Part shown: piece after piece, positions 1-28,683 of the stretch
Position numbering within the stretch: the stretch's first letter is position 1
Layout: the number at the start of each line of letters is the position of its first letter
IMG/VR virus record: IMGVR_UViG_3300032240_000554
Span: 1-28,683 of that record
From: a virus
Strand: one strand, 5' to 3'
DNA length: 28,683 bases
Notes under the pieces: model-generated
The model's input: the letters and a program-made list of their open reading frames with translations, nothing else
The model's database searches: none
Told to the model about the DNA's origin: nothing
Made by a program: the position numbers and the translations under genes

Positions 1-1
1 A

Positions 2-760
2 GAATGGGATGATTGGACTACTGCGGCACAGATGAAGCATAACTTCCGATACTGGTTAGCGGAAGAAGCACTTGGACACATCCAGGATTTTGTAACCTGG
101 CCCGAAAGGAAACTAAATGATATACGCTATTATATTAATAACCGTTGGGTTACTCGGTCTCATGCCCTTACTGCTCATCCCCGAGATATCAAACCAGGCG
201 ATTGGTGTGATGTGGGCAATCGTTTCCTTCCTTGCCTTTTTAACGAGCTGGTTGATTTTGTTGAAATAGAGCAAGCATGGCATCACTGTATTTGGAGTGA
301 TGAGATGAAAACCAAGTACAACGTGCCTTGGTATCGCCGAGGTTGGTTGCGACTACGTGTCTGGCGTTGTCCAGAGGCAGGTATGGAATATCTCAAGTGG
401 GCAAGTGGACTTGTAGTAGACGAAAACATGGGAAGTAATCCTGCTGAAAAAGGTTACGGTGAACCAACTTATCAAGCCAAAGCCGCTAAGGAAATTATTG
501 AGCTTTACACTTGGTGGACTATTACCTATCGTAATCGTCCTGACCCATACGAAGCAAGTGGTTGGTCAGCTCACTGTGATGCCATGCGTGTCAAGTATCC
601 GGGTAGTTTCTTTTCTAGCCTAAATAGCAAAGACCCAGAAGATCGTAAAGCCAGCGATAAGGCTCACAAAGCACTTCAAAAGATCGAGGCCGCTTACGAA
701 AAAGAAGACGAAGCTATGATGATTCGTTTAATTAAAATCCGCCAAAGCCTATGGACCTAA
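2..760 (+). CDS. Conserved phage hypothetical protein, 5'-truncated by window edge
   Basis: The reading frame is open from base 2 with no stop, so the gene probably starts outside the window. The first ATG (32) has no Shine-Dalgarno sequence before it, and the codons upstream of it read as normal protein (EWDDWTTAAQ). At least 252 residues are visible. The protein is rich in Trp, Tyr and basic residues. It has a central stretch with LFNELVDFVEIEQAW and a W-rich segment (VPWYRRGWLRLRVW), followed by a polar, charged helical C-terminus. There is no signal peptide or clear membrane helix. It resembles a widespread uncharacterised family of T4-like phages, but I cannot name a function. The last 10 bases overlap the next gene, which suggests one transcription unit. 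Confidence 0.75.
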   Translation, partial: EWDDWTTAAQMKHNFRYWLAEEALGHIQDFVTWPERKLNDIRYYINNRWVTRSHALTAHPRDIKPGDWCDVGNRFLPCLFNELVDFVEIEQAWHHCIWSDEMKTKYNVPWYRRGWLRLRVWRCPEAGMEYLKWASGLVVDENMGSNPAEKGYGEPTYQAKAAKEIIELYTWWTITYRNRPDPYEASGWSAHCDAMRVKYPGSFFSSLNSKDPEDRKASDKAHKALQKIEAAYEKEDEAMMIRLIKIRQSLWT

Positions 761-936
761 ATTGCCCAGCTTGCGGAAATGAAAAAAGGTCGTACTCGAA
801 AGAGTACGATTGCTATTACTGCGATTTTTGTAATGAATGGTTAGAAGATATCTGTAACGATCGTGACTGTGAATTTTGTAAACATAGACCGGAGAGACCA
901 AATGAAGGAAAAGAAAATGGCAAAACAACTAGCTAA
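751..936 (+). CDS. Small zinc-ribbon-like protein
   Basis: This 61-aa protein has eight cysteines: C5-x2-C8, C21-x2-C24-x2-C27, C35, and C40-x2-C43. The pattern is typical of small zinc-binding ribbon proteins that may bind nucleic acid or a protein partner. Its ATG lies inside the end of the preceding gene (10-base overlap), and its 3' end overlaps the next gene, as is usual in this compact cluster. The C-terminus after residue 45 is polar and probably disordered. A perfect 8-bp hairpin with a GAAA loop (790-809) lies within the codons for residues 14-20. Zinc binding is inferred from cysteine spacing only; the target is unknown. Confidence 0.65.
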   Translation: MDLNCPACGNEKRSYSKEYDCYYCDFCNEWLEDICNDRDCEFCKHRPERPNEGKENGKTTS

Positions 937-1111
937 ATTAGCAAAAGTAAATGAATCATTTACTGTTAATCGTTACGACAACGGCTTTATGATCGAAGTC
1001 GGTGGACGCGACAGCAATAGTGATTGGAAGAACTGTAAGATCATGTGCTCTACTCGTGAGGAACTTTTTGAAGTTATCAACGAAGCACTTGACATGGAAA
1101 AGGATGATTAA
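902..1111 (+). CDS. Small hypothetical protein
   Basis: About 69 aa, basic at the N-terminus (MKEKKMAKQLAKLAK) and acidic at the C-terminus. The frame is open from a GTG at 863. I prefer the ATG at 902 because GGAG (891-894) lies 7 bases upstream and the overlap with the zinc-ribbon gene is smaller. An ATG at 917, behind AAGGA (905-909), is equally possible and would give a 64-aa protein starting MAKQ. No recognised domain. The central part (FTVNRYDNGFMIEVGGRD) looks like a small beta-sheet element. It ends three bases before the next start codon, so it is probably translated as part of the same operon. Confidence 0.6.
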   Translation: MKEKKMAKQLAKLAKVNESFTVNRYDNGFMIEVGGRDSNSDWKNCKIMCSTREELFEVINEALDMEKDD

Positions 1112-1113
1112 CC

Positions 1114-1365
1114 ATGGCAACACGTAAACTTAAAAAAGTCAGCGATACTATTGAACCCGCAAATGTTCCAAGCGGCGGGTGGCCTAAAATACAACAAGGA
1201 AGCCATCTAACAGTTAAGACATTCGAAGATGGTCGTACAGAACTTGTATGGGATGATGAAGCATTGACAAGAGACGTTCATAATGCTATACTAAGTGTAG
1301 AAAGTAGACTTCCTGTAACAGAAACTAAATCAAAACGCAAAAAGAAAGAAAAAGATAATGCCTAA
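1114..1365 (+). CDS. Small hypothetical protein with basic C-terminus
   Basis: An 83-aa protein that starts two bases after the previous stop codon. The middle (SHLTVKTFEDGRTELVWDDEAL) looks like a beta hairpin followed by a helix (TRDVHNAILSVESRL). The last 15 residues are lysine/arginine-rich (KSKRKKKEKDNA), possibly for nucleic-acid contact. It overlaps the next gene by 8 bases. I recognise no family. Its place in an unbroken run of co-directional small genes is the main support for it being real. Confidence 0.6.
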   Translation: MATRKLKKVSDTIEPANVPSGGWPKIQQGSHLTVKTFEDGRTELVWDDEALTRDVHNAILSVESRLPVTETKSKRKKKEKDNA

Positions 1366-1861
1366 CGTCTATCGTGTTCTTCCTCTTGAGAAGAAAAGCA
1401 TTAGTTGGGAAATTGAGATGTACCGCACTAATGCGGACGGATCGATATCCTGGTTTAATATCAGTGATCACTATCGCTGGGGACAAGGCTTTATCGAAGA
1501 AGACATGGATTGTAATTTGCCCTACGAAGGTGATGATACAGTTTATTGTAAAAATGATTGCGGTTGGGGAGCAGAACTTGATGATCAACATTCTTGTTGG
1601 TTCGAGTATAGCGACGACATTTCTAATGAAGAAAAAGAAGCAATTGAAACAGCATACCACGAAGGCGGTGCTGGTTGGTTGTTTGACGGAGACCACGAGT
1701 GGCAAGTAGAAGATGACTATATCATGGTTATTAAACCTTATCAAATTGACCTGTGCGATGAAGACGGTTCCGTTATTGAAGAAAATATTAAATTAAAAAC
1801 AAGACCTGATCCTAGTACAGCATGGCCATTTTCTGAATCTTTTCCTAAACCCACTGAATAA
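1358..1861 (+). CDS. Acidic hypothetical protein
   Basis: A 167-aa, strongly acidic protein. Features are CKNDCGWG near residue 65, a W/D/E-rich centre, and a DEWQV-like segment before a hydrophobic strand (DYIMVIKPYQIDLCDEDG). There are no membrane helices or signal peptide. The strong acidity could suggest a DNA mimic or an inhibitor of a host protein, but this is speculation. It overlaps the upstream gene by 8 bases and is followed after 5 bases by the next ATG. The antisense reading frames here are shadows. Confidence 0.62.
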   Translation: MPNVYRVLPLEKKSISWEIEMYRTNADGSISWFNISDHYRWGQGFIEEDMDCNLPYEGDDTVYCKNDCGWGAELDDQHSCWFEYSDDISNEEKEAIETAYHEGGAGWLFDGDHEWQVEDDYIMVIKPYQIDLCDEDGSVIEENIKLKTRPDPSTAWPFSESFPKPTE

Positions 1862-1866
1862 ACATT

Positions 1867-2097
1867 ATGACTAAAGAAAAAATTACCGTTACATTTGCTC
1901 CTGGTTCTCTTGATAGCTTTGATGGCACACAAGAAGAACTTGACGAAATGATTGCTGAAATCACACGTATGGCCCAAAGCGGCGAACTGTTTGAACAGAG
2001 TCAAACAGTTGACTTTGATGAGCTAATGGAATTAGATCCAGAATATGCTGAAAAAATTCTCAATGCCGAAAGCACAGCAACTCGTCTATTACAATGA
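1867..2097 (+). CDS. Small acidic hypothetical protein
   Basis: A 76-aa acidic protein. It has a short beta-like start (KITVTFAPGSLDSFDG) followed by two predicted helices, the first around EELDEMIAEITRMAQSGELF. It overlaps the next gene by 4 bases (ATGA), a standard translational-coupling arrangement. I do not recognise a characterised family. Similar short acidic proteins are common in the early region of T4-like phages. Confidence 0.62.
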   Translation: MTKEKITVTFAPGSLDSFDGTQEELDEMIAEITRMAQSGELFEQSQTVDFDELMELDPEYAEKILNAESTATRLLQ

Positions 2098-2627
2098 TCT
2101 CAAAAAGTCCTGAACGTCATACCTTCCAAGCGGAGAATTACATTAAACGCTGTGAAGAAAAGGGCGAAGAACCTAACGAAGATTACTTAAACTTGTTTAA
2201 GTCTTATCGCCAGCAGGACGAGGAAAACATGGTCAATCCTGAATGGCAAAAGGACAATATGGAGTATGACCTACGTAGCACTGACTGGATATTAGAAAAA
2301 ACTCGTACTAGTGATTCCTACGCACAAAATCTATATGCCGCAATGTGTAACATGCAGTTTATTAAACTTGATGTTATGCCTATTCTAAAAAATCAACGCT
2401 GGAGTTGTAGTTGGAGGCATGCCGGTGGTATTGTTGCTGACATGCGTGAACAAGGTGATTACATGGACTGGTATTGTAGTGGCATAAATGGCAGTTATGA
2501 CTACTCCGAAGGCCAGCAACAACTAGATCAAAGAGGGTATGTTCCCGAAGGATTTGTCACAGATGAAATCCGGGAAGACCTAAAAAAGCTAGGATGGGCC
2601 GCTGTTGAATGGGAAGACGACGAATAA
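2094..2627 (+). CDS. Conserved phage hypothetical protein
   Basis: A 177-aa protein coupled to the upstream gene by a 4-base ATGA overlap. The N-terminal half is helical and charged. The middle contains AAMCNMQFIKLDVMPILKNQRWSCSWRHAGGIVADMR, and the C-terminal half is Tyr/Gly-rich (DYMDWYCSGINGSYDY) before an acidic tail. The RWSCSWRHAGGIVADMR part suggests a folded enzyme or binding core, but no catalytic signature is recognisable. It is the last gene before the terminator/promoter composite at 2644-2683, so it probably ends the first transcription unit. Confidence 0.65.
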   Translation: MISKSPERHTFQAENYIKRCEEKGEEPNEDYLNLFKSYRQQDEENMVNPEWQKDNMEYDLRSTDWILEKTRTSDSYAQNLYAAMCNMQFIKLDVMPILKNQRWSCSWRHAGGIVADMREQGDYMDWYCSGINGSYDYSEGQQQLDQRGYVPEGFVTDEIREDLKKLGWAAVEWEDDE

Positions 2628-2643
2628 ATCTGGATAATTTGGT

Positions 2644-2673
2644 AAAACCGGGTGTTGACAAGCCCGGTTTTTT
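2644..2673 (+). terminator. Rho-independent terminator with a -35 box in its loop
   Basis: A perfect 9-bp stem (AAAACCGGG at 2644-2652 with CCCGGTTTT at 2663-2671) closes a 10-base loop and runs into T residues up to 2673. It sits 17 bases after the stop of the 177-aa gene. The loop contains TTGACA (2655-2660), the -35 element of the promoter described next, so the terminator and the promoter share bases. Confidence 0.8.
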
Positions 2674-2683
2674 CATGTATAAT
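2655..2683 (+). promoter_or_regulatory. Consensus sigma70-type promoter nested in a terminator
   Basis: TTGACA (2655-2660) and TATAAT (2678-2683) are both perfect consensus hexamers and are separated by 17 bases. The start site should fall near 2690. That leaves a leader of about 25 bases containing AAGGAG (2702-2707) before the ATG at 2715. The promoter should drive the 392-aa gene and the kinase gene. Confidence 0.85.
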
Positions 2684-2714
2684 ATATACATATTGAACAC
2701 TAAGGAGCACTTAA

Positions 2715-3893
2715 ATGGCAACTAAAGCACTTACAGCGGCACGTACTCGCGCAAAAGCAGATCCTACACCAAAATGGGACGGAGCAGAAACATGGACTGG
2801 TGAACAATTTAGTTCACACTATCGCGATTCTATGAAGTATTACAACATGGAATCCAGCGGTAAAGAGCTCAAACCCAAAGTTATCGACTGGATGGGTCGT
2901 AACAGTTACAGTAGAGATGCTATTTCTTCTTTTAAGAAGACCAAAGACTGGCGTTGTAATACCACAATGGGTGCTGTTGCCGCTAACTTGATCAAAGGCA
3001 TGCCCGAAGTTCATGCTGGATTTAACAATGGCAAGAGTACAGCAGAGTGGTTGCGTAAAGAAATTGCCACTGTAATCGAAGATGGCAAATACGATATTGA
3101 AACTGTTGTAGTTGACACCAAAGCCGCAAAAGTCGCAGTTGTTGCTCCTCCTAACATTCAAGATCGTTTGCGTGAAACCGCAGGCGGTATGAGCGAAGAA
3201 CTGGATGCGGCTATTGATGCGTGGATTATGGATCCAGAATCTTTTAATCCCAAGGACATTAAAGTTGTCAACTTGCTCAAAGGCAAGGGTGCCAAGGCTG
3301 CTCACGCTCGAATGATCAAAGGTTACTTCCAACGTAACTACGACGAGCTGTTGGAACTTGCCAGTGGTAATGCAGACGAACAGTTGCGCGAAGCCTACAG
3401 TAAAAACAGCCGTAAGAATGTTAAAAAGTTAATTGAGTTTTACGAAAGCATTATGTCTGCTTGTGAACAGATTGCCGCAGAAGCTAAAGTTCTTAAGAAG
3501 CCACGTGCCAAGAAGGTCAAGCCAGCAGAACAGATTGTTGCTAAACTCAAGTTCTTGTTGAGCGATACTAAACTTGGTATTACAAGTGCCCCTCCTGCTA
3601 CCATTATTGGAGCAAGCGGTGTGGTTGTTTACAATGTAAAAACTCGTAAGGTTGGTTATTATATTGCTACTACCAGTGCCGGTCTTGGTGTAAAAGGTAC
3701 ATCGTTGACAGACTTTACTGATAAGAGTACACAAAAGACTCTGCGTAAGCCTCCAGAACAGATCAAAGAGTTCAAAGAGCAGAATACGCAAAAACGTTTT
3801 GAGACTTGGTTTGCCAAGAGTGTTAAGACCACAGAGACCTTGCTTAACGGCCGATTTAATGAAGATACTGTTATTCTCAAGGTGTACAAATAA
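2715..3893 (+). CDS. Conserved T4-like phage protein of unknown function
   Basis: A 392-aa protein behind its own strong promoter and a good ribosome-binding site (AAGGAG, 7 bases upstream). The N-terminal third contains W/Y-rich helical segments (WTGEQFSSHYRDSMKYYN; IDWMGRNSYSRDAISSFKK). A helical, Lys-rich middle (about residues 200-275) includes an AKVLKKPRAKKVKPAEQ linker. The C-terminal third has small beta-like segments (GASGVVVYNVKTRKVGYYIAT) and a final helix-strand. No membrane helix or known catalytic motif is visible. The basic linker and lack of a signal sequence fit a cytoplasmic or virion-internal nucleic-acid-associated protein. I think it belongs to a conserved T4-like family but cannot assign a function. 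Confidence 0.7.
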   Translation: MATKALTAARTRAKADPTPKWDGAETWTGEQFSSHYRDSMKYYNMESSGKELKPKVIDWMGRNSYSRDAISSFKKTKDWRCNTTMGAVAANLIKGMPEVHAGFNNGKSTAEWLRKEIATVIEDGKYDIETVVVDTKAAKVAVVAPPNIQDRLRETAGGMSEELDAAIDAWIMDPESFNPKDIKVVNLLKGKGAKAAHARMIKGYFQRNYDELLELASGNADEQLREAYSKNSRKNVKKLIEFYESIMSACEQIAAEAKVLKKPRAKKVKPAEQIVAKLKFLLSDTKLGITSAPPATIIGASGVVVYNVKTRKVGYYIATTSAGLGVKGTSLTDFTDKSTQKTLRKPPEQIKEFKEQNTQKRFETWFAKSVKTTETLLNGRFNEDTVILKVYK

Positions 3894-3895
3894 CA

Positions 3896-4372
3896 ATGCC
3901 TAAATGTTATCAATTGATTGGAGTGCCGGCTAGTGGAAAAAGTACCTGGTACAAAAATCAAGACTGGCTAGTTGAGGACAAAAAGGATCACAAGTATGTA
4001 TCTACTGATCAGCATGTTGAAGGATATGCTCTTGATCAAGGTAAGACTTATAGTGAAGTCTTTGATGAGTACATGCCTACTGCCGTTAAGCAAATGATGG
4101 TGAATGTGAACTTTGCCGCGGCATTGAAAATTGACATTGTTTGGGATCAAACCAGTACCACCATAGCAAGCAGGGCTCGCAAGTTTAATGCATTACCCGA
4201 ATACGAACATATTGCTGTGGTATTCCGTACTCCGGATCGTTCGGAATTGGATGTAAGATTATCAGGACGTCCGGGTAAACACATTCCTAAGAACGTGATT
4301 GACAGCATGATTGCTGGTTGGGAAGAACCCTCACTGGAAGAAGGATTTAAAGAAATTTGGTACGCTGTTTGA
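3896..4372 (+). CDS. P-loop polynucleotide-kinase-like protein (kinase domain only)
   Basis: This 158-aa AAA_33-type kinase would transfer a phosphate from ATP, most likely to a nucleic-acid 5' end. Walker A is GVPASGKST (residues 9-17). A second block (STDQHVEG, about 37-44) is in the position of the substrate-binding Asp of T4 Pnkp. DQTSTTIASRARKF (about 82-95) parallels the T4 segment that follows the kinase core strand. RLSGRPGKHIPKNVIDSM resembles the T4 region of the phosphate-contacting lid arginine. The length equals the T4 Pnkp kinase domain alone; the C-terminal HAD phosphatase domain is absent. The gene starts 2 bases after the upstream stop. A nucleoside or small-molecule kinase is the main alternative. 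Confidence 0.75.
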   Translation: MPKCYQLIGVPASGKSTWYKNQDWLVEDKKDHKYVSTDQHVEGYALDQGKTYSEVFDEYMPTAVKQMMVNVNFAAALKIDIVWDQTSTTIASRARKFNALPEYEHIAVVFRTPDRSELDVRLSGRPGKHIPKNVIDSMIAGWEEPSLEEGFKEIWYAV

Positions 4373-4397
4373 CAGACTATGTATAGTCTGTTATAAT
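4369..4397 (+). promoter_or_regulatory. Consensus sigma70-type promoter with a palindromic spacer
   Basis: TTGACA (4369-4374) and TATAAT (4392-4397) are perfect consensus with a 17-base spacer. The spacer is almost entirely an 8-bp inverted repeat (ACAGACTA 4372-4379 and TAGTCTGT 4384-4391) around TGTA. It could be an operator or a weak terminator hairpin for the kinase gene, whose last codons overlap the -35 box. The predicted start near 4404 leaves a short leader with AAAGAAAG before the ATG at 4421. Confidence 0.82.
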
Positions 4398-4420
4398 TTA
4401 ATTATAAAGAAAGAATACTT

Positions 4421-4867
4421 ATGAAAATTGGTCTTAGTTACAGTCGGTGTGTTCGAGACATTGTCGATGGTGTAGTAGACATCAACGATGTTCTGGTTAT
4501 TATTGCCCGTACAGATTTCGATCCGCATGACGATCTACAATGGCAAGGTATTTGGCAAGGTTATGCCGGAGGATCTGACGCGGCCATGATGCGAGGATTC
4601 TTTGGTGGCAGTAATCCAGAATGGGCTGGTACAACAGATGAAGATGAAAACAAATATCGCAGTGTAAGTATCGAGCTGTGGGAGACAGGTAAACTCCATC
4701 AGCCTCGTAAGTTTGGAGCACATCCCAGACGCCGTCCTGAAATTTGGCTCGAAGCAATTCTGCCAAGTAGCGAGTTAGAGACAAATCCAACCGCTAAGAA
4801 AGCATGGGATCAGTTCCAAACTATCGCTGGATTAAGCAATGTATCGTTGGATAAAGATTATCAATGA
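4421..4867 (+). CDS. Conserved phage hypothetical protein
   Basis: A 148-aa protein expressed from the promoter at 4369. The N-terminus (MKIGLSYSRCVRDIVDGVVD) leads into a hydrophobic strand (DVLVIIARTDFDP), then a Trp/Gly-rich stretch and a basic FGAHPRRRPEIWLE segment. The pattern looks like a conserved small phage family, but no activity is recognisable. It overlaps the next gene by 4 bases (ATGA). A weak ribosome-binding site may be offset by the strong promoter. Confidence 0.65.
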   Translation: MKIGLSYSRCVRDIVDGVVDINDVLVIIARTDFDPHDDLQWQGIWQGYAGGSDAAMMRGFFGGSNPEWAGTTDEDENKYRSVSIELWETGKLHQPRKFGAHPRRRPEIWLEAILPSSELETNPTAKKAWDQFQTIAGLSNVSLDKDYQ

Positions 4868-5151
4868 TTTACTTTAACTTTAATATTCGTAATCCTGAAT
4901 GGTGGGATCGTTTTGAAAGCCTTTGGAGTAAATCTGGAAAAACTCCGTGGGAGCATAAGTTCTGGGAAATTCAGTTTATGAAAACTCCCGAACTACTCCG
5001 AATTGAGTTTAACTGGACTGTTTGTCAGGACCACGCAGGTGTTCGTCTTGAATTAGGACTATTTGGTTATCAATTAGATATGAGTATTCACGATAGTCGT
5101 CACTGGGATTACAAAAATAAATGTTGGGAAGTTTACAATGACATTACCTGA
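4864..5151 (+). CDS. Conserved small phage protein
   Basis: A 95-aa protein coupled to its upstream neighbour by ATGA. It is rich in Trp and Phe (NPEWWDRFESLW; HKFWEIQFMK). The C-terminal half (CQDHAGVRLELGLFGYQLDMSIHDSRHWDY) predicts antiparallel beta strands ending in an aromatic cluster. I recognise the pattern of a widespread hypothetical family in phages of aquatic bacteria; its role is unknown. It overlaps the next gene by 14 bases. Confidence 0.68.
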   Translation: MIYFNFNIRNPEWWDRFESLWSKSGKTPWEHKFWEIQFMKTPELLRIEFNWTVCQDHAGVRLELGLFGYQLDMSIHDSRHWDYKNKCWEVYNDIT

Positions 5152-5389
5152 TGAAAGATATCGTGCTGTAAAATGGGCAGAGGAGTTCTTGCTAGAACTT
5201 ACCGATCCTAAAAAGACGCCTCGTATTTCAAAAGATATTAGGCGTCGAGCATGGAGCATACTTAGACATTATCCTAATACGTATGATATGCAGGTAGTTG
5301 CTCAAGAATTACCTAGCGTGTTTCAAGAACAAATGGAACCACTACATAGGATGGTGCTTCAATACAAACAGGAAAAAGAAAATGAGTGA
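5138..5389 (+). CDS. Small protein resembling the BPSL0761-type family
   Basis: An 83-aa, mostly helical protein beginning MTLPDERYRAVKWAEEFLLEL, then DPKKTPRISKDIRRRAWSILRHYP. This TLPDERYRAV...TPR...ILRHYP pattern is, to my memory, that of a small hypothetical family found in proteobacteria and their phages (BPSL0761-like); I cannot check the match here. No function is known. The basic middle could bind nucleic acid. It overlaps genes on both sides (14 and 8 bases). Confidence 0.66.
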   Translation: MTLPDERYRAVKWAEEFLLELTDPKKTPRISKDIRRRAWSILRHYPNTYDMQVVAQELPSVFQEQMEPLHRMVLQYKQEKENE

Positions 5390-5891
5390 AGAATTTGATC
5401 GGTTCGAAGAACATATGGCCAATGAAGAACTAGAACCTTACGAAGTGTTTGCCGAACAAATGGAAACTCGGTTTCCAAAAATGTTTGAAGATGCGTACGG
5501 TGGATTTGCATGTGGCGAAGGATGGTGGCCAATTCTAGAGTCATTGTGTGCTAATATACAAAGTCATATTGATTGGCGTAACAAAACTCGTGCTAGACTG
5601 TTAGAAGATAATCCTTACAATCATCCTATTCCCGATGAGGTAACACAGGTTACTGTACGTCAGATTAAAGAAAAGTTTGGTGGACTACGTTTCTACTATG
5701 ACGGTGGGGATGACACCATTGATGGTATGGTAACCATGGCAGAATCGTGGGCAGGACATAGCTGTGAAACTTGTGGTGATCCGGCTACCAAGCAAACTAC
5801 TGGTTGGATTAAAAATGTCTGTGACAAACATTTTAACGAAATTGAAGAACGCAGGGCCGAACAACGAGAAAAATATAAAAAGGAGCTTTAA
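5382..5891 (+). CDS. Conserved phage protein with a C-terminal Cys/His zinc site
   Basis: A 169-aa protein. The frame extends upstream to 5298, but the ATG at 5382 is preferred because AGGAAA lies just upstream and the overlap with the previous gene is then only 8 bases. Landmarks are GGFACGEGWWPILESLCANI, the motif VRQIKEKFGGLRFYYDGGDD, and a C-terminal CETCGD...VCDKHF set that could bind zinc. The GEGWWPIL and KFGGLRFYY blocks are typical of a broad uncharacterised phage family. A structural zinc knuckle is inferred. Confidence 0.7.
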   Translation: MSEEFDRFEEHMANEELEPYEVFAEQMETRFPKMFEDAYGGFACGEGWWPILESLCANIQSHIDWRNKTRARLLEDNPYNHPIPDEVTQVTVRQIKEKFGGLRFYYDGGDDTIDGMVTMAESWAGHSCETCGDPATKQTTGWIKNVCDKHFNEIEERRAEQREKYKKEL

Positions 5892-6130
5892 TGGAAATTG
5901 AAACAAAAGACAGAATAAAAGAATTAATTAGTCGAGCAGAAACAGACAGCAGTGGTAGATGGATATCTGCCGTTGATCTCGAATCTTATACAAAAGAAGT
6001 TATCAACGAGTGTATAGAAGTTGTAAAAACAACTCCTAAGCATTGTGCGTATACTTCATTCCAAGAAAATATAGTTGACTGCACTGTAGAGATGAGTGTA
6101 CAATCTATTAAACAACATTTTAACCTATGA
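5891..6130 (+). CDS. Small conserved phage protein
   Basis: A 79-aa protein starting on the last base of the previous stop codon, with AAGGAG upstream. It is mostly helical: [16 protein letters not shown], then [26 protein letters not shown], then [11 protein letters not shown]. The VINECIEVV...TPxHCAYT...SVxSIxxHF pattern is common among T4-like and other phage hypotheticals. It overlaps clpP by 4 bases (ATGA), so the two are probably co-translated. Confidence 0.68.
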
Positions 6131-6723
6131 TTCAAGATAATTTAGTCCCAATGGTGGTTGAGAAGACCGGTCAAGGCGAACGTGCCTTTGATATTTACAG
6201 TCGTTTGCTTAATGAGCGTATTGTGTTCTTAAACGGACCAGTTGATGATTACAGCGCCAACTTGGTTATTGCTCAAATGCTTCATTTAGAGAGTGCCGAT
6301 TCTGAGAAAGATATTCACTTTTATATTAATAGTCCAGGCGGTGTTATTACTGCTGGTATGGGCATCTATGATGTAATGCAGTTTATTAAACCAGATGTAG
6401 CAACCTATGTTATTGGACAGGCCTGCTCAATGGGTAGTTTCTTGTCTCAAGCAGGACATCCTGGTAAACGTCATATGTTACCAAACAGCCGACACATGAT
6501 TCACCAACCTAGCGGAGGTGCTCGCGGCATGGCAAGTGACATTGAAATTAGCTACAAAGAAATTATGTTCTGGAAAAAGCGTCTTACTGAACTGTATGTC
6601 AAACATAATACCGCGGGCAAGACATACCAAGACTTTGAACGCGATATGGACAGAGATACGTTCATGGCTGCAGAAGATGCTTTAGCATATGGTCTATGCG
6701 ATAAGATTATCGAGAACAGATAA
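6127..6723 (+). CDS. clpP: ATP-dependent Clp protease proteolytic subunit
   Basis: A 198-aa serine peptidase of the ClpP family, closely host-like from its first residues ([23 protein letters not shown]). The triad is S101 in [10 protein letters not shown]126 in [11 protein letters not shown] and D177 in ERDMDRDTF. The [12 protein letters not shown] oxyanion/hairpin block (68-79) and the C-terminal YGLCDKI strand are present. The length matches mature bacterial ClpP with almost no propeptide. It would form a tetradecamer and needs a ClpA/ClpX unfoldase, presumably the host's. Unlike lambdoid-type head proteases it is not fused to, or next to, portal or capsid genes. That points to altering host protein turnover rather than capsid maturation. 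Confidence 0.95.
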
Positions 6724-6739
6724 TATCATAACAAAACTT

Positions 6740-6775
6740 ACTCCTTAAGTAGATTAAATATTTTACTTAAGGAGT
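6740..6775 (+). promoter_or_regulatory. RBS-sequestering hairpin with an internal late-promoter-like element
   Basis: A perfect 12-bp inverted repeat (6740-6751 with 6764-6775) closes a 12-base loop. Its 3' arm contains AAGGAG (6769-6774), the ribosome-binding site for the ATG at 6781. ATTAAATA (6753-6760; 6 of 8 matches to TATAAATA) lies at the loop. A T4-type late start would fall at about 6766, inside the 3' arm. Read-through RNA would fold and hide the site, whereas late RNA would lack the 5' arm and be open. Confidence 0.7.
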
Positions 6776-6780
6776 TCATT

Positions 6781-7095
6781 ATGGCATCAAAATTAAACAT
6801 CATTAAACAATCTATTGGCAAATTAAACATCGAAAGAAAACTCTGGCTAGCACTTAGCGGATTGGTAGTTGCCGCATCTTTTGTATTATTCCTAGGATGG
6901 AATTCTATACAGGTAAATCATCTTCAATGGGTTTTTGTAACTTTAGGAATTACCGTATCTATGATATGGTGGTTTTGGACTATGCGTCTAATTCGTATAA
7001 TTTTAAACCATCGTCTTACTGAAGTTGAGATATTACAAGAAATCGTCAACGACATTAAAGACATAAAAATTAATGTTGCCAATCTTAACAAATAA
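6781..7095 (+). CDS. Two-helix membrane protein, possible holin-like
   Basis: A 104-aa protein with a basic N-terminus and two predicted transmembrane helices (about residues 21-42 and 47-68) joined by a short loop. A charged C-terminal helix follows (LTEVEILQEIVNDIKDIKINVANL). The size, two helices and charged ends suit a small inner-membrane protein such as a holin or an accessory lysis protein. No lysis gene is adjacent, so this is only a suggestion. The hairpin just upstream would restrict translation to late transcripts. The N-terminus carries a local duplication (KLNI...GKLNIERK). Confidence 0.68.
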   Translation: MASKLNIIKQSIGKLNIERKLWLALSGLVVAASFVLFLGWNSIQVNHLQWVFVTLGITVSMIWWFWTMRLIRIILNHRLTEVEILQEIVNDIKDIKINVANLNK

Positions 7096-7135
7096 ATATT
7101 GACACAGCGTTAACAACCTGTATAATGTTATACAG
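7091..7135 (+). promoter_or_regulatory. Probable dual promoter with a dyad over the -10 box
   Basis: TTGACA (7099-7104) and TATAAT (7121-7126) are perfect hexamers with a 16-base spacer. A late-type AATAAATA (7091-7098) abuts the -35 box. A perfect 8-bp inverted repeat (CTGTATAA 7118-7125, TTATACAG 7128-7135) is centred on the -10 and early transcribed region, as an operator might be. The leader to the ATG at 7216 is about 80 bases and ends in AAAGGAGA. I see no riboswitch in it. Confidence 0.75.
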
Positions 7136-7215
7136 TGGTCTTACATGGCATTCATCCCACTTTAAATACTCTGCATGTCATCAAACTTGCTACTTTACAA
7201 TAAAGGAGACTAGAG

Positions 7216-7722
7216 ATGGCAAATCTTCAACCCGTACAATATAAGTACACATCAACCAAAGAGTACGTCGACGCATTCCCTTGCGCTTATCGCCAATGGC
7301 GAGCTGACTCTCACTGTAATTTGAACCATGGTTACAGTTTTTCAATGAAGTTTTATTTCGGCACAAATGATCTAGACGTTCGTAATTGGGCGGCTGATTA
7401 TGGTGGCCTTAAGGAACTTAAAAAAATACTAGAGGATCAATTTGATCATACTACACTGGTATCACAAGACGATCCGGAACTAGAGTTCTACAAAGAAATG
7501 GAACGCCGTAAGTTGGCTAAACTTACAATCTTGCCTAGAGTAGGATGCGAGTCATTAGCTGATATGCTTTACAAATATGTAAATGGTGTTTATATTCCCG
7601 ATATGTGGGGCGAAGGCGAATCAAAACGCCTATGGTGCTACCGCGTTGAAGTACGTGAGACACAGGCTAATATGGCTTTCCGTGAAGGTCACCGTGAATG
7701 GAATGAAGATCTATTTGCGTAA
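7216..7722 (+). CDS. 6-pyruvoyl/6-carboxy-tetrahydropterin synthase-like protein (QueD family)
   Basis: A 168-aa T-fold protein of the PTPS/QueD superfamily, which makes pterins from 7,8-dihydroneopterin triphosphate (folate/biopterin or queuosine/deazapurine pathways). Matches are the nucleophile region SHCNLNHGYSFSMKFYF (C34), DYGGLKELKKIL (61-72), FDHTTL (H78) and the C-terminal VEVRET (E148). The usual zinc HxH is HGY here (H38, Y40), and the first zinc His is not clear; I believe the HGY form recurs in phage members. It has its own promoter and a good RBS (AAAGGAGA). No queC/queE/queF-like gene is in the window, so it may feed host pterin or 7-deazaguanine synthesis. Confidence 0.82.
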   Translation: MANLQPVQYKYTSTKEYVDAFPCAYRQWRADSHCNLNHGYSFSMKFYFGTNDLDVRNWAADYGGLKELKKILEDQFDHTTLVSQDDPELEFYKEMERRKLAKLTILPRVGCESLADMLYKYVNGVYIPDMWGEGESKRLWCYRVEVRETQANMAFREGHREWNEDLFA

Positions 7723-7876
7723 ACTTTGGAGACTATGGGCCAAGGCCCTAGGAGAAAAAGCAGGCAGTACAGATTCAGAAGCGGATCTTATTGCTTGCTT
7801 TCGTACATTTATTGTGTTATCATATATTGTAACAAACTGCTTTATTATAGCAGGCGTTATTCGACACTGGAATTAA
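7703..7876 (+). CDS. Small single-helix membrane protein
   Basis: A 57-aa protein. The frame opens at 7583, but the ATG at 7703 overlaps the PTPS gene by only 20 bases and gives a compact product beginning MKIYLRKLWRLWAKALGEKAG. A basic amphipathic N-terminus precedes one membrane helix (about 34-53, RTFIVLSYIVTNCFIIAGVI), and the protein ends IRHWN. The RTF-IVL...NCFIIAGVIRHW signature is one I recognise from small proteins in many phages of aquatic bacteria. Inner-membrane location is likely; the role is unknown. Confidence 0.68.
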   Translation: MKIYLRKLWRLWAKALGEKAGSTDSEADLIACFRTFIVLSYIVTNCFIIAGVIRHWN

Positions 7877-7877
7877 A

Positions 7878-8024
7878 ATGAACTTAACAGATAAAGATTG
7901 GTTAGAAAAAGTAACCGTAGCATATAAAGTATACTCAGAGCAGGTAGGTCCTAAGTTAGAAATTGAATACTTTGTTGCCTGGTTATACAGACAATATGGT
8001 ATCGTACAACCAGAGAAAAAATAA
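7878..8024 (+). CDS. Very small hypothetical protein
   Basis: A 48-codon gene starting one base after the previous stop and ending one base before the oxygenase ATG. The product (MNLTDKDWLEKVTVAYKVYS..., then EIEYFVAWLYRQYGIV) is two short amphipathic helices. No gap is left on either side and the codon use looks normal. The pattern is familiar from phage genomes, where it is unassigned. Confidence 0.6.
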   Translation: MNLTDKDWLEKVTVAYKVYSEQVGPKLEIEYFVAWLYRQYGIVQPEKK

Positions 8025-8025
8025 T

Positions 8026-8607
8026 ATGGAAGATTTTATTAAAGTTTGGCCAGGTAAAGGTACTCCAGAATTTTGTCAAAGCGTTATAGATGCTTTTGAA
8101 GAAATTACCTCAAATCCAGAATTAGCACACTTGGTACACAATAATGCCACGCAATTTAGCAACGGTGTATTAGGTAGAAAAGATACCGCTATCTTTTTAG
8201 AAACTAATGAATTTAAAAAGCATGATCTATGTACCCCATTGCTGTACCTTATACACGACTGTTTAATGGAATACATAGAAGAGTTTAGTCAACTCAAAGA
8301 TGTAGCACTTACCAATAGGTGTAATCTTAAAATACAAAAAACCACAGCCAAAGGCGGATACCATCATTGGCATTATGAAACACTAGCAGGCACAGATTCA
8401 TACAGTAGAGAACTAACGTGGATGGTATATCTAAATGATATGCCCGACGGTGAAGCTGAAACAGAATTCTTATACCAGGCTAGAAAAGTTAAACCTACAC
8501 AAGGTACCGTGGTAATTTGGCCTGCCGGAATGACACACGTTCACCGTGGAAATACTGTTTATACTAAAGACAAATATATTGCCACAGGGTGGTGGTACAA
8601 AACCTAA
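8026..8607 (+). CDS. 2-oxoglutarate/Fe(II)-dependent oxygenase (prolyl-4-hydroxylase-like)
   Basis: A 193-aa protein of the double-stranded beta-helix oxygenase superfamily, predicted to hydroxylate a peptide, base or metabolite using 2-oxoglutarate and O2. The proposed iron ligands are H116 and E118 in HHWHYE (an HxE variant of the usual HxD) and H173 in THVHRG. K183 is the likely 2-oxoglutarate contact. WMVYLNDMPDGEAETEFLY and VVIWPAGMTHVHRG are the family's core strands. The ATG at 8026 follows the previous stop by one base; an in-frame upstream start at 7963 would overlap the 48-codon gene. The genome also encodes about 1,000 residues of collagen-like sequence, but these have Pro mainly in the X position. 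Whether that is the substrate is unknown. Confidence 0.85.
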   Translation: MEDFIKVWPGKGTPEFCQSVIDAFEEITSNPELAHLVHNNATQFSNGVLGRKDTAIFLETNEFKKHDLCTPLLYLIHDCLMEYIEEFSQLKDVALTNRCNLKIQKTTAKGGYHHWHYETLAGTDSYSRELTWMVYLNDMPDGEAETEFLYQARKVKPTQGTVVIWPAGMTHVHRGNTVYTKDKYIATGWWYKT

Positions 8608-8620
8608 TAGGATATATATC

Positions 8621-8794
8621 ATGGAAGAAACTAAACGCTGGACTATTACAACTGAAGAAGATCCAGAAACTGGAGATATTATTTTACCCTTGCCCCAAGA
8701 CTTGTTAGATTTACAAGGATGGAAGGAAGGTGATACATTAGAGTGGACTGACAAAGGAAATGGATCATGGACTATATCGAAGATAGCAACATGA
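8621..8794 (+). CDS. Small AbrB-like-fold candidate protein
   Basis: A 57-aa protein whose ATG follows AATAGGATATATATC. The frame is open from 8546, but that would run into the oxygenase gene. The sequence (WTITTEEDPETGDIILPLPQDLLDLQGWKEGDTLEWTDKGNGSWTISK) has the strand-turn-LPxDLL-GWKEGDTLEW layout of SpoVT/AbrB-type swapped-hairpin domains. These are often DNA-binding antitoxins or regulators. I infer the fold and do not claim a regulator role. It overlaps the next gene. Confidence 0.65.
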   Translation: MEETKRWTITTEEDPETGDIILPLPQDLLDLQGWKEGDTLEWTDKGNGSWTISKIAT

Positions 8795-9060
8795 GCCACG
8801 GTGTTATTGCTCAGGAAGTTGGCCAGGCATTTCTAGAAATGTTTGTTATAGATAAGCCAAAACCTACACCTGTGCTATCAGTAACTAGCCCTCCTGAAAA
8901 TAACATTGTATTTCATACAGGTAAAACTGAAGTTTTAAAAGTTACCGAAGATGGATTTTATGTTAGGGGAGTAAAGGTTCCTGTAGACGACAAAGAAGCA
9001 GCCTCTGTGTACAAGGCATTTAAAGAGTTTTTAGTTTATCATGCACTTACAAGGAATTAA
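8767..9060 (+). CDS. Conserved small phage protein
   Basis: Up to 97 aa. The ATG at 8767 has AAAGGAAA about 8 bases upstream. The ATG at 8791 makes an ATGA overlap with the previous gene and gives 89 aa starting MSHGVIAQEVGQAFLEMF; I cannot decide between them. The middle (IVFHTGKTEVLKVTEDGFYVRGVKVPVDDKEA) looks like a beta-sheet segment of the kind found in fibre or baseplate-related proteins. A helix (SVYKAFKEFLVYHAL) follows. Function unknown. Confidence 0.65.
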   Translation: MDYIEDSNMSHGVIAQEVGQAFLEMFVIDKPKPTPVLSVTSPPENNIVFHTGKTEVLKVTEDGFYVRGVKVPVDDKEAASVYKAFKEFLVYHALTRN

Positions 9061-9061
9061 T

Positions 9062-9238
9062 ATGAATCAATTTAGAAATTGGTACGTTCGCAACCAGGAT
9101 GCGATCACATGGTTTATTATTGGATGGGTATCACTTAGCTGTATTAATAGTTTGTCCAAAGGTGATTATATGTGGGCTATCTTTGACGCCTTTATTGTCT
9201 TTGCTAATTATAAACTTAGAAATATAAGATTATCATGA
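9062..9238 (+). CDS. Small membrane protein
   Basis: A 58-aa protein starting one base after the previous stop codon, with AAGGAA upstream. The start at 9041 is possible but would overlap more. Hydrophobic segments (ITWFIIGWVSLSCI, about 16-30, and YMWAIFDAFIVFANY, about 43-56) suggest two short membrane helices, with a positively charged N-terminus and loop. It overlaps the nucleotidyltransferase ATG by 4 bases (ATGA). Its partners and function are unknown. Confidence 0.62.
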   Translation: MNQFRNWYVRNQDAITWFIIGWVSLSCINSLSKGDYMWAIFDAFIVFANYKLRNIRLS

Positions 9239-9720
9239 AAATAGGATTTAACTGTAGTAGTTTTGATTTACTCCACGCTGGACATGTTACCATGCTCAAA
9301 ATGGAAAAAGATTTATGCGACTACTTAAAAGTTGCCCTACAGGTAGATCCTACTATTGATCGTCCAGGAACTAAAAATAAACCTGTTCAAAGTGTATATG
9401 AACGTTATGTTCAACTTCAGGCATGTAAGTATGTTGACGAGATTTTGGTCTATGAGACCGAATTAGATCTACTTAATTTATTACAAACACAGACTATCCA
9501 TATCCGTTTTCTCAGTGAAGAATATTTAAACAGAGACTTTACCGGAAAACAGTATTGCCTGAATAACGGCATAGAATTACATTACCATAAGAGACAGCAT
9601 CAGTATAGCAGTTCCGAACTACGTAATAGAGTATATCAACTTGAGTTGACAAAAGCACAAGATTCAAGTATAATAAATGTACCACAACATAGTACAGAGC
9701 TCTTAAACAAATACAAATGA
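9235..9720 (+). CDS. TagD-like nucleotidyltransferase (cytidylyltransferase family)
   Basis: A 161-aa member of the HxGH nucleotidyltransferase superfamily. It has FDLLHAGHVTML (HAGH at 14-17) after the first strand, DPTIDRP (38-44), the conserved ERYVQLQACKYVDE core, and a YSSSELR block (124-130) equivalent to the ISSTxxR signature that holds the triphosphate. The likely reaction joins CTP (or ATP) to a phosphorylated sugar or alcohol, releasing pyrophosphate. Substrates such as glycerol-3-phosphate or a heptose phosphate cannot be told from the sequence. About 17 kb downstream is a paralogue (26330-26794). The last 80 bases of this gene also carry a promoter for the next gene. Confidence 0.88.
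   Translation: MKIGFNCSSFDLLHAGHVTMLKMEKDLCDYLKVALQVDPTIDRPGTKNKPVQSVYERYVQLQACKYVDEILVYETELDLLNLLQTQTIHIRFLSEEYLNRDFTGKQYCLNNGIELHYHKRQHQYSSSELRNRVYQLELTKAQDSSIINVPQHSTELLNKYK
9646..9674 (+). promoter_or_regulatory. Consensus sigma70-type promoter inside a coding sequence
   Basis: TTGACA (9646-9651) and TATAAT (9669-9674) match the consensus perfectly with a 17-base spacer, inside the last codons of the nucleotidyltransferase gene. The start site would fall near 9681, about 36 bases before the ATG at 9717, so it could drive the 154-aa gene and the UvdE gene. Since the bases are also coding, chance cannot be excluded. Confidence 0.65.
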
Positions 9721-10181
9721 AAAAGATTTATTATGAAAAAATTGGCCGTAAGTATGTTCCTGTCGCAGAATACGATAGCACGTATTTGGATAGTTTTCCA
9801 AAAGGTAATCACTTGGTTATGTGTTATCCCGGAGGCCAGTCTCGCCGCTTTAATATTGATCCTAATTATGCAGCAATGATTGCCGCAGGGCGTGTAGCAG
9901 AGGACGCTATTAGTAAAGCTGTGGTTAAGGCTAGTGAGATGCGCCCACACAAAAAACCTATTACAGAAAAACAACGTAAGGCTTGGGAAAATCTTGCTAA
10001 AGAGTTCGGTGATGATAGGTACTATGTTGAAATTCCTAGTGCTAGAGAAATTGCTGAAGAAGGTGTTAAGGCAATGTCAATAGAGGCAGAAACTCTTATG
10101 AAAAACAAAAGTGTTCGTAAAGCCTACGATCATTTTATTTTAATGTGTGAACTAAGTAAAGAAAAAGAAAATCATGTCTAA
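9717..10181 (+). CDS. Conserved phage hypothetical protein
   Basis: A 154-aa protein overlapping the previous gene by 4 bases. A beta-rich N-terminus (KKIYYEKIGRKYVPVAEYDSTYLDSFPKGNHLVMCYPGG) leads to a helical middle containing AGRVAEDAISKAVVKASEMRP and KPITEKQRKAWENLAKEFGDDRYY. A charged helical C-terminus follows. The KPLTEKQRKAWE-like block is a recurring phage motif without known function. It overlaps the UvdE gene by 8 bases, which suggests joint expression, possibly from the promoter at 9646. Confidence 0.68.
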   Translation: MKKIYYEKIGRKYVPVAEYDSTYLDSFPKGNHLVMCYPGGQSRRFNIDPNYAAMIAAGRVAEDAISKAVVKASEMRPHKKPITEKQRKAWENLAKEFGDDRYYVEIPSAREIAEEGVKAMSIEAETLMKNKSVRKAYDHFILMCELSKEKENHV

Positions 10182-11199
10182 AATTGGTTTTGCGTGTAAA
10201 TGGATTGACAATCCCGATCAAGTTAACGGTATTAAACCTACCGATGATGCTAAAAAATATAATACAAGTGGCACAACAGTTGCCTGGTTAAATAGACAAA
10301 CAAGGGATGTTGCCGAGCAAAAGCTCTGGGACATTATGGTAGATAATATTGAAAGCACTAAATTGTTAGTGGAAAGAGTAGGAAAACTTAATGAAAATCT
10401 TAGGATGGTGCGTCTTAGCAGTGATCTGCTACCTGTGTATACCCAACGTGATTGGAGTTATTTTTGGCGCCGTAATGATGTTATTGACTATTGTTCTAAA
10501 AATTTTAAGTCTGTTGGCGACAGTGCTAGGGACAATAATGTTAGGCTTAGCTTCCATCCTGGACAGTTTACTGTCTTGGCCAGTGACAATCCCGACATTG
10601 TCGACCGCAGTATAGAGGAATTTGAATATCATGCCGATATGGTACGCTGGATGGGATACGGAAAGTCGTTCCAAGACTTTAAGGTCAATGTACACATATC
10701 AGGTAGATCCGGCCCCGCCGGTATCAAAGCAGTTATCCCAAGACTCAGCCCCGAAGCAAGAAACTGCATTACAATCGAAAACGACGAAATCTCGTGGGGC
10801 ATCAACTCAAGTCTCGAGCTCGTCAACGATCTCGCTTTGGTGTTAGACATACACCATCATTGGATACACACAGGAGAATATATAGATGCAAATGATGACC
10901 GTGTTAAAAGGATTATTGATAGTTGGCGCGGTGTGCGCCCTGTTATACATTACTCCGTTAGTCGTGAGGATGTACTTGTCGGCCATTCCGGACACGACCG
11001 CCCCGCTCTTGTTCCGTTAATGGAAAGCGGACACAAAAAAGGAAAGCTCAGAGCACATTCTGACTTCTATTGGAATAAATCCGTGAACGAATGGGCTTTG
11101 AGCTTTCTAGATCAATTTGACATTATGGCCGAATCAAAAGGCAAAAATCTCTCAAGTTTTGCCTTGTACGAACAAGCTAAACAGTTAAATTATTTTTAA
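10174..11199 (+). CDS. UV damage endonuclease (UvdE/UvsE-like)
   Basis: A 341-aa TIM-barrel endonuclease that would nick DNA immediately 5' of UV photoproducts to start alternative excision repair. Family signatures in order: VRLSSDLLPVYT (79-90), LSFHPGQF (125-132, H128), EYHADMVRWMG (151-161), NVHISG (172-177), CITIENDEISWG (198-209, E202), LVLDIHHHWIHTGEY (222-236), VIHYSVSRED (257-266), and AHSDFYW (294-300). The His/Glu/Asp metal ligands that bind two to three divalent ions are present, and the length fits bacterial UvsE. The UV repair role fits sunlit water. The gene ends tail-to-tail with a minus-strand gene, sharing TTAA. Confidence 0.93.
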   Translation: MSKIGFACKWIDNPDQVNGIKPTDDAKKYNTSGTTVAWLNRQTRDVAEQKLWDIMVDNIESTKLLVERVGKLNENLRMVRLSSDLLPVYTQRDWSYFWRRNDVIDYCSKNFKSVGDSARDNNVRLSFHPGQFTVLASDNPDIVDRSIEEFEYHADMVRWMGYGKSFQDFKVNVHISGRSGPAGIKAVIPRLSPEARNCITIENDEISWGINSSLELVNDLALVLDIHHHWIHTGEYIDANDDRVKRIIDSWRGVRPVIHYSVSREDVLVGHSGHDRPALVPLMESGHKKGKLRAHSDFYWNKSVNEWALSFLDQFDIMAESKGKNLSSFALYEQAKQLNYF

Positions 11200-11501
11200 G
11201 AAGAATAAGTTTCTTCGTGTAATAATATAATTCCGTTATCTTTGTTATGTTGATCTCTAGAGGCATGCCATTGCTGTAATGCTTCGTCATGCCACCATTG
11301 ATCAACTGCCTGCCTTGATTCCCACTCACTGGTTACAGTCATAACCAGTGTTCCAATGCCTTCTCTAGAAGTTTTAATCCATAGCTTAGGCTTAGAGTAT
11401 GTTTCATCCAAATGTGTTCGAACTTCCTGGGTAGTACTTTCAAACGCCCACGGAACTGCTTTAGATGGCCTAGACCATTGTTGTTTGGTAAAAAAAGACA
11501 T
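11196..11501 (-). CDS. Small hypothetical protein, minus strand, late-type promoter
   Basis: A 101-aa protein on the minus strand, rich in Trp and charged residues. The pattern IGTLVMTVTSEWESRQAVDQWWHDEALQQWHASRDQHN, a strand followed by a helix with repeated Trp/His, recalls dimeric alpha-beta barrel (ABM/EthD-like) folds; this is a weak inference. The ATG has GAGGAA upstream and a late promoter-like GATAAATA at 11526-11533. Its stop codon overlaps the UvdE stop. The strand switch and dedicated promoter support a real gene. Confidence 0.65.
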   Translation of the reverse strand: MSFFTKQQWSRPSKAVPWAFESTTQEVRTHLDETYSKPKLWIKTSREGIGTLVMTVTSEWESRQAVDQWWHDEALQQWHASRDQHNKDNGIILLHEETYSS

Positions 11502-11525
11502 TATTATTTCCTCAATTGTTTAAAT

Positions 11526-11533
11526 TATTTATC
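11526..11533 (-). promoter_or_regulatory. T4-type late promoter for the 101-aa minus-strand gene
   Basis: Read on the minus strand, GATAAATA matches TATAAATA at 7 of 8 positions. A T4 late start six bases downstream would be at 11520. That leaves a 19-base leader with the ribosome-binding site GAGGAA and the ATG at 11501. No matching -35 box is visible, as expected for a T4 late promoter. Confidence 0.6.
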
Positions 11534-11542
11534 TAAACAGTT

Positions 11543-11881
11543 TTAGGCTTTCTTTGTTACTTTTCTTGCGGCTGGCTTTTTAGTAACAGTCTTTTTAGCG
11601 GCGGCCTTAGGGGCTGCTTTTTTTGCGGCTGGTTTTTCTGCTTTTGGCGCACGTGGTTTACGTGGTGCTTTAGCAGGAGCTTCGACAACAGCTTCAACAA
11701 CAGCTTCAACAACCGGTGTTGTTTCAACAACAGCTTCTACTGTAGGAGCAGGAGTAGGTTCAGCAACTGGTGGTGTTTCTACTTTATAAGGAGCAACTTC
11801 AGGTGAAGCCACTTCAGATTTACGAATAAAGAACCAGTATAAAGCACCGGCTAAAACTACAAGAGCGATAATAATTTCCAT
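11543..11881 (-). CDS. Membrane-anchored protein with a histone-H1-like basic tail
   Basis: A 112-aa minus-strand protein in three parts: an N-terminal membrane helix (about 3-18, IIIALVVLAGALYWFF); an acidic Pro/Val/Glu-rich linker with repeats of about 6 residues (about 22-70, e.g. VVEAVVEAVVEAP); and a 42-residue tail of Lys/Arg, Ala and Pro with 17 basic residues and one acidic (KPRAPKAEKPAAKKAAPK...). The tail looks like eukaryotic histone H1 and bacterial H1-like proteins that bind DNA without sequence specificity. A cytoplasmic tail would tie DNA to the membrane. The RBS is AAAGGA, and a weak late promoter lies at 11913-11920. Low complexity makes homology unreliable. Confidence 0.7.
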   Translation of the reverse strand: MEIIIALVVLAGALYWFFIRKSEVASPEVAPYKVETPPVAEPTPAPTVEAVVETTPVVEAVVEAVVEAPAKAPRKPRAPKAEKPAAKKAAPKAAAKKTVTKKPAARKVTKKA

Positions 11882-11912
11882 TTTTAATTTTCCTTTAAGA
11901 AATATGTACGTT

Positions 11913-11932
11913 TATTTAACCTCGAATAAATA
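11913..11932. promoter_or_regulatory. Divergent late-type promoter pair
   Basis: On the plus strand AATAAATA (11925-11932) differs from TATAAATA by one base. Its T4-type +1 falls at 11938, exactly the A of the sod ATG. On the minus strand GTTAAATA (11913-11920) is a weaker 6-of-8 match and would give +1 at about 11907, 26 bases before the 112-aa gene's ATG at 11881. The two face outward from a 55-base gap. Confidence 0.55.
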
Positions 11933-11937
11933 TCAGT

Positions 11938-12510
11938 ATGCAAAAAACGTTACCTGAACTGAAACAACTGATTGTCGAAGCAGAGACTAGAAAAGAAAAA
12001 CTAGTACTCGAAAAACTACCTTACGACAAAAAAAGCCTAGAACCTGTGATGAGTAAAGCAACGCTAGACTATCATTACAGCACACTAGCAAAGGCCTATG
12101 TAGATCGTTATAACTCCGGCGAAGGCGATTCTAATTTTAACGAAGCGGGTGCTTTTTTACATAACTTATTCTTTCCACAACTTAATGTTCCAAGCGGTAG
12201 TAATCATCCATTTGGAGCTAGTGCTGAATTTATAGACAAGCATTTTAAAGGTGGACTTGAAGAAGTAAAAGACCAGTTTGAGCAGATTGCCATGACTATA
12301 CAGGGCAGTGGTTGGGTATATCTAGCTCGCAATGGTAAAATAAAAACCATCACAAACCATGCTATCAGACAAGATATTATACTATTAATAGATTGGTGGG
12401 AACACGCATGGGCGCTTGATTACCAAGCTGATAAAAGAAAATACCTAAAAAATATCTGGAGGACAATTAACTGGTCAGTTATTAACGACAGGTTAAATTT
12501 ATCAAAATAA
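11938..12510 (+). CDS. Fe/Mn-type superoxide dismutase
   Basis: A 190-aa SodA/SodB-family enzyme that would convert superoxide to H2O2 and O2. Metal ligands: H46 (ATLDYHYSTL), H75 (GAFLHNLFFP), and D152 and H156 (LIDWWEHAWALDY). Active-site Tyr34 corresponds to Y54. LPYDKKSLEPVMS is the expected N-terminal block, preceded by a 26-residue extension. Oddities: E. coli FeSOD His30/His31 correspond to L50/A51, the FeSOD Gln69 site is G71, and the MnSOD Gln146 site holds H141. The metal may therefore be Fe, Mn or either. No Shine-Dalgarno precedes the ATG, and a late promoter predicts a leaderless mRNA. Confidence 0.9.
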   Translation: MQKTLPELKQLIVEAETRKEKLVLEKLPYDKKSLEPVMSKATLDYHYSTLAKAYVDRYNSGEGDSNFNEAGAFLHNLFFPQLNVPSGSNHPFGASAEFIDKHFKGGLEEVKDQFEQIAMTIQGSGWVYLARNGKIKTITNHAIRQDIILLIDWWEHAWALDYQADKRKYLKNIWRTINWSVINDRLNLSK

Positions 12511-12546
12511 CCTGTAAACAACACATTTCCGTATATGGAGACTAAA

Positions 12547-12771
12547 ATGCCTAACAATCCAACCACTGATTTTGTAGTGGAAGAACTAAAAATTGAAGAT
12601 AGCGACACCGGCCCTGATGATTTCCAATTTGTAATTGGGCCCGATGGCGAATTAAAAAGTATGACAATTCCCCAACATTTAATGGACGATCCTCCAGAGG
12701 AAGTACAATGTATACTATCATTATTTGGAATTGACGATATTAACGACCTAGACGATAGGATATTACATTAG
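12547..12771 (+). CDS. Small acidic hypothetical protein
   Basis: A 74-aa, strongly acidic protein (MPNNPTTDFVVEELKIEDSDTG..., then FQFVIGPDGELKSMTIPQHLMDDPPEEVQCILSLFGIDDIND). The frame is open from 12535, but GGAG at 12537-12540 is 6 bases before the ATG at 12547, so that start is chosen. The GPDGELKSMTIPxxLM block suggests a beta strand-turn-helix. No family recognised. It ends just before the late promoter of the fibre cluster. Confidence 0.66.
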   Translation: MPNNPTTDFVVEELKIEDSDTGPDDFQFVIGPDGELKSMTIPQHLMDDPPEEVQCILSLFGIDDINDLDDRILH

Positions 12772-12779
12772 AAATAAGC

Positions 12780-12799
12780 AATAAATACACTATAAAACT
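12780..12799 (+). promoter_or_regulatory. T4-type late promoter for the first fibre gene
   Basis: AATAAATA (12780-12787) matches TATAAATA at 7 of 8 positions. The following bases continue to ...CACTATAAAACT, and over 19 bases 18 are identical to the element at 18490-18508. A T4-type start would be at 12793, leaving a 21-base leader with no strong ribosome-binding site before the ATG at 12814. Confidence 0.68.
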
Positions 12800-12813
12800 C
12801 TATAAAGACGATC

Positions 12814-14067
12814 ATGACAATATATAATTATACTAAAATACAAACGGGTGGACAACCTAACGACGGAACTGGCGATAATATTCGAGATGCATTTATCAAG
12901 GTAAACAATAATCTCGATTTATTGTTCACTTTAGGATCAAATAATGTAATTTTAGCAGATATATATAATACGTTAACCTATGTAAAAGGTGTATTAAACA
13001 CTATTCCTTCAACCGTTTCGGCTGCAGCTTCTGTTTCTTATGTTAACTTATCTACCACTACTGTATATACTGCTTTATCAAATTCTATTGCAGCAAGTAC
13101 TGCCTCTGTTCTTGCTACTACTGCTACTGGTTCAATTTTAGGTTTAGTTAAAGTTGGTACTGGTATTACCAGAGCAGCCGATGGAACTATTTCTGTGCCA
13201 ATTGGGCCAAGTGGCCCAAGTGGAGTAAGTGGCCCACAGGGTAATCAAGGTGCAAGTGGAGTAAGTGGCCCACAAGGGATAGGTAATCAAGGCCCACAAG
13301 GACCACAGGGAGTGCAAGGTGTTCAGGGACCTAGTGGCCCAGGTGGTGGCGGCGCTGGCGTACAAGGACCACAGGGTAACCAGGGACCACAGGGAGTGCA
13401 AGGTGTTCAGGGACCTAGTGGCCCAGGTGGTGGTGGCGCACAAGGACCACAGGGTAATCAAGGGCCTGCCGGTGCCGGTGTTACAACCGCCACAATTATT
13501 ACAAATCCTACTACCTATCTAGACAACAGTGTTAATATTGAAATTGTAAAATTATTTGGTGGAGTTAGTAATACTGCTCCAGATGGCAAGGTCATATACG
13601 AAAGTAACAAAAATATGCACGGACTACAAATGTATAGTAGCTATGGTCCAGCAGAAACTGTAGGGTTGGTTGGTCAAGGTACTACATTTATTACTGGAGC
13701 AAACACAGGCACCAATCAAATTGCCGCTTACGTGGCAGCTGGATATGGTGAAAGCGGTCCCGGAATTCAGTTAAAAATAAATTCTAATTCTATGGACAGT
13801 AGTAGAATTTTCCTTACTAATACAAAAACCGTCGGAGGAACCAGCATCTCGGATTGTGGTGTAAAGATTACAAGTTCTGTTGGATTGGATGGCGATTTAT
13901 TCATACGTGGGATTATGAAGTTATATCCATTAGGTACGGCTCCATCAGATCCAACAGCGGGCATGTTTGCTGTTGCAAATAGAACTGGATGGGATCCTGC
14001 TAGTAAAGGATCAGGAAATGCTTATCCTGTATTCTATGATGGCGCTACTTGGATTGCTTTGTATTAA
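12814..14067 (+). CDS. Collagen-like tail fibre protein
   Basis: A 417-aa virion protein. The N-terminal 130 residues ([33 protein letters not shown]...) carry a [19 protein letters not shown] block that I know from attachment ends of T4-like fibre proteins. Residues about 131-220 are Gly-X-Y repeats ([12 protein letters not shown]) interrupted by Gly-rich bridges (GPGGGGAG). The C-terminal 200 residues form a beta-rich head ending in [29 protein letters not shown], typical of a tail-tip receptor or attachment domain. It would form a trimeric collagen-type shaft. It leads a run of five fibre genes behind the late promoter at 12780. Confidence 0.88.
13300..13439 (+). repeat. Two copies of a collagen-coding unit, 84-bp spacing
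   Basis: A GGACCACAGGGAGTGC...-type unit starts at 13300 and again at 13384. The copies are near identical for about 55 bases and code for the same [19 protein letters not shown] segment. They differ only at single bases, so this looks like an in-frame duplication within the first collagen-like gene. Confidence 0.7.
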
Positions 14068-14073
14068 AATATT

Positions 14074-16314
14074 ATGACCATTTGGATCACTCCTGCTGGA
14101 TTTTTAGGAACAGTTACTGAACGTGTAACCACAGCAACCTACGTTGAAGCATCGGGCACTAACGTTAGTTTTAAACTGATCAGTGGTAGTTTACCAACAG
14201 GAATGTTGTTTAATGGAGCTGGTAGAATATCAGGAGTTCCTGTACTTACTACAGCAACAGTCTCTGGATTTCCTAAGGCTGTTCTTAATACAGAAAACAG
14301 TAAATTTGTAATTAGAGCAACACAGACCATAGGAACTACTGTAACAAATTACGATCGTACATTTAATTTAGATGTGTCAGGACCTAGTGCTCCAACATGG
14401 AATACTGATAGCGGGTATATTTCTGCTGGATATTTTGATCAACCATATGTGTTAAACAACTCTTTTGTTGATTTTACATTTTCAGCAGGCTCTGTAAATT
14501 CTCCAGAAGGTACTATATTAACATATTATGTTGCCGACGGTGACGGAATACTTCCTCCAGGGCTAACATTAGACCAATCAGGAAGATTGTACGGATTTGT
14601 AAAAGATAAACTAACATTCGACGGCGATGTTTCTCCAGACGGCGGCTATGATACAGAAGCCTACGATGGTTATACCTACGATCACGCATCGACTACTAGT
14701 ACTCAAATTACCGGTGTTCCAAAGTTTTATAAATTTTACATCACAGCCGACGACGGAGTTGCTTCAAGCAAAAGATTGTTTAGCATAATGATTGTTAATC
14801 CAAATATGTTTAAGGTTGATAATACAGAACTTGTATATAATACCGCAACATTCTTTGGAGTGTCAACTACCATTACCAGCGTAGTTAGTAGTTTACAAAT
14901 ACCACAATTTTTAAACGGAACAGATCTAGGTACAGTTAGAGCAGGCGGTAGACATGACTTAGATGTTAGAGCGTTTGATCCAAATCCATACTCTGGTCCT
15001 GTGCGCTACACCATCACTGAAGGTACTGATCCTTTAACACAACTACCTACAGGATTATATTTGGATAGAGTATCCGGTTATATATACGGATACATTCCAT
15101 ATCAACCGGCTTACACAAGAAATTATAGTTTAACTATACATGCTACCAAATATAAAACAAGAGATTATATTACAGCAACTAATTATGTAGCTACAGCAAC
15201 TAATGTTTTTACACTGGCTGTAGAAGGGCAAGTAGAAACAACAATACAATGGGTTACCCCATCTGCCCTTGGAACTATCTATGCTGGCGAAATAAGTGAA
15301 GTAGCAGTTAAGGCAGAACACTCAAACTCCTCTTATAACATCAAATATGTAATAACCACCGGTAGTTTACCACCAGGATTAATATTACAAGAAGACGGTA
15401 GTATTTCGGGAAGGCCGGAATATACCAGTACAGGAACATATACATTTACAGTATTAGCCACTGATGTTTACGGTTTAAGTGCTATTACAAAGACATTTAA
15501 TCTGGTAGTTAGTTTATATGATAGTAATCAGTATACACAAATATATGTAAGACCATTCCTGCCATTATCACAAAGAACTGATTATCAGAATTTTATAGAA
15601 AACACATTTACGTTTGATCCAGCATTAATGTATAGATTCTTTGATAGTAACTTTGGTGTACAACAAGATATTAAAATGTACATTGAATTTGGAATAGAAA
15701 AATTAAATCTATCCAGCTATATGCCTGCTTTAACTGAAAATTTCTATCGTAAGAAACTATATTTTGGAGATATTAAACTAGCTGTGGCTAAAGATAGTAG
15801 CGGTAATGTTATATACGAAGTAATATATGTAGATATTGTTGATACTTTAGTTAATAACAAAGGAGTTAGTGTTGGTCCTGTTATATATAACAATGATAAT
15901 ATCTACTATCCTAACAGTGTAGATAATATGCGTTCTAGCTTAGAACACATTGTATTGCCTGACTATACATACATAGGGTTAAACAAAGACAATTTACCAA
16001 GATATATGAATACAGCACAGGTAGGAGATTACAAACCTACTGGATATATGCGTGTTGTTCCAATATGCTATGCGCTACCAGGACAAGGATCCCGCATAAT
16101 TAGTAGAATAAAATTAAGTGGGTTTGACTTTAAAACATTAAATTTTGAAGTTGATAGGTTAATTCTACAAAATAGTCTCAATTCGTCTACTGCTAAATAT
16201 GTAATATTTGCTAGACAGTCTATAGCCGATAAATTACCAACAGATGATATCTTGTTTGGTCCTGAATATATTGATTTAGATACTGAGACAGGTGATCCAC
16301 TTACGAGAGCTTAA
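14074..16314 (+). CDS. Large structural protein with putative-Ig (He_PIG-like) repeats
   Basis: A 746-aa virion protein in at least two parts. Residues about 1-490 hold four Ig-like repeats marked by a SLPxGLxLxxxxGxIxGxP signature (e.g. [20 protein letters not shown] near 36; [20 protein letters not shown] near 430) and strands such as [12 protein letters not shown]. The C-terminal 250 residues ([26 protein letters not shown] to the end) are not repeat-like and contain many Tyr/Asn/Asp, like a conserved baseplate or fibre assembly domain. It starts 6 bases after the first collagen-like gene. A baseplate wedge-tip or fibre-connector role is likely but not shown. Confidence 0.8.
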
Positions 16315-16316
16315 CA

Positions 16317-18437
16317 ATGACGTTTATTAATAACTTACAACCTCTAGATAACCCTACCAGTACCTCAACGATTGTAATTCCTGTAGTTGATAATTCAACA
16401 AATCCCGGTATTACTAAAAAAATCACACTGGCCAAATTAACAGCATTAGCTGTTGGACCACAAGGTAATAGAGGTCTTCCTGGCGTTTTAGGTCCACAAG
16501 GCGAATCTGGGCCACAAGGTCCGCAAGGAGTAAGTGGGCCAGCTGGAGAATTTGGACCACAAGGACCGCAAGGACCAAGCGGAGTTAGTAATACTCCAGG
16601 ACCCCAAGGCGCAGATGGACCAAGTGGTCCTAGTGGTCCAAAAGGACCAAGCGGGGTTAGTGATGTTCCTGGACCACAAGGACCAAGTGGACCACAAGGA
16701 GATATTGGACCAAGTGGACCAAGTGGAGCAGATAGCACAATTAGAGGTCCAAGTGGTGTAAGGGGTCCAAGTGGACCTCGTGGAAATCAAGGACCTCAGG
16801 GAAGATTAGGAAATCAAGGACCCCAAGGTAATCAAGGTGTGGCAGGAAATGTAGGACCTGCTGGAGCAACAGGGCCTAGTGGTGCTGATAGCTTTGTTGC
16901 TGGTCCTACTGGGCCAAGTGGAGCAAGCGGCCCTACTGGTATTAGAGGACCGCAAGGTCCTAGTGGCCCTATTGGACTAAGTGGTCCTAGTGGTGCTGAC
17001 AGTACAATTTCTGGACCACAGGGAAATCCTGGAACGCCAGGCGGCCCTAGTGGGCCAAGCGGAGTTTCCGGAGCTCGAGGTAATCAAGGACCTAGTGGAC
17101 CACTTGGACCACAAGGTAACGAAGGTCCTGCAGGTAGCATAGGTCCTTCTGGGACTCCTGGTGGGCCAAGTGGTCCAAGTGGTGTTGGAGCAACAGGACC
17201 GCAGGGTAACCAAGGAGCGCAAGGAGCGCAAGGAGCCCAGGGATCTGTAGGTGCGGCAAGTAATGTAGCTGGACCAAGTGGAGCAACAGGACCACAGGGA
17301 AGTCAAGGCTCACAAGGACCAGTAGGTGCAGCAAGTAATATAGTTGGACCAAGTGGCCCACAAGGAAGTCAAGGCTCACAAGGACCGGTAGGTGCAGCAA
17401 GTAATATAGTTGGACCAAGTGGCCCACAAGGACAAGAAGGTCCGCAGGGACCTCAAGGTGCGGACAGTAACATAGCAGGACCACAGGGAAGTCAAGGACC
17501 ACAAGGAAGTCAAGGCTCACAAGGACCTTTAGGACCACAGGGTACACAAGGTACTCAAGGAGCAATTGGTTCTAGTGCCTATAATCAAGATTTAAACACA
17601 ACTAACAGTGTAACATTTGGTGTTATGACTGCTAGTACATCTACTGGTCCTGTATATAGTGGATTCCAAAATAACTATATATGGATTAGAGGTGTGCCAA
17701 ACGGTGACACTACAGCTACATCTGTTTCTCAAAGTACCAACGGAATTACATTTGAAACAAGTAGAAATAGTGGTCAAAGCGGTTTAAGAAATCAACTTCA
17801 AGCAGGCGATACCATTGGATATCTAGCATTTAGAGCACAGACTACTACAAATGCTACCACCAATGTAGGTATAAACAGTGCTCAAATCTATGCCAGTGCT
17901 ACTGAAATTCCTACTGCTACGGCAGCAGGTGGTAGAATTGTTATGGCGACTGTAAACACTGGAACAGTTACAGCTGGAAATAGATTAATATTAGATAATT
18001 TACAAAATTCTTATCAATCATCTGTACATCAATTTGCCAGTGCTTCGGGCGCAACTAGATATGCTCAAGTAAACTCTTATGGAATAGTTCTTCAAAAGGG
18101 ATTTAGAAATAGTTTATATGACTGGAGCGGAGCTGGCACAATAGCAACTACAGCAGGAACATACAGTGTCGACGCTAGTAGCGGAACTGTTCATAGTATA
18201 TTATTAGGCGGTAGTATCACATTAAGTGGAATGCTTACAACATCTAATGGAAATAGCGTAACTATTATTCTTACTCAAGACGGTGTTGGCGGTAGAACAC
18301 TAACAACAACAGGAACCTGGTTATGGCAAGGTGGTATTAAAACTCTAAGTACAGGTGCTGGTGCTGTTGATTTATTAAAGTTTGAATACTACAACGGAAC
18401 CTATTATGCCGAACTAAAGAAAGGCTATACAGCTTAA
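16317..18437 (+). CDS. Collagen-like tail fibre protein with C-terminal beta head
   Basis: A 706-aa protein. A short N-terminal domain (1-46) is followed by about 370 residues of Gly-X-Y repeats (about 47-418) in which Pro sits almost always in X (GPS, GPQ). Interruptions of the GADSxxxGP type (ADSTIR, ADSFVA, AASNIV) recur. The C-terminal 285 residues form a beta-rich head with [18 protein letters not shown] and end [37 protein letters not shown]. It starts 2 bases after the previous gene's stop. A 66-bp duplication lies near 17316-17430. It probably forms a trimeric shaft for host recognition. Confidence 0.88.
17316..17430 (+). repeat. 66-bp tandem duplication in the second collagen-like gene
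   Basis: A 66-bp unit coding for [22 protein letters not shown] starts at 17316 and repeats at 17382, with a more diverged 75-bp relative just upstream. The second copy diverges after about 49 bases. The repeat is in frame and suggests recent expansion by slippage or unequal recombination. Confidence 0.7.
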
Positions 18438-18488
18438 TTTTAACGGTTTTAATGTAAATTTTAACAATATGTCATTGTTTCTGTTCAG

Positions 18489-18508
18489 TATAAATACACT
18501 ATCAAACT
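18489..18508 (+). promoter_or_regulatory. T4-type late promoter, perfect TATAAATA
   Basis: TATAAATA (18489-18496) is a perfect match to the T4 late element. A T4-type +1 falls at 18502. The downstream bases CACTATCAAACT are shared (one mismatch) with the 12780 promoter. The 28-base leader ends in CGGAAATA before the ATG at 18530. It would drive the longest fibre gene. Confidence 0.82.
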
Positions 18509-18529
18509 AAACGATAGGTATCGGAAATA

Positions 18530-21500
18530 ATGGCATACATTCCAGATTTTAACTCAATTCTCGCTGACACCAGCCCTAATGACGCTGATACCCTCTTTAT
18601 TGTTAAGCAGTCATCTCTCGTTCAGACTTTAACTGTTGCAAGAGCAAGAACTTTATTAGCTACACAAGGCGAAGCAGGACCACAAGGACCTACAGGAGCA
18701 AGAGGACCCCAGGGAGAAATAGGACCACAAGGACCAAGTGGTCCTCAGGGTAATCAAGGTAACCAGGGACCAAGTGGTCCTAGCGGACCTATAGGTCCTC
18801 GTGGTGTAAGTGGTCCAAGCGGTCCTATCGGTAATCAAGGTCCTAGCGGTGTTCGTGGACCTCAGGGTAATCAAGGTTTACTAGGTGGCGATGGTCCACA
18901 GGGTAATCAAGGAGATCCCGGTCCAACAGGTCCACAAGGTGTTAGTGGACCAAGTGGTGCTATACAAACTGCTGTAGCAAACCTACTAGGCGGCGCTGCC
19001 GGAAGTTTACCATATCAAAGTTCTCCCAATAATACTGCGTTCTTAGCTATAGGTCCACAGGGATATATTTTACAAAGCTCAGGATCTGGCCCAACATGGG
19101 TAAGTACAGCTAGTATTTTTGCTGGTACAGCAAATAACGCCAAACAACTATACATTAATACATTTACTAATAGCGATCCAACTACTTATTATCTAGATAT
19201 GAGTGCCGGTGTTGGTGCTAACTTCGATGTTGGGGCTAACAGTAAATTATTTTATGTTCCTAGTACAGGGCTTTTAACTGTACCTAAGATTAAATCCACA
19301 GATACAACAAATGCCACAAGTACAGTTACAGGTGCCGTTGTTGTTCAAGGTGGACTAGGTGTTGCCAAAGACATTTACTTTGGCGGAAATTTATATCAAA
19401 ACGGTGTATTATTCACAGGTGGACTGCCAACATTAGCGGCAAACCGTATTTTATATACAAATGCCAGCGGAACAACTACTGCTACCAACTCATTACAATT
19501 TAATGCATCGACAGCTAGAAATGGTGCGGGTACAGGAGTAGCAACTTTAATTGCTGACTTAAACTTACAAATGGCTGACAACTCCGAGGGGTATGTTAGT
19601 TTTACCAATGCTACTGGTAATACTGTTTGGCAAATGGGAGTTTACGATCGTCCAGATTTACTAGCTGGGGTTACTACCGCTACCAGCCTTATAGAATTTT
19701 ATGGTAACACTGGAGGAACAACTCCTTTATTGTTTACCAATCAGGGTAAAGCAAGCATTGGCCAGGTTACAGATACAACAAGTCCTCAATACTCCAGAGA
19801 ATACGATCCACAGGCCACTGTTGAAGTTGGTACAGACCTAAGAGCACAGATATTAAGAATTCGTAGTACAAGTGCTAATCCTGCTCTAGGACAACATGGT
19901 ATCTATTTTGCTGACGGTACATATCAATATACTGCTTCATTGAATATAAGTGGACCAAGCGGAGCCACAGGACCAAGTGGACCAAGTGGTCCACAAGGTA
20001 ATCAAGGACCAAGTGGCCCAAGTGGCGTAAGTGGTGCTAACGGAGTTTCAGGACCAAGTGGACCAAGTGGTGTTAACGGAAACATCGGAGCCAGTGGTCC
20101 AAGTGGATTATCCGGGCCACAAGGAACTAGTGGACCAAGTGGTGCTGACAGTACAATTAGTGGACCTCAAGGTCCTAGTGGTCCTAGCGGTTCAGGTGCC
20201 CAAGGTGCCAGCGGTGTATCAGGCCCTAGCGGTTTAAGCGGGCCAAGCGGCCCTAGTGGAGCACAAGGGGCCAGCGGGCCAACCGGAGCCAGTGGTGTTA
20301 GTGGTGTTAGTGGTATCAGTGGAGTATCAGGACCAAGTGGTGTTGGCGCAAGTGGTCCAAGTGGTATAAGTGGTGCTACAGGACCAAGCGGGGTTAGTGG
20401 AGTATCAGGACCAAGTGGTGCCGACAGTACAATATCAGGTCCAAGTGGTCCTAGAGGTACTAGCGGACCAAGTGGTGTACAAGGACCAAGCGGTAATAGA
20501 GGTCCAAGTGGACCAAGTGGTGTACCAGGACAATCAGTTGTTATTAAAGGATCCGTATTCGATTCTACAAGTCTACCAGGTAGCGGTGCTAGTTTAGGTG
20601 ATGGATATATCGAAACTAGTACAGGACATTTATGGGTTTACACAGGTGCGGTAGGCGGAAGTTCTGTTAACGGATTTATCGACGTTGGTCAAATTGTAGG
20701 ACCACAGGGTAATCAAGGTAATCAAGGACCAAGTGGACCAAGTGGAGTGTCGGGACCTAGTGGACCTAGCGGTTTAAGTGGTCCAAGTGGACTACCAGGA
20801 ACACCAGGTGCCAGCGGTCCTAGTGGAGTTGGCGCTAGTGGCGCTAGTGGTCCAAGTGGACCATTCAGTGTAGGACCAAGTGGTCCAAGTGGTCCGAGCG
20901 GAGCAGACAGTAAAATTTCAGGACCAAGTGGCCCTGTTGGTAATCAAGGATCAAACGGAACAAGTGGGCCAAGTGGGCCAAGTGGCGTTAGCGGAACTAA
21001 TGGTAACCCGGGAAATCAAGGAGCAAGTGGACCTCAGGGACCAAGTGGCCCTAGCGGACCGGGAGGTGCCCAAGGTATTGGCAATCAAGGTCCAAGTGGA
21101 CCAAGTGGACCTAGCGGTTTAAGTGGTCCTAGCGGTACTCCAAGTACTATATCAGGACCTAGTGGTCCGAGTGGTATAAGTGGTCCAAGTGGTGTCACTG
21201 GCGGACCAGGTTCAAGTGGACCACAGGGACCAAGCGGAACAAGTGGACCTAGTGGAGTAGGAGGTCCAACTGGAGCAAGTGGACCTAGTGGAACAAGCGG
21301 GCCTAGCGGACCTCAAGGAACAGGACCTCAGGGTCCAAGTGGACCTAGTGGAGCAGATGGTCCAAGTGGTGTAAGTGGACCACAAGGTAACGCAGGCGGT
21401 CCTGGAACAAGTGGACCAAGTGGCCCTAGTGGTGCTAGTGGACCAAGTGGACCACAAGGCGGATTTGGTCCACAAGGACCAAGTGGGCCTCAATCATCTA

Positions 21501-22696
21501 CTTCAGGACCAAGTGGACCTAGTGGAGCACAAGGTACTGGCGCAAGCGGTGTTCAAGGTCCTCAAGGACCGAGTGGACCTCAAGGACCAAGCGGTCCTAT
21601 TGGACCACAAGGTGCTGATAGTTTTGTTGCTGGTCCAAGCGGTCCGCAAGGTAACCAAGGTGTTGGAACTACAGGCTCTCAAGGTGCTCAAGGTAATCAA
21701 GGACCACAAGGACCAAGTGGCCCGCAAGGATCTACAGGTAATGTTGGACCTCAGGGTAACCAAGGACCGAGTGGTGCTCAAGGAGAGGTAGGGTTAGGAA
21801 CTACAGGACCTCAGGGTAATCAAGGTAACCAGGGATCAAGTGGTCCACAAGGTAATCAAGGTGTCGGTACACAAGGTGTCCAAGGGCCTCAAGGACCACA
21901 AGGTAACCAGGGTGGCCCAGGTGCTACAGGACCACAGGGGCCGCAAGGCGATCCAAGTAACGTAGCAGGTCCAAGTGGACCAAGTGGTGTTCAAGGTAAC
22001 CAGGGTAATCAAGGTAACCCAGGTATCCAAGGTAATCAAGGTAATCAAGGTAACCCAGGTAACCAAGGTAATCAAGGTAACCAAGGTAATCAAGGACCTC
22101 AAGGGCCTCAAGGGCCACAAGCATCTCAAGGTAACCCAGGTAATCAAGGTAACCCAGGTAATCAAGGTAATCAAGGACCTCAAGGGCCGCAAGGACCTCA
22201 GGGACCAAGTGGACAAACTGTTGTTGGTAACCAAGGACCACAAGGACCACAAGGTAGTCAAGGTGTTAGTGGACCAAGCGGCCCGGGTAGCGGAGGTGGA
22301 GCTACTGTAAGTGTAACATCAACTTCTGTATTGTATAGTCCAAGCGGAACTGACATTGCCGGTAATACTAATTTTTACACCGACGGAGCCGGTAACGTAA
22401 CTGCTACAGGTACAATATCGTCAACATCTGATGAAAGATCAAAGAGCAATATTAAAACTATTGAAAATGGTCTTGACAAGGTACTAGAAATGCGAGGTGT
22501 AACATTCGAAAAAGACGGTCGTAAGAGTTCAGGTGTAATTGCTCAGGAAGTTAAAAAAGTATTGCCAGAACTAGTTATGGAAGATGACAAAGGAATGTTA
22601 AGTGTTGCGTATGGTAACATTGTAGGTGTATTAATTGAAGCTATTAAAGATCTAAAAGCCGAAATTGATGAGCTGAAGAAAAGTACCAATAAATAA
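18530..22696 (+). CDS. Giant collagen-like fibre protein with C-terminal S74 chaperone domain
   Basis: A 1388-aa, multi-block fibre protein. Order: short N-terminal domain (1-47); collagen block 1 (about 48-143); beta-rich insert (about 144-472, with [21 protein letters not shown]); collagen block 2 (about 474-667); small beta insert (about 668-722); collagen block 3 (about 723-1258, the longest, ending with 16 GNQ/GNP/GIQ-type units); a beta segment; and the S74 domain. In that domain SDERSKSNI (S1300) is the self-cleavage site, and [15 protein letters not shown] and [15 protein letters not shown] form the coiled chaperone tail. By analogy to endosialidase and other phage fibres, the tail guides trimer folding and then cuts itself off before S1300. 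Driven by the late promoter at 18489. Confidence 0.93.
21995..22174 (+). repeat. 9-bp tandem repeats coding Gly-Asn-Gln/Pro
   Basis: Eleven consecutive 9-bp units of GGTAAYCAA type (21995-22093) and five more (22130-22174) encode GNQ, GNP and GIQ triplets. A short GPQ stretch with a single Gly-to-Ala break (PQASQG) separates them. Slippage by whole units would change fibre length without a frameshift. Confidence 0.8.
22688..22695 (+). promoter_or_regulatory. T4-type late promoter-like element before the collar gene
   Basis: AATAAATA overlaps the last codons and stop of the giant fibre gene. A T4-type +1 would be at 22701. That leaves a 22-base leader with GGAG (22710-22713) nine bases before the GTG start at 22723. 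It is one mismatch from TATAAATA. Confidence 0.55.
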
Positions 22697-22722
22697 CATA
22701 ACTAATAACGGAGTTCAATAAA

Positions 22723-23883
22723 GTGTCTTTAAACACCACAGCCAGTAGCTATTATTATAAAATAGACCAACAATTTCCTGTTGCAGGGCAGGATAATGAC
22801 ACACAGGGGTTTAGAAGTAACTTTCAAAACATCTACCAAGCTATATATAATACCGATTTAGATTTACAAACACAAAAAATTAACACAGCAAGATTAAATG
22901 CTACCAGTGACTTTGCTTTTACCGGAACAATTAAACGAGCAGTTATACTAAACAGCGGATTCACTGCTGAAAACATTGCTCCAGTTAATGGAACCATTGA
23001 CTACAGCCTTGGATCTTATCATAAAAGTGCTGTCACAGGCGATACTACCTTTGAAGTTACTAATTGGCCGCCAGCTGGTATATACGGATCATTGAGATTA
23101 GAAGTTGCTCCAGTAACTTCTAGTACCATGATTATAAACTTTAGTGCTGGTAGCGGAACATTAATCAAAGATGGTAACGACATTATTCCTTACACATCTA
23201 TAAATAATACTCCAATTTTTTATGATCTTTGGTCATCCGACAACGGAGTAACTGTAAAAGTAAAACAGATAGCAAATGCTACCACAAGTTCCGGAGATGT
23301 AGTTGCCGGTGTAGCTAAAGTAACACAAGCGGTTACAAATAATACCAATACCAACTACGCAACCACAGAGTTTGTACATAACATATTACCCAAAGGTGTA
23401 ATATTAATGTGGTCAGGAAGTATTGCTACTGTTCCTACAGGGTGGGCATTATGTAATGGTAGCACCGTTAGTGGTGTAGTAACTCCCGATTTAACAAATA
23501 AATTTATTGTAGGTGCTAATGCCGATGTTAGCGCAGTGGCAAAAACTACAGTTTCAGGAACAGCTTTACAAACAGGAGGAAGCGCAGACTCGGTAGTAGT
23601 AAGTCACAGTCACGGTGTTACTGACAACGGTCATAGTCACTTTATAGCAAATACTACCGATGCTGGAGGTACTACAACTACAAGTATTTCATCTTCGTTG
23701 ACTGCAAATAAATCAAATGGAGCTGAATACCATTTACAAGGAAGTTCTACCGCAGCCACAGTTGGTCCTACAAGTAGCAGTACCACAGGAATTACAATTA
23801 ATTCTCAAGGTGAAACAGGCACTGGAAAGAATCTTCCTCCATTCTATGCCTTGGCTTACATTATAAAAGTCACAGGAGACTAA
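22723..23883 (+). CDS. Tail collar/fibre protein with HxH metal site
   Basis: A 386-aa protein starting with GTG; GGAG lies 9 bases upstream and no ATG is better placed. The N-terminus has GFRSNFQNIYQAIYNTDLDLQTQKIN, an attachment-type helix region (DNDTQGFRSNF). Residues about 224-265 (LPKGVILMWSGS...PTGWALCNGSTVSGVVTPDLTNKFIVGANA) are the phage tail-collar domain. The segment with HSHGVTDNGHSHF carries HxH motifs like those that bind iron in T4 gp37 and gp12. The final LPPFYALAYIIKVTGD is the collar domain's end. It follows the giant fibre gene in the late cluster and is probably the last gene of that unit. Confidence 0.9.
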   Translation: MSLNTTASSYYYKIDQQFPVAGQDNDTQGFRSNFQNIYQAIYNTDLDLQTQKINTARLNATSDFAFTGTIKRAVILNSGFTAENIAPVNGTIDYSLGSYHKSAVTGDTTFEVTNWPPAGIYGSLRLEVAPVTSSTMIINFSAGSGTLIKDGNDIIPYTSINNTPIFYDLWSSDNGVTVKVKQIANATTSSGDVVAGVAKVTQAVTNNTNTNYATTEFVHNILPKGVILMWSGSIATVPTGWALCNGSTVSGVVTPDLTNKFIVGANADVSAVAKTTVSGTALQTGGSADSVVVSHSHGVTDNGHSHFIANTTDAGGTTTTSISSSLTANKSNGAEYHLQGSSTAATVGPTSSSTTGITINSQGETGTGKNLPPFYALAYIIKVTGD

Positions 23884-23886
23884 GTA

Positions 23887-24129
23887 ATGTTTCATCCCCT
23901 TCTTGGTGATGCCAGAGATCTTAAAGATCTTGAATTAGAAAATAAAATATTAGAACTTAGCAAGAAATATCACATAGCCCTAAGAATGGGTCAAGGTGGT
24001 GTAGCTAACCAAATTGCCATGGCATTAGATATGTACAAAAGCGAACAATATAATCGTCAGGCAGAAGCAATGACTAAATTAGTTAGTAAAGAAGATAAAG
24101 ACTTAGACGATTTAATAAATGTTGAATGA
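23887..24129 (+). CDS. Small hypothetical protein of the structural cluster
   Basis: An 80-aa, mainly helical protein (LGDARDLKDLELENKILELSKKYHIALRM..., MALDMYKSEQYNRQAEAMTKL). The 3' end overlaps the next gene by 11 bases. Possibly a short chaperone-like or assembly factor, since it lies straight after the collar gene, but no family is recognised. No membrane helix. Confidence 0.62.
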   Translation: MFHPLLGDARDLKDLELENKILELSKKYHIALRMGQGGVANQIAMALDMYKSEQYNRQAEAMTKLVSKEDKDLDDLINVE

Positions 24130-24679
24130 TAGACCAGACACCTTTATATGGCCCGCAGATTTTGCCTGTACAATTATAGATGAAAATGTAATACTACCTA
24201 ATCATTATAATCTTAAAATTTACATTGAACCAACTCTTCCTGTTACTGAAAACTTTGGTATAGGATTCCAAAAACTCAAACATATCATATTTGATTGCTT
24301 AAACAATAGTGTATTAATTAATAAAAACAATACACTATTACCAGCCTTATCATCTATAGATACTAATATAGTACACTTGCCAGCAGAGCCCTACGATTTT
24401 TATGTTGGCGCAACTCTGTTTTCTAAATTTATTTCAATAACCAAAAAATATTTTACCATATATCAAATTAGTATTGACAGCGCAATTGGCGATCGTGTAC
24501 AATATACTATGAGTGATCCTTGGGAAAGCGGTTTAGATTTTGATGGCGATTTTTGGTGGAACCATGATACGCTAGATACAGGTAGTAATAATACAACCAC
24601 TTGGGATAAATTAAATCTGTCCGAAGGCCCACGATTCCAACCAACGGTAATCAAAGGCGGAAAAAGTGAAAATCAATGA
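24119..24679 (+). CDS. Hypothetical protein of the structural cluster
   Basis: A 186-aa protein, start inside the 3' end of the previous gene. It has aromatic-rich beta segments (TFIWPADFACTIIDE; YNLKIYIEPTLPVTENFGIGFQKLKHIIF) and a C-terminal DPWESGLDFDGDFWWNHD block. The pattern of short strands and acidic loops suits a virion-associated or assembly protein. A promoter-like pair TTGACA/TACAAT with an 18-base gap (24474-24503) lies inside it; I do not trust it. It overlaps the next gene by 14 bases. Confidence 0.62.
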   Translation: MLNDRPDTFIWPADFACTIIDENVILPNHYNLKIYIEPTLPVTENFGIGFQKLKHIIFDCLNNSVLINKNNTLLPALSSIDTNIVHLPAEPYDFYVGATLFSKFISITKKYFTIYQISIDSAIGDRVQYTMSDPWESGLDFDGDFWWNHDTLDTGSNNTTTWDKLNLSEGPRFQPTVIKGGKSENQ

Positions 24680-25187
24680 ATACGGACAAGTAAGTATTAC
24701 AGAACAAGAAGCATTCGATGCTTTGTACTCTGGTACAATTACCAATGTAGATAACGTATATCTTGACAATACTGATGTTATTGAAAAATTCAACAGCAGT
24801 GTAAAATCCAACGCAGATCGAATTCCGTTATTATCATTACCCAAAGATCTAAATGATATAAGCAAAGAGTTATTTGATCAAGCAAATCAAAATAACTGGT
24901 TTATGCCCAATGACTACTGTCCAAATCTTGTAGAAATGTTATACGGAATGTGCTCTACTCCTGAACAAACAGATAGAGTAAGTTTAGAACTAGAATTGTT
25001 TATCCAACATAACATGATGGACCTACTGTATTACCTTAAATACTTGGTAGACACCTTGCGTGAAAATAATATTCTGTGGGGTGTAGGTCGCGGTAGCAGT
25101 GTAGCAAGTTATGTACTGTTCTTAATCGGAGTACATAAAATAGATAGTATTAAATACAATCTTGATATAAAAGAATTCTTAAAATAG
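24666..25187 (+). CDS. DnaE-like fragment lacking the catalytic aspartates
   Basis: A 173-aa protein with a GTG start. Residues about 105-173 (RVSLELELFIQHNMMDLLYYLKY..., LWGVGRGSSVASYVLFLIGVHKIDSIKYNLDIKEFLK) line up with the bacterial Pol III alpha region before the active site, whose GPGRGSGAGSLVAYALKI...FERFLN pattern is very distinctive. It ends at FLK, where the family continues to the PDxDxD catalytic motif. The catalytic Asp residues, palm and fingers are therefore missing, so it cannot be a polymerase by itself. The N-terminal 100 residues are not recognisable. It could bind a beta-clamp, DNA or the host polymerase, or be a relic maintained for another reason. The frame is intact. 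Confidence 0.78.
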   Translation: MKINEYGQVSITEQEAFDALYSGTITNVDNVYLDNTDVIEKFNSSVKSNADRIPLLSLPKDLNDISKELFDQANQNNWFMPNDYCPNLVEMLYGMCSTPEQTDRVSLELELFIQHNMMDLLYYLKYLVDTLRENNILWGVGRGSSVASYVLFLIGVHKIDSIKYNLDIKEFLK

Positions 25188-25197
25188 GAGAACAACA

Positions 25198-25488
25198 ATG
25201 GTTCACAGAACAATGCAAGGTCGAGAAGTAGATATGGAAAAGTTAATGCGTCAAAATGAATTGATGCCAGCTGTAGGAAATATGCGAGTAAATGCTCGCG
25301 GGGACGAATTAGGTCCCGGCGGTAAAATTGTTAAAAAACGCGAAGATGTTGTGGCAGAATATTACGAACACAATCCTAACGCTGTTCTTAAACAACAGCC
25401 ACAGGTTCAAGTTTCTGTTGTTGAAGATAAACCTACACAAGTAACATCTACTGCTAAAATTAAAAAATCTCAATCAGACGAGGAATAA
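25198..25488 (+). CDS. Small conserved protein, disordered C-terminus
   Basis: A 96-aa protein with AGGAGA shortly before its ATG. The N-terminal half (RTMQGREVDMEKLMRQNELMPAVGNMRVNARGDELGPGGKIVKKREDVVAEYYEHNP) is a pattern I know from T4-like phages, with the GDELGPGGKIVKKR core well conserved. The C-terminal third is Gln/Val/Lys-rich and probably disordered. It abuts the co-chaperonin gene, whose ATG follows immediately, so a role linked to capsid assembly is possible. Confidence 0.68.
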   Translation: MVHRTMQGREVDMEKLMRQNELMPAVGNMRVNARGDELGPGGKIVKKREDVVAEYYEHNPNAVLKQQPQVQVSVVEDKPTQVTSTAKIKKSQSDEE

Positions 25489-25875
25489 ATGTCAAAAATC
25501 AAAGGTAAACTCATTCCTTTACGTGATAGAATTTTTGTCAGCGACATGGATTTTGGCATGGAAAAAACTATTGGTGGAATTTTACTTCACTCTGATGATG
25601 GTAAAAGTACAGGTATTCATCCTAGGTGGGGCAAGGTTTGGGCAATTGGTCCAACTAACACCTCTGGAGTAACCATCGGAGAGTGGGTTCTTATTGAGCA
25701 CGGAAGATGGACAAGAGGCATGGAATACGAAAACGATGACGGGTCTATTACCAAACTTCGTGTAGTTGATAACAATGCTATTCTCATGGCGGCTCCTGAA
25801 AAACCAGAAGGTGCTATGAGAAGCGAAGTAGTAGGTGCCGGGTCTAATTTTAATTTTAATATTCCCGGTTTATAA
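25489..25875 (+). CDS. GroES/gp31-like co-chaperonin
   Basis: A 128-aa co-chaperonin of the GroES fold. KLIPLRDRIFV near the N-terminus is the family's opening strand. IGGILLHSDDGKSTG is the mobile-loop region that contacts GroEL. GKVWAIGP, GEWVLIEHGRW and LRVVDNNAIL are the core barrel strands. Length and the long C-terminal extension are nearer T4 gp31 than host GroES (about 97 aa). It likely replaces GroES with host GroEL so that large capsid or fibre proteins can fold. The stop codon lies within a near-perfect hairpin (25857-25892). Confidence 0.88.
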   Translation: MSKIKGKLIPLRDRIFVSDMDFGMEKTIGGILLHSDDGKSTGIHPRWGKVWAIGPTNTSGVTIGEWVLIEHGRWTRGMEYENDDGSITKLRVVDNNAILMAAPEKPEGAMRSEVVGAGSNFNFNIPGL

Positions 25876-25892
25876 AATAAACGGGAATATTA
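25857..25892 (+). other. Hairpin over the co-chaperonin stop codon
   Basis: TAATATTCCC at 25857-25866 pairs with GGGAATATTA at 25883-25892, and the inner GTTTAT/ATAAAC arms also pair with a single G bulge, giving roughly a 16-bp stem around a short A-rich loop. The stop codon TAA (25873-25875) lies near the loop. There is no T-tract after it. It is 5 bases from the real terminator hairpin and may stabilise the mRNA end. Confidence 0.6.
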
Positions 25893-25897
25893 ACTCC

Positions 25898-25927
25898 ATA
25901 GGGCCTTGACAGGCCCTATTGTTTTTT
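25898..25927 (+). terminator. Rho-independent terminator whose loop is a -35 box
   Basis: ATAGGGCC (25898-25905) pairs with GGCCCTAT (25912-25919) with no mismatch. The 6-base loop is exactly TTGACA (25906-25911). A T-tract (TGTTTTTT, 25920-25927) follows. It ends the co-chaperonin transcription unit, and the loop doubles as the next promoter's -35. Confidence 0.85.
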
Positions 25928-25934
25928 GTACAAT
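25906..25934 (+). promoter_or_regulatory. Sigma70-type promoter nested in a terminator
   Basis: TTGACA (25906-25911) is perfect and TACAAT (25929-25934) differs by one base; the spacer is 17 bases and includes the hairpin's right arm and T-tract. The start site should lie around 25940, which is also the ATG of the next gene. There is no Shine-Dalgarno in between. It would drive the gene run up to the clamp loader. Confidence 0.8.
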
Positions 25935-25939
25935 AATAT

Positions 25940-26182
25940 ATGGGACATAAAAAACAAATAGATGTAGCAGATGTTGTTAGACAGATTAATGCCGCTGCCT
26001 ACGAATGTACTAGTCCTTATAATGACGGGTTTGTTGGATGGGGTTATAAACAAGATCTTTACAGGATTAAATGGATTTTGGAAGATGCTCTTAAACGATG
26101 CCCAATATATTCTCCGGAGCCAGAATGGATACGAGAACAAGAAAAACAAAAACTTGTTAGGATACTAAAAGATGAAATGTAA
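25940..26182 (+). CDS. Conserved small phage protein, possibly leaderless
   Basis: An 80-aa protein with helices IDVADVVRQINAAAYEC, then CTSPYNDGFVGWGYKQDLYRIKWILEDAL, and a basic C-terminus (REQEKQKLVRILKDEM). The TSPYNDGF-GW-YKQDLYR-KW pattern is a familiar small phage family without known function. The ATG at 25940 is 6 bases after the -10 hexamer, so the mRNA may start at it. No Shine-Dalgarno is present and no other in-frame ATG is better. It overlaps the next gene by 11 bases. Confidence 0.66.
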   Translation: MGHKKQIDVADVVRQINAAAYECTSPYNDGFVGWGYKQDLYRIKWILEDALKRCPIYSPEPEWIREQEKQKLVRILKDEM

Positions 26183-26333
26183 TACTTGTAATAAAGAATA
26201 TGATATTACCTGCGATTGGAATCAAGGCCGGTGTCCCCATCATCCTGCGTTAATTGATCAAATTTTGAATGACCCTTATAAAAGTAGGATCTATAATCTA
26301 CTACAAACAATCAAAGGATTTTTTAAGAAATGA
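26172..26333 (+). CDS. Very small zinc-finger-like protein
   Basis: A 53-codon gene coding a peptide beginning MKCNTCNKEYDITCDWNQGRCPHHPAL. C3-x2-C6, C14, C21 and H23-H24 suggest a small zinc-binding module; the C-terminus is helical and basic (SRIYNLLQTIKGFFKK). It overlaps the gene before it by 11 bases and the nucleotidyltransferase after it by 4 bases (ATGA). That the gap is fully filled supports it. Confidence 0.62.
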   Translation: MKCNTCNKEYDITCDWNQGRCPHHPALIDQILNDPYKSRIYNLLQTIKGFFKK

Positions 26334-26794
26334 TTTTTAATAAAATCAAACAATTAAAAGAAGACGGGCTAACCGTAGGAATTGTATTCAGCTCTTTTGA
26401 TTTGTTCCATGCCGGTCATGTTGCTATGTTGGCAGAAGCAAAGAATCATTGTGATTACTTAATTGCCGCACTTCAAACAGATCCAACTATTGATCGCCCA
26501 GATACAAAAAATCCTCCTATTCAAAGTATCGTAGAACGACAGATACAAGTTAGTACAAATCGAAATGTGGACGAAGTAGTTGTATATCAAACAGAAAAAG
26601 ATCTTGAAGATCTCTTGCTTATTCTGCCCGTTGATGTTAGAATATTAGGTGTAGAGTACGCAGACAAAGAATTTACAGGTAAAGATATTTGTAAAAAGCG
26701 TGGAATTGAGATTGTCTATAACGGACGAGATCATTCTTTTAGTTCATCAAGTCTACGCAAACGTGTAGCAGAAGCAGAAGGAAATAAAAAATGA
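26330..26794 (+). CDS. TagD-like nucleotidyltransferase, second copy
   Basis: A 154-aa paralogue of the gene at 9235, with an N-terminal extension of about 13 residues. It has FSSFDLFHAGHVAML (HAGH at 27-30), DPTIDRPDTKNPPIQS, ERQIQVSTNRNVDEVVVY, and HSFSSSSLRKRV (SSSLR at 139-143). Core residues for nucleotide binding are all present, so both copies look active. The reaction is probably CTP (or ATP) plus a phosphorylated alcohol or sugar. The two copies have diverged well beyond recent duplication. It is coupled to the small zinc-finger gene by ATGA. Confidence 0.86.
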   Translation: MIFNKIKQLKEDGLTVGIVFSSFDLFHAGHVAMLAEAKNHCDYLIAALQTDPTIDRPDTKNPPIQSIVERQIQVSTNRNVDEVVVYQTEKDLEDLLLILPVDVRILGVEYADKEFTGKDICKKRGIEIVYNGRDHSFSSSSLRKRVAEAEGNKK

Positions 26795-27069
26795 AAGAAC
26801 TTATTATCAAAGACGATCTTGGATTTAGATTACGTCTTACTATCAAAGATGTTATTAGGCCCGACGGACTTAAAAATATCGAGTTTCATCAAGAGAGTAA
26901 AAACAGCAATGGGGAAATTTCTTTCTCATCAGTGTATCAATTCTTTTTGTCTAATGACGAGTTGCTTACACTTGGACACTTCCTTGTAAACATGGATCAA
27001 AACAACATGACTGAATATCAAAATAAGTCATTTATCACTAAAGTGTTTTCTAAAACAGATCCGGAGTAA
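26791..27069 (+). CDS. Small hypothetical protein
   Basis: A 92-aa protein coupled to the nucleotidyltransferase by a 4-base overlap, with AAGGAAA before the ATG. It appears beta-rich (KELIIKDDLGFRLRLTIKDVIRPDGLKNIEFHQES..., EISFSSVYQFFLSNDELLTLGHFLVNM). No family recognised, and neighbours give no hint beyond DNA replication at the end of the run. Confidence 0.62.
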   Translation: MKELIIKDDLGFRLRLTIKDVIRPDGLKNIEFHQESKNSNGEISFSSVYQFFLSNDELLTLGHFLVNMDQNNMTEYQNKSFITKVFSKTDPE

Positions 27070-27072
27070 GAA

Positions 27073-27438
27073 ATGAGCCAGTACGGTACAGCATACGCAA
27101 CATTAGAAGCATCAGATGAGCGTCAAATGGCAATGCCTAAAAAGAAACGTCATGGTTGGATCAAGCGCCTGCTATCAAGCAGTAGAGATGACGACGGGTT
27201 CAATATGAAAAATATAATAACAAGCCCAAGCAGAATTGAACGAGGCGAGCCAAGTATTGATCAGCCAGAACGTGCTATTCAATTTACGATATATAGTGCC
27301 AGCGGTGGTCGTGTCGTTGAGACACGCCGATACGATCGTCAGAAAGATCGTAGCCAAACTGGGCTGTATATTATTACTGGCGAACAAGACTTTGGTAAAG
27401 AGATTGATAAAATTATTGTAATGGAAGGTTTGAGGTAA
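27073..27438 (+). CDS. Conserved small phage protein
   Basis: A 121-aa protein with GGAG before its ATG. A basic N-terminal stretch (MPKKKRHGWIKRLLSS, about 21-36) precedes a beta domain (ERAIQFTIYSASGGRVVETRRYDRQKDRSQTGLYIITGEQDFGKEIDKIIVMEGLR). The GLYIIT-GEDFGKEIDKI-ME pattern is common in phage genomes. The basic arm might bind RNA or DNA. Function unknown. Confidence 0.68.
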   Translation: MSQYGTAYATLEASDERQMAMPKKKRHGWIKRLLSSSRDDDGFNMKNIITSPSRIERGEPSIDQPERAIQFTIYSASGGRVVETRRYDRQKDRSQTGLYIITGEQDFGKEIDKIIVMEGLR

Positions 27439-27443
27439 ATTAA

Positions 27444-27596
27444 ATGGTTCTCATTAACGACGAGTACGCCGAAGTTTGGGTGTGGGTCGAGAAGAATAAT
27501 CATGATATCGAACTAAGTCCGCAGTTCGATGACGAAGAAGCCGCTATGCTGTGGCGTACTAGAATGATTCATATTTTAACTAAAGGCAAAGAATGA
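27444..27596 (+). CDS. Very small hypothetical protein
   Basis: A 50-codon gene: MVLINDEYAEVWVWVEKNNHDIELSPQ..., ending DEEAAMLWRTRMIHILTKGKE. It fills the gap between two genes and overlaps the clamp loader by 4 bases (ATGA), which is strong support. Acidic middle, helical end; no domain recognised. Confidence 0.6.
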   Translation: MVLINDEYAEVWVWVEKNNHDIELSPQFDDEEAAMLWRTRMIHILTKGKE

Positions 27597-28513
27597 AAGA
27601 ACTATGGGTTGAAAAATACCGTCCTAAAACTGTAGCAGACTATGTATTTAGAGACAACGATCAAAAGAAACAAGTTAATGGCTTTATCAAAGACGGTACT
27701 ATCCCTCATTTGTTGTTAAGTGGTTCTCCCGGAATTGGCAAGACAACATTGTCAAAAATTCTAATCGAAGCAATCGGTGTATCAGATTACGATGTGTTAG
27801 AAGTTAACGCAAGCCGAGAAACTGGCATTGATTTTATTAGAGATAAAATTATTCCTTTTATTTCAATGATTCCGTTTGGTCCATTTAAGGTTGTATTGTT
27901 AGATGAAGCCGATCGGTTAAGTCAACAGGCACAGGACTCGTTGAAAGGTATTATTGAAGAATATTCTGCCCATGCTAGATTTATTTTAACATGTAATACA
28001 CCTAGCAGAATTGGTACTGCGATAAAAAGTCGTTGTCAGCAATTTCACTTCAGCAGTATTGATCAAACAGAATTTACAGCCAGAGCCGCTACAATATTAG
28101 TCGAAGAAGGTATCGACTTTGATCTAGATCGACTTGATACCTATGTTAAAAGTGTATATCCAGATTTGCGTAAATGTATTAATCTCTTACAACAAAATAG
28201 CATCGACGGTGCCTTAGTAGATCCTAAGGCCGAGGATAGTGGTGTAAGTGATTACAAAGTAGAAATGGTCGAGTTGTTTAAAGCAGGTAAAATACAGGCT
28301 GCTCGTAAACTTCTATGCGGTAGAGCCCAAGCACACGAAATGGAAGACATCTATACATGGATGTATCAAAACATTGATCTATTTGGCAAGACAGATGAGA
28401 TAAAAGATTCTGCTTTGTTGATTATCAAGCAAGGGTTAGTTGACAATGCGTTAATTGCTGATCCGGAGATCAATCTTGCAGCTACGCTTATTAAATTAGC
28501 AAGATTACAATAA
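27593..28513 (+). CDS. Sliding clamp loader ATPase, T4 gp44-like
   Basis: A 306-aa AAA+ ATPase of the clamp loader large-subunit family that, with gp62, loads the sliding clamp on primed DNA. The N-terminus (MKELWVEKYRPKTVADYVF) is typical. Walker A is GSPGIGKTT (44-52) and Walker B VVLLDEAD (100-107). The sensor-1 Asn is N135 (LTCN) and the SRC arginine finger is R147. T4 gp44 has 319 residues, so the size fits. In T4-like phages the clamp is also the late-transcription co-activator, so this gene ties replication to the late promoters seen in the window. No gp45 or gp62 gene is within this window. Confidence 0.93.
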   Translation: MKELWVEKYRPKTVADYVFRDNDQKKQVNGFIKDGTIPHLLLSGSPGIGKTTLSKILIEAIGVSDYDVLEVNASRETGIDFIRDKIIPFISMIPFGPFKVVLLDEADRLSQQAQDSLKGIIEEYSAHARFILTCNTPSRIGTAIKSRCQQFHFSSIDQTEFTARAATILVEEGIDFDLDRLDTYVKSVYPDLRKCINLLQQNSIDGALVDPKAEDSGVSDYKVEMVELFKAGKIQAARKLLCGRAQAHEMEDIYTWMYQNIDLFGKTDEIKDSALLIIKQGLVDNALIADPEINLAATLIKLARLQ

Positions 28514-28556
28514 GTTACGCAGGGTGCAGGTCAGGGGATTGATCTGCGTAACTTAT
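28510..28556. terminator. Possible bidirectional terminator hairpin between convergent genes
   Basis: ATAAGTTACGCAG (28510-28522, including the clamp loader stop) pairs perfectly over 13 bp with CTGCGTAACTTAT (28544-28556), around a 21-base GC-richer loop. No long T-tract follows on either strand, so strength is uncertain. It lies between the plus-strand clamp loader and a minus-strand ORF. Confidence 0.6.
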
Positions 28557-28575
28557 CTCATCTATAAGTTAATCG

Positions 28576-28665
28576 TTAGGGTAACTCCTTATATATACTT
28601 AAAATTTCCTTAACAACAGGGTGACGTTCAACGTCTCTTGCTCCAAACCTTACTATAGCGGTCAT
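28576..28665 (-). CDS. Small minus-strand ORF with a perfect Shine-Dalgarno sequence
   Basis: A 29-codon frame read on the minus strand (MTAIVRFGARDVERHPVVKEILSIYKELP). AAGGAGGTGAT, on the plus strand at 28672-28682, is a full anti-SD match seven bases before the ATG. Such a strong signal suggests real translation, though the peptide is very short. Upstream context is cut off by the window edge. It matches no family I know. Confidence 0.5.
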   Translation of the reverse strand: MTAIVRFGARDVERHPVVKEILSIYKELP

Positions 28666-28683
28666 ACGATAATCACCTCCTTG

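Follow-up and report, generated by a model that had tools for sequence, protein, structure and literature searches.

PeSLs (promoter early stem-loops) are composite promoter-terminator motifs of T4-like phages and have been proposed to act as shared sequence for gene swapping. They were reportedly described by Arbiol and colleagues in 2010 and by Comeau and colleagues in 2014, as 'Composite conserved promoter-terminator motifs'. When the order of parts was read from the sequence of phage RB49, 12 of its 30 strong terminators (throughout this work, a stem of at least 7 bp with at least 4 GC pairs, at most 1 G-U pair and 6 T in 8 bases) had a promoter after the stem, and in 11 of these 12 the -35 box lay 12-32 nt past it. 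An inverted-repeat TATA motif of the haloarchaeal virus HGTV-1 has been likened to PeSLs (PMC3950731); the likeness described is that many genes are preceded by a promoter-like box and an inverted repeat, the promoter being of the archaeal type. A possible link between the two halves of such elements comes from work on post-termination recycling. According to the accessible sections of PMC6978380, E. coli RNA polymerase stays on the DNA after termination and restarts at a nearby promoter in vitro, restart following 37% of terminations and 55% when sigma70 is added. This work supplies a mechanism for restart; the same sections deal with separate terminators and promoters in vitro and describe no nested case, and recycling is said there, as in the corresponding part of PMC11347151, to lack a demonstration in vivo.

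The elements described here share with PeSLs the union of a sigma70-type promoter and an intrinsic terminator in a small intergenic cassette of a T4-like phage, placed between co-directional genes and followed by variable genes. They differ from the RB49 elements in that the -35 box lies in the hairpin loop and the T-run in the spacer, whereas the RB49 -35 box lies past the stem; the RB49-type order (stem-loop, T-run, then -35 box) was found in none of the 72 strong terminators of the window and its relatives. Composite promoter-terminators as a kind are already known, and it is the nested geometry that differs. A -35 box in a terminator loop was not found described in the literature searched; the original PeSL papers lay outside this search, and the geometry is not claimed to be unpublished.

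The stretch analysed (the window, 28,683 bases) is an IMG/VR virus record. Its genes encode an AAA clamp-loader-like protein, a protein with weak similarity to gp31/GroES, UvdE and collagen-like tail fibres, the latter with long Gly-X-Y repeats at 13.2-22.7 kb. T4-type replication and assembly genes place the window, a genome fragment, among the T4-like phages (Straboviridae/Kyanoviridae-type). Matches to the clamp-loader-like protein are present in 2658 phage records, including Escherichia and Synechococcus T4-types and PA5oct, and by this protein the nearest named phages are PA5oct-like Pseudomonas phages (54.6%). A megablast search of window positions 1-25000 against named phages and an Rfam search of the window gave no match.

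The original prediction of a hairpin with a TTGACA loop, a T-tract and a TATAAT hexamer at a spacing of 17 bases at 2644-2683 proved exact in every part (Table 1). The stem comprises 9 bp, and the promoter agrees with the consensus at 12 of 12 positions with a spacer of 17, which makes it a strong sigma70-like promoter as in a PeSL. A GC-rich hairpin directly followed by a T-run is the make-up of an intrinsic terminator; the RNA fold of 2637-2676 has an energy of -17.4 kcal/mol (z -3.57, equalled in 4 of 200 shuffles), and from structure and T-run the stem-loop is a putative effective terminator. The same prediction had taken this site as the second copy of a composite with TTGACA in the loop at both places. 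A composite is indeed present at 25898, with the structure ATAGGGCCT-TGAC-AGGCCCTAT (-14.5 kcal/mol, z -3.59), and, as had been claimed, the two stems are unrelated in sequence; we are therefore dealing with the recurrence of a design and not with a duplication. TTGACA lies wholly in the loop only at 2644, while at 25898 the stem takes its first T and its last A, and the -10 hexamer is TACAAT. Both hairpins lie between co-directional genes, and they are the only strong terminators on the plus strand of the window.

Table 1. Features of the two nested elements and their surroundings (positions in the window).
Feature	Position	Strand	Basis
Upstream ORF, 177 aa; stop 16 nt 5' of hairpin	2094..2627	+	ORF list
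Left arm of terminator stem, AAAACCGGG	2644..2652	+	sequence + RNA fold
Hairpin loop, TGTTGACAAG	2653-2662	+	sequence
-35 hexamer TTGACA, within hairpin loop	2655..2660	+	sequence, promoter match
Right arm of terminator stem, CCCGGTTTT	2663..2671	+	sequence + RNA fold
T-run (six T) of terminator, within -35/-10 spacer	2668..2673	+	sequence
-10 hexamer TATAAT, spacer 17	2678..2683	+	sequence, promoter match
AAGGAG, probable Shine-Dalgarno of 2715 gene	2702..2707	+	sequence
Gene 3' of 2644 element, 392 aa, phrog_11903 (family of unknown function)	2715..3893	+	E 1.4e-60
gp31-like gene 5' of 25898 copy, weakly similar to GroES co-chaperonin and head morphogenesis families	25489..25875	+	
Left arm, ATAGGGCCT; its final T also opens TTGACA	25898..25906	+	sequence + RNA fold
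-35 hexamer TTGACA, TGAC as loop	25906..25911	+	sequence
Right arm, AGGCCCTAT, starting with last A of TTGACA	25911..25919	+	sequence
TGTTTTTT directly after right arm	25920-25927	+	sequence
-10 hexamer TACAAT, spacer 17	25929..25934	+	sequence
80-aa gene, ATG 5 nt past -10, probable leaderless mRNA	25940..26182	+	
Inverted-repeat carriers upstream of 25940-type gene: L144, L151, L154, L160, L179, L180, L189, L191			

The 177-aa ORF gave no PHROG or Pfam family, and for the 80-aa gene neither a PHROG family nor a match among named phages was found. The -10 hexamer at 2644 sits in a short AT palindrome, ATGTATAATATATACAT (2675-2691), and cyanophages S-BM3 and S-CAM9 carry a near-identical string after a terminator and before CobS. 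Just 5' of the 25898 composite, an inverted repeat, TTAATATTCCCG...CGGGAATATTAA (25858-25894), covers the gp31-like gene's stop codon and has no T-run.

We consider it likely, with a probability of roughly 80%, that the element is a selected nested intrinsic terminator-promoter which insulates co-directional transcription units. The parts, their fixed register, their recurrence, the co-variation of the 25898 stem and the placement between co-directional genes can be read directly from the sequence; from these we infer termination, initiation by a host-type sigma70 holoenzyme and independence of the units as the purpose, and the module would then separate transcription units as originally proposed.

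Recurrence was first assessed in relatives of the window. A protein search with the product of the 2715 gene gave 34 loci, 13 of their contigs entered a promoter pattern search and 12 of these 13 were used, without G009 and with parts of G001, G005, G006, G012 and G013 missing; together with the window they amount to 1.135 Mb. A composite was defined as a promoter with at least 10 of 12 matches whose -35 box overlaps the hairpin loop by at least 3 bases. By this definition 14 of 72 strong terminators are composites. Around the loop starts, from -80 to +160, there are 17 promoters, and 15 of them are placed at -5 to +9. Against the preferred reading, 58 of the 72 strong terminators have no nested promoter and 185 of 196 strong promoters no nested terminator. 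With overlaps kept, the real sequence held 73 strong terminators and 14 composites; 28 dinucleotide-shuffled versions of the 1.135 Mb averaged 16.4 strong terminators and contained no composite. A wider search of IMG/VR with the pattern GGGNC-TTGACA-GNCCC gave at least 120 stretches, with 98 distinct ones among the matches listed. Among these 98, a -10 hexamer of at least 5/6 stands at a spacing of 16-18 in 62 (57 of them at 17), a T-run follows in 61, and both are present in 56. With the hexamer reversed (ACAGTT) in the same stem, IMG/VR yielded 85 stretches, 70 of them distinct, and -10 hexamer, T-run and the combination were each found in 0 of 70. When TTT was added to the pattern (GGGNC-TTGACA-GNCCCTTT), a -10 hexamer accompanied 24 of 26 viral but 1 of 26 bacterial and archaeal matches, the cellular comparison covering 84,980 species of bacteria and archaea with one genome each. 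The relatives and the viral sets include near relatives, and their counts are thus not independent events.

These figures bear on the simplest objection, namely that two common signals, a GC-rich stem with a T-run and TTGACA/TATAAT, overlap by accident. TTGACA as such is indeed no commoner in the window than chance would have it (25 copies, 20.97 expected). Nevertheless, accident is extremely improbable and is refuted for the class of composites by the shuffles, by the mirrored loop (56/98 among the matches listed against 0/70) and by the viral-bacterial comparison. A scan for hairpins with TTGACA loops had been suggested along with the prediction; among the 25 copies of the window, only those at 2655 and 25906 lie within a stem of at least 6 bp, in both cases one of 9 bp. 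Taken together, the comparisons indicate that the nested architecture recurs far above chance, as predicted, and that the design is kept by evolution in a set of phage lineages.

Conservation of the architecture had been claimed as well, with the expectation that relatives keep the loop while the stem bases co-vary and with loss of stem or loop in alignments named as the outcome that would speak against it. At 25898 the expectation is borne out. For the 80-aa gene, 160 IMG/VR relatives were found; the best 80 of 160 gave 53 distinct upstream regions, and 16 composite-bearing regions including the window were aligned. L165, which passes a loose hairpin test and has no T-run, and L210, a composite, are absent from this alignment, and L134, L190 and L208 were excluded as spurious promoter calls. 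Across the 16 sequences the loop TGAC is invariant, the nine stem pairs are paired in 93.1% of 144 cells, and 4 pairs and 10 cells are changed on both sides; controls in which the partner was shifted by 1 to 3 columns reached no more than 1 pair and 2 cells. In the IMG/VR pattern, too, the free inner N-N pair is Watson-Crick in 48 of the 56 composites among the matches listed (with 6 further G-U pairs), compared with 19 of 42 non-composite matches listed and 21 of 69 controls. At 2644 it was the outcome named as contrary that we found. For the 2715 gene, 33 loci and the window supplied 26 distinct upstream regions. All of these have a sigma70-type promoter with a spacer of 17; the terminator is confined to the window and L027, so that 24 of the 25 other regions have the promoter without it. 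A conserved promoter thus gains or loses a terminator at this site. The L027 stem, AAAACCGGAT/ATCCGGTTTT, differs from that of the window by one pair (G-C to A-T). A sequence resembling the left arm, TTGGTAAAACC, is retained in L012, L013, L015, L016, L028 and L032, and hairpins of 5-8 bp over the -35 box and without T-run occur in L005, L010, L012, L014 and L015. The string TTGGTAAAACC or close variants are also found in many promoter spacers (G002 198-207 kb and other contigs), and it precedes the 2644 stem.

The behaviour of the stems is equally relevant to the idea of an operator, in which a protein would bind the inverted repeat over the -35 box and the T-run would be incidental. Dyads without a T-run do lie in the spacer of other promoters (at window position 4369 and in L006, L016 and L036). 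A sequence-specific operator should, however, not have stems that differ between copies and co-vary between orthologues, and a T-run follows 61 of the 98 IMG/VR hairpins among the matches listed; we have rejected this reading as improbable on both grounds. Slightly less improbable, though still unlikely, is a recombination cassette, in which shared sequence for gene swapping would be the main role and regulation secondary. It would fit with near-identical pairs of composites within one contig (G002 60381/126650, G011 4558/47645) and with the genes found next to composites. Among 74 IMG/VR composites listed (not de-duplicated), 37 lie close to recognisable relatives of window genes, often with a gp31-like gene upstream, and 37 have no such neighbour; the first recognised gene 3' of the composite varies downstream of the gp31-like gene, with the clamp loader in 13 cases, the 80-aa gene in 7 and a CTP-transferase-like gene in 6. 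Against it, the two copies of the window share no stem sequence and the stems co-vary, which makes them poorly suited for homologous exchange. Insulation by a nested terminator-promoter remains the reading that we prefer.

Named phages were scanned with promoters of at least 9/12 accepted. A -35 box in the loop was found for 1 of 8 strong terminators in Streptomyces phage Jada (AAAACCCGGTGTT-GACAA-AGCACCGGGTTTT, -10 TATACT), for 2 of 54 in PA5oct (one clear case at 186478) and for 3 of 15 in the first 100 of 169 kb of cyanophage S-BM3. There was none among 30 strong terminators in 150 of 164 kb of RB49, 61 in the whole record of KVP40 and 15 in two pieces of T5 (95 of 122 kb), and two candidate promoters examined in Syn9 had no nested terminator. 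S-BM3 carries the element at 35923-35951 of its record (minus strand; terminator GAGGGGT-TTGACC-ACCCCTC), and Jada in the region of 92578. For L242, a composite contig without window-like neighbours, the matches include the cyanophages S-SM2 and Bellamy. Two candidates were discarded: a 28-base match in S-BM3 that covers the tail of the right arm, the T-run and the -10 hexamer, with a loop TTGTAA that is a weak -35 box, and the Vibrio T5-like phage VCPH, where a -10 hexamer just after the terminator T-run has no good -35 box in the loop.

In all 16 aligned 25898-type composites an ATG stands 5-6 nt past the -10 hexamer, the start site being predicted from the promoter. If transcription starts at the usual distance, the transcript would be too short ahead of the ATG to hold a Shine-Dalgarno sequence, and the mRNA of the 25940 gene is therefore probably leaderless. 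The 2644 copy, where the ATG follows the -10 hexamer by 31 nt, is unlike this type. More widely, the first start codon (ORF of at least 40 aa; a few TTG or GTG) lies 5-9 nt past the -10 hexamer in 34 of 64 IMG/VR composite contexts (6 at 5, 17 at 6 and 11 at 9 nt) versus 27 of 185 strong promoters without nested terminator in the 1.135 Mb, which is an indication only because the searches differ. In 8 of 14 terminator-less relatives of the 25940 site, by our reading (Table 1), a 6-11 bp inverted repeat brackets the -10 hexamer; its arms change together, as in AAAGCCCATG-12 nt-CATGGGCTTT and ATCCCATG-12 nt-CATGGGAT, and the right arm contains the start codon. In RNA that reads through from upstream, this repeat could mask the start codon; alternatively, it could be an operator.

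A polymerase finishing the upstream gene would transcribe the hairpin and the U-run and leave the template a few bases 5' of the -10 hexamer, about 15 bp short of the next start. As a duplex, the same DNA would be a sigma70-type promoter, with the loop as the -35 box and the T-run as most of the spacer, and the next transcript would begin about 7 nt past the -10 hexamer. With terminator and promoter in the same ~40 bp, one stretch would close one co-directional unit and open the next. Since the loop bases need not pair and the spacer needs no particular sequence, superposing the two signals costs little, which is the simplest reason for the nested design. The consensus sigma70-type promoters suggest that the phages concerned use the host polymerase, unlike lytic phages with a polymerase of their own, which are argued to gain little from recycling (PMC11347151; some authors are shared with the recycling study cited above).

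A more far-reaching combination of ideas is tentative and, as a whole, rather doubtful. It holds that a released polymerase would already be on the promoter that it uses next and would be passed from unit to unit, that a polymerase waiting at the promoter would act as a road-block and help termination, and that the 25898 terminator would guard a leaderless gene against read-through. The start-codon inverted repeat would hide the ATG in read-through RNA but leave it exposed in transcripts that begin at the promoter, so that terminator and repeat would be two different ways of insulating the same leaderless gene. If polymerase is indeed passed on by nested elements, post-termination recycling could be tested on a natural system encoded in the genome. 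Terminator and promoter can evidently be superposed base for base, and several phage lineages appear to keep the superposition. The design gives a small building block for insulated units, and in uncultured phages it is an easily recognised mark of unit borders and leaderless starts.

Other dyads were seen as well. At 4369-4397 of the window, a consensus promoter has a dyad as its spacer, the hairpin standing between the -35 and -10 boxes without a T-run, and RB49 carries similar dyad-spacer consensus promoters, likewise without T-run, at 115005, 117381, 121708 and 134521 on the minus strand; the spacers read TGACAGACTA-TGTA-TAGTCTGTTA and GGGGATCGGTGATCCCC. Finally, a near-perfect 14-bp hairpin, ACTCCTTAAGTAGA...TTTACTTAAGGAGT, occupies 6740-6775 of the window just 5' of the ORF at 6781, and its stem includes the AAGGAG of that gene.

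Follow-up and report, generated by a model that had tools for sequence, protein, structure and literature searches.

A putative late promoter inside a ribosome-binding-site hairpin before a membrane-protein gene in uncultured T4-related phages

In a T4-related phage belonging to a group of jumbo, uncultured T4-related phages, the gene that follows clpP encodes a small membrane protein and is probably a late gene located within an early operon, gated by a hairpin that covers its ribosome-binding site and carries a promoter within it. Judging from the sequence, we give this reading a probability of roughly 0.8. The DNA analysed, hereafter the window, is a 28.7-kb fragment comprising positions 1–28,683 of IMGVR_UViG_3300032240_000554. 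According to the model, host sigma70 polymerase would start at 4369 and transcribe on through clpP, and in the resulting read-through RNA a hairpin of 12–14 bp would pair the Shine-Dalgarno (SD) sequence and so prevent translation of the membrane-protein gene. At a later stage, a phage sigma of the gp55 type would recognise ATTAAATA at the hairpin loop and direct RNA to start within the 3′ arm, near 6766. Such RNA would be devoid of the 5′ arm, its ribosome site would be open, and the membrane protein would be made only late. We infer where the RNA actually starts, the timing, the repression and what the protein does.

The two arms, ACTCCTTAAGTA and TACTTAAGGAGT, pair perfectly over 12 bp, and RNAfold extends the stem to 14 pairs, one of which includes the first A of ATTAAATA (Table 1). 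AAGGAG sits in the 3′ arm, 6 nt 5′ of the membrane-protein ATG. The folding energy of the hairpin region is −23.1 kcal/mol vs −10.3 ± 2.6 kcal/mol for shuffles (z −4.9, 0/200); no other inverted repeat of at least 10 bp within 60 nt occurs between 5500 and 8500, and the upstream region of the gene ranks 8th in folding energy among 1531 genes of the window and nine relative contigs. Rfam contains no family matching the hairpin. The predicted probability that the SD is unpaired is 0.00 in the read-through RNA and 0.43 in the late RNA. Over 31 loci the corresponding medians are 0.00 and, for RNA begun 6 nt after TAAATA, 0.51; partial pairing is predicted to remain in late RNA, with an accessibility of only about 0.5, and other strong-SD genes of these phages have a similar value, 0.41. 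T4 gene e, used as a control, is laid out in the same way, and its SD has an unpaired probability of 0 in the read-through transcript. The preliminary description of this DNA had claimed a perfect 12-bp hairpin hiding AAGGAG, a late-like sequence in its loop and an RNA start within the 3′ arm. The first two are confirmed, and for the third, the position 6 nt past the last A of ATTAAATA does fall inside the arm, where spacing alone places the presumed start.

Table 1. Features of the clpP–membrane-protein region in the window and, in the last row, of related loci
Feature	Position	Strand	Basis
Perfect sigma70-type promoter TTGACA-N17-TATAAT of the operon ending in clpP	4369..4397	+	12/12 matches
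clpP-like protease gene, source of the read-through RNA	6127..6723	+	PF00574, 3.7e-75
Hairpin 5′ arm ACTCCTTAAGTA, anti-SD	6740..6751	+	Repeat search, folding, covariation
ATTAAATA, T4-type late-promoter-like element at the hairpin loop	6753..6760	+	TAAATA invariant in 31/31 relatives; top upstream hexamer, without −35
Hairpin 3′ arm TACTTAAGGAGT	6764..6775	+	Repeat search, folding
Predicted late transcription start, 6 nt after the element	6766	+	T4 late-promoter spacing (PMC2988020)
Shine-Dalgarno AAGGAG, predicted to be paired in read-through RNA	6769..6774	+	Predicted unpaired probability
104-aa membrane protein, two predicted membrane helices	6781..7095	+	Translation, helix prediction
Perfect sigma70-type promoter TTGACA-N16-TATAAT before the QueD-like gene, predicted to restart early transcription	7099..7126	+	Sequence match
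Longer clpP-downstream hairpin in relatives	L021 4586-4655; L051 4583-4680; L061/L063 4583-4655; L073 1934-2005		

A search of IMG/VR with the ClpP protein yielded 80 loci. In about 42 of these, with leaders judged by eye, a short membrane-protein ORF directly follows clpP and is preceded by TAAATA, usually within a stem; 31 of them are distinct. TAAATA is identical in 31/31, and a stable stem is kept in most. RNAalifold on a MAFFT alignment returned no structure because the arms lie at differing offsets, and we turned instead to a covariance model and to swapping arms between loci without a fixed register. Duplexes formed by a locus's own arms average −15.8 kcal/mol vs −11.2 ± 0.5 kcal/mol when arms are swapped between loci, a difference reached in 0/20,000 permutations and persisting with 24, 16 or 9 mutually dissimilar loci. 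In the covariance-model alignment 85.1% of cells pair vs 79.6 ± 0.9% after shuffling, and 20 cells are changed on both sides vs 5.8 ± 2.1. All four Watson–Crick pair types are found at several stem positions outside the SD core. When about 1 Mb of relative contigs was searched with the model, every match at E < 0.01 lay at the membrane-protein gene. The preliminary description had proposed covariation of the arms in relatives as a check of its reading; the arms do covary, and the pattern is not one of unconserved arms beside a kept SD.

Loci with a QueD-like gene directly 3′ of clpP lack such a hairpin, with the exception of L010, which has a TAAATA hairpin remnant. There (4580-4660), TAAATA lies between CTCTTGT and ACAAGAG after clpP and the membrane gene is absent, as if the gene had been lost and the leader kept. 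Searching from the membrane protein instead of clpP, we found TAAATA in 27 of 48 distinct upstream regions, 13 of the 27 with a stem at p ≤ 0.01. Distant homologues of the membrane protein have other leaders; six of them (L259, L260, L262, L266, L268 and L282) carry a small stem-loop with repeated AGGC(A/T) about 10–13 nt before the start codon, without TAAATA.

Is TAAATA a promoter element? Across the entire window, neither TATAAATA nor WWWAAATA occurs more often than by chance, and enrichment was therefore tested by position. TAAATA stands upstream of 9/45 genes of the window vs 0.7 expected. Between −60 and −15 of genes in the window and eight relative contigs, no other hexamer is enriched as strongly as TAAATA (202 vs 22 expected, with the runner-up far behind; 222 vs 23 once contig G022 is added), and in T4 the same analysis also ranks it first (31 vs 7). 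Its upstream position peaks at −20 to −30. The −35 region at TAAATA sites is no better than shuffled, 4% having 5/6 of TTGACA, vs 32% at TATAAT sites in the same phages. In T4, a late promoter has no −35 and consists of a TATA box that precedes the start by roughly one turn of the helix (PMC2988020). Metabolic genes, too, can have TAAATA upstream, and a copy is located some 80 nt 5′ of the DNA polymerase gene; gp23 has none within 110 nt. The element is thus not a clean marker of structural genes, and "late" may not hold at every site. In family scans comparing TAAATA genes with others by function, virion genes fell in both sets. Just before the polymerase RBS, nine relatives (L327-L335) have tandem small stem-loop units such as GCGAGCCATAAATCGC. 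A single autogenous operator just before the RBS is known for T4 gene 43, and by analogy the tandem units may be polymerase-binding operators.

A homologue of gp55 (phrog_234) is encoded on contigs G009 and G022, followed, by our reading, by a gp47-like (phosphoesterase) gene, and G022 carries the gp55 homologue, gp23 and the hairpin together. A scan with the gp55-like protein gave 580 relatives among 600 matched stretches. No gp55 was found on the 28.7-kb window or on the closest hairpin-bearing contigs, all of them fragments, and a tail-sheath search in the phage group found none. With the genome-wide enrichment, the lack of a −35 and a gp55 homologue on a hairpin contig behind it, the identification of TAAATA as a late promoter in these phages is supported. 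The T4 gene e reading of the locus, as first put forward, is well supported by these features together with the covarying arms and the invariance of TAAATA.

The foremost alternative is that the hairpin regulates translation of every transcript, as an RNA thermometer, a protein-binding operator or a stability element, with TAAATA being a loop motif and not a promoter. An invariant loop with varying arms is what a loop-binding protein would leave, and the partial SD pairing predicted for late RNA would also suit this explanation. However, TAAATA is enriched before many genes that have no hairpin, with the positional peak given above, and it outlasts the stem: in L054 and L059 TAAATA is retained while the stem is slight or gone. 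We consider this explanation improbable.

The promoter-in-hairpin reading also requires that early transcripts reach the gene. From 4421 to the end of clpP the genes overlap or almost touch, as in a packed operon, and the membrane-gene ATG follows the end of clpP by 57 nt. A perfect sigma70 promoter lies 2–4 kb upstream of the clpP end in 11/20 relatives checked. A scan of the same strand detected no terminator-like site in the interval separating clpP from the membrane gene. The upstream promoter and the missing terminator back the prediction that early transcription reads through clpP into the membrane gene. Could the inverted repeat instead be a DNA operator for a repressor, or chiefly the transcription terminator of clpP? 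The palindrome is perfect in the window and a stop codon lies immediately 5′ of it, but the stem is not followed by a T tract, the terminator scan has no hit there, and among relatives the arms differ widely, with bulges and internal loops. Moreover, the antisense strand folds worse than the sense strand (p 0.011), which fits RNA with G–U pairs. This alternative appears less probable still than the previous one. That the hairpin arose by chance in an AT-rich leader is hardly credible: about 4% of TAAATA-less genes also have a leader at −12 kcal/mol or lower, but the compensating changes in relatives were matched in none of the 20,000 permutations.

Two further elements were noticed near the early promoters. 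The spacer of the upstream sigma70 promoter is a 10-bp palindrome, TGACAGACTA-TGTA-TAGTCTGTTA (window 4370-4393), a possible operator. At 7127-7190, 5′ of the QueD-like gene (7216-7722), lies a conserved element, GGTCTT..CATTCATCCC-GCTTTATAAACTCTGC, with 18 invariant columns over 10 loci; it is also present in L035, L038, L040, L041, L050, L053, L055 and L060, and in some relatives a CCTATG..CATAGGAG stem that covers the SD comes next. Rfam gave no match for this element, which resembles a riboswitch, perhaps one of preQ1 type in view of the QueD-like gene.

What does the hairpin guard? The window protein has no family match in PHROGs or Pfam, and INPHARED contains no phage encoding it or its L007 relative; relatives' membrane proteins give only scattered weak matches to many unrelated membrane families. 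A 57-aa one-helix form occupies the same place in relatives and shares a C-terminal segment with the two-helix form (hhalign probability 96.6). The AlphaFold2 model is a helical hairpin with a mean pLDDT of 78, and a fold search with it produced no significant structural match. Both forms, 104 aa with two helices and 57 aa with one, are in the range of holins, which are small and cross the membrane with one to three helices. The preliminary description had called the product a holin-sized membrane protein: the size holds, while homology to a holin family, sought by sequence and fold for the window protein and its relatives, was nowhere convincing. It is possible that the protein is a holin, as late timing and size would fit. 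With late gating, an early role, for instance in superinfection exclusion, would be less likely.

The gating mechanism itself is already known from T4 genes e, soc, 49 and I-TevI; the lineage and the target are new. In T4 gene e, the hairpin in long early transcripts cuts lysozyme synthesis 100-fold, and late transcripts lack its 5′ part (PMC3014915). Gene e has further features whose counterparts are predicted at our locus, namely an SD-pairing stem, a late promoter, TATAAATA, inside the hairpin and a gene located within an early transcript. Unlike gene e, the case described here concerns a membrane protein after clpP in another phage group and involves a single TAAATA element with relaxed upstream bases; and whereas the T4 mechanism was shown by experiment, ours is predicted. 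I-TevI and others work like gene e (PMC2988022). T4 soc, 49, I-TevI and segB and Aeh1 mobE are likewise late genes lying within early or middle transcripts; hairpins at the RBS silence them there, and a neighbouring late promoter releases them. Their products are a capsid protein, a recombination nuclease and homing endonucleases, and a membrane protein is not among the cases in the consulted passages of PMC2988022 and PMC3014915. The jumbo T4-related phages CBB and GAP32 similarly encode a gp55-like sigma, and their structural genes are preceded by an ATAAATA motif; in contrast to the present case, the consulted passages of PMC5259590 do not mention an RBS hairpin.

The arrangement may extend to other genes. 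In nine contigs, 171 genes have a TAAATA at about −18 to −45, and for about 18 of these genes the arms flanking it pair beyond shuffles (p ≤ 0.01); seven of the 18 are the membrane-protein gene discussed here, and the rest include tail-fibre-like and unknown genes. In relatives with a tail-fibre-like ORF after clpP, CTAAATAG is enclosed by a different, longer stem, which pairs with the start region of that ORF. This stem is predicted to open if RNA starts after the element, and would apparently represent the same late-promoter logic in another geometry. Elsewhere in the window, at 11501, a minus-strand ORF is preceded by another TAAATA whose flanks pair, though more weakly (−8.1 kcal/mol, p ~0.01), and two similar-looking nucleotidyltransferase-like ORFs are present at 9235-9720 and 26330-26794, the first matching phrog_7878. 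As a tentative suggestion, which we hold to be rather doubtful as a whole, the 104-aa and 57-aa forms would together form a novel protein family of jumbo T4-related phages, acting late in lysis or in membrane timing, and the promoter inside an RBS hairpin would be a general device of the group, used at several other genes.

If the main reading is correct, the classic control of T4 lysozyme would extend to a large group of uncultured phages. The covariation of the arms around an invariant putative promoter is evolutionary evidence of selection on the design, and a membrane protein without a family match would be marked as one that is not to be made early. TAAATA without a −35 would, in turn, provide a promoter signature that may be used to sort the genes of these phages by time.

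Follow-up and report, generated by a model that had tools for sequence, protein, structure and literature searches.

The element at positions 25898-25934 of the window (a complete virus record, 28,683 bases long, which may itself be a fragment) is characterized by a terminator hairpin whose loop doubles as the -35 box of the next promoter. We predict that it is a bifunctional intrinsic terminator and sigma70 promoter, often yielding a leaderless mRNA, and put the probability of this reading at about 0.83. Within some 45 bases it brings together three signals: one that ends a transcript, one that begins the transcript after it, and the start codon of the next gene. Its wider interest lies in the apparent selection of the same bases both as RNA, in the hairpin, and as DNA, in the promoter, with covariation, in many phages, and in their frequent coupling to a leaderless start codon.

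Read in order, the element consists of ATAGGGCC, TTGACA, GGCCCTAT, TGTTTTTTG and TACAAT (Table 1). By sequence and by scan the stem is perfect over 8 bp and TTGACA fills the entire loop; in the RNA fold of the 51-nt stretch around the element (-16.6 kcal/mol) the T and A at the loop edges can pair as well, giving 9 pairs and a 4-nt loop. A G+C-rich RNA hairpin with a U-tract directly after it is the signature of an intrinsic (Rho-independent) terminator, and the sigma70-type hexamers TTGACA and TACAAT, separated by 17 bases, match the consensus at 11 of 12 positions. The sequence-only reading had described this very stem, loop, T-tract and spacing, all of which the sequence and the scan bear out exactly; its pairing of a terminator with a near-consensus sigma70 promoter in one element is supported by the sequence and recurs in relatives. 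Absent from that reading was the position of the ATG of the next open reading frame (ORF), which lies 5 nt past the -10 box and so leaves no room for a leader or a Shine-Dalgarno sequence. It had also proposed a search of the remaining window for the same architecture, and this yielded a second copy at 2644-2683: AAAACCGGGTG-TTGACA-AGCCCGGTTTT, a T-tract and then TATAAT at a spacer of 17, followed by an ordinary leader with AAGGAG, so that this copy is not leaderless. The transcript that would end at the first element is that of the co-chaperonin unit; downstream of the 80-aa ORF lie genes for a cytidylyltransferase-like protein and a clamp-loader ATPase. By the clamp loader (55% identity), the nearest named phages are Pseudomonas jumbo phages belonging to the PA5oct group.

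Table 1. Features of the two fused elements and of the genes flanking the first
Feature	Coordinates	Strand	Details and evidence
Terminator hairpin	25898..25919	+	arms 25898-25905 (ATAGGGCC) and 25912-25919 (GGCCCTAT); sequence, scan, RNA fold, covariation in relatives
Hairpin loop TTGACA = -35 box of next promoter	25906..25911	+	sequence
T-tract TGTTTTTTG, within promoter spacer	25920..25928	+	sequence; predicted RNA 3' end near 25927
-10 box TACAAT, spacer 17	25929..25934	+	sequence
Second fused hairpin AAAACCGGGTG-TTGACA-AGCCCGGTTTT	2644..2671	+	-35 box 2655-2660; fold -17.4 kcal/mol
-10 box TATAAT of second copy	2678..2683	+	leader with AAGGAG precedes ATG at 2715
GroES-like co-chaperonin gene	25489..25875	+	Pfam Cpn10 1.2e-4; PHROG head morphogenesis / co-chaperonin
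80-aa ORF, no assigned function	25940..26182	+	ATG 5 nt past -10; predicted leaderless message

The 16-base hairpin GGGTCTTGACAGACCC was used alone as a query against viral contigs and against bacterial and archaeal genomes. Among 93 distinct viral sites it is followed by a T-tract at 89 and by both a T-tract and a -10 box at 88, with a spacer of 17 in 85 of 87, whereas none of the 38 sites in bacterial and archaeal genomes has the T-tract and the -10 box. Recurrence in relatives had been set beforehand as a test of the sequence-only reading, and 138 distinct elements were found in all; many were fetched by two fixed hairpin sequences, which biases their stems, while their T-tracts, -10 boxes and downstream genes are unbiased by the query, yet an element was kept only if it had a T-tract and a -10 box. 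By BLAST clustering these elements precede 45 downstream protein families, including thymidylate synthase ThyX, glutaredoxin, a DEAD/ResIII-type helicase, DnaJ and a Band 7 protein; given this diversity, several phage lineages are likely involved. Named isolates carrying the fused form are PA5oct, Phab24, S-T4 and S-PM2 (the last with TTGACT); the copies in the 186477 region of PA5oct and at 77578-77605 of Phab24 are of the leadered form. The deposited record of Acinetobacter phage Phab24 (locus L551, 1499-1520) has this hairpin annotated as a terminator on the other strand from the T-tract and lists no promoter at the site, though a DNA polymerase gene follows. In phage genomes lacking annotation the element could serve as a marker of transcription-unit borders.

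The closest known counterparts are the PeSLs (promoter-early stem-loops), reportedly described by Arbiol et al. in 2010 and Comeau et al. in 2014 as composite promoter-terminator motifs of T4-like phages, present in many copies in hyperplastic regions. What they share with the present element is a stem-loop terminator combined with a strong promoter of sigma70 type within a brief intergenic cassette of virulent phages, at borders where the genes vary. A citing paper presents them likewise as composite promoter-terminators of these phages (PMC4503421). The element described here has a terminator signature and a sigma70-type promoter within one such cassette, as judged from sequence signatures only. 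The difference is that here both signals share bases and the ATG often stands at the expected +1. Of 147 promoters in RB49, Phi1, T4, KVP40 and rV5, not one carries a -35 box inside a terminator loop; where separate terminators were identified in these five phages, they stop 16-32 nt short of the -35 box. Strict geometric identity with PeSLs is ruled out, as the reference PeSL phages keep terminator and -35 box separate and here the -35 box is the loop. The element is predicted to work like a PeSL, but its geometry differs and, in the main group, it has the start codon at its end. A full-text literature search of partial coverage returned no description of the -35-in-loop design, a result that does not establish its absence from the literature.

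A search with the co-chaperonin protein, in which the hairpin played no part in fetching, gave 31 loci, 26 of them distinct, and these were scanned for the element allowing G·T pairs and one-base variants of the -35 box. At 19 of the 26 there is a single element no further than about 1 kb 3' of the gene, with the ATG 5-6 nt past the -10 box in 18 of the 19; it is absent at the other 7, among them L027, which spans only 285 bases past the gene. Several copies of the element have an interruption in the T-tract. The gene after the element varies: it may be a homologue of the ORF at 25940, a nucleotidyltransferase, the clamp loader or another small ORF. Comparison of these loci shows the predicted element keeping its position after the co-chaperonin gene while the flanking genes change.

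A rival reading, one that has been proposed for PeSLs, is that the element serves primarily for recombination, as a short repeat at module borders by which blocks of genes are swapped, with secondary effects on transcription. Its presence at one border with differing small genes on its flanks in different relatives, the 45 downstream families in total, and the shuffling in T4-like phages that PeSLs are reported to mediate (in work cited in PMC4503421) would all fit such a role. Whole related genomes, however, carry only 1-3 elements each among many consensus promoters, and copies so few, of about 40 bases and with differing arms, offer little homology; the conserved -10 box, T-tract and ATG spacing are, moreover, unnecessary for recombination. 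We consider it very improbable as the primary function, and it is in any case compatible with the terminator-promoter reading rather than opposed to it.

Evidence on which molecule is selected comes from the pairing itself. In nine elements aligned in one register, none of them fetched by its hairpin sequence, 98.6% of the cells pair and three pairs change on both sides, one of them occurring as UA, UG, AU and CG; the covariation score exceeds those of all 500 shuffles and of all slid versions. In 31 hairpins with a T-tract, 13 of the non-Watson-Crick positions are G·T, none is A·C and 6 are of other kinds, against 4 G·T, 7 A·C and 18 others in 19 hairpins without one. Since a sense-strand G·T pairs in the sense RNA and not in the opposite strand, it is the hairpin of the sense transcript that is kept. 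This pattern argues for a predicted terminator over a cruciform or a protein-binding palindrome, and the 13 G·T as against 0 A·C departures disfavour a DNA cruciform or operator palindrome. The same counts give no support to the earlier proposal that the stem shapes the promoter DNA: what is preserved is an RNA hairpin and not a DNA palindrome or cruciform.

These data bear directly on the view that the inverted repeat is an operator, bound across the -35 box by a dimeric phage repressor or activator, with the RNA hairpin as a by-product. Palindromes at promoters often are operators; the arms are alike among many copies (GGGTC/GACCC, GGGCC/GGCCC), and another promoter of the window (4369-4397) has a palindromic spacer. 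Yet the arms vary with compensation, the loop ranges from 4 to 8 in size, a T-tract follows at 89 of the 93 viral sites, and departures that are G·T and never A·C keep the sense RNA hairpin while breaking a symmetric DNA site. Hence, we regard an operator as very improbable.

Whether the two signals overlap by chance was judged from their frequency in the DNA of relatives. A stem of at least 6 bp surrounds the -35 box in 23 of 210 TTGACA promoters, compared with 6 of 955 TTGACA sites without a -10 box and 0.53% of random positions; a stem with a T-tract is found in 15 of the 210 and in none of the 955. A promoter is close by at 13 of 79 strong terminators in relatives; at 10 of these 13 the -35 box sits within the hairpin, in a register that hardly varies. 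In favour of a merely accidental overlap of the two signals, in a genome that is compact and AT-rich, it may be said that promoter-like and terminator-like matches within the window are about as numerous as expected from shuffling. Such an accident is nevertheless ruled out for practical purposes by the enrichment against three controls, the conserved position and the contrast between viral and bacterial sites.

The second notable feature of the element is the proximity of the start codon. The +1 position normally lies about 7 nt after the -10 box, so that the messages are predicted to begin at the AUG. In fused promoters the ATG follows the -10 box at 5 nt in 8 cases, at 6 nt in 28 and at 9 nt in 16, the last mostly from one gene family; for plain TTGACA-N17 promoters the counts at 5, 6 and 7 nt are 5, 33 and 5. 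Over both kinds of promoter in this collection the distribution is two-peaked, with almost none at 10-16 nt and a second group at about 18-34 nt; a Shine-Dalgarno sequence is mostly present in this longer class and absent from the 5-6 nt class. RB49 has no such short-distance peak. In viral contigs, among the matches listed, an ORF of at least 50 aa follows the ATG in 103 of 153 cases at 6 nt versus 24 of 119 at 10 nt. Homologues of the ORF at 25940 are conserved from the ATG onward and have the same element upstream, with no ribosome-binding-site-like sequence before the ATG; the start codon thus stands at the expected +1 without a Shine-Dalgarno sequence. Judged by how far the ATG lies from the -10 box, around half of the copies overall would have a leader, as would the second copy in the window, and the leaderless feature is therefore not essential to the design. 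Overall, the findings suggest that leaderless sigma70 transcripts may be common among these phages.

Leaderless phage mRNA is familiar from lambda cI. The messages predicted here resemble such mRNAs in having the AUG expected at or next to the 5' end without a Shine-Dalgarno sequence, and differ in being predicted for many genes and in their association with a terminator-promoter element. One paper remarks that transcripts of phages frequently lack a leader (PMC5312081).

Two further groups may be noted here. In divergent phages (L011 17783, L012 16585, L017 18360, L025 18702, L033 19121 and L108 5618) the ATG of a DnaJ-like gene, of about 272 aa, is preceded by a promoter at a distance of 5-7 nt, with a hairpin round the -35 box in L017, L033 and L025. 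In a separate group of elements the ATG lies exactly 9 nt after the -10 box (e.g. TATAATGGTGTCATTATG), before one family of small proteins without assigned function (L391, L393, L411, L421, L424, L440, L442, L443, L446, L448, L450, L452, L460, L480, L481, L495, L496, L502 and L508).

On the terminator-promoter reading, one sequence would be read twice by a host-type sigma70 RNA polymerase. The co-chaperonin transcript would fold into the hairpin, meet the U-tract and end near 25927, as the anatomy indicates. In duplex DNA the loop and TACAAT would act as the -35 and -10 boxes, respectively, of the next unit's promoter, as their match to the consensus suggests. From the usual distance to +1, the next transcript would start on, or adjacent to, the A of the ATG at 25940, about 14 nt past 25927, and the leaderless message would be translated from its 5'-terminal AUG. 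Because the whole hairpin precedes the new +1, it would act only on the incoming transcript and could not regulate the new message as RNA. Termination and initiation would exclude each other in time, since polymerases at 25927 and at 25940 cannot both bind. Two units would thereby be kept apart in very little space, and the element offers a ready-made compact part that could separate units in synthetic constructs.

A more direct linkage can be envisaged in which the terminating polymerase is left on the promoter, retains or recovers sigma and initiates again on the spot, giving a relay of stop, restart and translation of the leaderless message. Such a relay is conceivable here because Escherichia coli polymerase remains on the DNA after intrinsic termination and is able to reinitiate at promoters close by (PMC6978380, PMC6978322). 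The likeness is that of a promoter near a terminator, which here overlap; the difference is that reinitiation was shown in vitro with separate sites, and in cells as antisense restarts, while the phage elements are known from sequence alone. We hold the relay to be rather doubtful. If true, upstream transcription would feed the downstream gene without read-through, as a widespread compact phage strategy. The element provides a natural substrate for testing post-termination reinitiation.

Several other features of the window deserve mention. Rfam and tRNA searches of the window gave no matches. The promoter at 4369-4397 is of consensus type and has a perfect palindrome in its 17-bp spacer (ACAGACTATGTATAGTCTGT overlapping the -35 box); several early promoters of RB49 likewise have palindromic spacers (TTGACAGGGGATC...GATCCCCTATAAT). 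Within the ORF at 24119-24679 the stretch 24474-24511 holds a promoter, TTGACA-18-TACAAT, and, 5 nt after it, an in-frame ATG (24509) that is a possible internal leaderless start. A long hairpin at 25856-25893, TTAATATTCCC(G)GTTTAT-AAA-ATAAACGGGAATATTAA, spans the co-chaperonin stop codon just 5' of the fused terminator and is possibly a 3'-end stabiliser of the co-chaperonin transcript. The 173-aa ORF at 24666-25187, whose place next to the co-chaperonin gene is conserved in relatives, has short matches to DNA polymerase families (phrog_11127, phrog_405) and resembles a separate fragment of a polymerase that has been split or has decayed. Three genes (12814-14067, 16317-18437 and 18530-22696) are rich in collagen-like GPSG/GPQG repeats, and the largest of their products (1388 aa) has a Peptidase_S74 (endosialidase-type chaperone) domain at its end.
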